Source: Methylocystis sp. L43
Lineage (GTDB): Bacteria; Pseudomonadota; Alphaproteobacteria; Rhizobiales; Beijerinckiaceae
DNA length: 64,000 nucleotides
NCBI RefSeq assembly: GCF_015709525.1
Contig: NZ_JADNRA010000034.1
Location: forward strand, 1-64,000
Reading direction: 5' to 3'
Shown one piece after another: positions 1 to 64,000 of the stretch. Both the position numbers and the translations under genes were made by a program. How positions within the stretch are numbered: the stretch's first letter is position 1; each line of letters opens with the position of its first letter. The notes beneath the pieces were generated by a model. The model made no database searches, was not told the origin of the DNA, and saw nothing but the letters and a program-made list of their open reading frames with translations.

Positions 1-1
1 C

Positions 2-481
2 GCCGCCACAGCCGACAGTCTCACGCGCCATCTCGCCTGGCTCGACAAGGAGATCGAAGCGCTCGAGGACGGCATTCGCGCCGCCATTGCCGCCGACGAG
101 TCCTTGCGCAAAGCCGAGCGGCGTCTGCGAAGCGTGCCCGGCATTGGTCCCGTCGCCGCCGTCACCTTGTTGGCGCTGATGCCAGAACTTGGGCGCCGCT
201 CGCCAAAAGCCATTGCGGCGCTCGCAGGGCTTGCGCCCTTCAACAACGATAGTGGAAAGCGTCGTGGTCAGCGCATGATCAAAGGCGGGCGGACGCGTGT
301 GCGCAAAGCCCTCTACATGGCGGCGCTGGCCGCCGCCAATTCGAAGACGCGTTTGGGCGATTTTGCCCGCAAACTACGCGCCGCCGGAAAACCGCCAAAA
401 CTGGTTCTCATTGCGCTCGCACGAAAAATCCTCGTTATTCTCAATGCCATCTGCCGCGAAAATGCGTCCTTCGCATGCTAA
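2..481 (+). mobile_element. IS110-family transposase, C-terminal part (cut by the left window edge)
   Basis: The reading frame is open from base 2 without a start, so only the 3' part of the gene is visible. The visible protein has the signature of the C-terminal Transposase_20 domain of IS110/IS116/IS902 elements: a helix-hairpin-helix-like segment (SVPGIGPVAAVTLLALMPELG), then the conserved 'ALAGLAPFNNDSGKRRGQR' block and an 'RVRKALYMAALAA' block. The stop is at 479-481. IS110 elements usually lack obvious terminal inverted repeats and I see none downstream, so the element end cannot be placed. Whether the element is intact depends on sequence left of the window. Confidence 0.85.
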
Positions 482-583
482 CCAATACACAGTTGCCCGA
501 TCGCGCGCGTTGCGCGCGTCGGCAATGACATCCGAGCCGTGCAAAGAGAATCGTGTCACGCGCGAATTGCCGACATTCGCTCG

Positions 584-2863
584 CTATCTTCGCGACAATT
601 CGGTCAGCATTCCGCGCAGCGGCTGAAAGTCGAAGCGCACCTCATGGCGCCCTTCCGGAATCGCGACGGCCCGGAACATGACATTCGCGCGCAGAATCGG
701 CGCTTCCACGCCGTCGAGGTTCGCGAACCACCACGGATGCCAGACATCGTGCAAAACAAGCCAGCCTCCGCCCGGAGGCGCGCTGGCCTCGGCGACGACG
801 CGGTCGTTCTCGTAGGAGAGGATTTTCGCCGTCGCCGGCGGCGCATTTTTGCGCGTATGGCAAATCGGCGGCGTCTCCAGGAGCACCGTCTCGCGATAGT
901 CCGCCTCCGGCCACTCGCCGCTCTTCGTCATCGCCGCGAAATCGACGTGGATGGCGCAGGTTGCGAGTATGACGCGCGGCATGGCGCGGGGATTTTCGTA
1001 AATGTGAACGTCGCCGATGCGCGTGAGTTCGACGAAGTCGCCCGACTTGTAATTCTCATCGATCTCTTCAATGGGCACGCCGGTCGCGATAAATCGCAGG
1101 CCGAGCATGTCCGACAGGATTGAGCGATAGGCAGGATAGAGCTTGGAAAACTGGCGCTGCTCGGGAAGCGCAAGATGATCTCCGGCGCCGGTTACGTCTT
1201 CGAAGAGCCGCAGCCGGATGGGATTGTAACCGAGAACATGATCGAAGCCGTGGACGAGCGACGCGTTCGGCCAATGAAAATCGATCGCCGCAAGTTCGAC
1301 GCGGTCGCGACGATCGGGCCCCGCCGTCTCCTTGAGCTTCCCGCGCAGATAGGCGATCACCGGATCCTTGCCGTCGACCCGCAAGGCGTCGAACTGTTCA
1401 GGCGGCAAGGCCGTCGATTCATTTGGTCCATTGCCGATCGTAAGATCGACGCTCATCAGCGTGGCGACCGCGGCGAGCAGATAGGGGCCGCGCAGCAGCC
1501 TGTCGCGAGTCGCGAGGATTAGCGCGATAGCGAGCGCGGCAAAAATCGCGCTTGTCGCGAGCGGCCAGGAGGCTTGGTTGAGATGGCCCTTCACGCCCGC
1601 GACAAGCAGCGCGACCGCGAACAGCGCGGCGACGGCGCCGATAAGCCAAGCCGTACGCGGCGTGGCCTCGCCCCGCTCAACGAGATTGAAGCCATAGCCG
1701 GCGAGGATCGCGAGCGTCGCGCCGAGCAAGAATGTCGCGTCGGCCGGCCGGCGCCAGAGGTCGACGCCCGGCAGATGATAGAAGAAGGCGAAGACCGGCG
1801 TGTAGCGGCCCAGGGCGTAGAGGGCGAAAAACAGCGCGGCGGCGGCGAAGAAGCGGATTTCCTTATTCGACAGGAAGCGCCTGCCCAGCGCCGCGATCAA
1901 CGATACGAGCGTCAGTTCGCCCATGTAAACATTGGACATGTTGCGCGCGAGGTAAAGGTCGCGCTCGCCGACCGGGGGGCCCCAGAAGTTTTTGAGCGGG
2001 CCGTCCGTTCCGAACATATTGGCGGAGATCAGCGTCCAGAAGGAGCCCGGCGGCAACGAGCCCTTGAATGCGCCGTCGAGATCGATCTCGGGTCGGTTCG
2101 AATGCGCGGCGAGCTCCAGCGTGAACGCGAGCGGCACGGCGATGATCGTCAAACCGACAAGCGCGCCGGCCGCGAGCGGCGTGACCGCGCTGAGTTTGGG
2201 CGATTCATCGGTAGCGACGCGATAGGCGGCATAAGCGGAAAGCATCAGCACGCCTAGGAACGCGACCTGGTCCCGTCCCAGCACCAGCAGTGCGGCGGCG
2301 GCGCCAGCCGCGGCGCCGTACAGCGCCGAGCGCCGATCGAGCCCCCGCGCCAGCAGCCACAGCGTGACCGGCAGCCAGGCGAGACTCATGATCTGGCCGA
2401 CATGCTGAATGCGCCATGCCGCCGAGCCGCCAAAAGCGAACGCGAGCGCAGCGAGCAATCCTCCAGCGGCGCTCCAGCCGCGATCGCGAAAATAGGCGAT
2501 GAGCGCAAGGCCGCCCATGGCCAGCATGGCGAAGACGATCGCGTCGGCCAGGACGAAGGACGGCTCGGGAACGAGCGCCGCCGCCAGCAGGAAAAACGGA
2601 GAGAAGATCAGCGATTGCGGATCGGCGATCTGCGGCATCCCCGCAAAGACGTGCGGCGTCCAGAACGGCGACTGGCCGCTGTGTAGCGCATGGGCGAGAA
2701 AGGCGAATTGCGGAAAAAAATGCGCTTTCGCGTCCCAGGGAATGGTGACGCGCCCGGAAAGCCAGGGAAAGGCGAGCGCCAGCGCGCAGACGAGGAAGAA
2801 CGCCGCCGCGAGGGCGTAGGGCTGACCTTCCGGGCGGCCGGCGCTTCTACCGATTCGTTGCAT
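584..2863 (-). CDS. YfhO-family multi-pass membrane protein
   Basis: A protein of about 759 residues with many hydrophobic segments in the first two thirds, an early loop 'RVTIPWDAKAHFFPQ' between the first membrane segments, and a C-terminal soluble domain ending in a block of the type 'RAVAIPEGRHEVRFDFQP'. This layout fits the YfhO family of bacterial membrane glycosyltransferase-like proteins, whose members modify cell-surface polymers or lipids; the substrate here is unknown. The frame is open up to 2977, but that would run into the TetR gene, so I chose the ATG at 2863 (MQRIGRSAGRPEGQ), 31 bases after the TetR stop. The gene follows the TetR gene in the same direction and could be cotranscribed with it. 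Next to it on the left is a mobile-element remnant. Confidence 0.65.
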   Translation of the reverse strand: MQRIGRSAGRPEGQPYALAAAFFLVCALALAFPWLSGRVTIPWDAKAHFFPQFAFLAHALHSGQSPFWTPHVFAGMPQIADPQSLIFSPFFLLAAALVPEPSFVLADAIVFAMLAMGGLALIAYFRDRGWSAAGGLLAALAFAFGGSAAWRIQHVGQIMSLAWLPVTLWLLARGLDRRSALYGAAAGAAAALLVLGRDQVAFLGVLMLSAYAAYRVATDESPKLSAVTPLAAGALVGLTIIAVPLAFTLELAAHSNRPEIDLDGAFKGSLPPGSFWTLISANMFGTDGPLKNFWGPPVGERDLYLARNMSNVYMGELTLVSLIAALGRRFLSNKEIRFFAAAALFFALYALGRYTPVFAFFYHLPGVDLWRRPADATFLLGATLAILAGYGFNLVERGEATPRTAWLIGAVAALFAVALLVAGVKGHLNQASWPLATSAIFAALAIALILATRDRLLRGPYLLAAVATLMSVDLTIGNGPNESTALPPEQFDALRVDGKDPVIAYLRGKLKETAGPDRRDRVELAAIDFHWPNASLVHGFDHVLGYNPIRLRLFEDVTGAGDHLALPEQRQFSKLYPAYRSILSDMLGLRFIATGVPIEEIDENYKSGDFVELTRIGDVHIYENPRAMPRVILATCAIHVDFAAMTKSGEWPEADYRETVLLETPPICHTRKNAPPATAKILSYENDRVVAEASAPPGGGWLVLHDVWHPWWFANLDGVEAPILRANVMFRAVAIPEGRHEVRFDFQPLRGMLTELSRR

Positions 2864-2894
2864 GGCCACAGTTCTAGCGGCTCCAGGCCGTGGC

Positions 2895-3446
2895 TCAAAG
2901 CCGCGCTTCAGGCGCCCGCCTGAGGCCGAAGCGCGCAGCGAGCGCGTCGATATCAACCGCCGCACGGCGCTTGTCATCCGATTCCAGCAGGAGGCGCAAC
3001 CCCATGCCGCGCAGCATGTCGATAAAGGCGATGATATCGGGGTCGTCGGCCGTCCGGCCGAAGAGCGGCGCGAGCTGCTCGGCCACGCCTCGGGCGTGCG
3101 CGGCGAGCGTCGCGCGAATATCCGATTGGTCGCTTACCTGAGCCACAACGCTCAAGAAGAAGCGCATCCTGTTGCGCTCGAACATGAGCGCGCGCACCGC
3201 TTCGACAGGATCGACGTCGCTTCCGATCGAACCGCGCTTGGGCTTATGCGCCTGCGCATGCGACGCCTCGAGCGTCGCGGCGAGCAAATCCGTCTTACGC
3301 GGAAAATAATAGGTCAAATGCGACTGCCGCAGTCCGGCCGCAGCGGCGACGCGGGTTTGGGTCAGCGCAGAGACGCCTTCCTTCCTCAGGATTTTGAGCG
3401 CAGCGTCCAGAATGCGCTGACGCGCGCTTTTTTCCACCATCGCCAT
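2895..3446 (-). CDS. TetR-family transcriptional regulator
   Basis: 183 residues, the usual TetR length. Residues about 8-55 form the TetR N-terminal DNA-binding domain (ARQRILDAALKILRKEGV, then a helix-turn-helix with AAAAGLRQSHLTYYFPRK, where 'YYF' is the typical end of the recognition helix). The rest is a divergent ligand-binding domain. It is transcribed away from a copper-uptake-associated gene; the shared upstream region (3447-3576) carries the palindrome TTGGT-N5-ACCAA, which recurs before the next gene of that cluster. Autoregulation and control of the copper-uptake-like genes is the natural inference. The effector is unknown. Confidence 0.85.
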   Translation of the reverse strand: MAMVEKSARQRILDAALKILRKEGVSALTQTRVAAAAGLRQSHLTYYFPRKTDLLAATLEASHAQAHKPKRGSIGSDVDPVEAVRALMFERNRMRFFLSVVAQVSDQSDIRATLAAHARGVAEQLAPLFGRTADDPDIIAFIDMLRGMGLRLLLESDDKRRAAVDIDALAARFGLRRAPEARL

Positions 3447-3528
3447 TCGCGTTCATTCAACCTTCGCCGCGCCAGCGTCGTATCAAAAAAAACGCGCCGC
3501 GGAAACGCCCCCGATGCTTGCGTCCAAT

Positions 3529-3543
3529 TTGGTGTTATACCAA
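3529..3543. promoter_or_regulatory. Candidate operator, TTGGT-N5-ACCAA (site 1)
   Basis: A 15-base interrupted palindrome (TTGGT GTTAT ACCAA) flanked by A/T on both sides. It lies 83 bases before the TetR start and 34 bases before the ATG of the divergent gene. The same arms with the same 5-base spacer occur at 4106-4120. The size suits a TetR-type dimer; binding by the neighbouring TetR is inference. Confidence 0.5.
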
Positions 3544-3576
3544 TTTCACGCAGCACGCTGACGTTGGAGAGGATTG

Positions 3577-4026
3577 ATGAGATTATTTCTTATTGGGATG
3601 ATCAGCGCGGCGGCGTGCCTGAGCGCGCGCGCCGACGACGGATCAGAGGCGGCGCGGCGCCTGCTCTTCGAAACGTTCGACAGGCCTGAAACGCGCCTTT
3701 TCGTAGATGCTGTCGTCGTGGAAGGCGACTCCGCCGTCGCCGACTGGCGCCAGGGCGAACTCGGCGGCCGGGCGTTTCTTACGCGCAAGGGCGATGCGTG
3801 GAGCATCTCGCTTTGCGCCGGCGACGCCTTGAAAGACAGCGCCACGCTGGAAAAGCTCGGCGTTTCGAAAGCAAATGCTGAGGCGCTTTCAAAACGGCTG
3901 GCGGCCGAGGAGACGCGGCTCTCCTCCGACGTCGTCGAGCGTTTCTCCCGATTTGACGGCATGGCCGCCGTCGAAGCGGATGGGAGCCATTCGCCGCTCG
4001 ACCCGCATCACAAGCCCATTCCCTGA
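3577..4026 (+). CDS. Small secreted protein, resembles copper-uptake-system-associated proteins
   Basis: About 149 residues with an N-terminal signal peptide (MRLFLIGMISAAACLSARA, cleavage probably after ARA). The mature part contains 'ARRLLFETFDRPETRLFVDAVVV', a 'DSAVADWRQGELGGRAFLTRKGD' block and one cysteine in 'SISLCAGDAL'. This pattern matches my memory of small periplasmic proteins annotated as copper-uptake-system-associated beside TonB-dependent receptors. I chose ATG 3577 over the TTG just before it because GGAGAGG stands 4-10 bases upstream. It is first in a rightward group leading to a Cys-rich protein and a TonB receptor. A C-terminal His pair (PHHKPIP) is seen; no biochemical role can be stated. 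Confidence 0.65.
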   Translation: MRLFLIGMISAAACLSARADDGSEAARRLLFETFDRPETRLFVDAVVVEGDSAVADWRQGELGGRAFLTRKGDAWSISLCAGDALKDSATLEKLGVSKANAEALSKRLAAEETRLSSDVVERFSRFDGMAAVEADGSHSPLDPHHKPIP

Positions 4027-4105
4027 CTGTCGCTCACTGTTGCGGCGGAGCAACAGCACGCGAAAATGCGTCTCTCAGCCTGACCGAAGCGTTGCCGCGC
4101 CAAGT

Positions 4106-4120
4106 TTGGTATATTACCAA
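4106..4120. promoter_or_regulatory. Candidate operator, TTGGT-N5-ACCAA (site 2)
   Basis: TTGGT ATATT ACCAA, with arms identical to site 1 at 3529-3543 and the same spacer length. It lies in the 169-base gap before the small Cys-rich protein gene and the TonB receptor, about 76 bases before the chosen start. Two copies within 600 bases next to a TetR gene suggest one regulator for both transcription units. Confidence 0.5.
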
Positions 4121-4195
4121 TATTGAGGTTCGGCGCTCTCGCCGCCCCTCCTTTCACGCCTTCGGCGAGACGCAGCCACAAGGATCCGAGACAAG

Positions 4196-4576
4196 ATGGC
4201 GGCCCTTGCGAGAACGCCTCGCTCGATGATTTTGCGGCGCATCGGGGTTCTTTGCATCGCGCTGCTTGTCGCGCTCGCGGCGGTTTCATCCTCGGCGCCG
4301 GCGCATGCCGCGCGTCCCGGGACGGCCGTGCACTGTCCGGACACTTCCCAACCTGCGCCGACGAAGCATCCGTGTGGCGGCGAGCAATGCTGCTCGCTCT
4401 GCGGTCACAGCCAGAAAGAGCTGGTTTTTCCCTTTTTCGCGTCCGTATCTGGCGCCATCGCCTATGCGCCATCCCGCGCCGCAAGGCGCGCGTTCTGCGC
4501 AATTCAGACGCCGGTCATAAAAAACGTCCGCGCACATTCGCGCGCCGCGCCGCGCGCGCCGCCCCGCTTCTCCTGA
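4196..4576 (+). CDS. Small Cys-rich exported protein, DUF2946-like
   Basis: 126 residues. A hydrophobic signal segment (IGVLCIALLVALAAVSSSAPAHA) is followed by a short mature region with a cysteine cluster, CPD...HPCGGEQCCSLCGH, and then a Arg/Ala/Pro-rich tail. DUF2946 proteins are small exported proteins with such Cys/His groups, often coded next to TonB-dependent (copper) receptors, as here: the receptor begins 55 bases downstream. Two more proteins of this style flank the second receptor at 39.7-40.7 kb. The start could also be the internal ATG at 4226, since neither has a strong ribosome binding site. Metal binding by the Cys group is inference. Confidence 0.6.
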   Translation: MAALARTPRSMILRRIGVLCIALLVALAAVSSSAPAHAARPGTAVHCPDTSQPAPTKHPCGGEQCCSLCGHSQKELVFPFFASVSGAIAYAPSRAARRAFCAIQTPVIKNVRAHSRAAPRAPPRFS

Positions 4577-4631
4577 TCGCGACAGTCTTCCCTTAACGAT
4601 CACGCGGCGAGACGCCGCTCAGGAGATTTCC

Positions 4632-6989
4632 ATGTTCCGGACCGGTTTGCTGCGCGGCGCCTGCGCCGTCGCACTCGTTCTTTCGCTCGCGGATTCGAGC
4701 GCCTTTGCGCAACAGAGTCTGCCGACCATCGACATCGGCGGCGCCAAGCCGCGCGTCGTCGGACACGGCGGCGGTCGCGCGCCGTCTACGGCGACAGCGC
4801 CAGCCGCCCCCGCCACATGGACGCAAACCGGCGGCGGCGGCTCGCTCACAGTGCCGTCAGTCGCCCAGCAACGCCGCGAACTCGAGCGCACCGTCGGCTC
4901 GGTCGCCTTCGTCGACGCCAATACGCCCGAGATTCAAACCCGCTACGTTCACGATCTGCGTGATGCGCTCAAGGACGTACCCGGCGTCTATGTCGAAAGC
5001 CGCTATGGACAGGAACTGCGTCTTTCGATCCGCGGCTCAAATCTGACGCGCGACTTCCATCTGCGTGGACTGGAGCTGCTGCAGGACGGCATTCCGATGA
5101 ACTACGCCGACGGCGGCGGCGATATGTATCAGATCGATCCCAAATATTTTCGCGCGATCGAAGTTATGAAAGGCGGCAACGCCCTCGCCTATGGCTCTTC
5201 GACGCTCGGCGGCGCCATTAATTTCATCTCGCCCACCGCCTATACGGCGCTCGCGCCGAACATGGCGTCGCTCGAGGGCGGCAGTTATGGGACCGTGCGC
5301 GGGCAAGCGCAGATGTCGCGCATCATCGGCAATTTCGATTTTCTCATCAACGGCACGTTCACCCATGCCGACAATTACAGAAAACATTCGACGACCGACT
5401 ACACGCAGCTCAACGGCAATCTCGGCTATCGCTTCTCCAATGATCTCGAGACGCGATTCTATTTCGGCGTCTATGACACGTGGCAGTTGCTGCCGGGACA
5501 ACTCAATCAGTTCGACGCGCGCAACAATCCGCGACTGTCGCTGCCGCCGTATCCGCCGGGTTTCGGACCGGACGGCTTTGGCGCCAATCAGGCGCGCAAC
5601 GTCAAGAACTGGCGCATTTCGAATAAGACCACGATCCTGAGCGAGTTCGGCCGCATCGACCTCAACAGCTGGTACACGCACAATTATCTCTATCATCCGA
5701 TTTTCGTGGTCATCGAACAGGAAGGCGGAACCTGGGGATTCACGCCGCGCCTCACCTCGAATTTCCTCGTCGACGGCCATCCCAATGAACTCATCCTTGG
5801 CGGCCGCGCCTGGGGCGGATCGTCGAGCGATAATTGGGCCGACAACTACAATGGCATGCGGCTCAATCCCTATGGCGGGATCCCTGCGAATTTCGCCAAT
5901 GCGCAGTTCTCCTTTCCGCCCTATTCTTTCAACGGACTCGCGCAATTTGGCGCGGCGAATTCCTGCTTTGGCTTCTGCGGCCTGTTCATCAATCCCGGAT
6001 TGGATCCGCGTCTCCGGAATAATCGCGCGACGGCGCTCAATCTCGAAGCCTATTTCGAGGACCGCCTGCACATCACGCCGCAGCTCATCTTCATGTTCGG
6101 CGCCAAGCTTTTCGCCGATACGCGGCGCTACGCGGTTCTCGGCGGCATTCCCTTCGAGCCTGTTCCCGGCGTTTCGGACCAAGTCTACCGCGGCATCGTG
6201 CCCAAGGTCGGTCTGATGTACGAACCGACGCCAGACATTCAGTTCTTCGCCGACATGACCGGAAGCCGCGACGTGCCGGACTTCATCGACCTCACGCAAG
6301 GCGTGTTTCCGCCGCCGCGCGACGGAACGAAATTCACGCCGCTCGCGGCGCAGAAAGCCTGGACCGGGGAGCTCGGCGCGCGCGGCAGATGGGACCGCTA
6401 CACCTGGGACGTGACCTTCTACCATTCGGAACTGCAGGACGAACTCTTAAAATTCACCACCAATCCCGGCCTCGGCATTCCGGCGACGACCTTCAACGCC
6501 AAACGCACCATGCACCAGGGCGTCGAATTCGCTGCGAGCGCCGAACTCTTGCGCGATATTTTCGCGCCGGATGCGGGCGACGCGCTGAAGCTGTCGCAGG
6601 TCTGGACCTGGAACGATTTCCGCTTCGTCGGCGATCGCGACTTCGGCGACAATACGCTGGCCGGCATTCCGCGCCACGTCTTGCGCACCACGCTGTCCTA
6701 TTGGCGGCCCGACGGCCTCTATCTGGCGCCGCAGATGGATTGGGTTCCGGCGGGCGCTTACGTCGACTACGCCAATACGCTGCAGGCGCCGGGCTATGTC
6801 TTGCTGGGCGTCCAGGCGGGCATGAAGCTGCCCTATGGTCTCTCGTTCTTTGTCGAGGCGCGCAATCTGACCAATCGCCACTATATCAGCGACGTGACCA
6901 CGATCGTCGACGCCCGCGGTCTCGATCCGCGGGTCTTCTATCCGGGCATGGGGCGGGTGATCTACGGAGGCTTGCGCCTCGCGTTCTAG
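4632..6989 (+). CDS. TonB-dependent outer-membrane receptor (copper-uptake-like locus)
   Basis: 785 residues. The signal peptide ends at SSAFA (about residue 26); the mature protein starts QQSLPTIDIGG, a possible TonB box. The plug domain (about 100-210) shows 'LRDALKDVPGVYVESR', 'LRLSIRGSNLTRDFHLRGLELLQDGIPMN' and 'IEVMKGGNALAYGSSTLGGAINF'. The barrel follows and ends with the expected terminal Phe (VIYGGLRLAF). AGGAG lies 8 bases before the ATG. The receptor would bind a metal or metal complex and import it using energy from TonB-ExbBD; no energiser genes are adjacent, the nearest set being at 40.8-42.7 kb. Context (copper-uptake-associated protein, Cys-rich protein, TetR) points to copper, but the substrate is inferred. 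Confidence 0.88.
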   Translation: MFRTGLLRGACAVALVLSLADSSAFAQQSLPTIDIGGAKPRVVGHGGGRAPSTATAPAAPATWTQTGGGGSLTVPSVAQQRRELERTVGSVAFVDANTPEIQTRYVHDLRDALKDVPGVYVESRYGQELRLSIRGSNLTRDFHLRGLELLQDGIPMNYADGGGDMYQIDPKYFRAIEVMKGGNALAYGSSTLGGAINFISPTAYTALAPNMASLEGGSYGTVRGQAQMSRIIGNFDFLINGTFTHADNYRKHSTTDYTQLNGNLGYRFSNDLETRFYFGVYDTWQLLPGQLNQFDARNNPRLSLPPYPPGFGPDGFGANQARNVKNWRISNKTTILSEFGRIDLNSWYTHNYLYHPIFVVIEQEGGTWGFTPRLTSNFLVDGHPNELILGGRAWGGSSSDNWADNYNGMRLNPYGGIPANFANAQFSFPPYSFNGLAQFGAANSCFGFCGLFINPGLDPRLRNNRATALNLEAYFEDRLHITPQLIFMFGAKLFADTRRYAVLGGIPFEPVPGVSDQVYRGIVPKVGLMYEPTPDIQFFADMTGSRDVPDFIDLTQGVFPPPRDGTKFTPLAAQKAWTGELGARGRWDRYTWDVTFYHSELQDELLKFTTNPGLGIPATTFNAKRTMHQGVEFAASAELLRDIFAPDAGDALKLSQVWTWNDFRFVGDRDFGDNTLAGIPRHVLRTTLSYWRPDGLYLAPQMDWVPAGAYVDYANTLQAPGYVLLGVQAGMKLPYGLSFFVEARNLTNRHYISDVTTIVDARGLDPRVFYPGMGRVIYGGLRLAF

Positions 6990-7076
6990 CTCGGCGAGTT
7001 TGGGCGATCGGCGCGACGAGCCATATATAGGGCTGGCGCGCCGGCCGCCTTCGCCGGTCCGATCAGGGCGCAATCC

Positions 7077-7790
7077 TTGTCGATTGACACGACGCTGGAA
7101 AATCTCGCCGCTGGGCGGACAAGCGCGCCGATGCTGCGCGTCGAGGGCCTGCAAAAATCCTATCCGACGCCGCAGGGCCGCATTCCCGTGCTGCGCGGCG
7201 TGGACTTCACGCTCGCCGCCGGCGCCAGCCTGGCGCTGACCGGCGAATCCGGCAGCGGCAAGAGCACGCTGCTCCATCTGGTCGGCGCGCTCGACGACGC
7301 CGACTCCGGCGAGGTCGTTCTCGACGGCGTCGCGCTGACGCGGCTGTCGGAGAATGCGCGGGCCGCGATCCGGCGGGAGAAGATCGGCGTCGTCTTTCAG
7401 CAGTTCAATTTAATCCCGAGCCTGACCGTCGGCGAAAACTTAGGTTTCCAGGCGCGACTTGCTGGGCGCTACGAACCGGCGTGGCAGGAAGAGCTCACCG
7501 CCCGCCTCGGCCTTGCGACGCTCGCCGCTCGCTATCCCGAGGAGCTGTCCGGCGGGCAGCAGCAGCGCGTCGCCATCGGCCGCGCCCTCGCCGTACGCCC
7601 CAGGCTTCTGCTCGCGGACGAACCGACCGGCAATCTCGACGAAGCGACCGGCGACGCCGTCATGGCGCTCGCGCTCGACCTCGTCGCCGCGACCGGCTGC
7701 GCCTTTCTGATGGCGACGCACAGCGAACGCCTCGCGGCGCGGCTGCAACGCCGCGTGCGGCTGGAGGCCGGTCTTCTGGCGACGCAATGA
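7077..7790 (+). CDS. ABC transporter ATP-binding protein, LolD/MacB type
   Basis: 237 residues with all ATPase motifs in order: Walker [10 protein letters not shown] (56-64), Q-loop FQQFN (108-112), signature LSGGQQQR (157-164) and Walker [13 protein letters not shown] (177-188). The 'ADEPTGNLD' form is typical of the LolD/MacB/FtsE-like class that works with FtsX-type permeases. The start used is TTG 7077; the ATG at 7131 ([12 protein letters not shown]) would also give a complete domain. The stop overlaps the permease start (ATGA at 7787-7790), so the two are translationally coupled. The class extracts or moves lipophilic or protein substrates rather than importing solutes across the membrane. 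Confidence 0.9.
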
Positions 7791-10255
7791 AAGAGACGCT
7801 CTGGACGCTCGCCGCGCTGATCAGCCACTGGCGCCGACGGCCGGGCAATCTCGCGACGCTCGTGCTCGGCCTCGCCATCGCCACGGCGCTCTGGAGCGGC
7901 GTGCAGGCGCTGAACGCTCAAGCGCGCGACAGTTATGACGCCGCGACGAACGCGATTTCGGGCGGCGGCGCAAGAACGCTCGTCGCCGCTCGCGGCGGCC
8001 TGTTTGACCAGCAGCTCTTCGTGAGACTGCGTCGCGCCGGCGTCGACGTCTCGCCATTGCTGGAAGGCGTCGTCCGAATTGGCGAAAAGAATATCCGGAT
8101 CATTGGCGTCGAACCGCTGTCGCTGCCGCGCCGCTCGCCGATCGCCGACAGGCGGGCGCGAACGGATGTGATCGAAGATTTCTTTTCCGGTCCGGGCCGC
8201 GGCTTTGCCGCGCCGCAGACCTTGCGCCGGCTCGATCTCGCCGAGGGGGCGCAGCCACGAACCGAGCGCGGCCAGCAACTGCCGCCGCTTGCGGCGCTCG
8301 CCGAAGCGCCGCCCGGCGCGGTCATCGTCGACATCGGCGTCGCGCAGCGCCTGCTCGATCGACCCGGTAAACTCTCGCGTCTCGTTATCCTCGATGAGGA
8401 GATATTCGACGAGGCGCGGCTTAAGCCAATCGCCGGCGATGCGCTGCGGCTGGTCGCGCCGGATGATGATAGCGATCTCGCCCGCCTGACCGACAGTTTT
8501 CACCTCAATCTCACCGCCTTCGGCTTTCTTGCGTTCCTGGTCGGACTGTTCATCGTGCACGCCGCTTACGGCCTCGCCTTCGAACAACGGCTGGCGACGC
8601 TGCGCACCCTACGCGCGCTCGGCGTTGGGCCACCCCATCTCGTCGCGGCGATGGGCTTCGAAATCGCCGTCCTGACGCTCCTCGCGGGAGGCGCGGGCGT
8701 CCTCGGCGGTCACGCCATCGCGCAGGCGCTTCTGCCGGATGTCGCAAAAAGTCTCGAGAGCCTCTACGGCGCGCAAATCTCCGATCGCCTTGCGCTCGAT
8801 GCGCGCTGGTGGCTCTCCGGCCTCGCGATGGCGGGCGCCGGCGCGGCGCTTGCGGCGGCGAGCGGCTTGACGAAAGCATTGCGGCTGCCGGCGCTGTCGT
8901 TGGCGCGTCCCATGGCCTGGCGCGGCGCGCATCACCGCTATCTGCGACGGCAGGCGGCGCTCGCGGCGCTTGCCCTTATCGCGGCGGCCGGCGCATACGG
9001 CTTTGGCGAAGGACTCGCGTCAGGCTTCGCGATCATCGGCTTGGCGCTTCTTGCCGCGGCTCTTTTCTTGCCCGTTGGACTTGCCGGCGTCCTGGCGCTC
9101 GGCGAGCGTTTCGCGCGCCGGCCGCTCGCCCGCTGGTTCTTCGCCGACGGACGCCAGGAAATTTCCGGTCTTTCGCTTGCGCTAATGGCGCTACTGGTTG
9201 CGCTTGCGACCAACATCGGCGTCGGCGGCATGGTCGAGGGCTTTCGCCAGACGTTCGATCGCTGGCTCGACGCGCGCCTCGTCGCCGAGGTCTATTTCGA
9301 GGCGGCGACGCCCGCCGACGCGCGCGACATCGAGGCGTGGGCGCGCACGCAGCCCGACATCGCCGCGATCCTGCCTATCTGGCGCGCGAAGACGCGCATC
9401 GGCGGATGGCCCGTCGACGTCCTCGGCATGACGCCTCACGAAACCTATACGGCGCATTTTCCCTTGCTCGACGCCACGCCGGACATGTGGACGGCGCTGC
9501 ACGCGCAGGACGCCGTCCTCGTCAGCGAGCAATTGGCGCGCCGTCTCGGTCTGACGGTCGGCGAGACGCTCGACATACCGACGTCGGGGCGAGACTGGCC
9601 CGCGCGCATCGTCGGCGTCTTTCCCGATTACGGCAATCCGAAGGGCCAACTGCGCATCGATCACGAAAAGCTGACGCGCTATTTCGACGACGCTTCCGGC
9701 GTGCATTACAGCCTGCGCGTCGATCCGGGCGCCACGACGCGCGTCATCGAAAACATGGAGCAGCGCTTTGGCGGAAAAATCACGCGCATCGTCGATCAAG
9801 CGGAAGTCAAAAAGCTGTCGACGGACATTTTCGAGCGCACATTCGCCGTCACGACGGCGTTAAACACGCTCACGCTGATCGTATCCGGCGTCGCGCTTTT
9901 CGCCAGCCTGCTGACGCTCAGCGACATGCGGCGCGCCCGCATCGCGCCAGTTTGGGCCCTAGGCGCGACGCGGCAAAAGCTCGCGGCGCTGGAAATGGCG
10001 CGGGTCGTGGCGTTCGCCGCCGGCGCCGCGGCTTTCGCGATCCCGCTTGGGCTGTTCATGACTTGGTGCCTTGTCGCGATCGTCAATGTCGCCGCCTTCG
10101 GATGGCGACTCCCGTTCCATATGTTTCCGGCGCAATGGCTTGTGGTTTCCTGCATCGCGCTCGGCGCCGCCGTCTTTGCGGCGATGATTCCCGTCGCCAG
10201 GCTCGCCCGCGCCGCGCCGACCGGCCTGCTCAGGGTCTTCTCGAATGAACGCTAG
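7787..10255 (+). CDS. ABC transporter permease, double FtsX/MacB-type
   Basis: 822 residues counted from the ATG that overlaps the ATPase stop; the frame is open further upstream but that part lies inside the ATPase gene. There is a membrane segment near the N terminus ([18 protein letters not shown]), a periplasmic MacB-like domain, a first FtsX membrane block (about residues 240-460), a second periplasmic domain and a final FtsX block near the C terminus. It therefore looks like two permease halves in one chain, comparable to separate attF/attG-type permeases. It overlaps the downstream Tat-exported protein gene by 11 bases, giving one three-gene unit. The substrate is unknown. Confidence 0.85.
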
Positions 10256-11348
10256 GACCCCGAAGGCTTCTCCCGAACGAAGCTCGGCCATTTCGAGGCG
10301 ATCCGCGCTTCTTCTCGCGCTGTCGTCGAGCGGCGCGCTGGCGCAGGGTTTTGGCGGACTTGGCGCGACGGCGCCCGGCTTTGCGATTCCCCGACCTGGA
10401 ACGCAGCTCGCTTTTCCAAGAGACCACGGCGCGCATTCCGATTTTCGCACCGAATGGTGGTACGTCACCGCAAATCTAAACGGCGATGACGGCGCCGCAT
10501 ATGGCGTGCAGTGGACGCTTTTTCGCTTTGCACTGCAGCCGAACGCGGCGCGGGCCGGCTGGGAGGACCGCACCATATGGATGGGCCATGCGGCCGCGAC
10601 GAGCGCCAATGAACATCTCTTCGCGCAGAAATTCGCACGCGGCGGAATTGGACAGGCAGGCGTCGAGGCGGCGCCCTTTCGCGCCTATCTCGACGACTGG
10701 GTCCTTGAAACGCGCGACGATTCCGCTGACGCCGGAATCGAGCGGCTGCGCGTTTCCGCGGGGGACAGAAATTTCACCTATGCGCTCGACCTGACAGCGT
10801 CGGGGCCGGTCGTATTGCAAGGCGAAGCCGGCTACAGCCGCAAATCCGAGGCTGGACAGGCGTCCTATTATTACAGCCAGCCGTTCTTCACGGCGCAAGG
10901 CTCTGTCGCGCTCCATGGCCGCAAAATGCAAGTCTCCGGCCGCGCCTGGATGGATCGCGAATGGTCGAGTCAGCCGCTGGGCCCCGATCAAAAAGGCTGG
11001 GACTGGTTTTCGTTGCACCTCGAGGGCGGCGCCAAGCTGATGCTGTATCGCATGCGCAGCGTCGAGGCGGCGTCGTTTCTCTTTGGAAATTGGATCGACC
11101 CCGAGGGCGCAACGTCGATGCTCCCGCGCGACGACATCGTGCTCGAGCCTTTGGAGACGACGCGCATCGCTGATCGTGACGTGCCGATCCGCTGGCGCGT
11201 GAAGATCAAAAGCCGCGGCGTCGACGTCATCACGCAGCCTCTAAACCCGAGAAGCTGGATGGGAACCGATTTCGCCTATTGGGAAGGTCCGATCCGCTTT
11301 ACCGGTTCGCACAGCGGCGAGGGCTATCTTGAAATGACGGGCTATTGA
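10245..11348 (+). CDS. AttH/CrtC-like secreted lipocalin-fold protein (COG5621 type)
   Basis: 367 residues. The N terminus has a twin-arginine stretch (SRRSALLLAL, residues 17-26) followed by a hydrophobic segment ending ALAQ, so export by Tat is likely. The mature protein has the typical motifs of the AttH/CrtC-like family: 'FPRDHGAHSDFRTEWWYVTANL' near its start and 'GRAWMDREWSSQPLG', 'GWDWFSLHLEGGAKLMLYRMR' in the middle. Members are linked with ABC ATPase and FtsX permease genes (attEFGH), exactly the order seen here, and are described as predicted secreted hydrolases or lipid-binding proteins. It overlaps the permease by 11 bases at its start and the convergent MarR gene by 7 bases at its end. 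Confidence 0.85.
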   Translation: MNARTPKASPERSSAISRRSALLLALSSSGALAQGFGGLGATAPGFAIPRPGTQLAFPRDHGAHSDFRTEWWYVTANLNGDDGAAYGVQWTLFRFALQPNAARAGWEDRTIWMGHAAATSANEHLFAQKFARGGIGQAGVEAAPFRAYLDDWVLETRDDSADAGIERLRVSAGDRNFTYALDLTASGPVVLQGEAGYSRKSEAGQASYYYSQPFFTAQGSVALHGRKMQVSGRAWMDREWSSQPLGPDQKGWDWFSLHLEGGAKLMLYRMRSVEAASFLFGNWIDPEGATSMLPRDDIVLEPLETTRIADRDVPIRWRVKIKSRGVDVITQPLNPRSWMGTDFAYWEGPIRFTGSHSGEGYLEMTGY

Positions 11349-11788
11349 GATTCCGCGGCTGTGCGAAAAAAGTTCATAAGAACGCCTCGCGTGTCGCGAA
11401 GCTTCTTCAAATGCACGGCGGCGAGCTCCGACAGCCGCCGTTCGCCCGCCCGCGTGATGACGACGAGCGATCTACGACGGTCGGTCGGGTCGGTCTTCCG
11501 CCTGACAAGCTTCGCCTGCGCCAGACGCGAAACCAGCTCCGCCGCGCTGTGATCGCGAATCATCAGCTGCTCGGCGAGTTCGCCGACGCTAATGTGTTTT
11601 GCGCCGCGATAGGTGCGCACCACCAGAAGCGCCTGATACCATTGAACGGTCACGCCATGGTCCGCGGCGACCTGTTCGCTGAAGGCCAAAAACCTTCGCA
11701 AGGCGGAGCGAAATTGCGCGAGCGCGGCCAAGTCGTCTTCACTTGGCGCCTTGCGTGGGGTCCCTTGCGGCTGATCGCAGAGAGTCAA
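11342..11788 (-). CDS. MarR-family transcriptional regulator
   Basis: 148 residues. The winged helix-turn-helix shows 'ISVGELAEQLMIRDHSAAELVSRLAQAKLVRRKTDPTDRRRSLVVITRAG', the normal MarR pattern with the DRR wing. It is transcribed toward the ABC transporter/AttH group and overlaps the end of attH-like by 7 bases. Its 111-base upstream region separates it from the glycosyltransferase gene and shows no clear palindrome. Its target is not evident; members respond to phenolic compounds or oxidants in other bacteria. Confidence 0.85.
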   Translation of the reverse strand: MTLCDQPQGTPRKAPSEDDLAALAQFRSALRRFLAFSEQVAADHGVTVQWYQALLVVRTYRGAKHISVGELAEQLMIRDHSAAELVSRLAQAKLVRRKTDPTDRRRSLVVITRAGERRLSELAAVHLKKLRDTRGVLMNFFRTAAESQ

Positions 11789-11899
11789 ATGAAACCCCTT
11801 ACTTCCCGAGTCGTTCTCGCGCTGGGCGACTCATTTGGAGTGAAGAAATAATGCTCGCGCGGCGCCGACAGGTCAATTCCGGTCAGCGTCAAAGCGCGC

Positions 11900-13246
11900 T
11901 TATAATTGCGCGATGAAGTCGTCAATCTTTGCAAAAAAAGCACTTGGATCAACGGCTTCTCCTCTGCTGAGGCGCGCAAGCGCCGCCCGACGACGCGGCG
12001 AGTGCGGCGTCGAATAGTCGCGAACCGCTTGCAGCCATCCAAGACCGTCGAGCGGATCGACATAGTCGATCGCGTCGCCGCCGACTTCGCGGAAGGCCTC
12101 GATGTCGGAGGCGACGACGGGCGTTCCCGCCGCAAGCGCTTCGGCGACGGGCAAACCGAAGCCTTCTGCGAAAGAGGGCATGAGCAGCGCACGGGCGCCG
12201 GCAAGCAGGCTACGCAGTCCCGGCGTGGAAAGCCCGCCTGCCTCAATGACGTGAGGGCGCAAGGCGGCGCTTCGTTCCAGCATTTCGATCGCGGCGGCGC
12301 TGAGCCAGCCCCGCTTGCCGACGATGATGAGCTTCGGCGGAGCGGGATCTCGCGCCAACACACGCCAGACGTTCAGCAACGTCGAAAGATTCTTGCGCGG
12401 TTCGATCGTGCCGCAAACAACGAAATAGTTGACGCCGTCAAGCGCCGCCGGCGGCTCGGCGCGCGAAGAAAAGACCGGCGATACGGGCAAGCGGGCGACG
12501 CAGATCGGAAGTTCCGGCCTTCCGCATTCAGCGGCGAATTGACGAAGGCGCCCGGCGACGGCTTGCGAACCGACGACGGCGCCTGCGCCGTAGCGGCAGA
12601 CATTGCTCATGCGTCTGGGGTGCAGCATCGCTTCTCTCGCGCGAAAGAACTCCGGCGCCTCAATCGGAAGGAGGTCGTGGACGAAGAAGACAGGCTTTAT
12701 ATCCGGCCGCGCTGTGAGCCAGCGCACATACCAGCTTCGATCGACGAGAAATTGCGTGACGTTGAAATAGATCGCGCCGTGCGGCGCCTCGCGCGTTGGC
12801 CTTCCAAGATAAGGCGCCCAACGCCGCATCGCATGCCAGTTCCGCTCAAGGAAAGAGAGAGTCGGCGCTCTTTTGACGCGCGTCATCGCGGCCTGAGCCG
12901 AGCCGTTGGACAGAAGCGCCGCGACGACGGCGCGATAGACGTCGTCCTGTCCGGCGTCGCTGTCTTCGCGCCAGAGACTTTCGACGCCTTCGATTGTCTC
13001 GAGCGCGCTGTCGGGGTCGGCAAGGCGCGGGCCGACCGCCGTGCAAATGAGCGCCCCTCGCTGGCCTTGGTCGCGCGCAAGAAAATGCCTGGCGAGCGCG
13101 AAATCGACGCGATCAATGCCATTCGGCGCCGCATTCAGCGCGCGTGTCACGATCCGCGTGACGTCATAGATGACGGGGCTGCGCGCCGCGTCAGTCGCCC
13201 TCGCCGTCAGTTGCGGCACTTCGTCTCGTCCAAACGACATCGCCAC
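11900..13246 (-). CDS. GT4-family glycosyltransferase
   Basis: 448 residues. The C-terminal half has the GT4/GT-B donor-site features: 'GTIEPRKN' (279-286), 'LIIVGKRGW' (307-314) and 'PSFAEGFGLPVAEALAAGTPVVASD' around residues 357-381, with the E-x7-E pattern of retaining glycosyltransferases. The N-terminal half contains 'FFVHDLLPIEAPEFF', typical of GT4 enzymes acting in polysaccharide synthesis. It is the last gene of a leftward group with a Wza-type lipoprotein and lipid head-group enzymes, so it probably builds an exported or surface glycan. The start overlaps the upstream small gene by 40 bases; the second ATG (13240) would shorten that to 34. Confidence 0.85.
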   Translation of the reverse strand: MAMSFGRDEVPQLTARATDAARSPVIYDVTRIVTRALNAAPNGIDRVDFALARHFLARDQGQRGALICTAVGPRLADPDSALETIEGVESLWREDSDAGQDDVYRAVVAALLSNGSAQAAMTRVKRAPTLSFLERNWHAMRRWAPYLGRPTREAPHGAIYFNVTQFLVDRSWYVRWLTARPDIKPVFFVHDLLPIEAPEFFRAREAMLHPRRMSNVCRYGAGAVVGSQAVAGRLRQFAAECGRPELPICVARLPVSPVFSSRAEPPAALDGVNYFVVCGTIEPRKNLSTLLNVWRVLARDPAPPKLIIVGKRGWLSAAAIEMLERSAALRPHVIEAGGLSTPGLRSLLAGARALLMPSFAEGFGLPVAEALAAGTPVVASDIEAFREVGGDAIDYVDPLDGLGWLQAVRDYSTPHSPRRRAALARLSRGEAVDPSAFFAKIDDFIAQL

Positions 13247-13533
13247 ATCTCTATCGCGTCATTGGCCTCTCGAACGGCGCGTTCCGTCTCTCGTTCGAGA
13301 CACTCGCGATAGCGAAAAACCATTTTCGTAAAGAGCTGCATCTCCTCGTCGCACGCGGCCATCGCCAATGCGGCGGCGGATGTCTCGATGCAGGTGGGGC
13401 GTGACGGCGGCGCGCAATAGGTGAAGCCGCGCATGGCTTGCGCGGCGAGCGGCTGCGCAGGCGTCAGGAAAGCAGCCGCGGTCGCAAGCGCCGCGCTGCA
13501 CATGCTCATCCCGGAGAGCCGCATCGAACCCAC
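13207..13533 (-). CDS. Small secreted Cys-containing protein, unknown function
   Basis: 108 residues with a signal-peptide-like N terminus (hydrophobic SAALATAAAFLTPAQPLAAQA) and a mature part with five cysteines (FTYCAPPSRPTCIET, MAACDEEM, YRECLERE, MWRCRLDETKC gives two). The tail is amphipathic and helix-rich (EMQLFTKMVFRYRECLERETERAVREAND). I do not recognise a family. It overlaps the glycosyltransferase start by 40 bases, so they may be coupled. The spaced cysteines and export signal argue for a real protein, but it could be spurious. Confidence 0.5.
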   Translation of the reverse strand: MGSMRLSGMSMCSAALATAAAFLTPAQPLAAQAMRGFTYCAPPSRPTCIETSAAALAMAACDEEMQLFTKMVFRYRECLERETERAVREANDAIEMWRCRLDETKCRN

Positions 13534-13554
13534 GCCGGTTCTAAGAGCGTCTCC

Positions 13555-13578
13555 CGATCACATGCAATCATGTGATCG
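13555..13578. promoter_or_regulatory. Perfect 10-base inverted repeat with 4-base loop
   Basis: Arms CGATCACATG and CATGTGATCG around CAAT. It lies 22 bases before the start of the small secreted protein gene and 77 bases after the hpnA stop. There is no T-tract, so it is not a standard terminator; it could be an operator or an RNA stem-loop. Function unknown. Confidence 0.45.
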
Positions 13579-13604
13579 ATAAGGCATCGCTCAAAGTCAA
13601 AATG

Positions 13605-13656
13605 CTGGAGCAGGATCTTATCGAAAAAATCGGTCACCTTTTTTGGAACCTGCTCT
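13605..13656. repeat. Imperfect palindromic intergenic repeat (alphaproteobacterial 'GAGCAGG' type)
   Basis: The left arm reads TGGAGCAGGATC and the right arm GGAACCTGCTCTA, with an A-rich then T-rich centre (CGAAAAAA ... TTTTTTGG). It resembles the short palindromic repeats often found between Rhizobiales genes (from memory, not searched). The right end touches the hpnA stop codon. Confidence 0.5.
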
Positions 13657-14641
13657 ACGCGCCGCGGCTGGCGAACCAACGCACCGCATCCGCCACCGCA
13701 TCGGCTGGCGGCCGCGTCTTGTAGCCAAGCGTGCGGCGCGCCTTGGAATCGTCGAAGAACATGCGTTTCCCTGAAAGCCGCAAGCTCTCCCGATTGAGAA
13801 ACGGCTCCGAACCGGCGAAGCGCGCGACGATTTCATTGGCGTAGGCGAGCGGCATGAGCGGCCAGCGCGGCAATTTCGCCCATGGCGGCGGCCGCCCCGT
13901 GATGCGCGATATTTCAACGAGCAGGTCGCGCAAAGTCAGATTCTCGCCTCCAAGAATATAGCGCTCGCCGATCTCGCCGACTTTCATCGCGGCGACGTGG
14001 CCTGCGGCGACGTCCTCCACATGAACGATGTTGAGGCCAGTGTCGACATAGGCCGGCATGCCGCCGCGCATCGCCTCGCAGACAATCCTGCCGGTTGGCG
14101 TCGGCCGGACGTCGCCGGAGCCAAGCGGCGCAGAGGGGCACACGATGACGGCAGGCAGTCCTTCATCCCGGATCATGCCTTCGACCAGCCGCTCGGAAAG
14201 GACTTTGCTGAGCTTGTACGCGCCGATCGCCCGTTCTGGAACCAACCGGTTGGATTCAGTGCAGGGCGCCGAATCGGGATCAAGCGTCGCGACGCTGCTC
14301 GTATGCACGACGCGCTGCACGCCGGCCCGCAGCGCCTCGCGCATGACGATCTCCGTCCCGCTCACATTGACGCGCATCACCGGTTCTGGATCGGGAGCCC
14401 AAAGGCGATAATTCGCTGCAAGGTGAAAGAGAGAGGAGACGCCGGCCATGGCGCGCCGGACGCTCTCGCGATCAGTGACGTCGCCTTCGACGATCTCGCA
14501 ATCCGACGGCACATTGCCGCGCGGACTCGATCCCCGCAGGAGCGCGCGTACGCAGAATCCTTCCGCCAGCAAATGTCGCGCGACGGCGCCGCCGATGAAC
14601 CCGCTAGCGCCCGTGACCAGTACCGTTCCGCGAGAACCCAT
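13655..14641 (-). CDS. hpnA: Hopanoid-associated sugar epimerase HpnA (NAD-dependent epimerase/dehydratase)
   Basis: 328 residues from the ATG at 14641, chosen because TGASGFIGG then falls at residues 10-18; an ATG at 14674 would add 11 residues. It is an extended short-chain dehydrogenase: Rossmann motif TGxxGFIG, 'LFHLAANYRLWAPDPEPVMRVNVSGT', 'HTSSVATL', and the catalytic Y142-x3-K146 in YKLSK. The 'ANYRLWAPDP' and 'HVEDVAAGH' segments are what I know from HpnA of hopanoid clusters. It probably makes or alters a sugar precursor for a hopanoid or envelope lipid. No squalene-hopene cyclase is in the window, so the gene is apart from a hopanoid operon here; it sits with surface-glycan genes. 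Confidence 0.8.
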   Translation of the reverse strand: MGSRGTVLVTGASGFIGGAVARHLLAEGFCVRALLRGSSPRGNVPSDCEIVEGDVTDRESVRRAMAGVSSLFHLAANYRLWAPDPEPVMRVNVSGTEIVMREALRAGVQRVVHTSSVATLDPDSAPCTESNRLVPERAIGAYKLSKVLSERLVEGMIRDEGLPAVIVCPSAPLGSGDVRPTPTGRIVCEAMRGGMPAYVDTGLNIVHVEDVAAGHVAAMKVGEIGERYILGGENLTLRDLLVEISRITGRPPPWAKLPRWPLMPLAYANEIVARFAGSEPFLNRESLRLSGKRMFFDDSKARRTLGYKTRPPADAVADAVRWFASRGA

Positions 14642-14791
14642 GCCCCTTCCCTGCCCCAGCGCCAGCGTCCCCAAAGAACTCAGGCTCCTTCGCTTCTCTT
14701 TGCTGATGGAATCGACCGACCTTGCCGCTTCACGGAAAACGGGCGGCGACCCACTGAAGTCTGGATCGCGCCATGCGCCCGTCAGCGGCCG

Positions 14792-15556
14792 TCAGTTCGT
14801 GGCAGGCTCTATCAAGCTCTGATCATCCACGTCCAACATGGATGGCTCCAACATGGATGACTCGTGCGCCGCCAATACTGGTTGAAGCGATTCCACGAAT
14901 TCGCGCTCCTCGCGCTGCATCCGCGTAAGATCCTTCTGTATGACGACGACGAAACCGAGGAAGGTCAACCCCGACAGGCCGCCAATCACGATATCCAGCA
15001 CCGCGAAGCCATAAGCCTGCCCCGTCACAACGCTGGGTCCGAGCAAGGCCGCCAAAAGCGCCCAACACGCGACGAGGAGTCGAAACTCCGTCGCGCCCAT
15101 GCCGCCATAAGACAGCCGGTGCACCCGCTCCGTGACGACCCTCAGATAGGTGTAGGAACTCATCAGAAGATAGAGCGAGAGCACCAGCAGCGACGAGCCG
15201 ACCGTGAAATAAGGCGATACGCCGAGGCCGACGACGATCAGAGTCTGAGCGATGAGATCGGACGAATGGTCGATGAAGTAGCCATAATGCGGCCGTTCGA
15301 TTGATCGATGCCGCGCCAGCGTGCCATCGAGAGAATCGCCGAACCAGTTGAGAAACAGGCCTCCAACGACCAGGACGAGAAATCCGTTGGACCAGTGACA
15401 ACCAATGAAGCCGAGCAGAGTCAGGCCCGCGCCGCACAATCCGATCGCTGTTAGATGATCCGGGGTCGCCCAGTCTGGCAAACGCCGCACCAAAGCCAAC
15501 AGCACAGCGCGCTCTTTGAGCGCGAGAAAACTTTGGTTGATGCGCTGATTGGCCAC
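14792..15556 (-). CDS. CDP-alcohol phosphatidyltransferase family protein (intact active site)
   Basis: 254 residues with several membrane segments. The family signature D-x2-D-G-x2-A-R-x9-G-x3-D-x3-D is complete: D74, D77, G78, A81-R82, G92, D96 and D100. Such enzymes move a phosphatidyl or similar group from a CDP-linked donor to an alcohol at the inner membrane; the acceptor here is unknown. A charged C-terminal tail contains a small repeat (SMLEPSML). A degenerate paralogue lies at 17.6-18.3 kb with the Wza-type lipoprotein and a small secreted protein between them. The 206-base region before its start is AT-richer than the surroundings and may hold a promoter. Confidence 0.85.
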   Translation of the reverse strand: MANQRINQSFLALKERAVLLALVRRLPDWATPDHLTAIGLCGAGLTLLGFIGCHWSNGFLVLVVGGLFLNWFGDSLDGTLARHRSIERPHYGYFIDHSSDLIAQTLIVVGLGVSPYFTVGSSLLVLSLYLLMSSYTYLRVVTERVHRLSYGGMGATEFRLLVACWALLAALLGPSVVTGQAYGFAVLDIVIGGLSGLTFLGFVVVIQKDLTRMQREEREFVESLQPVLAAHESSMLEPSMLDVDDQSLIEPATN

Positions 15557-15762
15557 GACAACCCCTCAAAAGCGTTCAACAAGTCAGCGTCTGCGCAATT
15601 CCCGACGACGCTCAAGCGAACAACCGATCATATCCCAGCCATGTTACGGATGAAACAGGCAAAACGATGACATATTCAGAACTTAACCGGCATTAACCCA
15701 AAATCAAAAGCTGTAATGCACCGGCATTTTTGGTCTCGATTGCGAAGCAAGCATTGTGCCTA

Positions 15763-16947
15763 TCAGTACAAAACTCGGGTGACGGCGACGCCCTGAACTG
15801 CGGGTTGCCCAAGAGTGCCGACGAGTTGCATCAGCTTGCTGATGTCGGAGAACGGCGCGTTGCTGACGTAAAGAATGTCTTTGTCGCGAATGGCGAAGCG
15901 TCGCGCCGCGAACAGCGCTGCGGGTTCGCGGAGATTGAGATGATAGGCGACCGGCACCAGGCCAAGCGAAAGCAGACGCGGCGGGACCTGCGGATATTCA
16001 CGCGCGAGACTTGCCGGCTCGTAGCGCAGAATGAAAACCCCGTCGGGGTCGGCGCGTGAATCAGTCAGGCCGCCCGCCCTGCCGATCGCCTCTTCGAGCG
16101 TGATTCCGCGCGCGTCGAATGCCACGACGGCGTTGGCGCCGGTCGCGCCCATGACGGTAAAGGTCTGCGGCGTGCGCTCGACGGTCAATATGTCGCCCGG
16201 TCGCAAATAGATGTCTTCGCGAGGGTTGACGAGCAGCGCTTGAATGGGCGCCCGCGCCGTGCGGTTGCCGCGCGTCAAGGTCACGAAGGTTTCGTGGACG
16301 GGCGAGCGATAGCCGCCGGCCGCGGCGATAACGTCCATGATGCGATCGCCGCCGAGCGTGAGCGGAACGCGCGAACCATTGGAGACTTCGCCGGTGACCG
16401 TGACGGCGTTGGTGATGTTGCGAGTCACATTGACCACGACCTGCGGTTCAATCGCCTTGCCGCGAAGCCGCTCAATGATGGCCGACTCGACTTCCTGCTG
16501 ATTGCGGCCAGCGACTTGGATGCGGCCGGCGTAGGGCACGGTGACCGAACCGTCGCGCCCGACCATCTGGTCCGGAATCGCGGCGGATCGAGATCCAGGG
16601 CTCATCCGATCCGACACGGACGAGGAGAACAATCCGCCGGAAGCGGCCTCCCAAACCGTGATTTGAACCGAGTCGCCGATTCCGATCGCCTGGGCGGCGG
16701 CAGGCCGGTAATCGCCAAAGTAGCCCCTCAACGTCGGCGGCGCACGGCGGGCGAGCACGCCCAGCGAATTTGCGTCGATCTCGACGAGCCCGAAGCTCGG
16801 CTCCGGCGTCGTCAAGGTCGGCGCCACGCTCTCCACAATGTCCTTGCGAGACGGACCTGCGGCGGGAAAAATCGAGCACCCCGCCAGCTGCAATCCGAGA
16901 GCGAGCGCGAGGCAGAGCCGCAGCGGGGGGATGAATGCAATCGTCAA
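15763..16947 (-). CDS. Polysaccharide biosynthesis/export lipoprotein, Wza type
   Basis: 394 residues. A lipoprotein signal ends in LAGC with C24 as the lipidated residue. The Poly_export domain follows ('QAIGIGDSVQITVWEAASGGLF' and 'VGRDGSVTVPYAGRIQVAGRNQQEVESAI') and then SLBB-like repeats ('VTVTGEVSNGSRVPLTLGGDRIMDVIAAAGGY', 'FTVMGATGANAVVAFDARGITLEEAIGRAGGL'). Wza-like proteins form the outer-membrane channel for polysaccharide export. No Wzc-type kinase or Wzx/Wzy gene is adjacent; the neighbours are lipid head-group transferases and a glycosyltransferase. The preceding 192 bases (16948-17139) contain no gene that I can support. Confidence 0.88.
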   Translation of the reverse strand: MTIAFIPPLRLCLALALGLQLAGCSIFPAAGPSRKDIVESVAPTLTTPEPSFGLVEIDANSLGVLARRAPPTLRGYFGDYRPAAAQAIGIGDSVQITVWEAASGGLFSSSVSDRMSPGSRSAAIPDQMVGRDGSVTVPYAGRIQVAGRNQQEVESAIIERLRGKAIEPQVVVNVTRNITNAVTVTGEVSNGSRVPLTLGGDRIMDVIAAAGGYRSPVHETFVTLTRGNRTARAPIQALLVNPREDIYLRPGDILTVERTPQTFTVMGATGANAVVAFDARGITLEEAIGRAGGLTDSRADPDGVFILRYEPASLAREYPQVPPRLLSLGLVPVAYHLNLREPAALFAARRFAIRDKDILYVSNAPFSDISKLMQLVGTLGQPAVQGVAVTRVLY

Positions 16948-17139
16948 AGTCGCTCCAATATGCGCCCGCCGGCGCGAATTATTAAAACAGAAGAGGGAGC
17001 CTCCCAGAGACGCCGGGAGCTTGTGCGGGCATAGGCAATATGCCGGCTATATGGCGGAAATGCCACCAGTTTTCCGAATGATCGTAAAAATTTTACCAAA
17101 GCGTGCGGATGGTTAATTAAACTCGAGAATCGCCGCTTT

Positions 17140-17568
17140 TCAATCAGCTTCCTCGAATGTTCTCAGCGAGAGCGCGCGAACGCGGGCGTCTGGGAGACGC
17201 TCGAAGTCGGTCGCGTTGTGGCGCCGGCCTTCGGCGCCGCGAAACACGAAAACGCCGCCTCGCGTCACGATCAGATCGTTGTAGCGCAGGGTGGGATCGT
17301 CAAGGACCGCCATGAGCGGCTCCAAAGAGGTCGGCGCGCCAATCTGCGTTGGCCTTTCGACGCGCAGCTCGGATTCCGCGCGCGCGGCGAAGGCTTCATA
17401 GCGCTGCCTCGCCGCTTCGACTTTCAGACGCCAGGCCGTATCGGTCGCGGGCGCGTCTCTCGCTTCAAGAGCTGAAACAGCAAGGGAGCCGGCGCGTGCG
17501 CTGGCGCCTGCCCCAACGGCTCCAAGCAGAATTCCAATGACTGTCATTGTCAGGAAAGCGGGGCGCAT
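17140..17568 (-). CDS. Secreted protein of unknown function
   Basis: 142 residues from the ATG at 17568; the frame is open upstream, but that part would overlap the neighbouring gene. The N terminus is a good signal peptide (MRPAFLTMTVIGILLGAVGAGASARA). The mature part has a helical stretch (WRLKVEAARQRYEAFAARAESEL) and a C-terminal segment 'YNDLIVTRGGVFVFRGAEGRRHNATDFERL'. I do not recognise the family. It lies 50 bases after the degenerate CDP-alcohol phosphatidyltransferase paralogue and before the Wza-type gene in the same direction, so a role in envelope glycan or lipid handling is possible. Confidence 0.6.
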   Translation of the reverse strand: MRPAFLTMTVIGILLGAVGAGASARAGSLAVSALEARDAPATDTAWRLKVEAARQRYEAFAARAESELRVERPTQIGAPTSLEPLMAVLDDPTLRYNDLIVTRGGVFVFRGAEGRRHNATDFERLPDARVRALSLRTFEEAD

Positions 17569-17618
17569 GAAAGTAAATGCGCTCGCTTGGCGAAAGTTCC
17601 GCGCCTGCGTCGGCGCGA

Positions 17619-18323
17619 CTATTCGTCTCTGCTTTGCGCCGCGGAAGCGGACGCGGCCGCGATCCGGCGCCCGTCCTTGAAGAGCTTGCCGAACAGGCCG
17701 AGGACCGCCACCAGCGCCAGCCCGATCACCGCGACGTCGATCGCCGGCAGGGGATCGTGCTGACTTGCGGGAACGCCGAGCGCGATCGCGGCAAAAGGCC
17801 AAAAGGCCAGAAGTATACGGAACTCCGTCACGCCCAGACCGATGTAGGCCATCTGCTGAACGTGGCGCGTCGCGGCGCGAATGTAGCCATAGGAGGAGAA
17901 TAGCAAATAGCAGACGAGCACCGCCGCAGCAGCGCGCAGCGTCAGAAACGGCGAGAATCCGTAGGCGGCGATGAGCAGTATGTGCGAGAAGAGTTCAGAA
18001 ACGTGATGCGACATGCCGGCGCCCGGCAGTTCGCCGCCGCGCAGCCGCGCAAGCGGAAGATCCGTCGTCAGGCCGAACCAGTTGATGAACATCGCCGGCG
18101 GCACGAGCCAGACCAACTCAGGCCACGAGCGGCAGCCGACCAGCGCAGCCGCAGCGAGCGCCGCGCCGACCGCGCCGATCATCGACAGATGCGCAGGCGT
18201 GATCCAACGTGGCTCGGCGCGCGCCATGCGTTGGACCAGGCGTTGTTCCGCGGCATAGAGGAAGCTCTGCCCGCGCCCGGGTGAACCGCCAAATAGCCGA
18301 TTGGCCACCTCGCCAAAATTCAT
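17619..18323 (-). CDS. Degenerate CDP-alcohol phosphatidyltransferase paralogue (active-site Asp residues lost)
   Basis: 234 residues, clearly homologous to the protein at 14.8-15.6 kb: both share 'ITPAHLS/ATPDHLT', 'NWFG', an 'SSYGYIRA/SSYTYLRV' block and 'G.TEFRILLAFW/TEFRLLVACW'. Aligning the signature, D74-D77-G78 of the intact copy become L85-D88-L89, while D96 and D100 become H107 and L111. Three of the four metal- and CDP-binding aspartates are thus gone, but the frame is open, the AR pair and the glycine (G103) remain, and membrane segments are intact. It is probably a non-catalytic partner, or an enzyme with a changed role. It starts the leftward group, divergent from the enoyl-CoA hydratase. 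Confidence 0.8.
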   Translation of the reverse strand: MNFGEVANRLFGGSPGRGQSFLYAAEQRLVQRMARAEPRWITPAHLSMIGAVGAALAAAALVGCRSWPELVWLVPPAMFINWFGLTTDLPLARLRGGELPGAGMSHHVSELFSHILLIAAYGFSPFLTLRAAAAVLVCYLLFSSYGYIRAATRHVQQMAYIGLGVTEFRILLAFWPFAAIALGVPASQHDPLPAIDVAVIGLALVAVLGLFGKLFKDGRRIAAASASAAQSRDE

Positions 18324-18519
18324 GCGCGCACGCCCTTAATTCTACGTGTCGGAAACGGCGCCGCAGCCGTCGACAATCTCAACATGCTGAAATCTACGCG
18401 CTTGCGGCGCTACTGCAAGTCGCCGATGATCTAGGGCCCTGGCGCCGCATTCAATCTGTCTCAGAAAATTCCCTCAAAACTTTGGCAGAGTTCGGCAGCG
18501 AGCCGATCCGGAGACCCTT

Positions 18520-19269
18520 ATGTCGGAAAAGATCATCGTGTCGAGGGATCGCGGGGTGCTGCGCCTGCTGATGAACCGCCCCGAAAAGAAGAACGCTCTT
18601 GATCGCGATATGTATCGCGCATTGACCGCCGCTCTCGAAGCGTCGGCCGGCGACGAGACGGTGCGCGCCGTCGTCTTTTCCGGCGCCGGCGGGAATTTTA
18701 CAGCCGGCAATGATCTCGCCGACTTTCGCGACTTTGCGCCTGACGCAGAGACGTTTCCCGCGCTGACCTTCGTTCGCGCGGCGGCGGCCTTCGAGAAGCC
18801 GCTCGTCGCCGCCGTCAGCGGCGACGCCGTTGGAATCGGCGCAACCCTGCTCTTCCATTGCGACCTCGTTTACGCCAGCCCAGAGGCGCGTTTCAAAATG
18901 CCGTTCATCGATCTCGCGCTGCCGCCGGAGGGTGGCGCCAGCCTGCTGGTCGCACAGCGGTTCGGAATGGCCAAAGCGTCCCAATATCTCCTGCTCGGCG
19001 AGAGTTTCGACGGCGCGGAAGCCCTCCGTCTCGGCCTTGTCAACGCTCTCGCCTCCCCGGAAGACGTCCTCGACCTCGCGATGGAGGCCGCGCGCCGCCT
19101 GGCGGCGAAACCCCACGAAGCGCTTCTCGCGGCGCGGCGGCTGATGCGCGGCGAGCCGAAGCACATACTGGCGCGCATCGACGCGGAAGCCGCGCTTTTC
19201 GCCAAGGCGCTGACGTCGCCCGAAGCGCGCGAGCGCTTCGCCGCCTTTTTCGCTTCGAAGTCGCGTTAG
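18520..19269 (+). CDS. Enoyl-CoA hydratase/isomerase family protein
   Basis: 249 residues of the crotonase fold. Visible motifs are '[18 protein letters not shown]', the oxyanion-hole region '[17 protein letters not shown]', and '[51 protein letters not shown]'. The second segment ends with E in the catalytic-glutamate position of many hydratases, but other crotonases share it, so the reaction cannot be fixed. GGAG lies just before the ATG. The 196-base gap to the left gene is a divergent promoter region. Probable role: acyl-CoA metabolism in the cytosol. Confidence 0.85.
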
Positions 19270-19390
19270 CCTTCAGCGCGGCGCGACCTGCGCCGCTTGC
19301 GTTGCGAACGCGCTTCTCCCAAATAATAGGTCGGACATACGCGCCCGCGCCGACAAAGGGCGGGCGCTCACATGGGCTGATGGGAAAATT

Positions 19391-20389
19391 ATGCGCGATC
19401 CTTACGACGTTCTCGGCGTGCCCAAGTCGGCGAGTCACGCCGAAATCAAGAAGGCCTATCGCCAGCTCGCCAAGAAATTCCACCCCGACCGCAACAAGGA
19501 CGACACGAAAGCCAAGGAGCGATTCACGGAAATCAACTCCGCCTATGAAATCGTCGGCGATGAGACGAAGAAGGCGCAGTTCGACAAGGGCGAGATCGGT
19601 CCGGACGGGAAACCCCGCTTCACCGGCTTCGAAGGTTTCGGCGCGGGCGGCGGCGCTGGTCCGGGCGGCTTCACCCGCGGCTGGCGAACGGGCGGCGCTC
19701 CTGGCGGCGGCGCGCCCGGCGGCGATCAGCATTTCGAGTTTCACTTCGGCAATGAGGCGCCCGGGGGCGGCGGGCGCGCGGGCTTCGACCCTTCGGACCT
19801 CTTCGCCGATCTCTTTGGCGCCGGCGGACGCCGTCGCGCCGGCCCGCAGCCGACCCGTGGCGACGACGTCGTCGCCACCGCCACCGTGCCGCTGGAAACG
19901 GTCGCGCACGGCGGCTCGGCGCGAGTCATTCTGCCCAGCGGACGCACGCTGGAAGTCAAAATTCCGGCGGGAATCGAAGACGGCAAGCAGATCCGGCTGC
20001 GCGGCCAGGGCCAGCCCGGCTCCATGGGGGGCGAACCCGGCGACGCGCTGATCACCGTGAAGGTCGCGCCCCATCCGCACTTCAAGCTGGATGGCCGCGA
20101 TTTGCGGCTGGAGCTGCCGGTCACTGTTTATGAAGCCGCGCTCGGCGGACGCGTCGAGACCCCGACGCTGGATGGCAAGGTGGAGCTAAGCATTCCTCCG
20201 CACTCCAATAGCGGGCGCGTGCTGCGGCTGCGCGGCAAAGGCCTTCCGGCGACCGACGGCAAAATAGCCGGCGACCTCTATGTCTCGCTGAGGATCATGC
20301 TGCCGGAAACGGCGTCGAGCGATCTCGACGCGCGGATGCGCGAGTGGCGCGACGCGCAGCCCTATGATCCGCGCGCCAAAATGTCTTGA
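19391..20389 (+). CDS. DnaJ-class J-domain protein, CbpA-like (no zinc finger)
   Basis: 332 residues. The J domain occupies residues 1-70 with the HPD motif at 31-33 ([12 protein letters not shown]). A long Gly/Phe-rich linker follows ([15 protein letters not shown]..., about 75-135). The C-terminal substrate-binding domains I and II are recognisable ('[18 protein letters not shown]', '[24 protein letters not shown]', '[28 protein letters not shown]'). There are no CxxCxGxG repeats, so it is a type II co-chaperone like CbpA rather than DnaJ. It would stimulate DnaK. It is convergent with the anti-sigma gene, 9 bases apart. Confidence 0.9.
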
Positions 20390-20398
20390 GGTCCTCGA

Positions 20399-21292
20399 TT
20401 ATTTGACCTCGGCGGGCGTCGTCGCGACTGCGGCGGCGGCCGCCTCGGCGGCGGCCTGCATCACGTCGGGCGCCAAGGCGCCAACGAGCACGAAGGCGAA
20501 GCCGCCAGCACGCCATTCTATGACCGAAACGCCTTGGCCGCGCTGGCCCGCCGGCGCGGCCAGGGCCTCCGCCCGCTCGAAATAAAGACCAACCCGCCCG
20601 CCATCGTCGCGCTCATAGACGAGAAACGCCGCCGGCGCCGCGACGCCGGGCGCGACGCGTCCGCCAAGCAGCCGCAATCCGACGCCGCTCAAATCCGGCA
20701 GGCGTGAAAACCCCACGCGCTCCTGAAGCCACGCGAGAAGTTCGCCGCGCCGGCTGGCCTCGACCTCCACGGGTCGCGGGTCAAGAATGTAGGTCGCGTA
20801 GGTCAAGCCGGCCCGTGCGGCATAGCTCGTGGCGGCGATGGCGCGCGTCGTCGGACTTTGCGCCGGGGGCCGGCTTGCCAGAAACAGCAACGCCGCCGCG
20901 GCGACGGCCGCTCCGGCGATGAGCGTCAGCAGCGTCGACGCGAGCGCCTGGCGCCGGCGGCTGGCGCGAATTTCATCGAGCTTGCGCGTCGGACGCGGCG
21001 CCGCGCCGGGTCGCCCCCAATGGATGGCGCCGGTTTCGATCGGCCCCTGACCGGCGGGCGGGGCCGGCGGGCGGGCGGCCGCCTCCCGCAGCGACGGAGG
21101 CGGCGTCTCGAGCGCCACCGGCTCGAAAGCGGCGCGCAGCGCCGCATTCTGTCGCCGCCAGCCTTCAACGAGCGCGGCGTCCTCGGGATGCTGCAGGAGA
21201 TGGTCTTCGACCTTGCGCCGCCGCTCGGGGTCGAGTTCGCCATCGACGAGGGCGTGCAAATCGGCTTCTTCGATCAGGGCCGAGGGCGTCAT
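20399..21292 (-). CDS. Anti-sigma factor (membrane-anchored)
   Basis: 297 residues. The N terminus has the typical anti-sigma layout 'LHALVDGELDPERRRKVEDHLLQHPEDAALVEGWRRQN' (about 11-48), a single membrane segment (ALASTLLTLIAGAAVAAAALLFLA, about 115-138) and a periplasmic domain. The HxxxCxxC zinc motif of ZAS-type anti-sigma factors is not seen; the N-terminal domain has no cysteine. It begins 5 bases after the sigma gene stop, so the two are one unit. The C-terminal tail is Ala-rich. The inducing signal is unknown. Confidence 0.8.
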   Translation of the reverse strand: MTPSALIEEADLHALVDGELDPERRRKVEDHLLQHPEDAALVEGWRRQNAALRAAFEPVALETPPPSLREAAARPPAPPAGQGPIETGAIHWGRPGAAPRPTRKLDEIRASRRRQALASTLLTLIAGAAVAAAALLFLASRPPAQSPTTRAIAATSYAARAGLTYATYILDPRPVEVEASRRGELLAWLQERVGFSRLPDLSGVGLRLLGGRVAPGVAAPAAFLVYERDDGGRVGLYFERAEALAAPAGQRGQGVSVIEWRAGGFAFVLVGALAPDVMQAAAEAAAAAVATTPAEVK

Positions 21293-21297
21293 CGGCG

Positions 21298-21798
21298 CTA
21301 CTTCACGACCCGCAGATGCGAAGCGGCGCGGCGGGCGCCCTCCGACGACGCGACGGGCCGCAAACCCTCGGCGCCGAGCGTCGCGCGGGCGCGCATCAGA
21401 CGCGCCAGCGCCGTTTCCCGGCTCGCGCCGACGATGCGCGCGGAGGCGTCATAGCCGAAGCCCTCGAGCGAAACGAGCAGCAGCATGGCGCGCTCGTCGA
21501 AGCAAAGACTTGCAAGCCCATGTACGACCGGCGGGGGGCGCGACGCTGGACCTGGCGCATCTGCGAGCTTTTTCTGAGCCAGCGCGACGAGCGCCGCATA
21601 GGCTTCGATTCGCGCTTCGGCGAGATCGGCGGGGCGCAGCTCGCGGGATCGGATCCGCGCGCCGACCGACTGCAGCGCGCTTTGCACCAGATCGTCGGCG
21701 ATGGCGGGACCCGCGCCGGCGCAGAGCGCGCGCGCATAGCGTCTCAGGGCCGGAGTCGCTCCGCCCAGATCCGCTATGATATCGGCTCTTCTGCCCAT
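21298..21798 (-). CDS. ECF-type RNA polymerase sigma factor
   Basis: 166 residues from the ATG at 21798; an upstream-open frame would run into the fabI region. Region 2 appears as 'LRRYARALCAGAGPAIADDLVQSALQSVGARI' and region 4 as 'ERAMLLLVSLEGFGYDASARIVGASRETALARLMRARATL', the helix-turn-helix for the -35 element. The pairing with a membrane anti-sigma factor directly downstream supports the call. The 217 bases to the divergent fabI would hold both promoters. The regulon cannot be guessed from here. Confidence 0.8.
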   Translation of the reverse strand: MGRRADIIADLGGATPALRRYARALCAGAGPAIADDLVQSALQSVGARIRSRELRPADLAEARIEAYAALVALAQKKLADAPGPASRPPPVVHGLASLCFDERAMLLLVSLEGFGYDASARIVGASRETALARLMRARATLGAEGLRPVASSEGARRAASHLRVVK

Positions 21799-22015
21799 GC
21801 GGCCCGCTCCGCTCGGTCTTCTCGCCAGTCTGCGAAGCCAATGACGTTTCCTATCGAATGATAGGGCATCGCCGCGCGATTGGCTATGCTTGGCCGCTCC
21901 GGCGCGTGCGATTTCACATCCGCCGCCGCCTGTGGCGCGAGGGTTTCCTTTGCGCCCAAAGCACGCTAAACGGCGCGAGCCGCCGAGCCCTTCTTTGCCC
22001 AGGATATAGACACGC

Positions 22016-22876
22016 ATGACACAGCAAGCTGCGCCTGCCGCCCTTTTCGCCGGATTGCTCAAGGGCAAGAAGGGGCTCATCCTGGGCGTCGCCAATAATC
22101 GCTCGATCGCCTGGGGCATCGCCAAGGCCTGCGCCGACGCCGGCGCCGAAATCGCGCTCACCTATCAGATCGAAGCGCTGGAAAAGCGCGTGCGGCCGCT
22201 GGCGGCGGACATCGGCGCGACGGTCGTCGGGCGCTGCGACGTCGCCGAGCCGGAGACGATGGACGCCGTCTTCGCCGAGATCGAGAAGCTTTGGGGCCGG
22301 CTCGATTTCGTCGTGCACTGCCTCGCCTATTCCGACAAGGACCAGCTCGACGGGCGCTATGTCGAGACGACGCTGGAAAACTTCCAGATGTCGCTGAACA
22401 TCTCCTGCTACTCCTTCACCGCGATCGCGCAGCGCGCCGAGAAGCTGATGACGGACGGCGGCTCGCTCTTGACGCTCACCTATTACGGCGCCGAGAAATG
22501 GATGCCGCATTACAATGTGATGGGCGTGGCGAAGGCGGCGCTCGAGGCGTCGGTGCGCTATCTCGCCGCCGATCTCGGCGTCAAAAACATTCGCGTCAAC
22601 GCGATTTCGGCCGGGCCGATCAAGACGATGGCGGCCTCGGGCATCGGCGACTTCCGCTACATCCTGCGCTGGAACGAATATAATTCGCCGCTGCGCCGCG
22701 TCGTGACGATCGAGGAAGTCGGCGAGACGGCGGTCTATCTGCTGTCGCCGATGGCGCGCGGCGTTTCGGGCGAAGTGCTGCATGTCGACGCCGGCTATCA
22801 TGTCGTGGGCATGATGAATCCGAGCGCGGCGCCGAAAATGGCGGATCTGCTGGCGCTGCTGCCGCAGCAGAAGTGA
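22016..22876 (+). CDS. fabI: Enoyl-[acyl-carrier-protein] reductase (NADH) FabI
   Basis: 286 residues, slightly longer than E. coli FabI because of an N-terminal extension. Seen are 'GLILGVANNRSIAWGIAKA' (nucleotide binding, 20-38), 'HCLAYSDKDQLDGRYVETT', and the Y-x6-K pair Y166/K173 (YNVMGVAK) followed by 'RVNAISAGPIKTMAASGI'. It carries out the last reduction step of each fatty-acid elongation round in the cytosol. It is divergent from the sigma/anti-sigma pair. The C-terminal 'DAGYHVVGMM' is also typical of the family. Confidence 0.96.
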   Translation: MTQQAAPAALFAGLLKGKKGLILGVANNRSIAWGIAKACADAGAEIALTYQIEALEKRVRPLAADIGATVVGRCDVAEPETMDAVFAEIEKLWGRLDFVVHCLAYSDKDQLDGRYVETTLENFQMSLNISCYSFTAIAQRAEKLMTDGGSLLTLTYYGAEKWMPHYNVMGVAKAALEASVRYLAADLGVKNIRVNAISAGPIKTMAASGIGDFRYILRWNEYNSPLRRVVTIEEVGETAVYLLSPMARGVSGEVLHVDAGYHVVGMMNPSAAPKMADLLALLPQQK

Positions 22877-22893
22877 GGGAATTCGCCGCGTCT

Positions 22894-22914
22894 TGCCCGC
22901 GCTTGTCGCGGGCA
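22894..22914. repeat. Short palindromic repeat (TGCCCGCG-N5-CGCGGGCA)
   Basis: A perfect 8-base inverted repeat with a 5-base loop, 18 bases after the fabI stop. There is no T-tract, so it is not a classical terminator. The CTTGCCCGCGCTTGTCGCGG wording resembles intergenic REP-like repeats of alphaproteobacteria (from memory). It might stabilise or end the fabI transcript. Confidence 0.45.
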
Positions 22915-22971
22915 TCCACGCCGAGCAGAAAAATCCTTTCAGCGCTTTGGCCAAGTCGCTAGAATTGGCCT

Positions 22972-23199
22972 ATGACGAAACTGCTTGAACAGGCCTTCGA
23001 GGCGGCCCGTAATCTTCCCCCCGCCATGCAGGACGACATGGCCCGCGTCATCATGGCGATGACGGGCGACGAGCTGCCGGTCGTGCAGCTCACGGCTGAG
23101 GAAGAAGCCTCGTTTGACGAATCTCTGGCGCAGGCCGAGCGCGGCGAGTTTGCGACAGACGATCAGATTCGGGCCATCTGGGCGAAGCATGGGCTGTGA
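22972..23199 (+). CDS. Antitoxin of a ParD/RelB-like toxin-antitoxin pair
   Basis: 75 residues, acidic. The N-terminal helix 'LLEQAFEAARNLPPAMQDDMARVIMAM' and the C-terminal 'ASFDESLAQAERGEFATDDQIRAIWAKHGL' are typical of short antitoxins paired with ParE/RelE toxins in alphaproteobacteria. Its stop codon overlaps the GTG start of the next gene (bases 23196-23199), giving translational coupling. Antitoxins of this type neutralise the toxin and often repress their own promoter; no operator was seen. Confidence 0.8.
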   Translation: MTKLLEQAFEAARNLPPAMQDDMARVIMAMTGDELPVVQLTAEEEASFDESLAQAERGEFATDDQIRAIWAKHGL

Positions 23200-23489
23200 A
23201 GCTCCGCTATACGCTTCGCGCGGCCACAGAACTCGAAGAAGTTCTTTCTTTCATTGATGTACGCTCGCCACAGGGGGCACGCAGCGTCAAAAGCCGAATT
23301 CAGGCGATGACGGCTCTCCTCTTGCAGCATCCGCAAGCGGGCCATCTGACCAGCAAAAGCGGCATTCGGCGCATGGTCGTCTATCCATACCCCTATCTGA
23401 TTTTCTATCGCGCCACAGAAACCGAGATTATTATTCACGGCGTACGCCACAGCGCCCGCCGCCCCTCGCCGCCGAAGTCCGAGGAATGA
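23196..23489 (+). CDS. RelE/ParE-family toxin
   Basis: 97 residues with a GTG start overlapping the antitoxin stop. Typical features are 'YTLRAATELEEVLSFIDVRSPQGARSVKSRI', 'LLLQHPQAGHLTSKSGIRRMVVYPYPYLIFYRATETEIIIHGVRHSARRP', the last being the C-terminal strand with the His-Arg ending of ParE-like proteins. ParE toxins act on DNA gyrase and RelE toxins on ribosome-bound mRNA; which applies here cannot be told. The stop lies 5 bases from the end of the convergent M3 peptidase gene. Confidence 0.82.
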   Translation: MKLRYTLRAATELEEVLSFIDVRSPQGARSVKSRIQAMTALLLQHPQAGHLTSKSGIRRMVVYPYPYLIFYRATETEIIIHGVRHSARRPSPPKSEE

Positions 23490-23494
23490 ATCTC

Positions 23495-25540
23495 CTACCC
23501 CGTCGGCTCCGCAAATCCCCGTTGCCGTAGCAGCGGCTCCACCGTCGGCATCCGCCCGCGAAAGGCCACATAGGCGTCCGCCGCGTCCTGCTTGCCACCT
23601 GCGGCGTAGATGTGATCGCGCAGGCGCTGCGCGACCTCGGGCGCGAAGGGGTCGCCCGTCTCCTTGAAGGCCTCGAAAGCGTCGGCGTCGAGCGTTTCGG
23701 CCCAGAGATAGCTGTAATAGCCCGCCGAATAACCGTCGCCGGAGAAGATATGCGAGAAATGCGGCAGGCGGTGCCGCATGACGATTTCCGGCGGCATGGA
23801 AATCCGCGCGAGGCTGTCCGCCTCGAAGGCGCCAGCGTCGAAATCCGGCCCGACGCTTTGCGCGTGAATGTCGAGATCGACATGGGCCGAGGCGCAGAAC
23901 TCGACCGTCGCGAAGCCCTGATTGAAATGGCGCGCGGCGGTGATGCGCGCGACGAGATCATCGGGAATGGGCGCGCCCGTTTCGGCATGACGCGCGAATT
24001 TTTTCAGCACCGCCGGCTCCAGCAGCCAGTGCTCGTAAAGCTGCGAAGGCAGCTCGACGAAATCGCGCGCGACATTGGTGCCCGCGACCGAAGGATAGGT
24101 CACGTCGGACAGCATGCCGTGCAAGCCATGGCCGAATTCGTGGAACAGCGTGCGGGCGTCGTCGAGGCTGAGCAGCGTCGGGGCGCCGTCGGCGCCTTTG
24201 GTGAAATTCATCACATTGACGATGATCGGCCTGGTTTCGCCAGCGAGCTTGTGCTGCGCGCGGAATTCCGACATCCAGGCGCCGCCCCGCTTCGACGGCC
24301 GCGCAAAATAATCGGCGAGGAACAGCGCGACATGCTTGCCGTTGCTGTCCAGCACATCGAAGGCGCGCACATCCGGATGGTAGAGCGGCAGGCCCTTCTG
24401 CTCGACGAAGCGCAGGCCGAAGAGTTTTTGCGCGACGTCGAACGCCGCGGCGATCATGTTGTCGAGCATAAAGTAGGGACGCAGCGCGGCCTGATCGAGA
24501 TCGTAGCGCTTCGCGCGCACGCGCTCGGCGTAATAGCGCCTGTCATGCGCCGCGACGGTGAAATTCGCGCCCTCTTCTTCGACCATCGCCTGGATCAGCG
24601 CGCGCTCCTCGGCGGCGCGCGTCAGCGCCGGCGCCCAGACGCGACCGATCAGTTCGCGCACGGCGGCCGGCGTCTTCGCCATCGTGTCGTCGAGTTTGAA
24701 CGCGGCGAAACTGTCGAAGCCGAGCAGCTTCGCGCGCTCTTCGCGCAATTGCAGGATTTCGCGGATGAGCGGGCGGTTGTCGGTCGCGCCCGCATTCTCG
24801 CCGCGGCTCGCGAAGGCGCGAAACACCGTTTCGCGCAGATCGCGCCGCGTCGAGCTTTGCAGAAAGACTTCAGCGCTGGAGCGCGACAGCGTCACGCCAT
24901 ATTTGCCGGGAGATCCACGCTCCGCCGCGATGCGCGCGGCGGCGGCGCGAAAGTCCGGCGAGAGGCCGTCGAGATCGCTTTCGTCGAGCAGCAGCAGCCA
25001 TGACGATTCATCGGCCAGCACATTCTGCGAAAACTGCGTCGAGAGGCCCGCCAGCCGTTCAAGGATCGCCTTGAGGCGCGCCTTGTCGACGTCGTTCAGC
25101 TTCGCGCCGGCGCGCACGGAGTTCTTGTAGGTCAGCTCGAGAACGCGGCGCTGCTCCGGCGTCAAATCGATGGCCCCGCGCGTCTCGTAAAGCGCTTCGA
25201 TCCGGCGAAACAGCCCGGGGTTCATGGAGATGTCGCTGGAGTGACGCGAAAAGGCGCCGGCCATATCGCGCTCGATCGCCTGCAACTCAGGCGTCGTGTC
25301 TGTGGTGGTGAGATTCCAAAACACCGCGCCGACGTCGGTCAGAAGGCGCCCGCTGCGCTCCAGCGCGCCGATGACATTGTCGAAGGTCGGCGGCGACGGG
25401 TCGTTGGCGATGCCGTCGATTTCCGCCTTGTGCTCGGCGAAAGCCGTTTCGAACGCCTCGCGAAAGTGCGCGGGCTCAATCGCATTGAAAGGCGGCAGAC
25501 GGAACGGGCCGCTCCAGGCCGTAAGGAGAGGGTTATCCAT
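23495..25540 (-). CDS. M3-family metallopeptidase (oligopeptidase A / dipeptidyl carboxypeptidase type)
   Basis: 681 residues, the usual size. The zinc motif HEFGH is at 467-471 (TLFHEFGHGLHGM), followed by the third-ligand region 'NVARDFVELPSQLYEHW' and the substrate-binding 'SGDGYSAGYYSYLWAE' near the C terminus. No signal peptide, so it is cytosolic and would degrade short peptides, including signal-peptide fragments. It ends a leftward series lspA - secreted protein - M16 - M16 - M3, 46 bases after the second M16 gene, which fits a shared role in peptide turnover after export. Confidence 0.92.
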   Translation of the reverse strand: MDNPLLTAWSGPFRLPPFNAIEPAHFREAFETAFAEHKAEIDGIANDPSPPTFDNVIGALERSGRLLTDVGAVFWNLTTTDTTPELQAIERDMAGAFSRHSSDISMNPGLFRRIEALYETRGAIDLTPEQRRVLELTYKNSVRAGAKLNDVDKARLKAILERLAGLSTQFSQNVLADESSWLLLLDESDLDGLSPDFRAAAARIAAERGSPGKYGVTLSRSSAEVFLQSSTRRDLRETVFRAFASRGENAGATDNRPLIREILQLREERAKLLGFDSFAAFKLDDTMAKTPAAVRELIGRVWAPALTRAAEERALIQAMVEEEGANFTVAAHDRRYYAERVRAKRYDLDQAALRPYFMLDNMIAAAFDVAQKLFGLRFVEQKGLPLYHPDVRAFDVLDSNGKHVALFLADYFARPSKRGGAWMSEFRAQHKLAGETRPIIVNVMNFTKGADGAPTLLSLDDARTLFHEFGHGLHGMLSDVTYPSVAGTNVARDFVELPSQLYEHWLLEPAVLKKFARHAETGAPIPDDLVARITAARHFNQGFATVEFCASAHVDLDIHAQSVGPDFDAGAFEADSLARISMPPEIVMRHRLPHFSHIFSGDGYSAGYYSYLWAETLDADAFEAFKETGDPFAPEVAQRLRDHIYAAGGKQDAADAYVAFRGRMPTVEPLLRQRGFAEPTG

Positions 25541-25586
25541 GACAGTCTCTTCGCAAAATGCCGACCAGCGGCGGCGTGGCCGGCCG

Positions 25587-26870
25587 TTACACCCCCGCGG
25601 GCTTGCCCACCACCGTCACCAGCAGATCGCCGTCGCCGAGGAGCCGCTTCGCGCCGCGCTGACAATCCTCCATCGTCACCGCGGCGATTCGGCCATTGCG
25701 TTCGTCAAGGAAGCTCGGCTCGAACCCATCGAGCTGCAGATTGACGAGCTGGCTCGCGATCTTCGTCGAGGTGTCAAAGCGCAGCGCATAGGAGCCGATG
25801 AGGAATTTCTTGGCCTTATCCAATTCGTCTTCGGTCGGACCGTCGGCGACGAAGTTTCTGAACTCTTCCTGGATCACGCCGATCGCTTCGCCGGCGCGCT
25901 CGTTCTTGGTCGCAGCGGCGCCGATCAACATCGGGCAATGGTCATATTCGTTGAGATGCGAATAGACCGAATAGGCCATGCCGCGCTTTTCGCGCACCTC
26001 GCGGAACAGCCGCGACGTGAAGGTGCCGCCGCCCAGAATGTGATTGGCGACGACGACGGCGTAATAGTCGGGATCGTGCTTGGTGATCGACGGGCGTCCG
26101 AAACGGATCGTCGATTGCGGCACGTCGAGTTCGACGACTTGGCGCATGCCGACATTGGCGACTTCAATCTCCGGGACGGGCGCGAGATCGTTTTGCAGCG
26201 CGAGGCCGCCGAACGTCGCGTCAAGGAGTTCCGAAAGCCGCGTCGCGTCGATCGCGCCGACGACGCCGATCTTGAGATCGCGTCTCGCGAAGAGCCGCTC
26301 GCGCAGGGCGATGAGGTCTTCGCGCGTGAGCGTGTCGATCGACGCAAGATCGCCGCGCACCGGGCGCCCATAGGGATGGTTCGGGAAGGCCGCTTCGCGG
26401 AAAGCTTTCGACGCCATCGAGTCGGGGTCATTGGCGTCGCGCTTCAATTCCGCGGCGAGTTGGCTGCGCACGCGCGCGACGTCGCCGGCTTCGAGCCGCG
26501 CGTCGTTGAGCGCGAGCTTTAAGAGGCCGAACGCCTTGTCGACATTGCGCGAGAGAGTCTGCAAATGGCCCGAGATCGCGTCGCGATCGGCGCCAAAGCC
26601 AATATGAATCGCGAGATCGTCGATGGCGCGATGGAAGCCGCGCGCGTCATAAGGGCCGGCGCCTTCATCGAGCGTCGACGCGAGCAGCGTCGCCAGTCCG
26701 GGCTTCTCGCGAGGATCCTGCGACGCGCCGCCGGGAATCGCGAATTCGAGCGCGACGAGCGGCACGGCGTGGCTCTCTACGAGCCAGGCCTCAAGGCCGG
26801 CCGGCGTCGTGATCCGCTGCACATGTTCGGCGCGGGAGGCGATGGTGACGATGGGCGCGTGAGCGGTCAT
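25587..26870 (-). CDS. M16-family peptidase homologue without the zinc motif (non-catalytic partner)
   Basis: 427 residues of the M16 fold: 'VALEFAIPGGASQDPREKPGLATLLASTLDEGAG' aligns with the motif region of the next gene, but the HxxEH zinc site is absent (LASTL instead of HFLEH). The C-terminal half is typical ('ILGGGTFTSRLFREVREKRGMAYSVYS' and 'TEDELDKAKKFLIGSYALRFDTS'). M16B enzymes often work as a catalytic and a non-catalytic subunit pair; the catalytic partner is the upstream gene at 27.0-28.3 kb. There is no clear signal peptide. Confidence 0.88.
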   Translation of the reverse strand: MTAHAPIVTIASRAEHVQRITTPAGLEAWLVESHAVPLVALEFAIPGGASQDPREKPGLATLLASTLDEGAGPYDARGFHRAIDDLAIHIGFGADRDAISGHLQTLSRNVDKAFGLLKLALNDARLEAGDVARVRSQLAAELKRDANDPDSMASKAFREAAFPNHPYGRPVRGDLASIDTLTREDLIALRERLFARRDLKIGVVGAIDATRLSELLDATFGGLALQNDLAPVPEIEVANVGMRQVVELDVPQSTIRFGRPSITKHDPDYYAVVVANHILGGGTFTSRLFREVREKRGMAYSVYSHLNEYDHCPMLIGAAATKNERAGEAIGVIQEEFRNFVADGPTEDELDKAKKFLIGSYALRFDTSTKIASQLVNLQLDGFEPSFLDERNGRIAAVTMEDCQRGAKRLLGDGDLLVTVVGKPAGV

Positions 26871-26957
26871 TTCAGTTCCTAACGGAGGTCGGCGGTAGGT
26901 CTTGGGCAGTCGAGTTAGGCGTCGGCTTTACGCCGACAACCTGACGCGATCGCCGTC

Positions 26958-28283
26958 TCAGGCCGGAAGCAGAAAGCCCGTAACGGCCCTGCGCTTGTCG
27001 AGCCATTTGCGCGCGGCGTTTTGCACGTCGTCGGCCGTCACCTTCTCCATGCGCTCGGGCCAGGCGACGACGTCGTCGATGGTGAGGCCGGTGGCCAGCG
27101 CCTCGCCATACCAGCGGGCAAGCGAGGCCTGGCTATCCTGCGCGTAGATGGCGTCGGCGATCAGCCGGGTCTTGGCGCGCTGCAAATGCTCCGCGTCGAT
27201 CGGCTCTTCGGCGAAGCGTCGCAGCACGCGATCGATCGCGACGTCGAGATCCTGGAGCGAAACATCCGGCGCGGGCGTCGCATAGACCCAAAGCCGCGTA
27301 TCGTCGACGGCGGAGCCCATGTAATATGCGCCGGCGCCGACCGCGACCTGCTCTTCGACGACCAGCGTATCATAGAGCGCGCTCGTTGCTCCGCCGCCGA
27401 GCATATAAGCGAGCGTCTCCAGCGCCTCGGCTTCGCCGGGCTGGGCGGTGCTGTAGGACGGCACGAGATAGACCTGCTCATGCGCCGGCTGCTCGACCTT
27501 CTCATCGCGCAGCGTCACCAGACGGTGGGCGCGGTGCGGCGGCTCCTGCGCGCGGGCGCGCCGCGGCGGCGCGGCCTGCGCGGGAACCTTGCCGTAGGTG
27601 TCCTTGGCGAGACGTTCGACCTCGTCGGCCTCAACGTCGCCGGCGACGATCAGGATGGCGTTTTCCGGCGTATAGAAGCGTTGATAATAGGCGAGCGCAT
27701 GCGCGCGACCCAGCCCCTCGATCTCGTGATTCCAGCCGATGATCGGGATGCCGTAGGGATGATGGGCGAAGAGCGCCGCCTGTACGGCCTCGTCGAGCTG
27801 CGCCGACGGATCGCTGTCCGTGCGCATGCGGCGCTCTTCAAGCACCACGTCGCGTTCCGGATCGACGACGTCGTCGGTCAGGACCAGATTGCGCATGCGA
27901 TCGGCCTCGAACGCCATCAGCGTGGCGAGATGCTCCTTGCCGATGCGCTGGAAATAGGCCGTGTAATCGTAGCTGGTGAAGGCGTTCTCCTGGCCGCCGA
28001 GTTCGGCGACAAGATTAGAGAATTCGCCCTGCGGATGCTCCGCCGTGCCCTTGAACATCAGATGTTCAAGAAAATGCGCGATGCCCGACTGGCCCAGCGG
28101 GTCGTCGGCGGCGCCGTTTTTATACCAGACCATATGCGTGACGACAGGCGTTCGCGCGTCAGGGATGACGACGACTTCCATGCCGTTGTCGAGCGTGAAG
28201 CTCGTAATGCTCGCGCGCGCAGGCCCCGGCGCGGCTGCCCCGGGCGCAAGCGAAACGGCTGACGCCTTCGTCTCAAATGACAT
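26958..28283 (-). CDS. M16-family zinc peptidase (catalytic subunit)
   Basis: 441 residues. The inverted zinc motif HFLEH is at 70-74 within 'GQSGIAHFLEHLMFKGTAEH', with the distal glutamate region 'RDVVLEERRMRTDSDPSAQL'. The C-terminal part contains 'MLGGGATSALYDTLVVEEQVAVGAGAYY'. An Ala/Pro-rich N terminus (SLAPGAAAPGPARA) is not a clear signal peptide. It is followed 87 bases later by the non-catalytic M16 homologue, so the two probably form a heterodimer, like mitochondrial processing peptidase. Confidence 0.92.
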   Translation of the reverse strand: MSFETKASAVSLAPGAAAPGPARASITSFTLDNGMEVVVIPDARTPVVTHMVWYKNGAADDPLGQSGIAHFLEHLMFKGTAEHPQGEFSNLVAELGGQENAFTSYDYTAYFQRIGKEHLATLMAFEADRMRNLVLTDDVVDPERDVVLEERRMRTDSDPSAQLDEAVQAALFAHHPYGIPIIGWNHEIEGLGRAHALAYYQRFYTPENAILIVAGDVEADEVERLAKDTYGKVPAQAAPPRRARAQEPPHRAHRLVTLRDEKVEQPAHEQVYLVPSYSTAQPGEAEALETLAYMLGGGATSALYDTLVVEEQVAVGAGAYYMGSAVDDTRLWVYATPAPDVSLQDLDVAIDRVLRRFAEEPIDAEHLQRAKTRLIADAIYAQDSQASLARWYGEALATGLTIDDVVAWPERMEKVTADDVQNAARKWLDKRRAVTGFLLPA

Positions 28284-28348
28284 GAACGGCCTTTCCCGCG
28301 GCGTCCGCGCCGCGTCTCGGAGAGTGTCTCTCCTATATAGGCCGTAAT

Positions 28349-29065
28349 TTAATTCTTGTCGTTGTCCGAGCTACCGCGCAGGAATTGCGGCATGACGGCG
28401 CTGAAATTGGAGAGCATATCGCCGCCTCGCGTGTCCGAGGCGGCGGCGCTGTAGGCGCCGGTCGCATGGGCCCCGCCGCCTCGCATGTCTGGGGCGGCGG
28501 GGTTGGCGGCCGAGGCGCTGGCGGCGGGTTTATCCGCGCCGCCCCGTCCCCAGCTCAACGGGTTCCACCAGGAGCTCTTCTTGGCGACTTCTGTCTCGCG
28601 CAGATTATTGAGGTCCTGCGTTGGCCGACGGTAGCCGGGAGGCGGCTCCGTCAGCATGACGCGGCTCGGCTCCTCGACGGCGGGCGCGGGCGGTTCAGCG
28701 CCTGATCCAAAGGAAAGCACCCGCGCAAACACCCCCGGGCGCGGCGCCTCCGGCGGCGCGTTCGGCACCCGGGCGTAGCGGTTGACGTTACGGCGCCGCT
28801 CGGCCGATAGCTCGGCGGGCCATTCGCCCGACCGGGCGCCCCGCTCGCGCGGCGGCGGGAGGTCGCCGGCGCTCGGCGGCAAGACGAGCTTGGGCCGTTC
28901 GCTATAATCGATTTTGCCGGCGCCCTCGTCCGAAGACGCGCCGACCATCTCCATCATCGCCGACCATGTGGATTTGTCGTCACCGGCCAGAGCTGGCGCG
29001 GCCTGGACCGCCGCGAGACCGGCGAGAGCGTAAAGGGCGCAGCGCTGCGACTGAGCAAGCTTCAT
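28349..29065 (-). CDS. Secreted Pro-rich protein between lspA and the M16 pair
   Basis: 238 residues from the ATG at 29065, which begins a signal peptide (ALYALAGLAAVQAAPALA). The frame is open upstream, but that part runs into lspA. The mature region has 'KIDYSERPKLVLPPSAGDLPPP', 'NRYARVPNAPPEAPRPG' and 'PPGYRRPTQDLNNLRE', followed by a low-complexity Ala/Gly tail. In many alphaproteobacteria this position holds a DUF3035/BamF-like lipoprotein; here there is no lipobox and I cannot assign it firmly. It may be an envelope protein. Confidence 0.6.
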   Translation of the reverse strand: MKLAQSQRCALYALAGLAAVQAAPALAGDDKSTWSAMMEMVGASSDEGAGKIDYSERPKLVLPPSAGDLPPPRERGARSGEWPAELSAERRRNVNRYARVPNAPPEAPRPGVFARVLSFGSGAEPPAPAVEEPSRVMLTEPPPGYRRPTQDLNNLRETEVAKKSSWWNPLSWGRGGADKPAASASAANPAAPDMRGGGAHATGAYSAAASDTRGGDMLSNFSAVMPQFLRGSSDNDKN

Positions 29066-29165
29066 CTGTCGGACTCCATTCGGGCTCCGGTTATATGCGG
29101 CTACATGGACGCGACTTATTGGCGATTTAGTGGCGAAGGCTGGGCCACGCTCGACCAGAGCGCAA

Positions 29166-29744
29166 TCAGGTTTCGGCGCGCCGCTCCTGGGGCAGGAAAA
29201 ACCCCTCAATGACCAGCAGCGCCACGCCCGCCGTAATGAAGACATCGGCGAGGTTAAACACGTAGTTAGCCAAAGGTCCGACGGGCAGGCTGGTGTGCAG
29301 GTAGAAGAAATCGGCGACCGCCCCCCGGGTGATGCGGTCGGCGGCGTTGCCGAGCGCGCCGCCGATGATCAATCCCAGCGCCACAGCCGTCGCGCGGCTT
29401 TCCGTGCGCACCATCCAGATCGCCAGTCCAGCGATGATCGCGCCCTGCATCGTCAACAGCGCGAGGCGGGTCAAGGTTTCGTGGGCAGGAAATAACGAAT
29501 AGGAGACGCCATAGTTCCAGGACAGCAAGACGTCGAGGAACGGCGTAAGGCTCATCGGCGGCCGGGCGGCGACGTCAAATATATTCAGCATCCAGAATTT
29601 ATGCGCCTGGTCGAACGCCAGAGCGGCGAGCGCCGCGGCAAGGCCGAGCGCGCGGGGGGAAAGTCTGCCAGACAAGCGTGATCTCCATGACGCCAACGCA
29701 TCATTAATGCGGATCAATGCGAAAAAGAAAGCGCCCGCGCTCAT
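29166..29744 (-). CDS. lspA: Lipoprotein signal peptidase LspA (signal peptidase II)
   Basis: 192 residues with four membrane segments. The two catalytic aspartates are D136 in 'GGALGNAADRITRGAVADFF' and D167 in 'NYVFNLADVFITAG'. LspA cleaves the signal peptide of prolipoproteins in the inner membrane after diacylglyceryl transfer to Cys. The window has at least one clear substrate, the Wza-type lipoprotein at 15.8-16.9 kb. The N terminus carries about 35 residues before the first typical membrane segment, so a later start is possible. Confidence 0.93.
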   Translation of the reverse strand: MSAGAFFFALIRINDALASWRSRLSGRLSPRALGLAAALAALAFDQAHKFWMLNIFDVAARPPMSLTPFLDVLLSWNYGVSYSLFPAHETLTRLALLTMQGAIIAGLAIWMVRTESRATAVALGLIIGGALGNAADRITRGAVADFFYLHTSLPVGPLANYVFNLADVFITAGVALLVIEGFFLPQERRAET

Positions 29745-29856
29745 GCGACGAGATCACTGGGCGACAATGATCGGTCCTTCCGGCTTGGGCCCAATCGTCA
29801 GGCCGCGCTGTAGCTGAACGACAACAGAACCGAAAAATTCTGCGCCTGCCCCCAAC

Positions 29857-29885
29857 TTGACAGCGCTTGGCCTCGCCCATATCTG
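29857..29885 (+). promoter_or_regulatory. Candidate housekeeping promoter of groESL
   Basis: A perfect TTGACA (29857-29862) is followed after 17 bases by TATCTG (29880-29885), which matches TATAAT only in its first three bases. Transcription would begin about where the CIRCE element lies, the normal arrangement for HrcA repression. The -10 is weak, so the exact position is uncertain. Confidence 0.4.
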
Positions 29886-29896
29886 TGTGGCGCCTG

Positions 29897-29923
29897 TTGG
29901 CACTCATCTCACGCGAGTGCCAA
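29897..29923 (+). promoter_or_regulatory. CIRCE element (HrcA operator) before groES
   Basis: TTGGCACTC - 9 bases - GAGTGCCAA, a perfect inverted repeat. It differs from the textbook TTAGCACTC/GAGTGCTAA only at the third base of each arm, and the change is symmetric. It lies 65 bases before the groES ATG. HrcA repressor is expected to bind it; no hrcA gene is in this window. Confidence 0.92.
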
Positions 29924-29987
29924 CAAGCCTTCGCATATCCCTTTTTGGCGGGCCGAACCCGTCAGGTCAGAAAAGGAAAGATTCACA

Positions 29988-30275
29988 ATGACGTTCCGTC
30001 CCCTCCACGACCGCGTCGTGGTCAAGCGACTCGAAGGCGAGGAAAAAACCAAAGGCGGCATCATCATTCCGGACACCGCGAAAGAGAAGCCGCAAGAGGG
30101 CAAGGTCATTTCCGTCGGCCCCGGCGCTCGCGACGAAAACGGCAAGCTGAACCCGCTAGACGTGAAGTCCGGCGACCGCGTGCTCTTCGGCAAATGGTCC
30201 GGCACCGAAGTCAAGATCGACGGCGACGACCTGCTCATCATGAAGGAAAGCGACATCCTCGGCATCGTCGACTGA
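29988..30275 (+). CDS. groES: Co-chaperonin GroES
   Basis: 95 residues, the standard length. It begins '[36 protein letters not shown]', with the mobile loop around residues 17-33, and ends '[15 protein letters not shown]'. It forms the heptameric lid on the GroEL ring in the cytosol. AAGGAAA lies before the ATG. It is followed by groEL after 42 bases, with the CIRCE element upstream, so the operon is heat-inducible through HrcA. Confidence 0.98.
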
Positions 30276-30317
30276 CTCGACGCCGCCGTTCGCTTCCAAC
30301 CCCCAGGAGAATTGTAA

Positions 30318-31955
<1,638 letters not shown>

Positions 31956-31975
31956 AGTCCGCGCGCTCCGTGAAC

Positions 31976-32010
31976 AAAAAAAGCCCCGGGCGAAAATCCG
32001 GGGCTTTTTT
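31976..32010 (+). terminator. Rho-independent terminator after groEL
   Basis: Arms AAGCCCCGG (31981-31989) and CCGGGGCTT (31998-32006) with an 8-base loop, flanked by an A-run and a T-run, so it can work in both directions. It separates groEL from the convergent SDR gene. Confidence 0.93.
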
Positions 32011-32032
32011 GCGTGCCGGTCTCATTGAGCGG

Positions 32033-32824
32033 TTACGGACCCGCCGTTCCGGGCGCGGTGATCTGCGCATGTCTCTTCGCGAGGATCTGCGCCGGGGTGA
32101 TGTTCGCGGTCGCGACCTGCAATTTGTTGCGCCAGCCGCTGATGATCTCTGCGTCGCCGCGCATCATCGCCTCAAAGCCATCGATCGCCACTTCTTGCGC
32201 GGACGCCTTTTGAGACCGTCCGACCTTCGTGTCCATCAGATCGGCGCGCTCGAAGAAATCGGTCGCGGTCACTCCCGGCATGAGGCAGGTGACGGTGACG
32301 CCCGAATCCTTGAGTTCCTCGCGCAGCGCGAAGCAGAAGCTGTTGAGAAAAGACTTCGTCGCGTTGTAAACGGCCTGATACGACCCCGGAATGAAGCCGG
32401 CGATGGAGCCGGTGACCAGAATGCGTCCCGCGCCGCGCGCCCGCATGTCTCGCGCGACCTTGTGAAGCAGATAAATCGTGCCGGTGATATTCGTGTCGAG
32501 CACATGCCGCTCGGCCGAGAAGTCTTGATCGAGAAAGCCGCGACCCAACCCGTGTCCGGCGTTGGCGAGAAGCGCGGCGATCGGGCGTCCGTCAGCCGCG
32601 GCGCATAACCGGTCGACGCCATCCGTTGTGGAGAGGTCAGTTTCAACCTCGGTCACATTTGCCCCAAGCTCCCGAAACCGAGCGGCTGCGCCATGAATTT
32701 CGGGGCGATCGGCCGCGATCACCAGATCAAAGCCCCGCCGTGCGCAGATCAGGGCGAGTTCGTAGCCAATCCCGGACGAAGCCCCCGTCACCACGGCGAG
32801 CGGTTCCTGCGAAGTCTGGTTCAT
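32033..32824 (-). CDS. Short-chain dehydrogenase/reductase (SDR)
   Basis: 263 residues from the ATG at 32824; the longer frame would overlap the upstream gene. The classical SDR motifs are present: TGASSGIG (13-20), NAG (88-90), a catalytic Ser at 140 (TGSIAGF), and Y153-x3-K157 (YNATK), then 'CLMPGVTATDFF'. The substrate is unknown. It lies 58 bases after a DUF892 ferritin-like gene in the same direction and ends against the groEL terminator. Such pairs are common in stress-related clusters of Rhizobiales, but a joint role is only a guess. Confidence 0.88.
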   Translation of the reverse strand: MNQTSQEPLAVVTGASSGIGYELALICARRGFDLVIAADRPEIHGAAARFRELGANVTEVETDLSTTDGVDRLCAAADGRPIAALLANAGHGLGRGFLDQDFSAERHVLDTNITGTIYLLHKVARDMRARGAGRILVTGSIAGFIPGSYQAVYNATKSFLNSFCFALREELKDSGVTVTCLMPGVTATDFFERADLMDTKVGRSQKASAQEVAIDGFEAMMRGDAEIISGWRNKLQVATANITPAQILAKRHAQITAPGTAGP

Positions 32825-32882
32825 TTTCACGTCAGCGGCGCCGCGCGAAGCCGACGCCGATGCTCCTACAGCCGACCTTCTG

Positions 32883-33386
32883 TCAGGCGGCCTTTCGGTT
32901 GATCCGCCCTTCGGCGAGCGACGAGAGCTTTTTGTCCGCGTTCTTTTCTTCGGCGAGCGTTTCCGCGAGAAGCTGCGCGCAGTCCTCGCGGCCAAGCTCC
33001 TTCGCCCAGGCGACCAATGTGCCATAGCGCGTGATTTCATAATGCTCGACGGCCTGAGCGCTCGCGATCAGCGCGGCGTCCAGCACTTCATTGTCGGCGG
33101 TTTCGCCCGAGACCTCATCGGCCTCTTCGAGGATGCCGTCGATCGCCGGGCAGTTGACGCCCTTGGGAGTCACGCCATGCAGCTCGAACACTTTCTCGAG
33201 CCGGCGCACCTGATTTTCCGTCTCGCCAAGGTGCTGCTCGAACGCTTCTCTCAGCCGCGGATCGGAGGCCTTCTCGACCATATCGGGCAGCGCTTTCAGG
33301 ATCTGGTTTTCAGCGTAGTAGATGTCGCGCAGCGTGTGCACGAACAGATCGTCGATCGTCTTGATGTCCTTGGAAAAGAGACCCAT
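32883..33386 (-). CDS. DUF892 / YciF-like ferritin-fold protein
   Basis: 167 residues. The sequence 'IKTIDDLFVHTLRDIYYAENQILKALPDMVEKASDPRLREAFEQHLGETENQVRRLEKVFE' and 'ALIASAQAVEHYEITRYGTLVAWAKELG' carries the Glu/His residues of the ferritin-like four-helix bundle (E in YYAEN, E and H in the ETENQ and EHYE positions). Members are induced by stress and bind a di-iron centre in known structures. The gene is divergent from the small cytochrome oxidase subunit gene, with 267 bases between them that hold no other gene that I can support. Confidence 0.92.
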   Translation of the reverse strand: MGLFSKDIKTIDDLFVHTLRDIYYAENQILKALPDMVEKASDPRLREAFEQHLGETENQVRRLEKVFELHGVTPKGVNCPAIDGILEEADEVSGETADNEVLDAALIASAQAVEHYEITRYGTLVAWAKELGREDCAQLLAETLAEEKNADKKLSSLAEGRINRKAA

Positions 33387-33653
33387 CGTCCCGCTCCGGT
33401 TTTTGCGATGTGGGGAGCCCGCGGGCCGCAGGCGTGCAGTGGAACGCCGCCGATGCGCGAATGTTCCCCCTGCAGGCGGAGAGGCGCGCCTGAACTCCCA
33501 AAGGTCCGCGCTCGGCTCGGCCGCGCCTGCCCTGCGCGTCGGGTCGCCGCAGCTTTCCGAAGCTTCAAGCCGTTGCCCTATGGCTTCCGCTCGTTTAGCA
33601 TCAGCTTCGCACGCGGGGTCACGCGCGCGTCAGCAAGAATCGGGAGGAGCGAA

Positions 33654-33800
33654 ATGGCGAGCTTGCGCACGCCGGCGGAGTCGAACGGCGACTGGGCCGA
33701 GCATCTAAGGACCTACAATACATTCTTGTTGCTGCTGAAGATCGGCGCGGCAAGCACCGCGGTCCTGCTGCTCCTGCTGTATTTCTTCGTCGCGCGCTAG
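33654..33800 (+). CDS. aa3-type cytochrome c oxidase subunit IV-like small membrane protein
   Basis: 48 residues (MASLRTPAESNGDWAEHLRT...), too short for most gene finders. A soluble N-terminal part with 'DWAEHLRTYNTFLLLLKIG' is followed by one membrane helix ending in FFVAR. This matches the bacterial aa3-type oxidase subunit IV family (COX4_pro_2), which commonly lies before transhydrogenase genes in alphaproteobacteria, as here. A strong GGGAGGAG lies just upstream of the ATG. No oxidase genes are nearby, so it may belong to a distant terminal oxidase. Confidence 0.85.
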   Translation: MASLRTPAESNGDWAEHLRTYNTFLLLLKIGAASTAVLLLLLYFFVAR

Positions 33801-33872
33801 GTTCAGAGCCTCCGCTTTTTGCCGCTGTCGGCGACGCTGGCGGCGACGGTTTTTCCACAACCGGAGTTCGTT

Positions 33873-35000
33873 ATGCGCATCGCCGTATTGGCTGAAACGG
33901 ATAAATCCGAGCCGCGCGTCGCGGCCACACCCGAGACCGTCAAGAAATTCATCGGGCTGGGCGCCGACGTCGTGGTCGAGGCCGGCGCGGGCGCCGTCGC
34001 CGGCTTCTCCGACAGCGACTACGCCGCCGCCGGCGCGACGATCGCCGATGATGCGGCGGCGGCGCTGACTGGCGCCGACGTCGCGCTGCGCGTGCGCCGT
34101 CCTTCGGCGGCGGAGCTTCGCGGCGCAAAACCCAATCTCGCGGTGATCGCGATCATGGATCCCTTTGGCGCGGGGGCTCAGCTTGCCGATCTCGCCAAGA
34201 GCGGCGCGATCGCTTTCGCCATGGAGCTCATGCCGCGCATCACGCGGGCGCAAACCATGGACGTGCTGTCGTCCCAGGCCAATCTCGCCGGCTATCGCGC
34301 CGTCATTGACGCGATGGCCGAATATGGCCGCTCCTTTCCGATGATGATGACCGCCGCCGGAACCGTCCCGGCGGCGAAAGTCTTTATAATGGGCGTCGGC
34401 GTCGCCGGTCTGCAGGCGATCGCCACGGCGCGGCGCATGGGCGCGATCGTCACCGCCACCGACGTGCGGCCGGCGACGAAGGAGCAGGTCGAATCGCTCG
34501 GCGCGAAATTCATCGCCGTCGAGAACGAAGAGTTCAAACAGGCCGAGACCTCCGGCGGCTACGCCAAGGAGATGTCGCCCGAATATCAGAAGGCGCAGGC
34601 CGAACTCGTCGCTGCGCACATCGCCAAGCAGGACATCGTCATCACCACGGCGCTGATTCCCGGCCGGCCCGCGCCCAAGCTCATCTCGGCGGAGATGGTG
34701 CGCTCCATGCGGCCTGGCTCGGTCATCGTCGATCTTGCGGCCGAACGCGGCGGCAATTGCGAATTGACCAAGCCCGGCGAAACCGTGGTCGTCGACGGCG
34801 TCAAGATCCTTGGCGCGCTCAATCTCGCCGGCCGCATGGCGTCGACGGCGTCGAGCCTCTACGCCAAAAATCTGCTGGCCTTCGTCGAGACGCTCGTTTC
34901 GAAGGACACCAAGCAGCTCGCCATCAATTGGGAAGACGAACTGGTGAAGGCGACCGCGCTGACCCGCGACGGCGCCGTGGTCGACGAGCGTTTTAAATAG
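33873..35000 (+). CDS. pntA: NAD(P) transhydrogenase subunit alpha part 1 (PntAA)
   Basis: 375 residues from the ATG at 33873 (MRIAVLAETDKSEPRVA). It has the alanine-dehydrogenase-like N domain, the 'GVAGLQAIATARRMGAIVTATDVR' NAD-binding segment and 'AERGGNCELTKPGETVVVDGVKILG'. It is the soluble NAD(H)-binding domain dI of the proton-pumping transhydrogenase. The alpha chain is split in two genes, as in Rhodospirillum rubrum and other alphaproteobacteria. The enzyme supplies NADPH from NADH using the proton gradient; this matters for C1 assimilation. Confidence 0.95.
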   Translation: MRIAVLAETDKSEPRVAATPETVKKFIGLGADVVVEAGAGAVAGFSDSDYAAAGATIADDAAAALTGADVALRVRRPSAAELRGAKPNLAVIAIMDPFGAGAQLADLAKSGAIAFAMELMPRITRAQTMDVLSSQANLAGYRAVIDAMAEYGRSFPMMMTAAGTVPAAKVFIMGVGVAGLQAIATARRMGAIVTATDVRPATKEQVESLGAKFIAVENEEFKQAETSGGYAKEMSPEYQKAQAELVAAHIAKQDIVITTALIPGRPAPKLISAEMVRSMRPGSVIVDLAAERGGNCELTKPGETVVVDGVKILGALNLAGRMASTASSLYAKNLLAFVETLVSKDTKQLAINWEDELVKATALTRDGAVVDERFK

Positions 35001-35037
35001 CCGCCTGCGCGCATATCAAACTAAGGGGCGTTAAGCG

Positions 35038-35490
35038 ATGACCGACTCTACGCAACAATTGCTCGAGAAGGCGCAGGCGGCGGCCGAGGCCGCCCGCCAC
35101 CTGGCCGAACAGGCGCAACACTATTCGGACGAACTCGCACACACGGCCGCCGCGGCGGCGGCGCACGGGCTGGCCGGCGGCGCGATTGATCCTTTCGTCT
35201 TCCGCGTGGCGATCTTCGCCATGGCGGTCTTTGTCGGCTATTACGTCGTCTGGTCGGTGACGCCGGCGCTGCATACGCCGCTGATGTCGGTCACGAACGC
35301 GATTTCCTCCGTCATCATCGTCGGCGCGCTGCTCGCGGCAGGCGTCGAAGGCATGACCGCCGCTGAGGCTTCGGGCTCCTGGTGGGCGAACGCCTTCGGT
35401 TTCATCGCGGTCATTCTCGCCAGCGTGAACATCTTCGGCGGCTTCCTCGTCACCGAACGCATGCTCTCCATGTACAAGAAGAAGGGCTGA
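35038..35490 (+). CDS. pntAB: NAD(P) transhydrogenase subunit alpha part 2 (PntAB)
   Basis: 150 residues, somewhat longer than usual because of an Ala/Glu-rich N-terminal helix ([18 protein letters not shown]). The C-terminal part has the three or four membrane segments of domain dII ('[22 protein letters not shown]', '[17 protein letters not shown]', '[26 protein letters not shown]'). The ATG follows the pntAA stop by 37 bases; pntB starts 4 bases after this gene. Together they form the proton channel with PntB. Confidence 0.94.
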
Positions 35491-35494
35491 GGCC

Positions 35495-36892
35495 ATGAGC
35501 GCCAATATCGCAGCCCTTCTCTATCTCGTCGCCGGCGTGCTGTTCATCTTCGCGCTGCGCGGCCTCTCCTCGCCCGCCACCTCTCGCGAGGGCAATCGCT
35601 ATGGCATGATCGGCATGGCGATCGCCGTGGCGACGACGCTGCTGACGCATTTCCCCTCCTTCGGCGGCCTGCTGATGATCGTGATCGGCGTCGCCATCGG
35701 CGGCGGCGCGGGCGCTTTCATCGCCCAGCGCGTTCCGATGACGAAGATGCCCGAACTTGTCGCGGGCTTCCACGCGCTGGTCGGCTTGGCGGCGGTGCTT
35801 GTCGCGGCCGGCGCCTTTTTCGCGCCGCGCGCCTTCGGCATCGGCGACGCGAATGATATTCACGCCGGCAGCCTCGTCGAAATGTCGCTCGGCGCGGCGA
35901 TCGGCGCGATCACCTTCACCGGATCGATCATCGCCTTTCTAAAGCTTTCCGAACGCATGACCGGCAAGCCGATCCTGCTGCCGGAACGCCATACCATCAA
36001 CATTATGCTTGGCGTCTCCCTGCTGGCGTTGACGGCGCTCTTCGTCGGCACGCAGAGCGGCGTCTGGCTGTTCCTGCTGATTCTCGCCTCCTTCGCGCTG
36101 GGCGTGACGCTGATCATTCCGATCGGCGGCGCCGACATGCCGGTGGTCGTCTCCATGCTCAACTCCTATTCGGGTTGGGCGGCGGCCGGCATCGGCTTCA
36201 CGCTGGGCAATCTCGCGCTGATCATCACCGGCGCGCTTGTCGGCTCGTCGGGCGCGATCCTCTCCTACATCATGTGCAAGGGGATGAACCGCAGCTTCAT
36301 CTCCGTCATTCTCGGCGGCTTCGGCGGCGAGGTGGCGGGGCCCGCTGGCGGCAAGGAGACGCGCAACGTCAAGCAGGGCTCGGCGGAAGACGCCGCCTAC
36401 ATCATGCAGAACGCCGGCAAGATCATCATCGTGCCGGGATATGGCATGGCGGTCGCGCAGGCGCAGCATGCGCTGCGCGAAATGGCCGACATGCTCAAGG
36501 AGGAAGGCGTCGACATCAAATACGCCATCCATCCGGTCGCGGGCCGCATGCCGGGCCATATGAATGTGCTGCTCGCCGAAGCCAATGTGCCCTATGACGA
36601 AGTGTTCGAGCTCGAAGACATCAACTCCGAATTCGGACAGGCGGACGTCGCCTTCGTCATCGGCGCCAACGACGTGACCAACCCCGCCGCCAAGACCGAT
36701 AAGACGTCGGCGATCTATGGCATGCCGATTCTCGACGTCGAAAAGGCGAAGACGGTTCTATTCCTGAAACGCGGCATGGGCTCTGGCTACGCCGGCGTCG
36801 AGAACGAGCTGTTCTTTCGGCCCAATACGATGATGCTGTTCGGCGACGCCAAGAAGACCGTCGAGTCGATCGTCAAGTCGCTGGCGCACTAA
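35495..36892 (+). CDS. pntB: NAD(P) transhydrogenase subunit beta (PntB)
   Basis: 465 residues. The N-terminal half is a multi-helix membrane domain (dII), and the C-terminal half is the NADP(H)-binding dIII with 'IIVPGYGMAVAQAQHALREMADMLKEEGVDIKYAIHPVAGRMPGHMNVLLAEANVPYDEVFELEDIN' and 'VAFVIGANDVTNPAA'. All three pnt genes are close together and end in a strong terminator at 36.9 kb. It is an inner-membrane enzyme linking NADH and NADPH pools to the proton gradient. Confidence 0.96.
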   Translation: MSANIAALLYLVAGVLFIFALRGLSSPATSREGNRYGMIGMAIAVATTLLTHFPSFGGLLMIVIGVAIGGGAGAFIAQRVPMTKMPELVAGFHALVGLAAVLVAAGAFFAPRAFGIGDANDIHAGSLVEMSLGAAIGAITFTGSIIAFLKLSERMTGKPILLPERHTINIMLGVSLLALTALFVGTQSGVWLFLLILASFALGVTLIIPIGGADMPVVVSMLNSYSGWAAAGIGFTLGNLALIITGALVGSSGAILSYIMCKGMNRSFISVILGGFGGEVAGPAGGKETRNVKQGSAEDAAYIMQNAGKIIIVPGYGMAVAQAQHALREMADMLKEEGVDIKYAIHPVAGRMPGHMNVLLAEANVPYDEVFELEDINSEFGQADVAFVIGANDVTNPAAKTDKTSAIYGMPILDVEKAKTVLFLKRGMGSGYAGVENELFFRPNTMMLFGDAKKTVESIVKSLAH

Positions 36893-36910
36893 CGTCTCTT
36901 CAACGACCCG

Positions 36911-36950
36911 AAACAAAACGCCCGGGAGTTTCTCCCGGGCGTTTTGTTTT
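36911..36950 (+). terminator. Rho-independent terminator after pntB
   Basis: A long inverted repeat: AAACAAAACGCCCGGGA ... TCCCGGGCGTTTTGTTTT around a 5-base loop, with A-rich and T-rich ends so it may serve both the pnt operon and the convergent receptor gene. Confidence 0.93.
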
Positions 36951-37018
36951 GCGTCCATACCGCCGCCCTCGAAGCGGAGTCTCCGCGAAGCAGGATTGGT
37001 CCCGCTTCGCGTTCGGGA

Positions 37019-39649
37019 CTACTCCCAGTTCCAGGCGACCGGCTGGAGCCAGCCGCCAAATTCTGGCCAGGCTTCGTTGCCGGCATAGAAAATGCCCGGC
37101 AGATTCTTGCCCGTGCCATATTCGTACTTCGCCGAGAAGATGAAGGTGCGCTGCGGGAATGGATGGAACAACGCGAACTTGTAGTTGTTCACATTGTCGA
37201 TGCCGGCGTCGAACGACCATCGGTCGCTGTATTTGTAATGCGCGTGCAGATCGACAATGAAGAAGCGATCAGACGAGCCAAAGATGCCGTGCACGAGATC
37301 ATTGTTCGCGAGCGTGCGCCAGATGCGATCCTGCCAGCGCATCGCCACCGTGAACGCCCAGCTGTCATCCGGGCGATAGGTGGCGCCGAAATTCCAACGC
37401 CATTTCGGCACGCCCGGCACGTTCTTGCCCGCGACCGAAAGCGCCCAAGGGAATTCAAAACTTGTGCCGAACGGCGAGGTCGCCGAGGGCGCTGAAGGCT
37501 GCCAGCGACTGAACGAGATGACGCGCGAATTGACGTAAGTGACGCTGCCGAACAGCTGAAGCCCCTTATAGTAGACGTCGTCCTTCTGCCAGGCGAGCTC
37601 TGCGCCGCTGTTACGAATGCGGTCGACGTTGATGTTGGCGTTGGTCTGAAAGACCGACCCGGGCGCAAAAGTGGCGTTGGAGATGATCGCGTCGCGCGCT
37701 TCTTCATCGAAGAGCGACAGCCGCGCCCAGCTGTTCGGACCAAGACTGCGCTGAAAGACGATCTCCTTGGTCAGCGCGGTCTCGGGACGCAGATTGGGGT
37801 TGGGATTGGTGACGAATCCCGTTGCGCCCGGCGTTGCGGTGAGATTGTAGAGTTCGCGCACCGTCGGAAAGCGATTGGCCATGCCGACATTGCCGGTGAT
37901 CGTCCAATATGGATCCGCCTCCCAGCGCAGCGACGCCTTCGGCGACACGCGCGTGGAATAGAGATTGGGCTGGAAAATCGGCAACATGGTCCCAAGCTGC
38001 GCCGAAGAGCCGGTGGCGGCGGCGTTCAGACCGCCGAGGAGCTGATTGTATCCGTCGGAGGCTTGCCAATGCTCGCCGCGAACGCCGAGAGTCAGTTTCA
38101 GGTCGGGCCGCAGGAGAATCGCATCCTGCGCCCAGAGCGCCTGCGTACGCGTCGTGCCGCTGCCGACCGACTGGACGACGCCATACGACGACGCCATGCC
38201 CGCCCCCCAATTCGTCGTGAGCCAGATCGGATTGTTCGAGTGATATTGATCCCCGTGTATGCCGAAGCTGATGTCGTGCATGCCTTCGGGGCCGTCCGGC
38301 CGAAAAATGCCCTTCAGATCGAGAAGCGTCCAATATGTGCCGGTGAAGATCGTGTCGCGACCGGTCTGCGTATAACCTCCGAAGGGATTGATCGCAGTCG
38401 AGGGCACGCCGCTCCAGGCCGAACGCGAGGAGCTGTAGGGGTAGGTGAAATGCGAGGCGGAAAGCTCGAAGTCGAAAACGCCCTGCGTATTTGACTTAAG
38501 CGCCAGGGAGTTGACCAGGATCGTCTCCTGATAGCGTAGATTGGCCGCGCCGAAGCCCTGCAGAGTCGTTGTAGAAAGCGCTGCGGGCCCCGAAGGCGGC
38601 CCAAAAACTTCGTTGCGTCCTCCCGACAGATAGTTCAGCGGCCAGGACACGCGATCGCTGTTGAACACGCCGAGCGTGTAGACGCCGCGGATCGTCGGCG
38701 TGAAGTCGTAAGCGACCTTCACCTTGCCGTTGATGAAATTCTCCTCCGAGATCGATCCCGAGCCGACGATCGACTGCGGCACGCCATAGACGTTCTGGGA
38801 GAAGATCGCGCCTGGATAGGGATAGAAGCGTCCGGCGTTGATGAAAGAAATCGGCTGATTGTTGTTCCAGGCGTAATTCAGCGCGACGAAATAGGACAGA
38901 TCACCGATTTTATCGCCGATGGTCAGCGCCGTCGTTGTCGTCGGCAGGCCGAGCTGAGCGCCCCACCACGCAAAGTCTTGCACAGCCACGGTCTGCTTGG
39001 CGGTGACTTCGAGATGCTCCGGCATGCGCGTGGTGAATTTGATGACGCCGCCGATCGAATTGCCTGGATACTGCGCCGCATAAGGCCCGTAGAGGTAGTC
39101 GACGCGTTCGATCTCTTCCGGCGAAATAAGCCCCCAGCGCGGCTGGCCGTCGGTATGTCCGTTGGAGATAAGCTGGCTGATCAACAGGTCGTCGACATAG
39201 ACCAGAGCGCGCGCGGACGAGAGGCCCCATGTGCGCGTCTGGATCATGCCCTCGTTGCCGCCGCGCAGTTTTCGGATGAACAGGCCCGGCACATATTTGA
39301 GCGCATCCTGGCTGTCGACGATGTTGATCTTCTCTTTGATGTCGCGGCGCGTGACGCTCGCGACCGTGTTGGGCAATTGCCAGCGCTGAACGAAGGCCGG
39401 CTTGCCGTCAGGAAGCGTCGCCGACCAAATTGAGACAGGCACGGGCGCGGGCGCCGGAGCCGGCGCGACATTTGTCGCAGCGCCTGGAACGCCGGTCGTC
39501 GGCCGCCTGACAACGCCGCGACGTTGACCGCCGACGTCGATCGTCGGCAGCGACTGCTGCGCAGCGGCGCGCGTCGCGTAAAGTTCGGAAAACGCAAAGA
39601 TGGCGAGAGCGCCGGCGGAGACGCCGCGCAGGAGAGAGTGACGAGACAT
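37019..39649 (-). CDS. TonB-dependent outer-membrane receptor (second locus, with own energiser)
   Basis: 876 residues from the ATG at 39649, chosen because AAGGAAG precedes it and a signal peptide ending ATRAAA follows (cleavage near residue 30). The mature start QQSLPTIDVGG nearly equals that of the receptor at 4.6-7.0 kb. The plug shows 'DSQDALKYVPGLFIRKLRGG', 'ARALVYVDDLLISQLISNGHTDGQPRWGLISPEEIERVDYLYGPYAAQYPGNSIGGVIKF'. The barrel is long, and the terminal strand '...RTFIFSAKYEY' is followed by a 32-residue Trp-rich tail instead of ending at the aromatic residue. The gene is preceded by a DUF2946-like gene and divergent from another plus exbBD-tonB. The substrate is unknown; copper is the leading inference. 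Confidence 0.88.
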   Translation of the reverse strand: MSRHSLLRGVSAGALAIFAFSELYATRAAAQQSLPTIDVGGQRRGVVRRPTTGVPGAATNVAPAPAPAPVPVSIWSATLPDGKPAFVQRWQLPNTVASVTRRDIKEKINIVDSQDALKYVPGLFIRKLRGGNEGMIQTRTWGLSSARALVYVDDLLISQLISNGHTDGQPRWGLISPEEIERVDYLYGPYAAQYPGNSIGGVIKFTTRMPEHLEVTAKQTVAVQDFAWWGAQLGLPTTTTALTIGDKIGDLSYFVALNYAWNNNQPISFINAGRFYPYPGAIFSQNVYGVPQSIVGSGSISEENFINGKVKVAYDFTPTIRGVYTLGVFNSDRVSWPLNYLSGGRNEVFGPPSGPAALSTTTLQGFGAANLRYQETILVNSLALKSNTQGVFDFELSASHFTYPYSSSRSAWSGVPSTAINPFGGYTQTGRDTIFTGTYWTLLDLKGIFRPDGPEGMHDISFGIHGDQYHSNNPIWLTTNWGAGMASSYGVVQSVGSGTTRTQALWAQDAILLRPDLKLTLGVRGEHWQASDGYNQLLGGLNAAATGSSAQLGTMLPIFQPNLYSTRVSPKASLRWEADPYWTITGNVGMANRFPTVRELYNLTATPGATGFVTNPNPNLRPETALTKEIVFQRSLGPNSWARLSLFDEEARDAIISNATFAPGSVFQTNANINVDRIRNSGAELAWQKDDVYYKGLQLFGSVTYVNSRVISFSRWQPSAPSATSPFGTSFEFPWALSVAGKNVPGVPKWRWNFGATYRPDDSWAFTVAMRWQDRIWRTLANNDLVHGIFGSSDRFFIVDLHAHYKYSDRWSFDAGIDNVNNYKFALFHPFPQRTFIFSAKYEYGTGKNLPGIFYAGNEAWPEFGGWLQPVAWNWE

Positions 39650-39725
39650 GAAATGCTTCCTTCTAGCGCCGGTCAAGGCGGCGCGACTGACCTGAACGGC
39701 TTTCGCCGTCGTAACGTTCGGCAGA

Positions 39726-40124
39726 TCAGACGAAGGAAGGAGGTCCGCGCGGAGGGGCGCTGCGGTTTGGCCGCGACGGGACAAACGCCTGCGCCGGCGG
39801 CGCCCGCGGCGCGAGATTGTGTTCGACGCCCCGGATCGCAAAAACGGCGTCCGAAGGCGGCGGCGCGCTCCAGCCGAGTTGGCAGAGCGCGCAAGAGCAC
39901 CCGTCGCGGTCCGTGTTGTCCAGAGGCGCTTGATCGGAACCGCCCTGCGCCACAGGCGATGTGTTCGCCAGCGAATGGCATTTCGCGATCGGCGCGTTCG
40001 CCGCGTCAACGGATCTCGACGCCATCGCCTCGCAAGGCGATACGAGCCTCGCGACGAGCGCAAGGAGAGCGAGGAGAGCGAGGAGTTGGCGAATGCGCAT
40101 AGGCTCTTGCGAATTCGACGTCAT
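39726..40124 (-). CDS. Small Cys-rich exported protein, DUF2946-like
   Basis: About 132 residues; the start may be the ATG at 40124 or, more likely for the signal peptide, 40100 (MRIRQLLALLALLALVARL). The mature part has 'AKCHSLANT' and 'DGCSCALCQLGW', a Cys/His pattern as in DUF2946 proteins (HxxC ... CxLC). The C terminus is Ala/Pro/Arg-rich. It lies 76 bases before the TonB receptor in the same direction, repeating the order small Cys-rich protein - receptor seen at 4.2-7.0 kb. A metal-handling or periplasmic redox role is inferred only from context. Confidence 0.6.
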   Translation of the reverse strand: MTSNSQEPMRIRQLLALLALLALVARLVSPCEAMASRSVDAANAPIAKCHSLANTSPVAQGGSDQAPLDNTDRDGCSCALCQLGWSAPPPSDAVFAIRGVEHNLAPRAPPAQAFVPSRPNRSAPPRGPPSFV

Positions 40125-40223
40125 TAACTTTAGCGACGCCGTAATCGCACATGAACCGGTAAACCGAGACTTTCCAAGCCTGCGCGCGTTGTCAAAGGTT
40201 AAAAAATCAACTAAGAGACATTT

Positions 40224-40652
40224 ATGTCACAGTTGCGCGCCATGCGTCGGGAATTCCGCGCGGCATTCGCCGTCGCGGCCGCTTGCGCGCTGATGTTCTC
40301 ACTTCTTTTATCGGGCGCGACGCGGCCGGCGCACGCATTCGCGGACCAAGGCGGAATCGCCTGCGATCATGCCGCCTATGTCGCAGGCCTGCACGCAAAC
40401 GCCGCGCAGAAGGGGGGGGCGACGCAGCGCGACGGCTCTCCAACGCATTCTAAGCATAGATGCCCGGACTGTTGCCTCAGCGTCCATGCCGCGCCGGCCG
40501 TTCTCCCAGAACGCGTCGCTTCGGCGTTGCGGACCCCCGCAGAGCGCCCTTCTGAAATTCGGCATTGCGGCGTCGCCACGCAGCCGCCCGAGAGTTTCGC
40601 CGCGAACGGCGCGAATGGCGCGCGCGCTCCACCCTCAATTCATCTTACCTGA
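40224..40652 (+). CDS. Small Cys/His-rich exported protein, DUF2946-like (divergent copy)
   Basis: 142 residues. The signal segment (FAVAAACALMFSLLLSGATRPAHA) is followed by 'GGIACDHAAYVAGLH', and 'HSKHRCPDCCLSVHAA', a dense Cys/His cluster. This is the third such protein in the window and the second in this locus, divergent from the other copy (gap about 100 bases, which should contain both promoters). It stands ahead of exbB in the same direction, 146 bases away. Binding of a metal by the HxxCPDCC motif is plausible but not shown. Confidence 0.6.
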   Translation: MSQLRAMRREFRAAFAVAAACALMFSLLLSGATRPAHAFADQGGIACDHAAYVAGLHANAAQKGGATQRDGSPTHSKHRCPDCCLSVHAAPAVLPERVASALRTPAERPSEIRHCGVATQPPESFAANGANGARAPPSIHLT

Positions 40653-40798
40653 ATTGCGTTAGACTCCGGGCCGCGCCGCGCAGGAGTCTGATTGCGGGCT
40701 TTCGCGGCCTCTCGTCTCGCTAAGATATAATAAAACAAAGGCTGACGCTTCGCCTGCGCGATCGCCGCAAGCGCGTCCCAATGAACGAGTGAGTGAAA

Positions 40799-41443
40799 AT
40801 GGATTACAACACGCTTTCCCCTCTCGCCATGTTTCTCAACGCCGGTCCTGTCGGAAAGGCCGTCATGGCGCTGCTGCTGCTCGCGTCGATCTGGACGTGG
40901 GTGCTCATCGTCGAAGGCGTGGTGGCCGTCACCCGCATCACCAAATCCGCGCGTTCGGCGCGCCAGGGCGGAGACGTTGGCGTTCTCGCGCCGGTCGCCG
41001 AAGCGGGCCGCGAAGCCTTTGCGCTCGATCTGCCGGATGAAACAATCGGCGACAAGCGCGCCCGCATCGCCGACCATATGAGCCGCGCGGCGCGCGAGTT
41101 TTTGACCAAGGCGGAGGGCGGCCTGCCCAATCTCGCCGTCATCTCGTCGGTCGCGCCCTTCGTCGGCCTTTTCGGCACGGTGTGGGGCATCATGACGAGC
41201 TTCGCCGGCATCGCTCAGTCGCAGGACACGAGCCTTGCGGTCGTCGCGCCGGGCATCGCTGAAGCGCTTGCGGCCACCGCCTACGGACTTGCCGCCGCTA
41301 TCCCTGCCTCGGTCGGCTACAACCGCATCGGCGCCGCCTTCGCGCGCGTCGGCCAGCAGGTCGCGCACTACATTGAAGACGAGGCGCTGCTGATGTGCAG
41401 CGGCCATCAGACGCGCGCGCGTCGTGAGCGGGAGGCTGCGTAA
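40799..41443 (+). CDS. exbB: ExbB/TolQ-family proton channel protein
   Basis: About 214 residues (a GTG start at 40793 would add two). Three membrane segments and the conserved block 'GGLPNLAVISSVAPFVGLFGTVWGIMTSFAGIAQSQDTSLAVVAPGIAEALAATAYGLAAAIPASVGYNRIG' identify the MotA/TolQ/ExbB family. It forms the inner-membrane motor with ExbD that powers TonB. The stop overlaps the exbD start (TAATG). The following gene is a tonB-like gene, which supports ExbB rather than TolQ. Confidence 0.93.
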   Translation: MDYNTLSPLAMFLNAGPVGKAVMALLLLASIWTWVLIVEGVVAVTRITKSARSARQGGDVGVLAPVAEAGREAFALDLPDETIGDKRARIADHMSRAAREFLTKAEGGLPNLAVISSVAPFVGLFGTVWGIMTSFAGIAQSQDTSLAVVAPGIAEALAATAYGLAAAIPASVGYNRIGAAFARVGQQVAHYIEDEALLMCSGHQTRARREREAA

Positions 41444-41970
41444 TGGGAATGCCCTCACGCCAGCGCCAGAGCGCAACCGAAGGCCTTTATCAGCCGCTCG
41501 CCGATATCAATGTGACGCCGCTCGTCGACGTCATGCTCGTGCTGCTGATCATTTTCATGATCACGGCGCCTTTGCTCGCCAAGGGCGTCAAGGTGAATCT
41601 GCCGCAGGCGAGCGCCGCGATGCCGATCAACCAAAAAGACCCCATCGTCGTGACGGTGGGCAAGGAGGGCAAGATCGCGCTTGGCGCGGACGAGCTCTCA
41701 GCGGAGGCGCTCATCGACGGCATCAAGGTGATGATGGGCGACGACCAATCGCGCGTCGTTCATATCCGCGGCGACACGGAAGCTGTTTATGGCGAGGTGG
41801 TCGCGGTGATGGATAAGCTTGCGACGAACGGCATCACCCATATTGCGATCATGACCAACTCGCGCAGCAAGACCGGCGCAGGCGTCAAAGCCGCGCCCGG
41901 CCGCGCCGCGCCTGCCGCGGGCGCTCTGCCCGCGCAAGCTCCGGCGGCGCCCGCGGGAGCGCTGAAATGA
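41443..41970 (+). CDS. exbD: ExbD/TolR-family protein
   Basis: 175 residues, longer than usual because of an Ala/Pro-rich C-terminal tail (about residues 145-175). A single membrane helix carries the essential aspartate D29 ('DINVTPLVDVMLVLLIIFMITAPLL'). The periplasmic domain contains 'VHIRGDTEAVYGEVVAVMDKLATNGITHIAIMTN'. It overlaps exbB by one base and tonB by four (ATGA), so the three are tightly coupled. Confidence 0.93.
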   Translation: MGMPSRQRQSATEGLYQPLADINVTPLVDVMLVLLIIFMITAPLLAKGVKVNLPQASAAMPINQKDPIVVTVGKEGKIALGADELSAEALIDGIKVMMGDDQSRVVHIRGDTEAVYGEVVAVMDKLATNGITHIAIMTNSRSKTGAGVKAAPGRAAPAAGALPAQAPAAPAGALK

Positions 41971-42686
41971 CCGATTTCGCGCTGAGTCCGCAAGACATGG
42001 CGCGAGAGGGCGACCACCACCCGCCTTCGGGTCCGGAGCCGGTCAAGCCCTCCTGGCTGCGCTCGGTGACGACCGTCCTCGTCATCGCGGCGCATGTCAT
42101 GGTCTTCGGCATACTTGCCTATTCGGCGAAGCCGACGGCGGTATCGCTCGACTCTGTCAGCATGGACCTCGTGCCGGAAGGCGACTTCTTCGAGCAGGAG
42201 GAAGTCGCCGAGGCCGACGACACGCCGCCGCCCGAAGCGGTCGAGGAGCCCGACATCGCGCTTCCGCCGCCGGTGGTGATGGCGCCAGACGCCGTGCCTC
42301 TGCCCGCCAAGAAGGAAGATGTCGACAAGGTCAAGAAGAAGGTCGAGCAGCAACAGGTCCAGCGCGCGCAGCAACGCCAGGAGGCGCAGGCGCGTCGACG
42401 CTACGGCGCGCCCGAGGGACAAGCCGGGAATTCAGGCGCATCGCAGGCGACGTGTCTTGCCCATATCGCCGCAGCGCTTCGTCGCCATACGCCAGGCAAT
42501 ACCAGCCTTGGTCCCGGCAGCGCGAGCGTGACGTTCCACGTCAATGCGGGCGGCGGTCTGTCGGGCATCTCGGCTTCGGGGTCGACTCCGGCGCATGCGG
42601 CGCTCGCGCGGCGGATCGTGTCCTCCGCACGCGGACCCGGCATGTGCAGCTCGGCCTTCGTGAGCCAGGCTTTCGCCTTCCATTGA
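41967..42686 (+). CDS. tonB: TonB-like energy transducer
   Basis: 239 residues. A cytoplasmic N terminus, a membrane anchor at about 31-53 with a histidine (VIAAHVMVF), an acidic/Pro-rich spacer ('DDTPPPEAVEEPDIALPPP'), a charged Lys/Gln/Arg stretch (113-145) and a C-terminal TonB-like domain ('CLAHIAAALRRHTPGNTSLGPGSASVTFHVNAGGGL ... ARRIVSSARGPG'). The domain has two cysteines that could form a disulfide, and it lacks the PPPGG turn found in the two following proteins. It would carry energy from ExbBD to receptors such as the two in this window. Confidence 0.8.
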   Translation: MTDFALSPQDMAREGDHHPPSGPEPVKPSWLRSVTTVLVIAAHVMVFGILAYSAKPTAVSLDSVSMDLVPEGDFFEQEEVAEADDTPPPEAVEEPDIALPPPVVMAPDAVPLPAKKEDVDKVKKKVEQQQVQRAQQRQEAQARRRYGAPEGQAGNSGASQATCLAHIAAALRRHTPGNTSLGPGSASVTFHVNAGGGLSGISASGSTPAHAALARRIVSSARGPGMCSSAFVSQAFAFH

Positions 42687-42747
42687 CGCGAACGGCGGCG
42701 GACGCTCGCGCCCGCCGCCTAAGATCGTTCCGGACATTGGGGGCCTG

Positions 42748-43221
42748 ATGATGCTCGCGCGACTGCTTACCATCGGCGCGGCGCTCGCCGCTTGCGCCGC
42801 GCATGCCGAGGACGCCAAGCCCGCGCCCACGGCGCCGACGCCAGCACGAACCGCAGCGCCAACGCAAACCACAGCGCCGACGCGCGCCGCTGCGCCAAAG
42901 CCCGCCGTGCCTGCGACGACCGGGGGCGTGGCAGCCCCAGCCGCGGCTCCGGCGATGTCGGAGAGCAAGTTCCTCGGCGTGCTCTACACGGCGATCGCTA
43001 AGCAAACCCCTTCGGAAAGTCCTGCCGGCGACGGCGAGGTGACGGCCAGCTTTCACGTCAACGCGCAAGGCAAGATCGACAAGGTGACGATCGACAAGAC
43101 GACAAGCCCAGCGCTCGCCGAGACGGTGAAGAAGATCCTGTCGAGCGTCGAAGCGCCCCCGCCGCCGGGCGGATCGATGGATGTGGGACAAACGTTCAAG
43201 TTCCGCGCAACGCCGAAATGA
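42748..43221 (+). CDS. Secreted protein with TonB-C-like domain, no membrane anchor
   Basis: 157 residues. A signal peptide ending in AAHA (about residue 20) is followed by a low-complexity Pro/Ala/Thr spacer (about 22-68), then a domain 'FLGVLYTAIAKQTPSESPAGDGEVTASFHVNAQGKIDKVTIDKTTSPALAETVKKILSSVEAPPPPGGSMDVGQTFKFRA', which follows the TonB C-terminal fold pattern (helix, two strands with FHVN..G, helix, PPP turn, last strand). The AxA cleavage motif suggests release into the periplasm rather than anchoring. It stands 61 bases after the tonB gene. Such a protein cannot pull directly through ExbBD; a role as linker, competitor or receptor-binding factor is possible. Confidence 0.65.
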   Translation: MMLARLLTIGAALAACAAHAEDAKPAPTAPTPARTAAPTQTTAPTRAAAPKPAVPATTGGVAAPAAAPAMSESKFLGVLYTAIAKQTPSESPAGDGEVTASFHVNAQGKIDKVTIDKTTSPALAETVKKILSSVEAPPPPGGSMDVGQTFKFRATPK

Positions 43222-43309
43222 GTCGATCGCGCCGTTCAAAACTCTCGGTCCGTGGCTGAATTGAATCCATGCGCAAGAGGCCCGCGCATGTTTATCGAAG
43301 GAGAAGAAA

Positions 43310-43822
43310 ATGCGGCATACTTCTCGACTGACATTGAGTCTTTCTGCATTGGCGTTCATTTGCGCGCTTGGCGCGAGCGGACCGGCGCGCGCGCTCGATG
43401 AGGCGCAAAAGCCCAAGGCCGAAGACAGCGCCGAACCGAAGCGCGAAGACAGCAAGGATATGAAATCCGAGGAAAAGACCGAAAAGCGCGAGGAGAAGAC
43501 CGACGTCGGGCGCGAACAGAAACCGAAGGCCGCGCGGGACGAGAAGGCCGCCGATAAAAAGAAACATGCCGACAACAGCGCCTATCTGCGCAAGCTCGGT
43601 CAGCTCATCCGGGCGCGCTCGCCGGGCACGACAAGTCTCGGCGAAGGAAGCGCCGTCGTTCGCTTTCGTCTTGGCGCTGCAGGCGCGCCCAATAGCGTCG
43701 CCGTCGTTTCAGCGTCGACGCCCCGTCACGGGCAATTGGCGCGCTCCATCGTCTCGGGCCTGCGGGCGCCGCCGCCGCCCGGCGGCTCCTATGACGGCGT
43801 GCAGAGTTTCAGATTTCACTAG
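43310..43822 (+). CDS. Secreted protein with TonB-C-like domain and charged linker
   Basis: 170 residues. A signal peptide ends near GPARA. A highly charged Lys/Glu/Asp linker of about 60 residues follows (AQKPKAEDSAEPKREDSKD...), like the spacer of TonB. The C-terminal domain 'YLRKLGQLIRARSPGTTSLGEGSAVVRFRLGAAGAPNSVAVVSASTPRHGQLARSIVSGLRAPPPPGGSYDGVQSFRFH' aligns with the tonB gene product and with the preceding secreted protein. The three therefore look like tandem duplicates. It is followed 61 bases later by a beta-propeller gene. Confidence 0.65.
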   Translation: MRHTSRLTLSLSALAFICALGASGPARALDEAQKPKAEDSAEPKREDSKDMKSEEKTEKREEKTDVGREQKPKAARDEKAADKKKHADNSAYLRKLGQLIRARSPGTTSLGEGSAVVRFRLGAAGAPNSVAVVSASTPRHGQLARSIVSGLRAPPPPGGSYDGVQSFRFH

Positions 43823-43883
43823 AGAGACGCCCTTGCGCCTGCCTCGAAAAGCGTCCGCCTTGGGCCGCAAACAGGAGAGAAGA

Positions 43884-45176
43884 ATGAAGCGCATCGCCTT
43901 TGCCCTGCTCGCCGTTTGCGTCCCCGCTACGCTGACCGCGCAAGAAGCGCCGCGAAGTTCCGCAGACGCTCCTAAGGACGCGGCGACGCCGACTCAGTCA
44001 GCGCCGCCGGCCGCGATGAATCACCATCCCGCCGCCGCCTGCGCCGAGGCGAAGGTTGACTGCGCGGCGACCGCCGTTCCCGCCTTTGCGAAGGACGGAC
44101 GGCTGTGGGTCGCCTTTTCAGTCGGCAAGAGCCTTTACGCGGCCGCCTCTTCGGACAATGGCGCGACGTTCTCCGCGCCGACCGCGATCGCCACGGTCGG
44201 CGACGGAATGATCGACGCGCATGGCGACGCGCGCCCGAAAATCGTCGCGCTCAAAGACGGGACGCTGCTCGCGAGCTATACGACGCGGCCCGACAAGCAG
44301 ATGATCGGCACGATCTTCACCGCTCGCTCGACCGACGGCGGCAAGACGTTCTCGACGCCGCAGGCGCTTCTGGCTGAGGGCGGCCAGCGCTTCGACAGCA
44401 TCGTCGTCAATCGCAAGGGGCGCATCTACGCCGGTTGGCTCGACAAGACGCATGCGCTCAAAGCCAAGGCGGAAGGCAAGGAGTTTCTCGGCAGCGGCGT
44501 CGCCTTCGCCTATTCGGACGATGGCGGCAAGACCTTCAAAGGCAAGTCGATCCTGATCGATCACGCCTGCGAATGCTGCCGCATGTCAGGCGCGCTCGAC
44601 AAGGACGGAACGCCGGTCTTCGCCTGGCGACAGGTGCTAGATGGCAATGTTCGCGACCATATGGTCGCCAAGCTTTCCGCGGACGCCGCGCAAGCGACGG
44701 CGACGCGCGTGTCCGACGACGATTGGGCGATCAATAGCTGCCCGCATCACGGACCATCGATCGCGATCGACGCCGCCGGCGATTGGCATGTGGTCTGGTT
44801 CACCAAGGGCAAGAAGCGCCAGGGGCTCTATTACGCGCGCAGTCTCGACGCGGGCAAAAGCTTCTCGGAGCCGGAGAAATTCGGCGACGACGCGCGCGCC
44901 GCCGGACATCCGACGCTGGTCGCGGCCAAGGGCCGCCTGTATCGCGTCTGGAAGGAATTCGACGGCGCGACGACGACGATCGCCATGCAAATGTCGCGCG
45001 ACAACGGCAAGAGCTGGAGCGCGCCGCGCGTCGTGGCGCAAACGCTGGACGCCTCCGACCATCCGGAACTCATCGCCCATAATGGCGCGGCGTATCTATC
45101 GTGGTTGACGCATAAGGAAGGCTATCGCCTGACGCCGCTGCCGCGGGATGAAAAAAGCGCGGCGGCGCCGCAGTGA
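43884..45176 (+). CDS. Secreted BNR/sialidase-like beta-propeller with Cys/His cluster
   Basis: 430 residues from the ATG at 43884 (AGGAGAGAAG precedes it), with a signal peptide (IAFALLAVCVPATLTAQ). Repeated Asp-box motifs SxDxGxTF occur at about 89-96, 149-156, 211-218, 320-327 and once more as SRDNGKSW, giving a sialidase-like propeller. Unusual for a plain sialidase are the clusters H227-x-C-x-C-C (HACECC, 227-232) and C286-P-H-H (SCPHHGP, 285-291), plus C53/C60 near the N terminus. These could bind a metal, for instance copper, in a locus of TonB/metal-uptake genes. Sialidase activity is not supported by context. It runs directly into a thioredoxin-like gene. Confidence 0.7.
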   Translation: MKRIAFALLAVCVPATLTAQEAPRSSADAPKDAATPTQSAPPAAMNHHPAAACAEAKVDCAATAVPAFAKDGRLWVAFSVGKSLYAAASSDNGATFSAPTAIATVGDGMIDAHGDARPKIVALKDGTLLASYTTRPDKQMIGTIFTARSTDGGKTFSTPQALLAEGGQRFDSIVVNRKGRIYAGWLDKTHALKAKAEGKEFLGSGVAFAYSDDGGKTFKGKSILIDHACECCRMSGALDKDGTPVFAWRQVLDGNVRDHMVAKLSADAAQATATRVSDDDWAINSCPHHGPSIAIDAAGDWHVVWFTKGKKRQGLYYARSLDAGKSFSEPEKFGDDARAAGHPTLVAAKGRLYRVWKEFDGATTTIAMQMSRDNGKSWSAPRVVAQTLDASDHPELIAHNGAAYLSWLTHKEGYRLTPLPRDEKSAAAPQ

Positions 45177-45275
45177 CGCCAATTCGGATGGGCGCTGCCT
45201 TGTCATTCGCGACGCGCGCGCCGCGCGTGACTGGTAATCCAGAAACGATCAACGGCGCCAGCTTGATCGCTCTCG

Positions 45276-45307
45276 ATTCCCGGTCGGGCCTGCGGCCTGC
45301 CGGGAAT
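45276..45307. repeat. Palindromic repeat ATTCCCGG...CCGGGAAT
   Basis: A near-perfect 32-base inverted repeat (arms ATTCCCGGTCGGGCC and GGCCTGCCGGGAAT, centre TGC) between the propeller and the thioredoxin gene. The form resembles REP-like intergenic elements of alphaproteobacteria. It could act as an RNA hairpin that separates the two transcripts. Confidence 0.5.
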
Positions 45308-45343
45308 GACAAGAACCATAATAGTTCAGTGGGACTTCGCCGA

Positions 45344-45823
45344 ATGCGCCTCATGTCTTTCGCCCTCGTCTTTGCGCTTCTTGCAGGAGGAGGCGCCTTC
45401 GCGATGGACTTCAAGCCCTACGGCCGCGGCGGCTTCAGCCAATTGACCAAGGCCCATGCCGGCAGGCCGCTCATCGTGCATTTCTGGTCGGTGACCTGTC
45501 CGCCCTGCCTCGTGGAATTGCCGCAATGGGCGAAGATCGCCGCCGAGAAAAAGGGCTTCGACGTCGTCTTCGTCAACACCGACGGCGACGATGACCGCGC
45601 CCGCGCGCAGGCGCGCATCGAGAAGGTCGGGCTTTCGAGCGCGGATCATTACGGCTTCGCCGACGACTTTGTCGAAAAGCTTTATTTTGAAGCGGACAGC
45701 GCCTGGCGCGGAGAATTGCCCTTTACGGCGCTCGTCGCCCCTGACGGCGGCGTCGTGACGGTGACGGGCGCGGTCGACGATCCGCTCATCGTCGAATGGC
45801 TGGAGAAGCGCGTAGCCAAGTGA
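45344..45823 (+). CDS. TlpA-like periplasmic thioredoxin
   Basis: 159 residues from the ATG at 45344, which starts a signal peptide (MSFALVFALLAGGGAFA). The redox motif is C52-P-P-C55 in 'LIVHFWSVTCPPCLVELPQWAKIA', and the thioredoxin-fold cis-proline region is 'ELPFTALVAPDGGVV'. Periplasmic CPPC/CPxC thioredoxins reduce cysteines in secreted proteins such as cytochromes or copper-binding proteins. Its neighbours contain several Cys-rich secreted proteins, which makes them attractive partners. The gene is convergent with the HIG1-like gene, with a 7-base perfect stem (GGCCGCT/AGCGGCC, 45827-45844) between them. Confidence 0.82.
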   Translation: MRLMSFALVFALLAGGGAFAMDFKPYGRGGFSQLTKAHAGRPLIVHFWSVTCPPCLVELPQWAKIAAEKKGFDVVFVNTDGDDDRARAQARIEKVGLSSADHYGFADDFVEKLYFEADSAWRGELPFTALVAPDGGVVTVTGAVDDPLIVEWLEKRVAK

Positions 45824-45832
45824 AGCGGCCGC

Positions 45833-46033
45833 TTACCAGCGGCCTCTCGCGTAAAGCACGCCGAGCACGATGAGAAGCGCCAGCAATTGCAGGCCGACGC
45901 GCCAACGCATCAGCTTCTGCGAGCGGGCCGGCGCGCCCGCGCCGCCGCGAAACATATTGATGAAGCCGGCGACGACGACAAGAATCACCGCCGCGACGGC
46001 GACGACGACCAATAGATTTGAAGAACTTGGCAT
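45833..46033 (-). CDS. HIG1-like twin transmembrane protein
   Basis: 66 residues with two membrane segments (LLVVVAVAAVILVVVAGFINMF and VGLQLLALLIVLGVLYARG) joined by a short loop. The 'QKLMRWRVGLQ' segment is the conserved core of HIG1-domain proteins. In mitochondria HIG1 proteins associate with respiratory supercomplexes; in alphaproteobacteria the role is unclear, and the gene is often annotated as twin transmembrane protein. It sits 60 bases after the TIGR02302-like gene in the same direction. Confidence 0.75.
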   Translation of the reverse strand: MPSSSNLLVVVAVAAVILVVVAGFINMFRGGAGAPARSQKLMRWRVGLQLLALLIVLGVLYARGRW

Positions 46034-46093
46034 GAGCGGCGCTTCTCCCTACTCGGTGCGCTGTAGAGAAGCGCGCGCCCGCGGGCAAGGCGT

Positions 46094-48562
46094 TTATCGC
46101 CGCAGCAGGCGCTGCAGATAATCGAGCTCTTCCTGCGGGCGTTCAGGCTGACCGAGCCTGCGGCGCAGCTCCTCCTGCACGCGATGGGCGCGCTGCGCCG
46201 GCGGCAGGCCGAGCGGATCATATTTCCCATAGGAGTCGGGACGATTGCCGTCGCCGGGCGCCCGCCCGAGCGGATCGCGGCCCTTGCCGCGGCGCCCGCG
46301 CCTGCCCGGGCTTCCACCCTCTTCTTCGGCGTTTTGGTCTCCCTCGCCGCGCATCTGCTGCGCCAGCCTGTCGGCGCCTTTACGCAACGCCTGCACGGCG
46401 CGCCCTTGCGCGTCGACCGCCCTGGCGCCGCCTTCGCCGGCCTTGCCGAGCGCATCCTCCGCTTCCTTCATCGCGCGGCGCGCGTCGTCGAGTTCTTCGG
46501 CGGCTTCGACGCCGCCCTCGCGCAGCGCGTCCTGCTGGCGCTCAAGCCGCTCGCGAAGCGCCTGCTGGCGCTGGCGCTCGGCGCTGAGTTCGTCGTTCTG
46601 CGGCTGCCCCTTCTGACGATGGCCGCGCGCGCCGCGCGATTCAATATCGCTCGGCGCGTTCATCCCCTGGAAGGTGTCGTCGCGCAATTGCTGCTCTTCG
46701 CGCGACAGCTGATCGAGGTCGCTGAGCGCGCGCGCCATTTCGCGCCCGCGCCCGCGGCGCTGGCCCGCGCCCTGCGCCGTCTGCACATTTTCGAGAATGT
46801 CCTGAAGTTCATCCAGGAGCCTTTGCGCCTGCGCCATGTCGCCGGATTTCAAGGCCCGGTTCATCTCGTCGAGCATCGCCTGCAACTCGTCCGGCGTGAC
46901 GGTGTCGCCGCCCTCCTCCGACTCCTGACGCGGCGAACCTTCCGGCGGCAATCGGCTGCCGAGCTGCTGAAGGAATTTATCGAGCGCGGCGCGAAGCTCC
47001 TCGGCGCGATTGGCGATCTCCTGCTCGCTGTCGCCGCGCGCGATCGCATCCTTCAATTCGCGCTCCGCCGCGCGCAGATCGCGCTCCGCTTGGGAGGTGT
47101 CGCCCTCTTCCAGGCCGAGCGCCATCGCCCACAGCATGTCACAGACGCCGCGCAATTCGTCGTCGCTGCGCGGACCCTCGAGACCGCGGCGCGCCTCACG
47201 GAGTCCGAGATGGACGGCGGCAGGCGTATCGAAAGCTTCCGGCGCGATTGACAGCGCCTCGAGCGCCGCGCGAACGCTTGCGCGCGAATCCGGTTCCAGC
47301 GCGAGGATGCGCCTCTGTTCGGCGAGCGCGCGCGCCAGCGGCTTGACGAAGCGGCGCTGCGGCAGAGTCACGTCGATCGATTCAGAAGCGCCTTCATTGT
47401 CCGCGGCGTCCTTGGCGACGAGGCGCATCGCGAGCTTCGCGCCGCCGAAAGGACTGTCGGCGAGATCGATTGTCGCCTTGGCCTCGCCCTGACCGCCGCC
47501 GCCGGGCGGCAAAGCGAGCGCAAGACGCGGCGGCTCGTAGAGCGCGCGCCGCGCGCTGGGCGGGCCGCTAAAGACCGCTTCGGCGCCGACGACGCCGTAA
47601 TCGTCCGTGGCGCGGAACGCGAGCGTCATCGAGCCCCGAACATTGTTGCGCGGCTTTTCCGTCAGCGCGATGGTCGGCGGCTTGTCCGGGATCGCCGCGA
47701 GATCGAAACGCCGACCGTCGGAAAGCGACACGCGCGCCGCGCCAGAGAGTTTGAACGCCTGCTCTTTCGACGCCCCCTTTTGCGCGTCCTCGGCGGCAGC
47801 CTGCGCGGCGGCCAGTCCGCCGGAGACGGATACGCCAGAGTCTGGAGGACGGATGCGCAGCATCGAATTGACGGGCGCCTCGATGGGCGCATCGCTCTCC
47901 TTCGCCAGCACGATCGGCGGGCGCCCTGTATAGGCGGGCGGTTCGAGCCAGGCGTCGACGCGCGCGGCGGTCCCGAAGCTAGCGGACGTGCGCCAGTCGA
48001 AAGCGGCAGCGATTCGCGCGCGCTTTTCATCGCCCGCCATGAATCCGGCCGCAACCGCCGCGACGAGCGCCAGCGCGCGCAGCGCATAGGGGTCGCGCTG
48101 AGGGACGCGCGGATGCGGCGCCTCGATCGGCGTCTGCGCCAGCGCCGCCTCCAAGCGCTGGCGGTGCAGCGCCCAGAGCGCCTCGACCGCCGCGTCGGGG
48201 TTCGGACTGGCGAGCCGATCCTCGAGCGAAGACGCAGGACGCAGCGCGGCGTCGGCGCCGCGGTCCAGCCGTTCGAGCGCGGCTGCGCGATGCGGCAAGC
48301 CGCGCGCAGACTCCCGCGCGACGACATAGAGCGCGGCGAAGCCGAAGAGCGCCACGCCGCCGATGCGCGCCTCCAGCGGCGCAGCCTGCCAAAAGCCCAG
48401 CCAGGAGAGCGCCAAAAAGAACAGGAGAATCGTGGCGAGCGCCAAGCCGGCCCGCCAGACACGCTCGGCGATGAGCGCAAGCGCCGACCGGCGCAGCATC
48501 CCCTCAAGACGCGGCGAGGTCTTTGTCCCCGTGGGCGAATTCTGGTGCTGAAGCTCGTCCAT
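46094..48562 (-). CDS. Large membrane protein, TIGR02302/DUF4175 type
   Basis: 822 residues. Two membrane segments lie near the N terminus (about 35-90), a third at about 165-180 ('ALRALALVAAVAAGFMAG'). A periplasmic-like middle part follows ('VDAWLEPPAYTGRPPIVL', 'LTEKPRNNVRGSMTLAFRATDDYGV'). The C-terminal part is a long Gln/Glu/Arg-rich helical region ('ELQAMLDEMNRALKSGDMAQAQRLLDELQDILENVQTAQGAGQRRGRGREMARALSDLDQLSREEQQLRDDTFQGMN') and ends with 'RRLGQPERPQEELDYLQRLL'. This is the pattern of the alphaproteobacterial TIGR02302 family, of unknown function. It is not a transporter that I can recognise. Confidence 0.85.
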   Translation of the reverse strand: MDELQHQNSPTGTKTSPRLEGMLRRSALALIAERVWRAGLALATILLFFLALSWLGFWQAAPLEARIGGVALFGFAALYVVARESARGLPHRAAALERLDRGADAALRPASSLEDRLASPNPDAAVEALWALHRQRLEAALAQTPIEAPHPRVPQRDPYALRALALVAAVAAGFMAGDEKRARIAAAFDWRTSASFGTAARVDAWLEPPAYTGRPPIVLAKESDAPIEAPVNSMLRIRPPDSGVSVSGGLAAAQAAAEDAQKGASKEQAFKLSGAARVSLSDGRRFDLAAIPDKPPTIALTEKPRNNVRGSMTLAFRATDDYGVVGAEAVFSGPPSARRALYEPPRLALALPPGGGGQGEAKATIDLADSPFGGAKLAMRLVAKDAADNEGASESIDVTLPQRRFVKPLARALAEQRRILALEPDSRASVRAALEALSIAPEAFDTPAAVHLGLREARRGLEGPRSDDELRGVCDMLWAMALGLEEGDTSQAERDLRAAERELKDAIARGDSEQEIANRAEELRAALDKFLQQLGSRLPPEGSPRQESEEGGDTVTPDELQAMLDEMNRALKSGDMAQAQRLLDELQDILENVQTAQGAGQRRGRGREMARALSDLDQLSREEQQLRDDTFQGMNAPSDIESRGARGHRQKGQPQNDELSAERQRQQALRERLERQQDALREGGVEAAEELDDARRAMKEAEDALGKAGEGGARAVDAQGRAVQALRKGADRLAQQMRGEGDQNAEEEGGSPGRRGRRGKGRDPLGRAPGDGNRPDSYGKYDPLGLPPAQRAHRVQEELRRRLGQPERPQEELDYLQRLLRR

Positions 48563-48631
48563 TTATTCTCCGAGAGCGCGCCGATGACAATGGCGGTTTC
48601 GTTACGGGCAGACAATCTTGGCCGTAGGAAA

Positions 48632-49198
48632 ATGGTCAAATTCAGCGCATTGGCGCATCAAGGGCGGAGCGCGCTAACATGCTGCATGATCCGCAAACCC
48701 AAGGGTGACGTCATTGGCGACGTCATTTCGCCCCCGATCGGCGATCTCGCGCTGCTGCCCGCGCCTGTCGCCAGGATCCGCGACAAGATTCTTGCCGCGA
48801 CCGAGACTGGCGACGTCGAGGCGCTCCGCATTCCGATCGACTGGAACGAGACGCGCCCGCTGTTCGCCAAGAGCGGCGCCTTCAAGGCCGGAACCGATCC
48901 CATCGAGATTTTGAAGACGCTTTCCTTCGATCGCAAGGGGCAAGAAACGATTTCGCTCATCCGTTCAATTCTTGCGCAGCCCTTCGTCAAGATCGTCCGC
49001 GGACCGACGACGCTCTATGAATGGCCGGCCTTCGCGCGCCATCCGCAGGCCGCGGCCAATGAGGACGAGGCGCGCGCAAGGTGGCGCTGCGTGCGTTTCG
49101 CCGATCTTATGCGCTCAAATGCCGAAGGAAAGCCGCGCGCGACTCGCATCGGCGTCGGATCGGACGGCGTTTGGCACTACTTCTGGAGCGAAGACTAG
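48632..49198 (+). CDS. Conserved protein of unknown function
   Basis: 188 residues from the ATG at 48632; the next in-frame ATG is at 48686 (170 residues). The conserved part starts 'DVIGDVISPPIGDLALLPAPVARIRDKILAATETGDVEALRIPIDWNETRPLFAKSGAFKAGTDPIEILKTLS' and ends 'TRIGVGSDGVWHYFWSED'. I know this as a Rhizobiales hypothetical family whose members usually have a signal peptide before this block; here none is visible in any start choice. The N-terminal 20-40 residues are therefore doubtful. No function is proposed. It is divergent from the TIGR02302-like gene. Confidence 0.6.
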   Translation: MVKFSALAHQGRSALTCCMIRKPKGDVIGDVISPPIGDLALLPAPVARIRDKILAATETGDVEALRIPIDWNETRPLFAKSGAFKAGTDPIEILKTLSFDRKGQETISLIRSILAQPFVKIVRGPTTLYEWPAFARHPQAAANEDEARARWRCVRFADLMRSNAEGKPRATRIGVGSDGVWHYFWSED

Positions 49199-49300
49199 AA
49201 GTTCGCCGAAGCGTTGGGAGACGACGCGGCGGCGATCGCCGCGCCCATTAGAGAGGCCGTTCGGCAGGTTGAACGCGACCGCTGGCTGCAAAGCATCAAG

Positions 49301-49528
49301 TCAGATTTCGCGCTCCTGCTCATGCGGCGCGGCGTGCGAGCGACCCTCGTCTTCGGCGCGCTTCAACTCTTCCGCCTCGTCGCCTTCGATCGCCTGCTCG
49401 GCTTCCTTCGCCGCTTTGTCGACCTTGCCGCTTTCGACGAATTTCCGTGTCGCGTCATTATACTGCTTGGCGGCGGTGCGGCTGCCTTCGCCTTCGTTCT
49501 TCGGCTGCTCGTCGTTCTGCGCGGTCAT
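49301..49528 (-). CDS. Small hydrophilic protein, unknown function
   Basis: 75 residues, very hydrophilic: 'EGEGSRTAAKQYNDATRKFVESGKVDKAAKEAEQAIEGDEAEELKRAEDEG'. It is Ala/Glu/Lys-rich and helical and is like small conserved proteins often found in Rhizobiales stress regions. The stop is 103 bases from the end of the gene on its left. It stands 29 bases after the basic small protein gene at 49.6-49.9 kb in the same direction. It may be a stress-related protein; no function is known. Confidence 0.6.
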   Translation of the reverse strand: MTAQNDEQPKNEGEGSRTAAKQYNDATRKFVESGKVDKAAKEAEQAIEGDEAEELKRAEDEGRSHAAPHEQEREI

Positions 49529-49557
49529 TGGGTTCTCCTGTGGCTTTTGTATTCGCG

Positions 49558-49869
49558 CTAGCTGGCGCGCTGTTCGTTGCGTTTGCGCGTTGCTGCGGCC
49601 TTTTTGGCGGAAGCCGATCGTTCCGAAGCGGGACGCGATGCGGAAGCTTCACCGCCGATCTTGCCGCCCTTGTGCGCCGCCGGATTGCCTGTACTCGCGC
49701 CGCGGCCGGACCCTGATTTCTTGCCGCCGCCGTCGTCCTTGTTCACGGTCGCCCAGGCGCGGCCCTCGGCGTCCTTCTCGGACACGCCGCGTTTCTCGTA
49801 ACTTTCTTCGATGTGCTCGGCCTTGCGTTTTTGCTTGTCGGTATAGGCCGACTTGTCTCCCTGCGGCAT
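49558..49869 (-). CDS. Small basic Lys/Ser/Gly-rich protein
   Basis: 103 residues. It begins 'MPQGDKSAYTDKQKRKAEHIEESYEKRGVSEKDAEGRAWATVNKDDGGGKKSGSGRG', a well-conserved start found in small proteins often annotated as plasmid stabilisation protein. The C-terminal half is low complexity (ASASRPASERSASAKKAAATRKR) and could bind nucleic acid. It precedes the small acidic protein, suggesting a two-gene unit. The annotation as plasmid stabilisation is not well founded, and no partner toxin or antitoxin is next to it. Confidence 0.65.
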   Translation of the reverse strand: MPQGDKSAYTDKQKRKAEHIEESYEKRGVSEKDAEGRAWATVNKDDGGGKKSGSGRGASTGNPAAHKGGKIGGEASASRPASERSASAKKAAATRKRNEQRAS

Positions 49870-49965
49870 CGCTCATCTCCTCTTGCGCGCAATCGGGAAT
49901 GAGCGACTAACCGCGCGCGAGGTCGCAATGTTCCGCGGCGTCGCGCAAACTTTGCAAAAGGAGGA

Positions 49966-51291
49966 TTAGAGCGCCGCGTGAAATCGCATCGGCGCGCCGC
50001 TGGAAGGCGTTACGAGTTCACCTTCCCACATGACCTTGGCGCCGCGCACGAACGTCCCGACCGGCCAGCCGACGACGTCCTTGCCATCATAGGGCGTCCA
50101 GCCGACGCGCGAGGCGATCCAGGAATTGCGGATCGTCTCGCGCCGCTTCATGTCGACGACGGTGAGATCGGCGTCGTAGCCGACCGCGGCGCGCCCCTTG
50201 CGGGCGATGCCGAAAAGCCGCGCCGGACCGGCGCTGGTCAGGTCGATGAAGCGCTGCAAAGTCAATCGGCCGGCGTTGACGTGATCGAGCAGCAGCGGAA
50301 CGAGCGTCTGCACGCCCGTCATGCCAGACGGGCTATTGGGATAAGGCTTGGCCTTTTCTTCCAGCGTATGGGGCGCATGATCGGAGCCGAGCACGTCGAC
50401 GACGCCCTGCGCCACGCCGCGCCAGAGGGCTTCGCGATGGCGCGCCTCGCGCACCGGCGGATTCATCTGCGCCAGCGTGCCGATCCGCGCATAATCGCTC
50501 GCGTCCATCGTCAAATGATGCGGAGTCACTTCGGCGCTGGCGATGTCCTTATGCTCGGCGAGCAGCGCGATCTCTTCTTGCGTCGTCACGTGCAGCACAT
50601 GCACGAGGGCGCCCTTCTCGCGCGCGATATGCATGAGCCGACGCGTCGAGCGCACCGCCGTCTCGACGTCGCGCCAGACCGGATGCGACGACGGATCGCC
50701 GGAGATGCGCAACGACTTGCGCAGATTCAGCCGGTCTTCGTCTTCGCTGTGAAAGGCGGCGCGCCGGCGCGTATGCGACAGCACGTCCGCGATGCCGGCG
50801 TCGTCGGCGATGAGCAGCGAGCCGGTCGAGGAGCCCATGAACACTTTGATCCCGGCCGCGCCGGGAAGCCGTTCCAATTCGCCGAGGTCACGGGCGTTCT
50901 CATGCGTGCCGCCGACCCAGAAGGCGAAATCGCAATGCATGCGCCCGCTCGCGCGCGCCACCTTGTCGGCAAGCTCCGCTTCGCCCGTCGTCAGCGGATT
51001 GGTGTTGGGCATGTCGAAGACGCCGACGACGCCGCCCAGAACCGCGCCGCGCGATCCAGATTCAAGGTCTTCCTTATGCGGGGCGCCCGGCTCGCGGAAA
51101 TGCACCTGGCTGTCGATGACGCCAGGCAGAATATGCAGGCCGCGACAGTCGATCGTCTCACCGGCCGAGGCGCGAGACAGATCGCCGATCTCGGCGATCT
51201 TGCCGTCGCGAAGGCCGACGTCGCGCGCGCCCTCCCCGTCCTGATTGACGAGCGCGCCGCCCGAGAGGATGACGTCGAAGATCTGCGGCAT
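49966..51291 (-). CDS. pyrC: Dihydroorotase, class I-like
   Basis: 441 residues of the cyclic amidohydrolase family. The N-terminal metal site normally reads HxH; here it is 'GVIDSQVHFREPG', with Q62 in the first position and H64 kept, followed by R66-x-P-G. Other features are 'FDMPNTNP', 'KVFMGSSTGSLL', 'HVLHVTTQEE', 'VTPHHLTMD' and 'VLGSDHAPHTLEEK'. The same Gln substitution is, from memory, usual in rhizobial proteins annotated as dihydroorotase. The expected reaction is carbamoyl-aspartate cyclisation in pyrimidine synthesis. It is divergent from ygfZ with 105 bases between. Confidence 0.8.
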   Translation of the reverse strand: MPQIFDVILSGGALVNQDGEGARDVGLRDGKIAEIGDLSRASAGETIDCRGLHILPGVIDSQVHFREPGAPHKEDLESGSRGAVLGGVVGVFDMPNTNPLTTGEAELADKVARASGRMHCDFAFWVGGTHENARDLGELERLPGAAGIKVFMGSSTGSLLIADDAGIADVLSHTRRRAAFHSEDEDRLNLRKSLRISGDPSSHPVWRDVETAVRSTRRLMHIAREKGALVHVLHVTTQEEIALLAEHKDIASAEVTPHHLTMDASDYARIGTLAQMNPPVREARHREALWRGVAQGVVDVLGSDHAPHTLEEKAKPYPNSPSGMTGVQTLVPLLLDHVNAGRLTLQRFIDLTSAGPARLFGIARKGRAAVGYDADLTVVDMKRRETIRNSWIASRVGWTPYDGKDVVGWPVGTFVRGAKVMWEGELVTPSSGAPMRFHAAL

Positions 51292-51396
51292 GGGGTGGCG
51301 CCTCGCTTGCGATGTCGTCGCGGGGTGGAGTTTTGTTGCTAATGCGCCAAAGGCGCGCGAGACTCAAGCAGCTGGCGGCGGAGGCGGAAGAGAGAC

Positions 51397-52230
51397 ATGA
51401 CGACGGCGATTCTGCTCGATGACCGCGCAATCATCGAGGTTGCGGGCGAAGACGCAGGCAAGTTCCTGCATAATCTGGTGACCAACGACGTCGCCGCGCT
51501 CAAGCCCGGCGAGGCGCGCTACGCCGCGTTGCTGACGCCGCAGGGCAAGATTTTGTTCGATTTTCTGGTCTTTGCCGCGGGCGAAGGAGGCTATCTGCTT
51601 GACTGTCCGCTCGCCCTTGCCGCCGATCTCGAAAAACGTCTGAACATTTACAAGCTGCGTTCGAAAGTGACGGTGACGAACCGCAGCGGCCAATTTGACG
51701 CGATCGCCTTTCCCGATGAGACGGAGGCGCCGAAGGTCGAGGCCGTCGCCATCGCCGCCGACCCGCGCGGGCCGCTTGGATTTCGCGCCATCGCGGAAAA
51801 AGGCAAGATCCCGACGCAGGACGGGCGGAGCGCCTACGAGGCCCAACGCATCCATGCCGGCGTGCCGCTCGGCGGCGTCGATTTCGACTATGGCGGAACC
51901 TTTCCGCACGAAGCCAATATGGATCTCCTCGCCGGAATCGATTTCAAGAAGGGCTGTTTCGTCGGGCAGGAGGTGGTGTCGCGGATGAAGCATCGCGGCC
52001 TGGTGCGCAAGCGGATCGCGAAATATCGCGCGCTGAGCGGCGCGCCCGCGCCGGGCGAAGCGATCCGCGCCGGCGACGTTGAAATCGGCGTCACCGGCTC
52101 GCGACTAGACGGAGAAGGTCTCGCCATGATCCGTCTCGACCGTCTTGGCGACGCCCTGGCCGCTGGCGCGACGCCCGTGGCCGCGGGGGCGGATTTGTCT
52201 TTTGAGACTCCGGACAAACCGCCGACATAG
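51397..52230 (+). CDS. ygfZ: Folate-binding protein YgfZ (iron-sulfur cluster assembly type)
   Basis: 277 residues of the GcvT-like fold. The signature K-G-C-[FY]-x-G-Q-E occurs at residues 185-192 (KGCFVGQE), with C187 as the functional cysteine. N-terminal 'GKFLHNLVTNDVAALKPGEARYAALLTPQGKILFDFLVF' is also typical. YgfZ/IBA57 proteins bind folate and assist maturation or repair of certain Fe-S enzymes such as MiaB-type proteins. It is divergent from pyrC, an order often seen in alphaproteobacteria. Confidence 0.92.
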   Translation: MTTAILLDDRAIIEVAGEDAGKFLHNLVTNDVAALKPGEARYAALLTPQGKILFDFLVFAAGEGGYLLDCPLALAADLEKRLNIYKLRSKVTVTNRSGQFDAIAFPDETEAPKVEAVAIAADPRGPLGFRAIAEKGKIPTQDGRSAYEAQRIHAGVPLGGVDFDYGGTFPHEANMDLLAGIDFKKGCFVGQEVVSRMKHRGLVRKRIAKYRALSGAPAPGEAIRAGDVEIGVTGSRLDGEGLAMIRLDRLGDALAAGATPVAAGADLSFETPDKPPT

Positions 52231-52271
52231 TGACACGACGGCCGCCGCAGCAAAGGAGCGCAGGGGCGCCA

Positions 52272-52868
52272 TCACGCCTGCCGGAACTTGGTCTTCTTGG
52301 AGTCTTTCTTGCCGAAGGAATGCACGTACCAGCCCACGCCGAGAGCGAGCGCGACGGTGGTGGCGACGGCGACAGCGGTCCAGGCGCGCAGAAACTCTTC
52401 GCCGACCGAGAAAGCGAAACGGGCGTTGTATTCCTTGCGGCCGTCCGGGCTTCGCGCCCGCACCAGAGCGACGTAATCTCCCTTTTTCTTGAAGTTGTGT
52501 TCGAGCTGGATCACCCCTGTCCGGAACTGGGCGGGAGGGAGATAGGCCTCGTTCGGCGCGACGTCATCGTCCCCTTTCGGGTCCGCTTCGACGATCCGGA
52601 TCTCCACCATCATGTCGCGCAATTCGTCCTGCATCGTGTCGACCACGATGGTCGTCGGTCCGGTTTCGGGAACGTCCTCGCAGAACTGATCTCGCGATTG
52701 CGTCGGCTGATAGAAGGTGAAGGTGATGACGTTCGGGCCCATCTGGGCCGAGCATTCCCGGACTTTCTGGAACGCCTTGGCGGAATCCCTACGCACCGCC
52801 TGTGCGTCCGCGCGGGCGATCAAGCCGATCGCCGCGATGAGAATGAAGAAGAGCCTAATTCTGAACAT
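52272..52868 (-). CDS. Periplasmic single-TM protein after pmoC, possibly PmoD-like
   Basis: 198 residues from the ATG at 52868; the longer open frame overlaps pmoC and lacks a signal. A signal peptide (FRIRLFFILIAAIGLIARADA) is followed by a periplasmic domain with C39, M43, C63 and H124, a single membrane helix at about 160-182 and a short Lys-rich cytosolic tail. The order pmoC - exported domain - C-terminal anchor resembles PmoD/AmoD, copper proteins of methane and ammonia oxidisers that hold a CuA-type site built of Cys, His and Met. The residue set here would suit that, but I cannot align the sequences, so the assignment is a hypothesis. It stands 200 bases after pmoC, separated by two hairpins. 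Confidence 0.5.
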   Translation of the reverse strand: MFRIRLFFILIAAIGLIARADAQAVRRDSAKAFQKVRECSAQMGPNVITFTFYQPTQSRDQFCEDVPETGPTTIVVDTMQDELRDMMVEIRIVEADPKGDDDVAPNEAYLPPAQFRTGVIQLEHNFKKKGDYVALVRARSPDGRKEYNARFAFSVGEEFLRAWTAVAVATTVALALGVGWYVHSFGKKDSKKTKFRQA

Positions 52869-52937
52869 GTCTCCGCCCGGCTTCGACAGGGTGTTTCGAA
52901 AATCGAGAATGCCGCATTTTTGGGCCTGCCGTCCATC

Positions 52938-52966
52938 GCCTCCCGACGCCGAAGGCGACGAGAGGC
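52938..52966 (-). other. RNA hairpin with UUCG-type loop between pmoC and the next gene
   Basis: On the minus strand the transcript would fold GCCUCUCGUCGCC-UUC-GGCGUCGGGAGGC, a 13-base stem with one mismatch and one wobble, closed by a C(UUCG)G tetraloop. There is no U-tract, so it is a structural or processing element rather than a classical terminator. Confidence 0.5.
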
Positions 52967-53008
52967 GACAAAATGAGCTCTGTCCTGGGAGTTTCTGCTC
53001 ATTCCTCC

Positions 53009-53055
53009 CGCGCCGCGCCGTCGTTCGTCTGGAGGTCCGAACGCGGCGCGGCGCG
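53009..53055 (-). other. Very stable hairpin just after the pmoC stop
   Basis: Arms CGCGCCGCGCCG(T)CGTTCG and CGAACGCGGCGCGGCGCG pair over 18 bases with a single bulged base and a loop of about 10. It begins 13 bases after the pmoC stop codon on the minus strand and is not followed by a T-run. It could protect the pmoC mRNA 3' end or separate the levels of the two genes. Confidence 0.6.
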
Positions 53056-53068
53056 AGAATCTTGAGCC

Positions 53069-53842
53069 TTACGCGCCCGTCAGCAGTTCGACGCCTTCCT
53101 TGCCGATGACGCGATGAATGTTCAGCAAGAGCTGGACGACAACGCCAAACACGCCGAGCGCCATCCAGCCGAAGAACACGAAGCCCCAATGCAGCGGCGC
53201 AACGAACAGTTCTTCCATGAACCAGAACGTGTGGCCCCACTCATTCAGGCCGACGTTCGGGATGATCATGAAGGGTCCGATCGAGACGATCAGATAGGCC
53301 ACCGAATAGCCCTTCGAGAAGTAGGGGATTCGCGTCTTCGCATGGAAGAAGCAGCCGATCGCCAGAATCGAATAGATCGGGTAGCTCATGTAGAACTCGA
53401 TGATATGCGACGGCGTGAAGTCCGTGTCGCGAATCACCGTCATGTGCCAAGTGCCGTCCTGCTCGGTGAAGAACGACGCGCCCCAATAGATCGCCGCCGC
53501 ATAGACCACGAGCCACGCGGCATTATCCACGATGGCCTTCATTTCCTGCCGCGGCGTGACGGTCGACATGTCGCGAACGCGCGTCTTCCAGAGCCAGCCG
53601 GCGAGGCCGACGCCCGAGATGAGTTCAAGCGGAATTTCGGTCCACAAAATGCTCATCCAGTAGGTCTGGAACTCAGGCGCGAATGAATCGAGCCCGGCCC
53701 GCCAGCCGTAAATCTGCTCGTAGATGCGCACGACGAGATAGAAGCCGTTGAGCACCGCAAGCCCGATCCACATCCCCTTCAATTCAACGATCGGCTCGGC
53801 GCGATCAATCGCGCCTGCTGCCGATTGCGTGGTTATGCTCAT
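53069..53842 (-). CDS. pmoC: Particulate methane monooxygenase subunit C (orphan copy)
   Basis: 257 residues from the ATG at 53842, preceded by AAGGAGAG; this matches the usual PmoC length. It has about six membrane helices. The copper-site residues seen in PmoC structures are conserved by spacing: D129-x3-H133-x12-H146 (D156/H160/H173 in Methylococcus numbering) and N200-x3-H204-x13-H218 (N227/H231/H245). PmoC carries copper-binding sites of pMMO in the intracytoplasmic membrane. No pmoA or pmoB is next to it; the downstream gene is a possible PmoD-like protein. Such single pmoC copies occur beside pmoCAB operons in other Methylocystis-type genomes. It could also belong to an amoC/pxmC-like family, but length and motifs fit PmoC. 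Confidence 0.95.
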   Translation of the reverse strand: MSITTQSAAGAIDRAEPIVELKGMWIGLAVLNGFYLVVRIYEQIYGWRAGLDSFAPEFQTYWMSILWTEIPLELISGVGLAGWLWKTRVRDMSTVTPRQEMKAIVDNAAWLVVYAAAIYWGASFFTEQDGTWHMTVIRDTDFTPSHIIEFYMSYPIYSILAIGCFFHAKTRIPYFSKGYSVAYLIVSIGPFMIIPNVGLNEWGHTFWFMEELFVAPLHWGFVFFGWMALGVFGVVVQLLLNIHRVIGKEGVELLTGA

Positions 53843-54055
53843 TTGTCTCTCCTTCAGTTCGACCGAAAAATGACGATAATTTCTCGGCGGCCTATAGGAT
53901 TGCGCGCAGAGCGGCTCTCTGCAGCGCGCTGGATTAGACATTGGTCGGGCTATATCGGACAGCGACAGCGCTGGTTCACAGGGAGGCTCCGATCTGGGCG
54001 CAAGGCGGGGCGTTTTGCAGTGATGTTGCGCTCGAGCGTTTAAGTGATGCGCCGA

Positions 54056-55030
54056 TTATTTTTGGCGCGCTTGGACCCATCTCCGGTAGGCGCCTGGCGT
54101 CATGCCTGAATATCGAGAGAACGCGCGACGAAAACTGGCTTCGTCAGCATAGCCAGCTCCCGCCGCCAACCGCTTCACGGTATGCGCCGTCGTTTCGAGA
54201 AGGGTTCTCGCGGCTTCGAAACGAATGCGTTCGATGAAGCGCTTCGGCGTCTCGCCTGATGCGCGCTGGAGATAGCGGTGCAACGTTCGAACCGAAGTGC
54301 CGAGCGCACGCGCGAGGCCTAGCACGGTCAACGGAGAGTCGCCCGCCTGCCGAATAATGTGTTCAGCCTTCAATAGAAACGGGTCAGACGCAGCCAAATG
54401 ACCAAGTGGAATGTAGTTGAATTGCGTTGACGGGACAGTGTCGACGACCGTGAAGTCGGCGGCGACCTTGGCGGCGGAAGCGCCATAAAGCGAACGTATC
54501 ACATGAAGACAAAGATCTATCCACGACAGAGGGCCTCCCGCCGTGACGACTCGACTGTCCTCGATCAGTGAAGCGCCCCACAGAGCGTCGGCGCGTGGAT
54601 ACCGATCTCTCAATTCATCGTGTCGCCACCAGGTTGTCGTGCAGCGTCGACCATCGAGGAGGCCCGCTTCGCCAAGCAAAAATACGCCGCTGCATGAGCC
54701 GCATACCAGTGCGCCGAGCGCATGTTGGCGCCGCAACCATGCGGCCGCAGCGTCGATCGACGCTGTGCCGAGGAAGCGATCACCGTCGTCACAAAGGTAG
54801 CCAGGAACAATGACGGCGCTCGCTGGGATCGCTGTAATGCTGCTGTCCACTTCCAGTCGGCGACCGCTACTGTCCTGGACAGGCTGTCCATCAAAACTTG
54901 CGGTGGAGACGCTGATCGGCTCGCGATTTTCTTCCTTGGAAATCGTAAGCCAACTTAACTTCAACATGTCCACGGCGCCGATCAAACCGGCGCCTAGGCA
55001 GCCGTCGTAACCGAGGACGATAACTTCCAT
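54056..55030 (-). CDS. GlxA-type AraC-family regulator with DJ-1/PfpI-like domain
   Basis: 324 residues. Residues 1 to about 185 form a DJ-1/PfpI-like domain with a nucleophile-elbow-like cysteine ('ALVCGSCSGVFLLGEAGLLDGRRCTTTWW'). Residues about 215-320 form the AraC DNA-binding domain with two helix-turn-helix motifs ('LARALGTSVRTLHRYLQRASGETPKRFIERIRFEAARTLLE' and 'RLAAGAGYADEASFRRAFSRYSGMTPGAYRRWV'). Such regulators often control catabolic genes in response to small metabolites. It follows the antibiotic-biosynthesis-monooxygenase-type gene by 47 bases and may share its transcript. The region toward pmoC (53843-54055) contains no other gene. Confidence 0.9.
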   Translation of the reverse strand: MEVIVLGYDGCLGAGLIGAVDMLKLSWLTISKEENREPISVSTASFDGQPVQDSSGRRLEVDSSITAIPASAVIVPGYLCDDGDRFLGTASIDAAAAWLRRQHALGALVCGSCSGVFLLGEAGLLDGRRCTTTWWRHDELRDRYPRADALWGASLIEDSRVVTAGGPLSWIDLCLHVIRSLYGASAAKVAADFTVVDTVPSTQFNYIPLGHLAASDPFLLKAEHIIRQAGDSPLTVLGLARALGTSVRTLHRYLQRASGETPKRFIERIRFEAARTLLETTAHTVKRLAAGAGYADEASFRRAFSRYSGMTPGAYRRWVQARQK

Positions 55031-55077
55031 GGTCGAGCCCGTTGCAGCCCGAAGCTGCGCCAGCGGCCCCTCCCTCC

Positions 55078-55410
55078 TCAGCGGCAGTTACCGCGGACGA
55101 GTTCAGGGGCGGCCTGGAGTTTATCGGCGAGAACGTCTATTTTCTCGATCGACGGCGGTTTGGCAAGGAGCTCCGGCGCTTTCGCCATCAGCGCTTTCGC
55201 GACTTCGCCGGAAAGATGCGCCGCGCGGCCCTCTTCGTCAGGAAAAACGTCGAAGATGGCGAAGGTGGAGGGCCCTGTGCGAACCGCGAACCATGCGGTG
55301 GTGTCGGGTTCTGCCTCGACCAGTTCCAAAGCGCCGATGAGAAACTGCGCCAGCTGCATTTCTTTTCCGTGTTGCGCCTCGAGCGTCACAAACAATCCAA
55401 CCTTGGTCAT
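55078..55410 (-). CDS. Antibiotic biosynthesis monooxygenase (ABM)-domain protein
   Basis: 110 residues from the ATG at 55410. It fits the dimeric alpha/beta-barrel fold of the ABM family: 'VGLFVTLEAQHGKEMQLAQFLIGALELVEAEPDTTAWFAVRTGPSTFAIFDVFPDEEGRAAHLSGEVAKALMAKAPELL'. Members act as quinol monooxygenases or heme-degrading enzymes, or have no known activity. It starts 4 bases after the stop of the small membrane protein gene, so it is coupled to it, and is followed by the GlxA-like regulator gene. Confidence 0.8.
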   Translation of the reverse strand: MTKVGLFVTLEAQHGKEMQLAQFLIGALELVEAEPDTTAWFAVRTGPSTFAIFDVFPDEEGRAAHLSGEVAKALMAKAPELLAKPPSIEKIDVLADKLQAAPELVRGNCR

Positions 55411-55414
55411 CGCC

Positions 55415-55693
55415 TTACTCCCGCCGGTTGCGCGCCTCTTTGCCGCCCAAGCGCTTGTAGGCGACAAAAAACTCTCTAAGGGAAAAAGCCGTCATCAATC
55501 CCGCCGTCGCGAGACTGGCGGCGAGGAGAAAGCCGTTGCCGCCCACGCCCGCCGATTCATCGGCGATCGCATCGCTTGCGACGTAATAGGCGCATGCCCA
55601 GACGACGACGATCCAGATCAAGACGCCGGCCGCATACAAGGCGTCAACATTGATCCACTGGCTTCTGGCGTGTTGTTGTGACGCTTTGACCAT
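55415..55693 (-). CDS. Small membrane protein, two predicted helices
   Basis: 92 residues. Two hydrophobic segments, 'ALYAAGVLIWIVVVWACAYYVA' and 'GFLLAASLATAGLMTAFSLREFFVAY', are joined by a short acidic loop (SDAIADESAGVGGN). It ends in a basic tail (YKRLGGKEARNRRE). I do not recognise the family. It begins a leftward three-gene group with the ABM-domain and GlxA-like genes. Confidence 0.65.
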   Translation of the reverse strand: MVKASQQHARSQWINVDALYAAGVLIWIVVVWACAYYVASDAIADESAGVGGNGFLLAASLATAGLMTAFSLREFFVAYKRLGGKEARNRRE

Positions 55694-55990
55694 CGCAACC
55701 TCCGCAGATGAATGAGGGGAACTGGCGTGGCGCGATCCTGTGTTTCAACGCCTTTCGGCGCAGTACGCCAGTTCTGCCAAAAACGGTGCAGAATGCGCCA
55801 CTGCGAACTCGGGTCAGGAGTTTGGGCCTGCGCCGTTGAATTCTTTCGAGATGTTGCAGCCGGGGAGAAGGCCTACGGGAGCCTGTGCCCTACGGGAGCG
55901 CCTGTGCTATGGCGTCACTGCAATTCAGCGCAGTCAAAATTCCTTGGTCTAGCTCAATAGCTTTTGCTGTCGCAGAGCCCAAAAACGCAA
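55694..55990. other. Region without a supported gene
   Basis: No convincing coding sequence on either strand. At 55873-55907 a 17-18-base unit beginning CTACGGGAGC is repeated in tandem, differing by an extra GC in the second copy. A promoter for the leftward small-membrane-protein group probably lies near 55700-55800, but no clear -35/-10 pair was found. The right end runs into a terminator at 55991. Confidence 0.5.
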
Positions 55991-56013
55991 AAAGCCCGCA
56001 CTAAGCGGGCTTT
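55991..56013 (-). terminator. Rho-independent terminator downstream of the 53-residue membrane protein gene
   Basis: Arms AAAGCCCGC (55991-55999) and GCGGGCTTT (56005-56013) around ACTAA, with A-rich sequence on the left side, which on the minus strand becomes a U-tract. It ends the transcript of the small gene whose stop is at 56037. Confidence 0.85.
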
Positions 56014-56036
56014 CAAAGACCGACAAAGCGGCGGGA

Positions 56037-56198
56037 TTAGCGAACCAAAGTATCGAGCGCGACGTCCATAGCGCGGACGAGCGCCACATTGCCGAAGAGA
56101 ATGACCGCAATCGCGAGCGCGACGTAAAACACGTCCGTCACCGCAAGATGTCCAGCCGCACGCTCGGCGACGTCCCGTTCAGTCGGCTGCACATTCAT
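56037..56198 (-). CDS. 53-residue single-helix membrane protein
   Basis: The ATG at 56198 is preceded by a good AAGGAAG; the longer open frame upstream has no such signal. The protein has a charged N terminus (NVQPTERDVAERAAGH) and one membrane helix (VFYVALAIAVILFGNVALV) followed by 'RAMDVALDTLVR'. It has its own terminator 24 bases downstream and faces away from mch. The family is not recognised. The clear ribosome binding site and terminator make it likely to be expressed. Confidence 0.65.
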   Translation of the reverse strand: MNVQPTERDVAERAAGHLAVTDVFYVALAIAVILFGNVALVRAMDVALDTLVR

Positions 56199-56529
56199 CT
56201 GATCTTCCTTCCAGCGTAAAAATGTATCGTACTGGTCGCTTTTTGCACAAAACCCGCCCGCTTGATGTGCGAAAACACACAAGCGATGCTCAACGCTTCA
56301 GCAGCCGATTGGTTGCCTTAATAAACCCACAAAGATTGAAATTTTGTGACATTCGACCTCAAACTTCATCGCCAAGCGGTTCGCGTCCGCGACATGCTGC
56401 GACCGGCCCGGCTTTCGTTTCGGCGGAAAGCTCTATAAGTTCAGTGCTCGAACCGGCTGCAGGCTTATGCTTAGAACGGCCGGGCAAGGGTGGACAGCGC
56501 CACAGAGCGAAAGAAGGGAAGGGCCACAC
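56199..56529. other. Upstream region of mch without a supported gene
   Basis: 331 bases between the divergent small membrane gene and mch. It is AT-richer than the flanks in 56200-56360 and probably holds two divergent promoters. The hexamer TTGCAC stands in a T-rich stretch near 56240, but no -10 partner could be fixed. No palindrome of operator quality was found. Confidence 0.45.
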
Positions 56530-57510
56530 GTGAGCGGAAGCCTGAACATCAGCGGCCGTACGACCGAAAGCGTCAACGCTCTCGCGGGCGCGCTGGTCGA
56601 CCGTCTCGTCGCCGGCGCGGCGAAATATCGAATCGCTGTTGAGCGCGGCAGTCTCGGCGAATTGCTGATCGACGCCGGCGCCAAGGTCCCGGGCGGCATA
56701 GAGGCCGGCCTGCTGCTGACCGAGATCTGCATGGGCGGACTTGGGCGCGTCGCCCTTTCTCACGCGCCGGCCGCGCCCAAATGGCCCTTTTGGCTGACTG
56801 TCACGAGTTCTGATCCGGTCGTCGCCTGCCTCGCCAGCCAATACGCCGGCTGGAGCCTGAGCCACGAGAAATTCTTCGCTCTCGGGTCGGGCCCAGGGCG
56901 CGCCCAGGCGCGGGCCGAAAAGCTGTTCGACGAGCTGACGTATCGCGATCTGGCCGACCGCGTCACCATCGTCCTCGAAAGCAGTTCGCCCCCGCCCAAG
57001 GAAGTCGTGGAAAAAGTCGCCGCGCGCTCAGGCTTGACGCCGGACAAAGTCGCCTTCATTTATGCGCCGACGCAGTCGCTCGCCGGCGGCGTGCAGGTGG
57101 TCGGCCGGGTGCTCGAAGTCGCATTGCACAAGGCGCATGAGCTGCATTTTCCGCTCGACGACATTATCGACGGCGTCGCCACGGCGCCGCTCTCGCCGCC
57201 CCACCCCGACTTCGTGCAGGCGATGGGCCGCACCAATGACGCCATTATTTACGCCGGGCGCGCGCATCTTTTCGTGAAGGGTTCGGCGGCGGCCGCCAAG
57301 GAACTCGCCGAAAAGCTGCCGAGCGACACCTCGCGCGACTACGGCCGGCCGTTCGCCGAAATCTTCAAGGCGTATAAGGGCGACTTCTATAAGATCGACG
57401 GCAGCCTGTTTTCGCCGGCCGAAGCGCTGGTGACGGCGGTCGAGACCGGAGAAACCTTCCGCGCCGGCGAGATCAATCTGGCGCTCTTGGATAAATCGTT
57501 TGGCGGGTGA
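56530..57510 (+). CDS. mch: Methenyltetrahydromethanopterin cyclohydrolase
   Basis: 326 residues from the GTG at 56530, preceded by AAGGGAAGGG; an upstream ATG at 56467 would add 21 residues with no conserved content. The protein has the Mch features: '[20 protein letters not shown]', '[25 protein letters not shown]', '[13 protein letters not shown]', '[29 protein letters not shown]' and '[12 protein letters not shown]'. It converts methenyl-H4MPT to formyl-H4MPT in the cytosolic formaldehyde oxidation pathway. Next to it are the two partner genes and fae of the same pathway. Confidence 0.95.
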
Positions 57511-57525
57511 TCGCCGGGGCGTTTT

Positions 57526-58485
57526 GTGACTGCGTTCGACCTGCTCGATAGATCCGACCCTACCGCTCCTCCGCATGAGGATGGAGGGCCGCCGCCGCGC
57601 GTGGCGGTCTTCACCGACAAGCTCGACTGGCATGTGATCCGCACGCTCCGCGCCTTGCGCAGGCAGCGCGCAACGGCCGTCGCCGTAAGGCTCTCCGCCT
57701 GCAAGATCGAGACGGGCCGCGCCCAGGGCCTCATCATGCCCGGATTTCGCGACCTGCCCGATCTCGCCATCGTTCGCGCCATCGGCGACGGCTCGCTCGA
57801 AGCGATCACCATGCGGCTCGGGGTCCTGCACGCCCTAGAGGCGCTTGGCGTCCCTGTCGTCAACAGCGCGCGCGCGATCGAACGCTGCACCGATAAATCC
57901 ATGGCGAGCTTTCTTCTGGCGCAGGCCGGACTGCCGACGCCGCAGACTTTCGCCGCGCAGACTCTCGCGCAGGCGCGCGCCATTGCGCGGCGCGAATGCG
58001 CCAAAGGCCCGCTCGTGTTGAAGCCGCTCTTCGGGGCGCAGGGCTGGGGCCTGCGATTGATCGAAGACGAAAGCGATCTGCCGTCGCTACAGGACGCGCG
58101 CGGCGTGTTTTATCTCCAGCGCTTCGTCGGCCCGGCGCGGCCGCCCTTCGAAGACATGCGCATTCTCGTCTCGGGCGGCGAAACCATCGCCGCCATGCGC
58201 CGGCGCTCGAGCCATTGGATCACCAATGTGCGGCAGGGCGCAAAGCCGCTCGCCGTCGAGCCATCAGAACGGGAAGCGGAGATCGCGCTCGCCGCGGCCG
58301 CGGCGCTCGGCGTCGACTTCGCCGGGGTGGACATCATCAATGATGAGCGCGGCGCGCCGCTTATACTTGAAGTCAACAGCATGGCGGGCTGGAGCGGACT
58401 GCAGCGGGTGACGCCCTTCTCGATCGCCGACAGAGTCGCCGCCGACGCGCTTGCGCAGATGACGCGCGCGCGACTTCGCGCCTGA
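57526..58485 (+). CDS. ATP-grasp (RimK-like) protein of the H4MPT gene cluster
   Basis: 319 residues with a GTG start, 15 bases after mch. ATP-grasp features are visible: 'ARAIERCTDKSMASFLLAQAGLPTPQT', 'GPLVLKPLFGAQGWGLRLIEDESDL' and 'LGVDFAGVDIINDERGAPLILEVNSMAGWSGLQRVT', where the last carries the metal-binding E and N. It corresponds to the RimK-like gene (orf5 of Methylobacterium) kept in nearly all H4MPT clusters of methylotrophs. A role in adding glutamate or another amino acid to the C1-carrier cofactor is plausible. The stop is one base from the next GTG start. Confidence 0.85.
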   Translation: MTAFDLLDRSDPTAPPHEDGGPPPRVAVFTDKLDWHVIRTLRALRRQRATAVAVRLSACKIETGRAQGLIMPGFRDLPDLAIVRAIGDGSLEAITMRLGVLHALEALGVPVVNSARAIERCTDKSMASFLLAQAGLPTPQTFAAQTLAQARAIARRECAKGPLVLKPLFGAQGWGLRLIEDESDLPSLQDARGVFYLQRFVGPARPPFEDMRILVSGGETIAAMRRRSSHWITNVRQGAKPLAVEPSEREAEIALAAAAALGVDFAGVDIINDERGAPLILEVNSMAGWSGLQRVTPFSIADRVAADALAQMTRARLRA

Positions 58486-58486
58486 C

Positions 58487-59362
58487 GTGGCGAATTTCGC
58501 GGCCGACCCGCAGGAGATCGCGACCGCCTTCATCGCCGCCTGCGAGGCGGAGCTGCAGGCGCCCAAGCCTGGCAACGTCCATGTCTTCGCCGACGGCCAT
58601 GGCATGACCACGGCGGATTTCCTCGCCAGCGCCGAGTCCGCCGCGCCTTTTCTCGCCGCGGCGCAATCGAGCGTCGGCGCGCGCATCGCCGGGGCGATCG
58701 AGGCGACGCGGGCGCGCGTCGGGCAAAACACCAATCTCGGCATCGTGCTGCTCTGCGCGCCGCTGGCGCAAGCCGCCGCGACCGCGCAAAGCGTCGATCT
58801 GCGCGAGGAGACCGGGCGCGTGCTGCAGGCGCTCGACATCAACGACGCGGACGCCGCCTTTCGCGCCATCGCCCATGCGCGGCCGGCGGGGCTTGGAGAT
58901 GCGCCGCAGCATGACGTCCATGCGCCGGCGCAAACGACTCTCCTCGGAGCGATGCGGGCCGCCGCCGACCGCGACCGCATCGCCTGGCAATACGCCAATG
59001 GCTTCGCCGATATTTTCGACCTTGGCCTTGAGACCCTCGCGGAGGCGCGCGCGCGAAGCGCCGATGCGGCGCTCGCGACGCTCGCCGTCTATGCGGCCTT
59101 TCTCGCCGCTTTTCCGGATAGCCATATTGCGCGCAAGCATGGCCTCGCCGCCGCCGAGGCGGTCCGCGGCGAGGCGGCGCCTTTTACAAAGAGTCTCAAG
59201 AGCGCCAAAGGCCGCGCGGCGGCATTCGAACTGGCGTTGGACTTCGATCGCGCGCTGAAGCAGCGCGGGTTGAATCCCGGCACGAGCGCCGATCTGACCG
59301 TCGCGGTTCTTTTCGCCGATTATCTTGGGGCCATCTTGGCAAGGCCGCGCAAAAATGGTTGA
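58487..59362 (+). CDS. CitG-like (triphosphoribosyl-dephospho-CoA synthase family) protein of the H4MPT cluster
   Basis: 291 residues with a GTG start one base after the preceding stop. Conserved stretches are 'ACEAELQAPKPGNVHVFADGHGMTTADFLASAESA' and 'RVGQNTNLGIVLLCAPLAQAA', which are the substrate-site segments of the CitG/MdcB family, and 'GTSADLTVAVLFADYLG' near the C terminus. In methylotrophs this gene (orf7 type) accompanies mch, the ATP-grasp gene and fae. It is likely to act on the cofactor rather than on citrate lyase, of which nothing is seen here. Confidence 0.85.
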   Translation: MANFAADPQEIATAFIAACEAELQAPKPGNVHVFADGHGMTTADFLASAESAAPFLAAAQSSVGARIAGAIEATRARVGQNTNLGIVLLCAPLAQAAATAQSVDLREETGRVLQALDINDADAAFRAIAHARPAGLGDAPQHDVHAPAQTTLLGAMRAAADRDRIAWQYANGFADIFDLGLETLAEARARSADAALATLAVYAAFLAAFPDSHIARKHGLAAAEAVRGEAAPFTKSLKSAKGRAAAFELALDFDRALKQRGLNPGTSADLTVAVLFADYLGAILARPRKNG

Positions 59363-59499
59363 GTCCGCCGCGCGCGGGATGGACTCGCGGCTATCTGACC
59401 ACCGGTCGGATCGGGCTTTTTCGCTCGGCGCCGAAGAGGGGATAGAGTCGCTCGGGGCCGAATGGCGCGCGCGATCATGAGGAATTCTGGGAGGAACAC

Positions 59500-60009
59500 A
59501 TGGCTTTAATCAACAAAATGCTGGTCGGCGAGTCGCTTGTCGGCGACGGCAATGAAGTTGCGCATATCGACCTGATCATGGGGCCGCGCGGCTCGGCGGC
59601 CGAACTCGCCTTCGCCAATGCGCTCGTCAACAACAAGGACGGCTTCACGACGCTGCTCGCGGTCGTCGCGCCGAACCTGCTGTGCAAGCCCAACACGATC
59701 CTCTTCAACAAGGTGACGATCAAGGGCGCCAAGCAGGCGGTGCAGATGTTTGGCCCGGCGCAGCATGGCGTCGCCAAGGCCGTTGCGGATTCGGTCGCCG
59801 AGGGCGTGATCCCGGTCGACGAAGCCGACGACATCTTCATTGCGGTCGGCGTGTTCATTCATTGGGACGCTTCGGACGACAAGAAGATCCAGGACTACAA
59901 CTATACCGCGACGAAGGAAGCGATCGCGCGCGCCGTCAAGGGCGAGCCGAAGGCTTCGGAAGTCGTCGCCAAGCGCAACGAAGCCAAGCACCCCTTCGCG
60001 CCGAACTGA
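59500..60009 (+). CDS. fae: Formaldehyde-activating enzyme
   Basis: 169 residues, the expected length. It has '[53 protein letters not shown]', with H22 as the catalytic histidine, and '[40 protein letters not shown]'. Fae condenses formaldehyde with H4MPT to methylene-H4MPT, the entry of the pathway that mch continues. GGGAGG stands before the ATG. A closely similar paralogue follows 260 bases downstream. The 137-base gap before it suggests an own promoter, separate from mch, although none is clear. Confidence 0.97.
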
Positions 60010-60269
60010 ACCACGTAGGAACATGCGCAGCGGGGAGCGGAACGCTCCCCGCCGCCGCGCTCGCAGCCGACCGACGCCGCCGCTCAAGCGGCCAAGCATC
60101 GACGCTGCAAAATGATGACGCCGCAGAGTTCTAGAGTCTGGCGCGCGGGGGCGGCCGCCAGCAGAAATTTCGTCTTCCCTGAGGGGAGACGCAACGAGCA
60201 ATAGGGGCATTCCGCGCGCGCAAAGTCGAAGACGCCGCAGGGACGCGAACGCACCGGAAGGGATGGATT

Positions 60270-60839
60270 ATGGCTTCGTTCTTTGAGAAAATACTGGGCG
60301 CGCTTTTTCCGAAGCCGTCATCCGGCTTCACGTCGAGCACCGGCAAGACCAGCGTCGGCGAATCGCTCGTCGGCGACGGCAATGAGGTCGCGCACATCGA
60401 CCTGATCATGGGTCCGCGCGGCTCCGCCGCGGAGAAGGCCTTCGCCAACGGCCTCGTCAACAACAAGGACGGCTTCACGACGCTGCTCGCGGTCGTCGCG
60501 CCGAACCTGTTGGTGAAGCCCTATACGATGATGTTCAACAAGGTGACCATCAAGAACGCCAAACAGGCGGTTCAGATGTTCGGCCCGGCGCAATATGGCG
60601 TCGCCAAAGCGGTCGCCGACAGCCTCGCCGAGGGCGTCATTCCGATGAGCCAGGCGGATGATCTCTTCATTTGCGTCGGCGTGTTCATCCATTGGGACGC
60701 CAACGACGATCAGAAGATTCAGGACTTCAACTACACGGCGACGAAGGAAGCCATCGCCCGCGCGATGAAAGGCGATCCGAGCGCGCGCAGCGTGTTGTCG
60801 GCCCGCGTCACCGCGAAACATCCTTTCGCCGCCAACTGA
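60270..60839 (+). CDS. fae: Formaldehyde-activating enzyme paralogue with N-terminal extension
   Basis: 189 residues. From VGES on it is very similar to the first fae product, including the catalytic histidine (H42 here), but has 20 extra N-terminal residues ([20 protein letters not shown]...). The DNA is also similar over long stretches, so it is a tandem duplicate. '[42 protein letters not shown]' shows some substitutions against copy 1 (H to Y in GPAQH; an extra Cys). A strong terminator follows. The purpose of two copies, and of the extension, is open. Confidence 0.92.
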
Positions 60840-61578
60840 GCTTTGGCGGTTCGCTTGCCAAGGGAGCCTCAGGGCTCCCTTTTTTTTTGTGCGCCGACGC
60901 AAAACGGTCGAGGTCGGCGCGCGTCAGAGCGCCATCGTGCAGCGCCGTCGCGACAAGCGCGCCAGCGGCGCCGATCGCCTCAAGCCGTTCAAGATCGCCC
61001 GCGCCGCGAACGCCGCCGGCGGCAAAAACGCGCCGATCGCCCGCACGCGCGATGATCTGCGAAACCCGCGCAAAATCGGGACCCGCGCCGACGCCGACGC
61101 GCGTGAGCGTCATGACGATGACCCGACGCGGCCACAGCCTGGGGCATTGGTCGAGCGCATCGGGACCCAAAAAAAACTCGTCGCGAAAATCAAGCGAGAG
61201 AACGACATTGGGGTCATTCTTGGCGACATGCAGGGAGTCACTGTCGGACAAAGATTCGCTGCCGATGACGCGCTCGACGCGCGCTGCGCTGCGCCGGTCG
61301 CAGGACGCGGCGCCGGCGTCGACCATGAAGCGCAGCGCAGGGAAGCGTTCGGTCAATGCGCCGATCTCGTGGCGATTGTCGCCGCGTCCCTCGATCGCGT
61401 CGAGATCGGCGATATAGATTTTTTCAAATGGATGAAGCGTCAGGAAACCGGCGACGACATCGGCGGGCGCGCTTGTCGACGCAAGACGCGTAGAGATTGG
61501 CTTGTAGCTGTCGCGGTCGCCGGCGCGGGCGCGCATGACCGCGCCGCTGCGAATATCGATGACGGGGATGATCTGCAT
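60808..61578 (-). CDS. HisA-like TIM-barrel protein of the C1/H4MPT cluster
   Basis: 256 residues. It starts '[28 protein letters not shown]', like HisA, and has '[16 protein letters not shown]', 'FMVDAGAAS' and '[33 protein letters not shown]', the phosphate-binding end of the barrel. It is not a histidine-pathway enzyme by context: no his genes are nearby, and HisA-like proteins are regular members of methylotroph H4MPT clusters. It converges on fae2 and overlaps its last 32 bases; the C-terminal region is coded opposite the fae2 terminator. An effect on cofactor synthesis (methanofuran or methanopterin type) is an inference. Confidence 0.75.
60861..60888 (+). terminator. Rho-independent terminator after fae2
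   Basis: AGGGAGCC ... GGGCTCCCT with a 3-base loop followed by eight T. It ends the fae2 transcript and lies within the coding sequence of the convergent HisA-like gene, which reads through its complement. Confidence 0.92.
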
Positions 61579-61623
61579 GGGGCATTATAGCGCGTCGCGA
61601 TCCTGCGACGTCCGGCGAGCCTC

Positions 61624-62244
61624 ATGATTCATCGTAGCCTGCTTCTTGCGCTTTTTTTGCTCGTTTTCGCCGACGCCGCTGCGGCGCAGGCGCCGCCCCA
61701 ACAAAGCCAGCCGGATTGGCCGTGCCGACAGGTGCGCGTGCCCGAGCTCGCGGTCGGGGGCGTCTGGGCCGGTCCGCCGCTCGACGCCGCTATGAAACAT
61801 TGGCGCGATGATGCGGCGATCGCCGATCTCGTCACGCGCCTCGCGCAGCGACGCACGCAGATCGACGAAGCGGAGACGCTTATCGCGCAATTCGCCAAAT
61901 CGGCGGGCGACAAGCGCAAGGAGCGCCTGACGACGCTGTTCGCCGGCGTCTATGAGCGCATGAATGACGAGCGGCGCGAGCTGGTCAACGGCCTCGATCG
62001 TTTTGGCCGGCGCCTAAAAGCCATGGCGGAGACGGCGCGCCAGGAGACGCAGACGCTGCGCGACCTGCAGGATCAAAAGCCGCCGGACCCCGAAGCGATC
62101 AAAAAGGCGAGCGAAGCCGTGCAGTGGCGGCTGCGGCTCTTCGAGGAGCAGCGGCGAATGGTCGGCTATGTGTGCGAGAGCCCGGCGCTGATCGAGCAGC
62201 GTTTCGGCGCGCTCGCGCGCGCCATCCAGCAGGCGATGGAGTGA
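61624..62244 (+). CDS. Secreted coiled-coil-like protein, unknown function
   Basis: 206 residues. A signal peptide (SLLLALFLLVFADAAAA) is followed by 'QPDWPCRQVRVPELAVGGVWAGPPLDAAMKHWRDDAAIADLVTRLAQRRTQIDEAETLIAQFA', then a long helical region with heptad-like spacing (KRLTTLF..., DRFGRRLKAMAETARQETQTLRDL) and one Cys near the end (YVCESPALIEQRFG). The N-terminal C and the C-terminal C could pair. It resembles small periplasmic proteins found with methylotrophy genes, but I cannot name it. It lies between the HisA-like gene and a palindromic repeat. Confidence 0.7.
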   Translation: MIHRSLLLALFLLVFADAAAAQAPPQQSQPDWPCRQVRVPELAVGGVWAGPPLDAAMKHWRDDAAIADLVTRLAQRRTQIDEAETLIAQFAKSAGDKRKERLTTLFAGVYERMNDERRELVNGLDRFGRRLKAMAETARQETQTLRDLQDQKPPDPEAIKKASEAVQWRLRLFEEQRRMVGYVCESPALIEQRFGALARAIQQAME

Positions 62245-62252
62245 AAGCTCCC

Positions 62253-62329
62253 TCATTGCGAGGAGCGTAGCGACAAAGCAATCCAAAAAATCCGCGCCAA
62301 TCTGGATTGCTTCGCTGCGCTCGCAATGA
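62253..62329. repeat. Palindromic intergenic repeat (TCATTGCGAG...CTCGCAATGA type)
   Basis: Long imperfect inverted repeat. The left half reads TCATTGCGAGGAGCGTAGCG and AAAGCAATCCA; the right half TGGATTGCTTCGCTGCGCTC and GCAATGA. It is like the very common Rhizobiales intergenic repeat family with GCAATCC/GGATTGC (from memory). It stands 9 bases after the stop of the gene on its left and may form a hairpin that ends or stabilises that transcript. Confidence 0.75.
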
Positions 62330-62344
62330 CGGCTGCGAGGCGCC

Positions 62345-62914
62345 CTACTCGCGCGGCTCGGGCTGGCGCTCCTCGAGCGGATGGCCGGCCTGCTCCCAGG
62401 CGTCGGCGCCGGGCGGATACCACAGCACATGCGTATAACCGAGGGTGAGCGCGCGTTTCGCGGCGTTCCAGGACGCCCAGCAATTGGTGCGGCAATAGAA
62501 GACGAGCGGCTTCGATTTGTCGCCGCCGCTTGCGCGCGCCACGCCTTGCTCGAAATAGCGCGCCATCGGCTCGGAGAGTTCGCCAAAGCCGGTGTCGGGA
62601 AGCCAGATGCTGCCGGGAATGTCGAAGCGCTTCGGATCGCGCCAAACCGCATTCTTCGGCAGGCCTTCCGGCTTTGGCGGCCGCGAAAGCGCGTCGATGA
62701 AAACCGCTTTCTTGCCGCTCCACAGGTCAAACGCCTGCGGGGTGTCGAGGACGGTCGCGCCCTTGAGCGTCGCCGGCGTCGGCGCGTGATAATTGTCGAG
62801 GCGGTAGCCTTCCGGCTCCGGCGGCGTTTGGGCGCTAGCCGACGCGGCGCAAAGCGCGACCGCCGCGCAGAGCGCGAGAACGCCGCGAGCCAAATGTTTC
62901 GCCGAACTCATCAT
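62345..62914 (-). CDS. PQQ-dependent-catabolism-associated CxxxCW rhodanese-like protein
   Basis: 189 residues from the ATG at 62914, which overlaps the xoxJ stop (ATGA). A signal peptide ends near ASASA. The protein has a rhodanese-like fold, 'VFIDALSRPPKPEGLPKNAVWRDPKRFDIPGSIWLPDTGFGELSE', and the key motif C141-R-T-N-C145-W146 ('YCRTNCWASWNAAKRALTLGYTHVLWYP'). This motif marks a family found with PQQ alcohol dehydrogenases. It may handle sulfur or redox state in cytochrome or dehydrogenase maturation in the periplasm. It is translationally coupled to xoxJ. Confidence 0.85.
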   Translation of the reverse strand: MMSSAKHLARGVLALCAAVALCAASASAQTPPEPEGYRLDNYHAPTPATLKGATVLDTPQAFDLWSGKKAVFIDALSRPPKPEGLPKNAVWRDPKRFDIPGSIWLPDTGFGELSEPMARYFEQGVARASGGDKSKPLVFYCRTNCWASWNAAKRALTLGYTHVLWYPPGADAWEQAGHPLEERQPEPRE

Positions 62915-63810
62915 GGAACCGTGATCGCATGTCCCGACTCGTCGAGCAACGGGACTCCATAATCGCGAAGAATGCGCTCCAGCTCGATCTTGTTTTGGGC
63001 GATCAGCGTATTGAGTTCGCGCTTCCAGTTCTGATCGGAATGGCGAACCCCGAAACCGATGCGGAAGGCCATGCGGGCGCCAGGCGTCTCCGGCAGCGGC
63101 GTCACATTCAGCTTCTCGCTCGAATGTTTGGCGTAGTAGCCGGCGATCGGCCCCCACAGCAGCGCCACGTCAATCTCGCCCTTTTCGAGATCATGCATCA
63201 TCGCCGCGCCGGAGGATTCGACGCGCGTGTCGACCATCAGCGCATAGGGCTTCACCGACGCCATCAGACCATTCATCGCCAGAACATTGCCGGGCGGCGT
63301 GTTGGCGACAAGGCCGATGCGACGCGGCTTTTCCTTCAAACGGGGATCGTCGAGCGCCTTGACGCCGTCAAGCTCCGAGCCCGCCCGGGTCACGATGGCG
63401 TAGGTCGTCCGGTAATAGGGATTGGTGGTCTGCACGAGGTCATTGCCCTGCGGCATGCCGAGGATGACGTCGCAAAGATGCGCGTTAAGCGTATTGCGCA
63501 CAAAGCCCGTGGCGCCCGGATAATAGGTATAGGCGAGATCCTTGCCGAGCTTCTTCGCCAGGAGTTCGGCGATCCTGTTCTCGAAGCCTTCGCCCTTGTC
63601 GTTGGAAAAGGGAAGATTGTTCGGATCGGCGCACACGCGCAACGTCTTGGGATCGACGAGTTCGATCGAACCCTGATTATCGTCGCCCTTGGCGCCGGCG
63701 TCGGGCCCCATATGCTGCGCCGAGGCGGGGGCCGCCACAAAGAGGATTGCGGCGGCCCAGCCCGTCGAGAGCAGCGCGGAAAAACCGCGCCGATGCGTGA
63801 AGCGGATCAT
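62911..63810 (-). CDS. xoxJ: XoxJ/MxaJ-like periplasmic binding protein
   Basis: 299 residues from the ATG at 63810 (a GTG at 63846 lies inside the xoxG end). A signal peptide (FSALLSTGWAAAILFVAAPASA) is followed by a solute-binding fold: 'LRVCADPNNLPFSNDKGEGFENRIAELLAKKLGKDLAYTYYPGATGFVRNTLNAHLCDVILGMPQGNDLVQTTNPYYRTTYAIV' and 'DVALLWGPIAGYYAKH'. This is the family beside methanol dehydrogenases, thought to help maturation or activation of XoxF rather than transport a solute. The order xoxG - xoxJ - CxxxCW gene supports it. It starts 17 bases after the xoxG stop. Confidence 0.9.
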   Translation of the reverse strand: MIRFTHRRGFSALLSTGWAAAILFVAAPASAQHMGPDAGAKGDDNQGSIELVDPKTLRVCADPNNLPFSNDKGEGFENRIAELLAKKLGKDLAYTYYPGATGFVRNTLNAHLCDVILGMPQGNDLVQTTNPYYRTTYAIVTRAGSELDGVKALDDPRLKEKPRRIGLVANTPPGNVLAMNGLMASVKPYALMVDTRVESSGAAMMHDLEKGEIDVALLWGPIAGYYAKHSSEKLNVTPLPETPGARMAFRIGFGVRHSDQNWKRELNTLIAQNKIELERILRDYGVPLLDESGHAITVP

Positions 63811-63827
63811 GCGATCGTATGACGCTC

Positions 63828-64000
63828 TTACTTCTGATTCATGCACTCGGTCTCGGCCTTGGCGAAGGCCTCCGGGCGGTCTTCCTTCTTCCCCGGACGG
63901 CCGGGCTCGATGGCGCCGGTCGAGAGGGCGCGCAGATAGACGTAGAGATCGTCGATGTAGCAGGAGGCGTTCTTGTTTTCGGCGAAGGCCGGCATAACGC
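63828..64000 (-). CDS. xoxG: XoxG-like cytochrome c (cL type), 3' end only
   Basis: Only the last 57 codons are in the window, ending with stop at 63828-63830. The visible end reads 'VMPAFAENKNASCYIDDLYVYLRALSTGAIEPGRPGKKEDRPEAFAKAETECMNQK'. The VMPAF segment carries the methionine expected near the heme, and a Cys pair is suggested by SCY and ECM. It is the electron acceptor of lanthanide methanol dehydrogenase by context (xoxJ follows). The rest of the gene and presumably xoxF lie beyond the right edge. Confidence 0.75.
   Translation of the reverse strand, partial: VMPAFAENKNASCYIDDLYVYLRALSTGAIEPGRPGKKEDRPEAFAKAETECMNQK

What the first reader, a model, noticed from the sequence alone, without database searches (positions are those of the whole stretch)
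37019..45823. A self-contained TonB metal-uptake locus with extra soluble TonB-like parts and a Cys/His propeller
In one stretch: TonB receptor, two small Cys-rich exported proteins around a divergent start, exbB-exbD-tonB with overlapping stops and starts, two secreted TonB-C-like proteins, a beta-propeller with CxCC and CPHH motifs, and a CPPC thioredoxin. Apart from the known DUF2946-receptor link, I do not know this complete set as a described system. The presence of pmoC and copper-uptake-like genes in the same window makes copper a plausible substrate; lanthanide uptake is possible because xoxGJ is also present.
Basis: partly seen in the sequence, partly recalled or inferred. Interest (0 to 1): 0.72.

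Follow-up and report, generated by a model that had tools for sequence, protein, structure and literature searches.

The report
Copper uptake locus with twin leaders
A methane-eating bacterium carries a compact set of genes that very probably imports copper, apparently switched by two tiny copper-sensing genes that sit back to back, with an undescribed metal-binding-looking propeller protein whose relatives often lie beside copper genes in other bacteria.

Summary
The window lies in a Methylocystis genome. Both 'small Cys-rich exported proteins' are DUF2946-type leader genes (CruR/CutF, copper-sensing): a Cys pair plus a C-terminal R[AG]PP arrest motif. One heads the TonB-dependent receptor (TBDT); the other, divergent, heads exbB-exbD-tonB-(soluble TonB-C proteins)-propeller-thioredoxin. 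Receptor, both leaders, motor and propeller are together in 16 of 19 Methylocystaceae loci with enough flank. Elsewhere the Cys/His propeller sits beside a TBDT (45 of 50 loci) and a thioredoxin (43), with DUF2946 (13), PCuAC copper chaperone (9) or Csp1-like copper storage protein (6). Copper is by far the best substrate; no evidence for lanthanides was found, nor specifically sought. Two further points. (1) The receptor's Shine-Dalgarno is predicted to pair with the leader's own arrest-site codons, so a ribosome stalled in low copper would switch the receptor on (SecM-like; published CruR output is Rho termination). Codon choice beats synonymous recodings in 16 of 30 leader-receptor pairs, 0 of 20 leader-exbB pairs. 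(2) Receptor genes were exchanged at this locus while the rest stayed, as expected if they take up different copper complexes. Nothing was tested experimentally.

The parts
37019..39649 (-). TonB-dependent receptor (876 aa); one (A) of two receptor types found at this locus
   Evidence: Pfam Plug + barrel; start MSRHSLLRGVS conserved; types and exchange
39656..39663 (-). Shine-Dalgarno of the receptor (GAAGGAAG), 3' arm of the predicted hairpin
   Evidence: fold z -3.06, 0 of 200 shuffles fold as well; P(pairing with leader tail) 0.89
39732..39739 (-). 5' arm of that hairpin: CTTCCTTC inside the leader's last codons, directly behind the RGPP arrest motif
   Evidence: the consensus fold of 17 rows pairs the same two segments, four pairs in a register shifted by four
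39726..40100 (-). DUF2946 (CruR-like) leader gene of the receptor; CxxC, and RGPP three residues before the end
   Evidence: Pfam 24.0 bits; alignment; Cys-motif spacing 43-46 in Methylocystaceae loci; dN/dS 0.33-0.55
40224..40652 (+). second, divergent DUF2946-like leader gene heading the exbB operon; CPDCC, and NGARAPP near the end
   Evidence: 19.5 bits, below cut-off 23.7; NGARAPP (HGARAPP in L026) in 8 of 8 rows; dN/dS 0.24-0.38
40653..40792 (+). 140-nt spacer with a hairpin just behind the leader's stop, with compensating changes in close relatives (by eye); no sign that it hides the exbB Shine-Dalgarno
   Evidence: (fold not better than shuffles, z 1.04)
40793..41443 (+). exbB (GTG start; an ATG follows at 40799)
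   Evidence: MotA_ExbB 1.3e-29
41443..41970 (+). exbD
   Evidence: ExbD 1.6e-29; one of three ExbD matches in the genome
41967..42686 (+). tonB: membrane-anchored (by eye), with a divergent TonB C-terminal domain
   Evidence: no Pfam or NCBIfam hit; its C-terminal domain is 39% identical over 84 columns to 43310-43822, E 2e-12
42748..43221 (+). soluble TonB-C protein 1 (signal peptide by eye, Pro/Ala/Thr linker, TonB C-terminal domain)
   Evidence: TonB_2 22.5 bits, cut-off 22; tonB_Cterm 24.5, cut-off 27.1
43310..43822 (+). soluble TonB-C protein 2 (signal peptide by eye, charged linker, TonB C-terminal domain)
   Evidence: TonB_C only 13.8 bits, cut-off 24.6; homology to TonB and to protein 1, E 9e-14
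43884..45176 (+). exported (by eye) BNR-type propeller with CECC and CPHH motifs
   Evidence: BNR_2; AlphaFold2 pLDDT 87.1; C229, C231, C232, C286, H302 in 60 of 60 rows and H288 in 59 of 60
45344..45823 (+). TlpA-like periplasmic thioredoxin, CPPC
   Evidence: Redoxin 1.3e-7; TlpA model 29.9 bits, below its cut-off 230

Best explanation
This is a copper-starvation uptake system. A TonB-dependent receptor brings copper, most likely as a small complex, across the outer membrane; a dedicated ExbB-ExbD-TonB motor powers it; the periplasmic propeller takes the metal with its CxCC and CPH residues, kept reduced by the thioredoxin, and passes it on. Each operon is headed by a DUF2946-type leader. 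In low copper the leading ribosome stalls at R[AG]PP. On the receptor side this stall covers the codons that otherwise pair with the receptor's Shine-Dalgarno, and so lets the receptor be translated. Copper bound by the leader's Cys pair relieves the stall, the hairpin forms and the receptor is shut off. Shown by computation: gene set, its conservation, copper-linked neighbours, conserved residues, conserved leader motifs, predicted hairpin and codon bias, receptor exchange. Inferred: metal binding, transport, stalling, copper response, role of the thioredoxin. The soluble TonB-C proteins are tentatively adaptors or competitors at TonB boxes (weak).
For: Receptor, both leaders, motor and propeller together in 16 of 19 Methylocystaceae loci. 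Outside that family, of 50 loci: TBDT 45, thioredoxin 43, exbB 24, DUF2946 13, PCuAC 9 (all nine also with DUF2946), Csp1-like 6; representatives checked by Pfam (PCuAC 1.6e-43, DUF1775 2.2e-46, DUF2946 2e-10) and by PDB sequence (copper storage protein 1, 5fjd, 6.8e-21). Leader motifs and spacing fit CruR (PMC9426467, first part and passages). Hairpin z -3.06. Pairing of leader tail and receptor Shine-Dalgarno is matched by 10 of 200 or fewer synonymous recodings in 16 of 30 leader-TBDT pairs (window 2 of 200), its probability is 0.4 or more in 23 of 30; leader-exbB 0 of 20 and 2 of 20. Receptor dS to L042 is 1.10, the seven other genes scored lie at 0.17-0.32.
Against: No expression, uptake or metal-binding data. 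Three of 19 Methylocystaceae loci (L057, L059, L066) keep the exbB operon and propeller without the receptor. 31 of the 50 outside loci show no labelled copper marker. Switch: 7 of 30 pairs have pairing probability under 0.4 (L051, L052, L053, L070, L072, L083, L093); close relatives are not independent; fold z is -2 or lower in only 7 of 24 loci; of 16 other DUF2946 loci scored 4 passed (5 of 100 or fewer), and of the four with a receptor only one. A cruder duplex control did not favour the window's own pair (65 of 230 other ORF tails as good). Covariation is small (-0.66 kcal/mol) and the consensus stem is in a shifted register. In B. pertussis the output is Rho termination, and here the two leader stretches rank first and second of nine by share of C>G windows (0.76, 0.68; receptor 0.65), which leaves Rho possible. 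The plus leader is below Pfam's cut-off and its Cys-RAPP spacing (48-50) is longer than CruR's 45.
Confidence: 0.7

Rival explanations
1. Same copper system, but the leaders act only as in Bordetella: copper relieves the stall and Rho ends transcription before the receptor and before exbB. The receptor hairpin is then incidental or secondary.
For: Same motifs and similar spacing as CruR. The exbB side has a long spacer and no Shine-Dalgarno pairing. The leader stretches have the largest share of C>G windows of the nine stretches scanned.
Against: Receptor-side pairing depends on codon choice beyond the peptide in 16 of 30 pairs, and a similar layout with other letters appears in Bradyrhizobium-type loci. 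By maximum C/G the leaders do not stand out.
Confidence: 0.3
2. The receptor takes up a foreign or shared copper chelator (chalkophore), such as another organism's methanobactin, and the two receptor types differ in ligand. (Compatible with the best explanation.)
For: Two receptor lineages exchanged at one locus: window against L042 59% identity and dS 1.10 in the receptor, propeller 97%; trees conflict, AU p 2.9e-5 and 2.0e-5. The genome holds a methanobactin gene (MbnB) on the same contig, near another receptor.
Against: No ligand test. The groups for the AU test were named after the identities had been seen. Surface exchange can also follow phage or toxin pressure.
Confidence: 0.5
3. The substrate is another metal (lanthanide, iron, zinc or nickel).
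For: The host is a methylotroph; a family-3 solute-binding protein gene of the kind called xoxJ (name recalled) lies in the window. DUF2946 relatives with only His-rich motifs lie next to HupE/UreJ genes, implicated in Ni/Co (passage of PMC9973294).
Against: The leaders here carry Cys pairs; the metal-linked neighbours identified are copper genes. No dedicated search for other metals' genes was run.
Confidence: 0.06
4. The propeller is a sialidase-like enzyme and the locus a glycan system.
For: Best structural neighbours are sialidases, glycoside hydrolases and the PLL3 lectin; five Asp boxes.
Against: No FRIP motif found; Pfam and PDB sequence hits are to repeats or weak; copper neighbours; invariant Cys/His.
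Confidence: 0.03

Closest known systems
cruR-bfrG(crtA)-bp2921 operon of Bordetella pertussis (PMC9426467, first part of the text and passages; PMC12914433, passages)
   Same: DUF2946 leader with CXXC and RAPP heading a TonB-dependent copper receptor; ExbBD- and TonB-coding genes are reported in some crtA operons
   Different: Here two divergent leaders, propeller plus thioredoxin instead of the PepSY_TM protein, soluble TonB-C proteins, and a predicted Shine-Dalgarno switch; there Rho termination
cutFOG of Rhodobacter capsulatus (PMC9973294, passages)
   Same: DUF2946 leader; a stem-loop that shields the next gene's Shine-Dalgarno and is unfolded through translation of the leader's end
   Different: There copper delays translation and switches a multicopper oxidase on; here low copper should stall and switch an importer on
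SecM-secA arrest switch (described in PMC10987492, passages)
   Same: C-terminal arrest motif; stalled ribosome frees a sequestered Shine-Dalgarno
   Different: The signal is secretion, not copper
OprC-type copper receptor, TIGR01778
   Same: TonB-dependent copper import is the shared role proposed
   Different: 21.2 bits against a cut-off of 472.45
pcuABCDE of Bradyrhizobium (recalled; the paper is not held)
   Same: Copper-starvation operon with a TonB-dependent receptor and PCuAC (recalled)
   Different: Its relation to the Bradyrhizobium loci with propeller found here was not tested

Membership tests
DUF2946 / CruR leader (minus ORF) | Pfam DUF2946 score over cut-off | tested here: met
   24.0 bits, cut-off 23.7; 23.6, or 23.9 with its neighbours in the frame, in the genome search
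DUF2946 / CruR leader (minus ORF) | CXXC and C-terminal R[AG]PP with about 45 residues between | tested here: met
   RGPP three residues before the end; spacing 43-46 in the Methylocystaceae loci, 44 counted by hand in the window; R[AG]PP in 7 of 8 aligned rows, RASP in L028
DUF2946 / CruR leader (plus ORF) | Pfam DUF2946 score over cut-off | tested here: not met
   19.5 bits against 23.7, though over positions 2-117 of 117: filed as DUF2946-like only
DUF2946 / CruR leader (plus ORF) | Cys pair and RAPP with CruR spacing | tested here: inconclusive
   GARAPP in 8 of 8 rows, but spacing 48-50 against 45 in CruR
DUF2946 / CruR leader | copper-relieved stalling and Rho termination | not testable with these tools
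   needs experiment; C>G scan only
SecM-type arrest switch | Shine-Dalgarno of the next gene sequestered by RNA reaching into the leader | tested here: met
   as a prediction, receptor side of the window; not met on the exbB side (0 of 20)
SecM-type arrest switch | translation arrest | not testable with these tools
   needs toeprinting
OprC-type receptor (TIGR01778) | model score over cut-off | tested here: not met
   21.2 bits against 472.45
CrtA receptor family | sequence-network membership and ligand-site residues | not tested
   no CrtA sequence in hand; the PDB sequence search at E 0.01 found only PhuR and PirA
ExbB-ExbD-TonB motor | MotA_ExbB and ExbD domains, TonB | tested here: met
   ExbB and ExbD by Pfam, TonB only through its homology to the TonB-C proteins; NCBIfam scores lean to TolQ/TolR, all below cut-off
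Sialidase | FRIP motif | tested here: not met
   only YRV found by a loose pattern
TlpA thioredoxin | NCBIfam TlpA model over cut-off | tested here: not met
   29.9 bits against 230: TlpA-like only

The most novel reading that the evidence does not exclude
A copper-released arrest peptide works as a SecM-like translational switch in alphaproteobacteria: the leader's own arrest-site codons are the anti-Shine-Dalgarno of the copper receptor. With its divergent twin it sets receptor and motor together, and it serves a new widespread copper-relay module of receptor, Cys/His propeller and thioredoxin whose receptors are exchanged between strains according to the copper complex they import.
Probability: 0.4. 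Interest if true: 0.78.

Novelty: new variant of a known kind. Interest (0 to 1): 0.63.

Why it matters
How bacteria bring copper through the outer membrane, and who receives it in the periplasm, is poorly known. Methanotrophs need much copper for methane monooxygenase. This locus gives a propeller family with invariant Cys/His residues that keeps company with TonB-dependent receptors in alpha-, beta- and gammaproteobacteria, and a leader-peptide switch whose parts can each be tested by point changes. It would link the copper-sensing leaders to the SecM type of control and point to copper-complex piracy or sharing among methanotrophs.

Tried and rejected
Lanthanide substrate: given low odds because the metal-linked neighbours identified are copper genes; no dedicated lanthanide model was run, and the neighbour clusters were not all named.

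Sialidase function: rejected (no FRIP motif; repeat-level or weak hits).

A first count of '16 of 17' loci used a 9 kb cut that left out L057 and L066; on checking, both and L059 lack the receptor, and the count is 16 of 19.

AlphaFold2 model of the receptor from 9 rows failed (pLDDT 27.9) and was not used. Distances between the propeller's Cys and His could not be measured, as I had no coordinates; that the two motifs face each other is inferred from both lying in loops between blades.

Duplex control with other ORF tails and a 24-nt Shine-Dalgarno region: the window did poorly (65 of 230 as good), while L063, L086, L101 and L116 had none as good; I judged it blunt because GC-rich spacer letters take part, and replaced it by the synonymous-codon control.

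Sigma-70 promoter scan found nothing. The C>G scan for Rho sites is ambiguous.

Pfam did not recognise the Csp1-like proteins; the PDB sequence search did. PDB sequence searches with TonB and TonB-C protein 2 gave nothing useful.

First propeller alignment A1 held row L011 on the wrong strand; replaced by A3.

Literature: searches listed no paper that I could recognise as naming a propeller of this kind in copper uptake, or a hidden Shine-Dalgarno behind a CruR-type leader other than the CutF case. I saw listings and abstract starts, plus the passages cited. Words for the propeller (BNR, sialidase, propeller) do not occur in the main texts of PMC9426467 and PMC9973294. Most subscription papers are not held.


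Full report
WHAT IS THERE. The genome is a Methylocystis, judged by 97% propeller identity to Methylocystis sp. H62, and has two PF02461 (PmoA-type) genes. The minus-strand receptor is preceded by a 124-residue ORF, the plus-strand exbB by a 142-residue ORF. The first scores 24.0 bits against DUF2946 (cut-off 23.7), the second 19.5 (below cut-off).

THE LEADERS. Aligned with relatives, the plus ORF ends in (N/H)GARAPP plus a few residues in 8 of 8 rows and has CP(D)CC. The minus ORF has a Cys pair and ends in R[AG]PP in 7 of 8 rows (RASP in L028). In CruR the motif is RAPP three residues before the end, 45 residues after CXXC (PMC9426467, passages). Here the minus leaders have 43-46 and the plus leaders 48-50 in the Methylocystaceae loci. 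The pattern (Cys pair, 30-65 residues, R[AG][PS]P near the end) fitted 53 of 5,707 ORFs of 80-260 aa in 76 loci; in 16 of the Methylocystaceae loci both leaders are among them. dN/dS against six relatives is 0.33-0.55 (minus) and 0.24-0.38 (plus): constrained as coding sequence, but far looser than exbB at 0.02-0.08.

CONSERVATION. Same-family genomes: 13 of 149 hold a propeller relative, the window's included. Of ten other genomes with a closer relative whose neighbourhoods I fetched, seven have receptor, exbB, exbD, TonB-like genes and propeller around two leaders (minus leader of L029 seen by eye); four of these seven also show the thioredoxin. The other three (G007, G126, G092) have propeller and thioredoxin without exbBD, G092 on a contig that starts just before the propeller. 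In 385 genomes drawn from the class, 5 have a propeller at E 1e-40 or better, the window's included. The scan of genome contigs gave 179 stretches, 79 encoding a relative, 76 loci. Of 26 Methylocystaceae-type loci, 19 hold at least 7.3 kb upstream of the propeller; 16 of these have receptor, both leaders, exbB, exbD, TonB-like genes and propeller (thioredoxin in 13). L057, L059 and L066 have the exbB operon and its leader but no receptor that tblastn could find. The number of soluble TonB-C genes varies from one to about four.

OUTSIDE THE FAMILY. Of 50 loci (Bradyrhizobium, Afipia, Rhodopseudomonas, Reyranella, Gallionella, Methylomonas koyamae and others): TBDT 45, thioredoxin 43, exbB 24, exbD 21, TonB-like 26, DUF2946 13, PCuAC 9, Csp1-like 6, YcnI 1; 19 of 50 have at least one copper marker and 31 have none labelled, some of them on short contigs. 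Labels rest on small home-made profiles. Representatives were checked: DUF2946 2e-10, PCuAC 1.6e-43, DUF1775 2.2e-46, DsbD-like, TonB_C, and one Csp1-like protein at 6.8e-21 to the solved copper storage protein 1, 5fjd. In Bradyrhizobium-type loci the usual order is DUF2946-TBDT-propeller-thioredoxin-PCuAC; in Gallionella-type loci Csp-TBDT-propeller-thioredoxin-tonB-exbB-exbD (Csp behind the thioredoxin in L094).

THE PROPELLER. AlphaFold2 on 60 rows gives a confident propeller (pLDDT 87.1, pTM 0.84), nearest to the PLL3 lectin, sialidases and glycoside hydrolases (query TM 0.48-0.60 in the ten best). It has five Asp boxes but no FRIP motif. C229, C231, C232, C286 and H302 are in 60 of 60 rows, H288 in 59, H259 in 53. 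C229-C232 and C286-H288 lie in loops between successive blades, so one shared site is plausible (inference).

THE SHINE-DALGARNO SWITCH. The 106 bases from the minus leader's end to the receptor start fold at -40.6 kcal/mol, z -3.06, none of 200 shuffles as stable (z -2.40 for a slightly different stretch). The stem joins CTTCCTTC, inside the codons behind RGPP, to GAAGGAAG, the receptor's Shine-Dalgarno. Many relatives keep this with other letters, and several Bradyrhizobium-type loci pair the stop-codon region with the Shine-Dalgarno (UUUCCUGAC with GUCAGGAA); total fold z is -2 or lower in 7 of 24 loci. With the peptide held fixed and codons redrawn by usage, pairing is matched by 10 of 200 or fewer recodings in 16 of 30 leader-receptor pairs (window 2 of 200) and in 0 of 20 leader-exbB pairs; the pairing probability is 0.4 or more in 23 of 30 against 2 of 20. 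Seven of 30 lie under 0.4 (one of them, L052, still beats its recodings), and related loci are not independent. Of 32 further DUF2946 loci given to the script 16 passed its filters; 4 of the 16 reached 5 of 100 or fewer, one of them another receptor of this genome (L001), while three other receptor-type loci did not. A consensus fold of 17 rows pairs the same two segments, with four pairs in a register shifted by four and small covariation. A ribosome stalled at the prolines would cover the 5' arm (inference from the usual footprint, recalled). On the exbB side a hairpin just behind the leader's stop shows compensating changes among nine relatives, by eye; its role is unknown. A Rho output remains possible on either side: the leader stretches have the largest share of C>G windows of nine stretches scanned.

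RECEPTOR EXCHANGE. The window's receptor is 92-94% identical to those of L050, L051, L065 and L113, but 58-59% to those of L042, L044 and L047, whose propellers are the window's nearest. Window against L042: dS 1.10 in the receptor, 0.17-0.32 in the seven other genes scored. Trees of 16 rows conflict, AU p 2.9e-5 and 2.0e-5 (groups named after seeing identities). This fits ligand-specific receptors; phage pressure is an alternative.

HOW IT LIKELY WORKS, AND KNOWN KIN. See Best explanation. It is a TonB-dependent copper system with CruR-type leaders (known kind), but with a different periplasmic set, a twin leader and a different predicted output. ExbBD-TonB genes near crtA have been reported (PMC12914433, passage), so a dedicated motor alone is not new.

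CHANGES ON CHECKING. The locus count was mended from 16 of 17 to 16 of 19, the consensus-stem statement, the C>G statement and the lanthanide statement were weakened; the novel-case odds were lowered from 0.42 to 0.40 for the last three reasons together with the receptor-type misses.

Noticed in passing
G000:C30:32378-33692 (outside the window; L041 7379-8723, L154-L163): A DUF2946-type leader (GFCCVLH ... SPRAPPREG, 22.4 bits, just under the Pfam cut-off) heads an orphan pmoC about 196 nt downstream. 30 of 39 genomes of the genus have a match to the leader; in the 10 best loci, all that were fetched, pmoC follows on the same strand. A copper-sensing arrest leader before a methane monooxygenase gene could bear on the copper switch of methanotrophs.
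   Followed up: partly
G000:C33:82598-90278, beyond the window end: A methanobactin gene (MbnB 455.9 bits) with another TBDT and a DUF2946 leader before a gene that looks like mbnP (recalled, not tested), some 44 kb from the locus.
   Followed up: partly
window 53072-53941 (-): Orphan pmoC (AmoC 3.4e-103) with an AraC/DJ-1-type regulator gene at 54059-55030 on the same strand.
   Followed up: no
L034 (G146:C1:1017675-1022393), L035, L037: Distant propeller relatives: three near one another in G146, a genome with PF02461 genes but no close propeller, and single ones directly beside a TBDT in G114 and G017.
   Followed up: no
L040 7356-7682 and 8044-8448: A DUF2946 ORF and, by eye, a second similar ORF behind it in this genome, both ending in RAPP-like motifs.
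   Followed up: no
L073, L078, L085, L092, L095, L097: DsbD-like membrane genes in the neighbourhood of Gallionella-type propeller operons, in L078 and L095 next to the Csp1-like gene.
   Followed up: no
L057, L059, L066: Three Methylocystaceae loci keep the leader, exbB operon, TonB-C genes, propeller and thioredoxin without any receptor found nearby: the motor and propeller can do without a linked receptor gene.
   Followed up: partly
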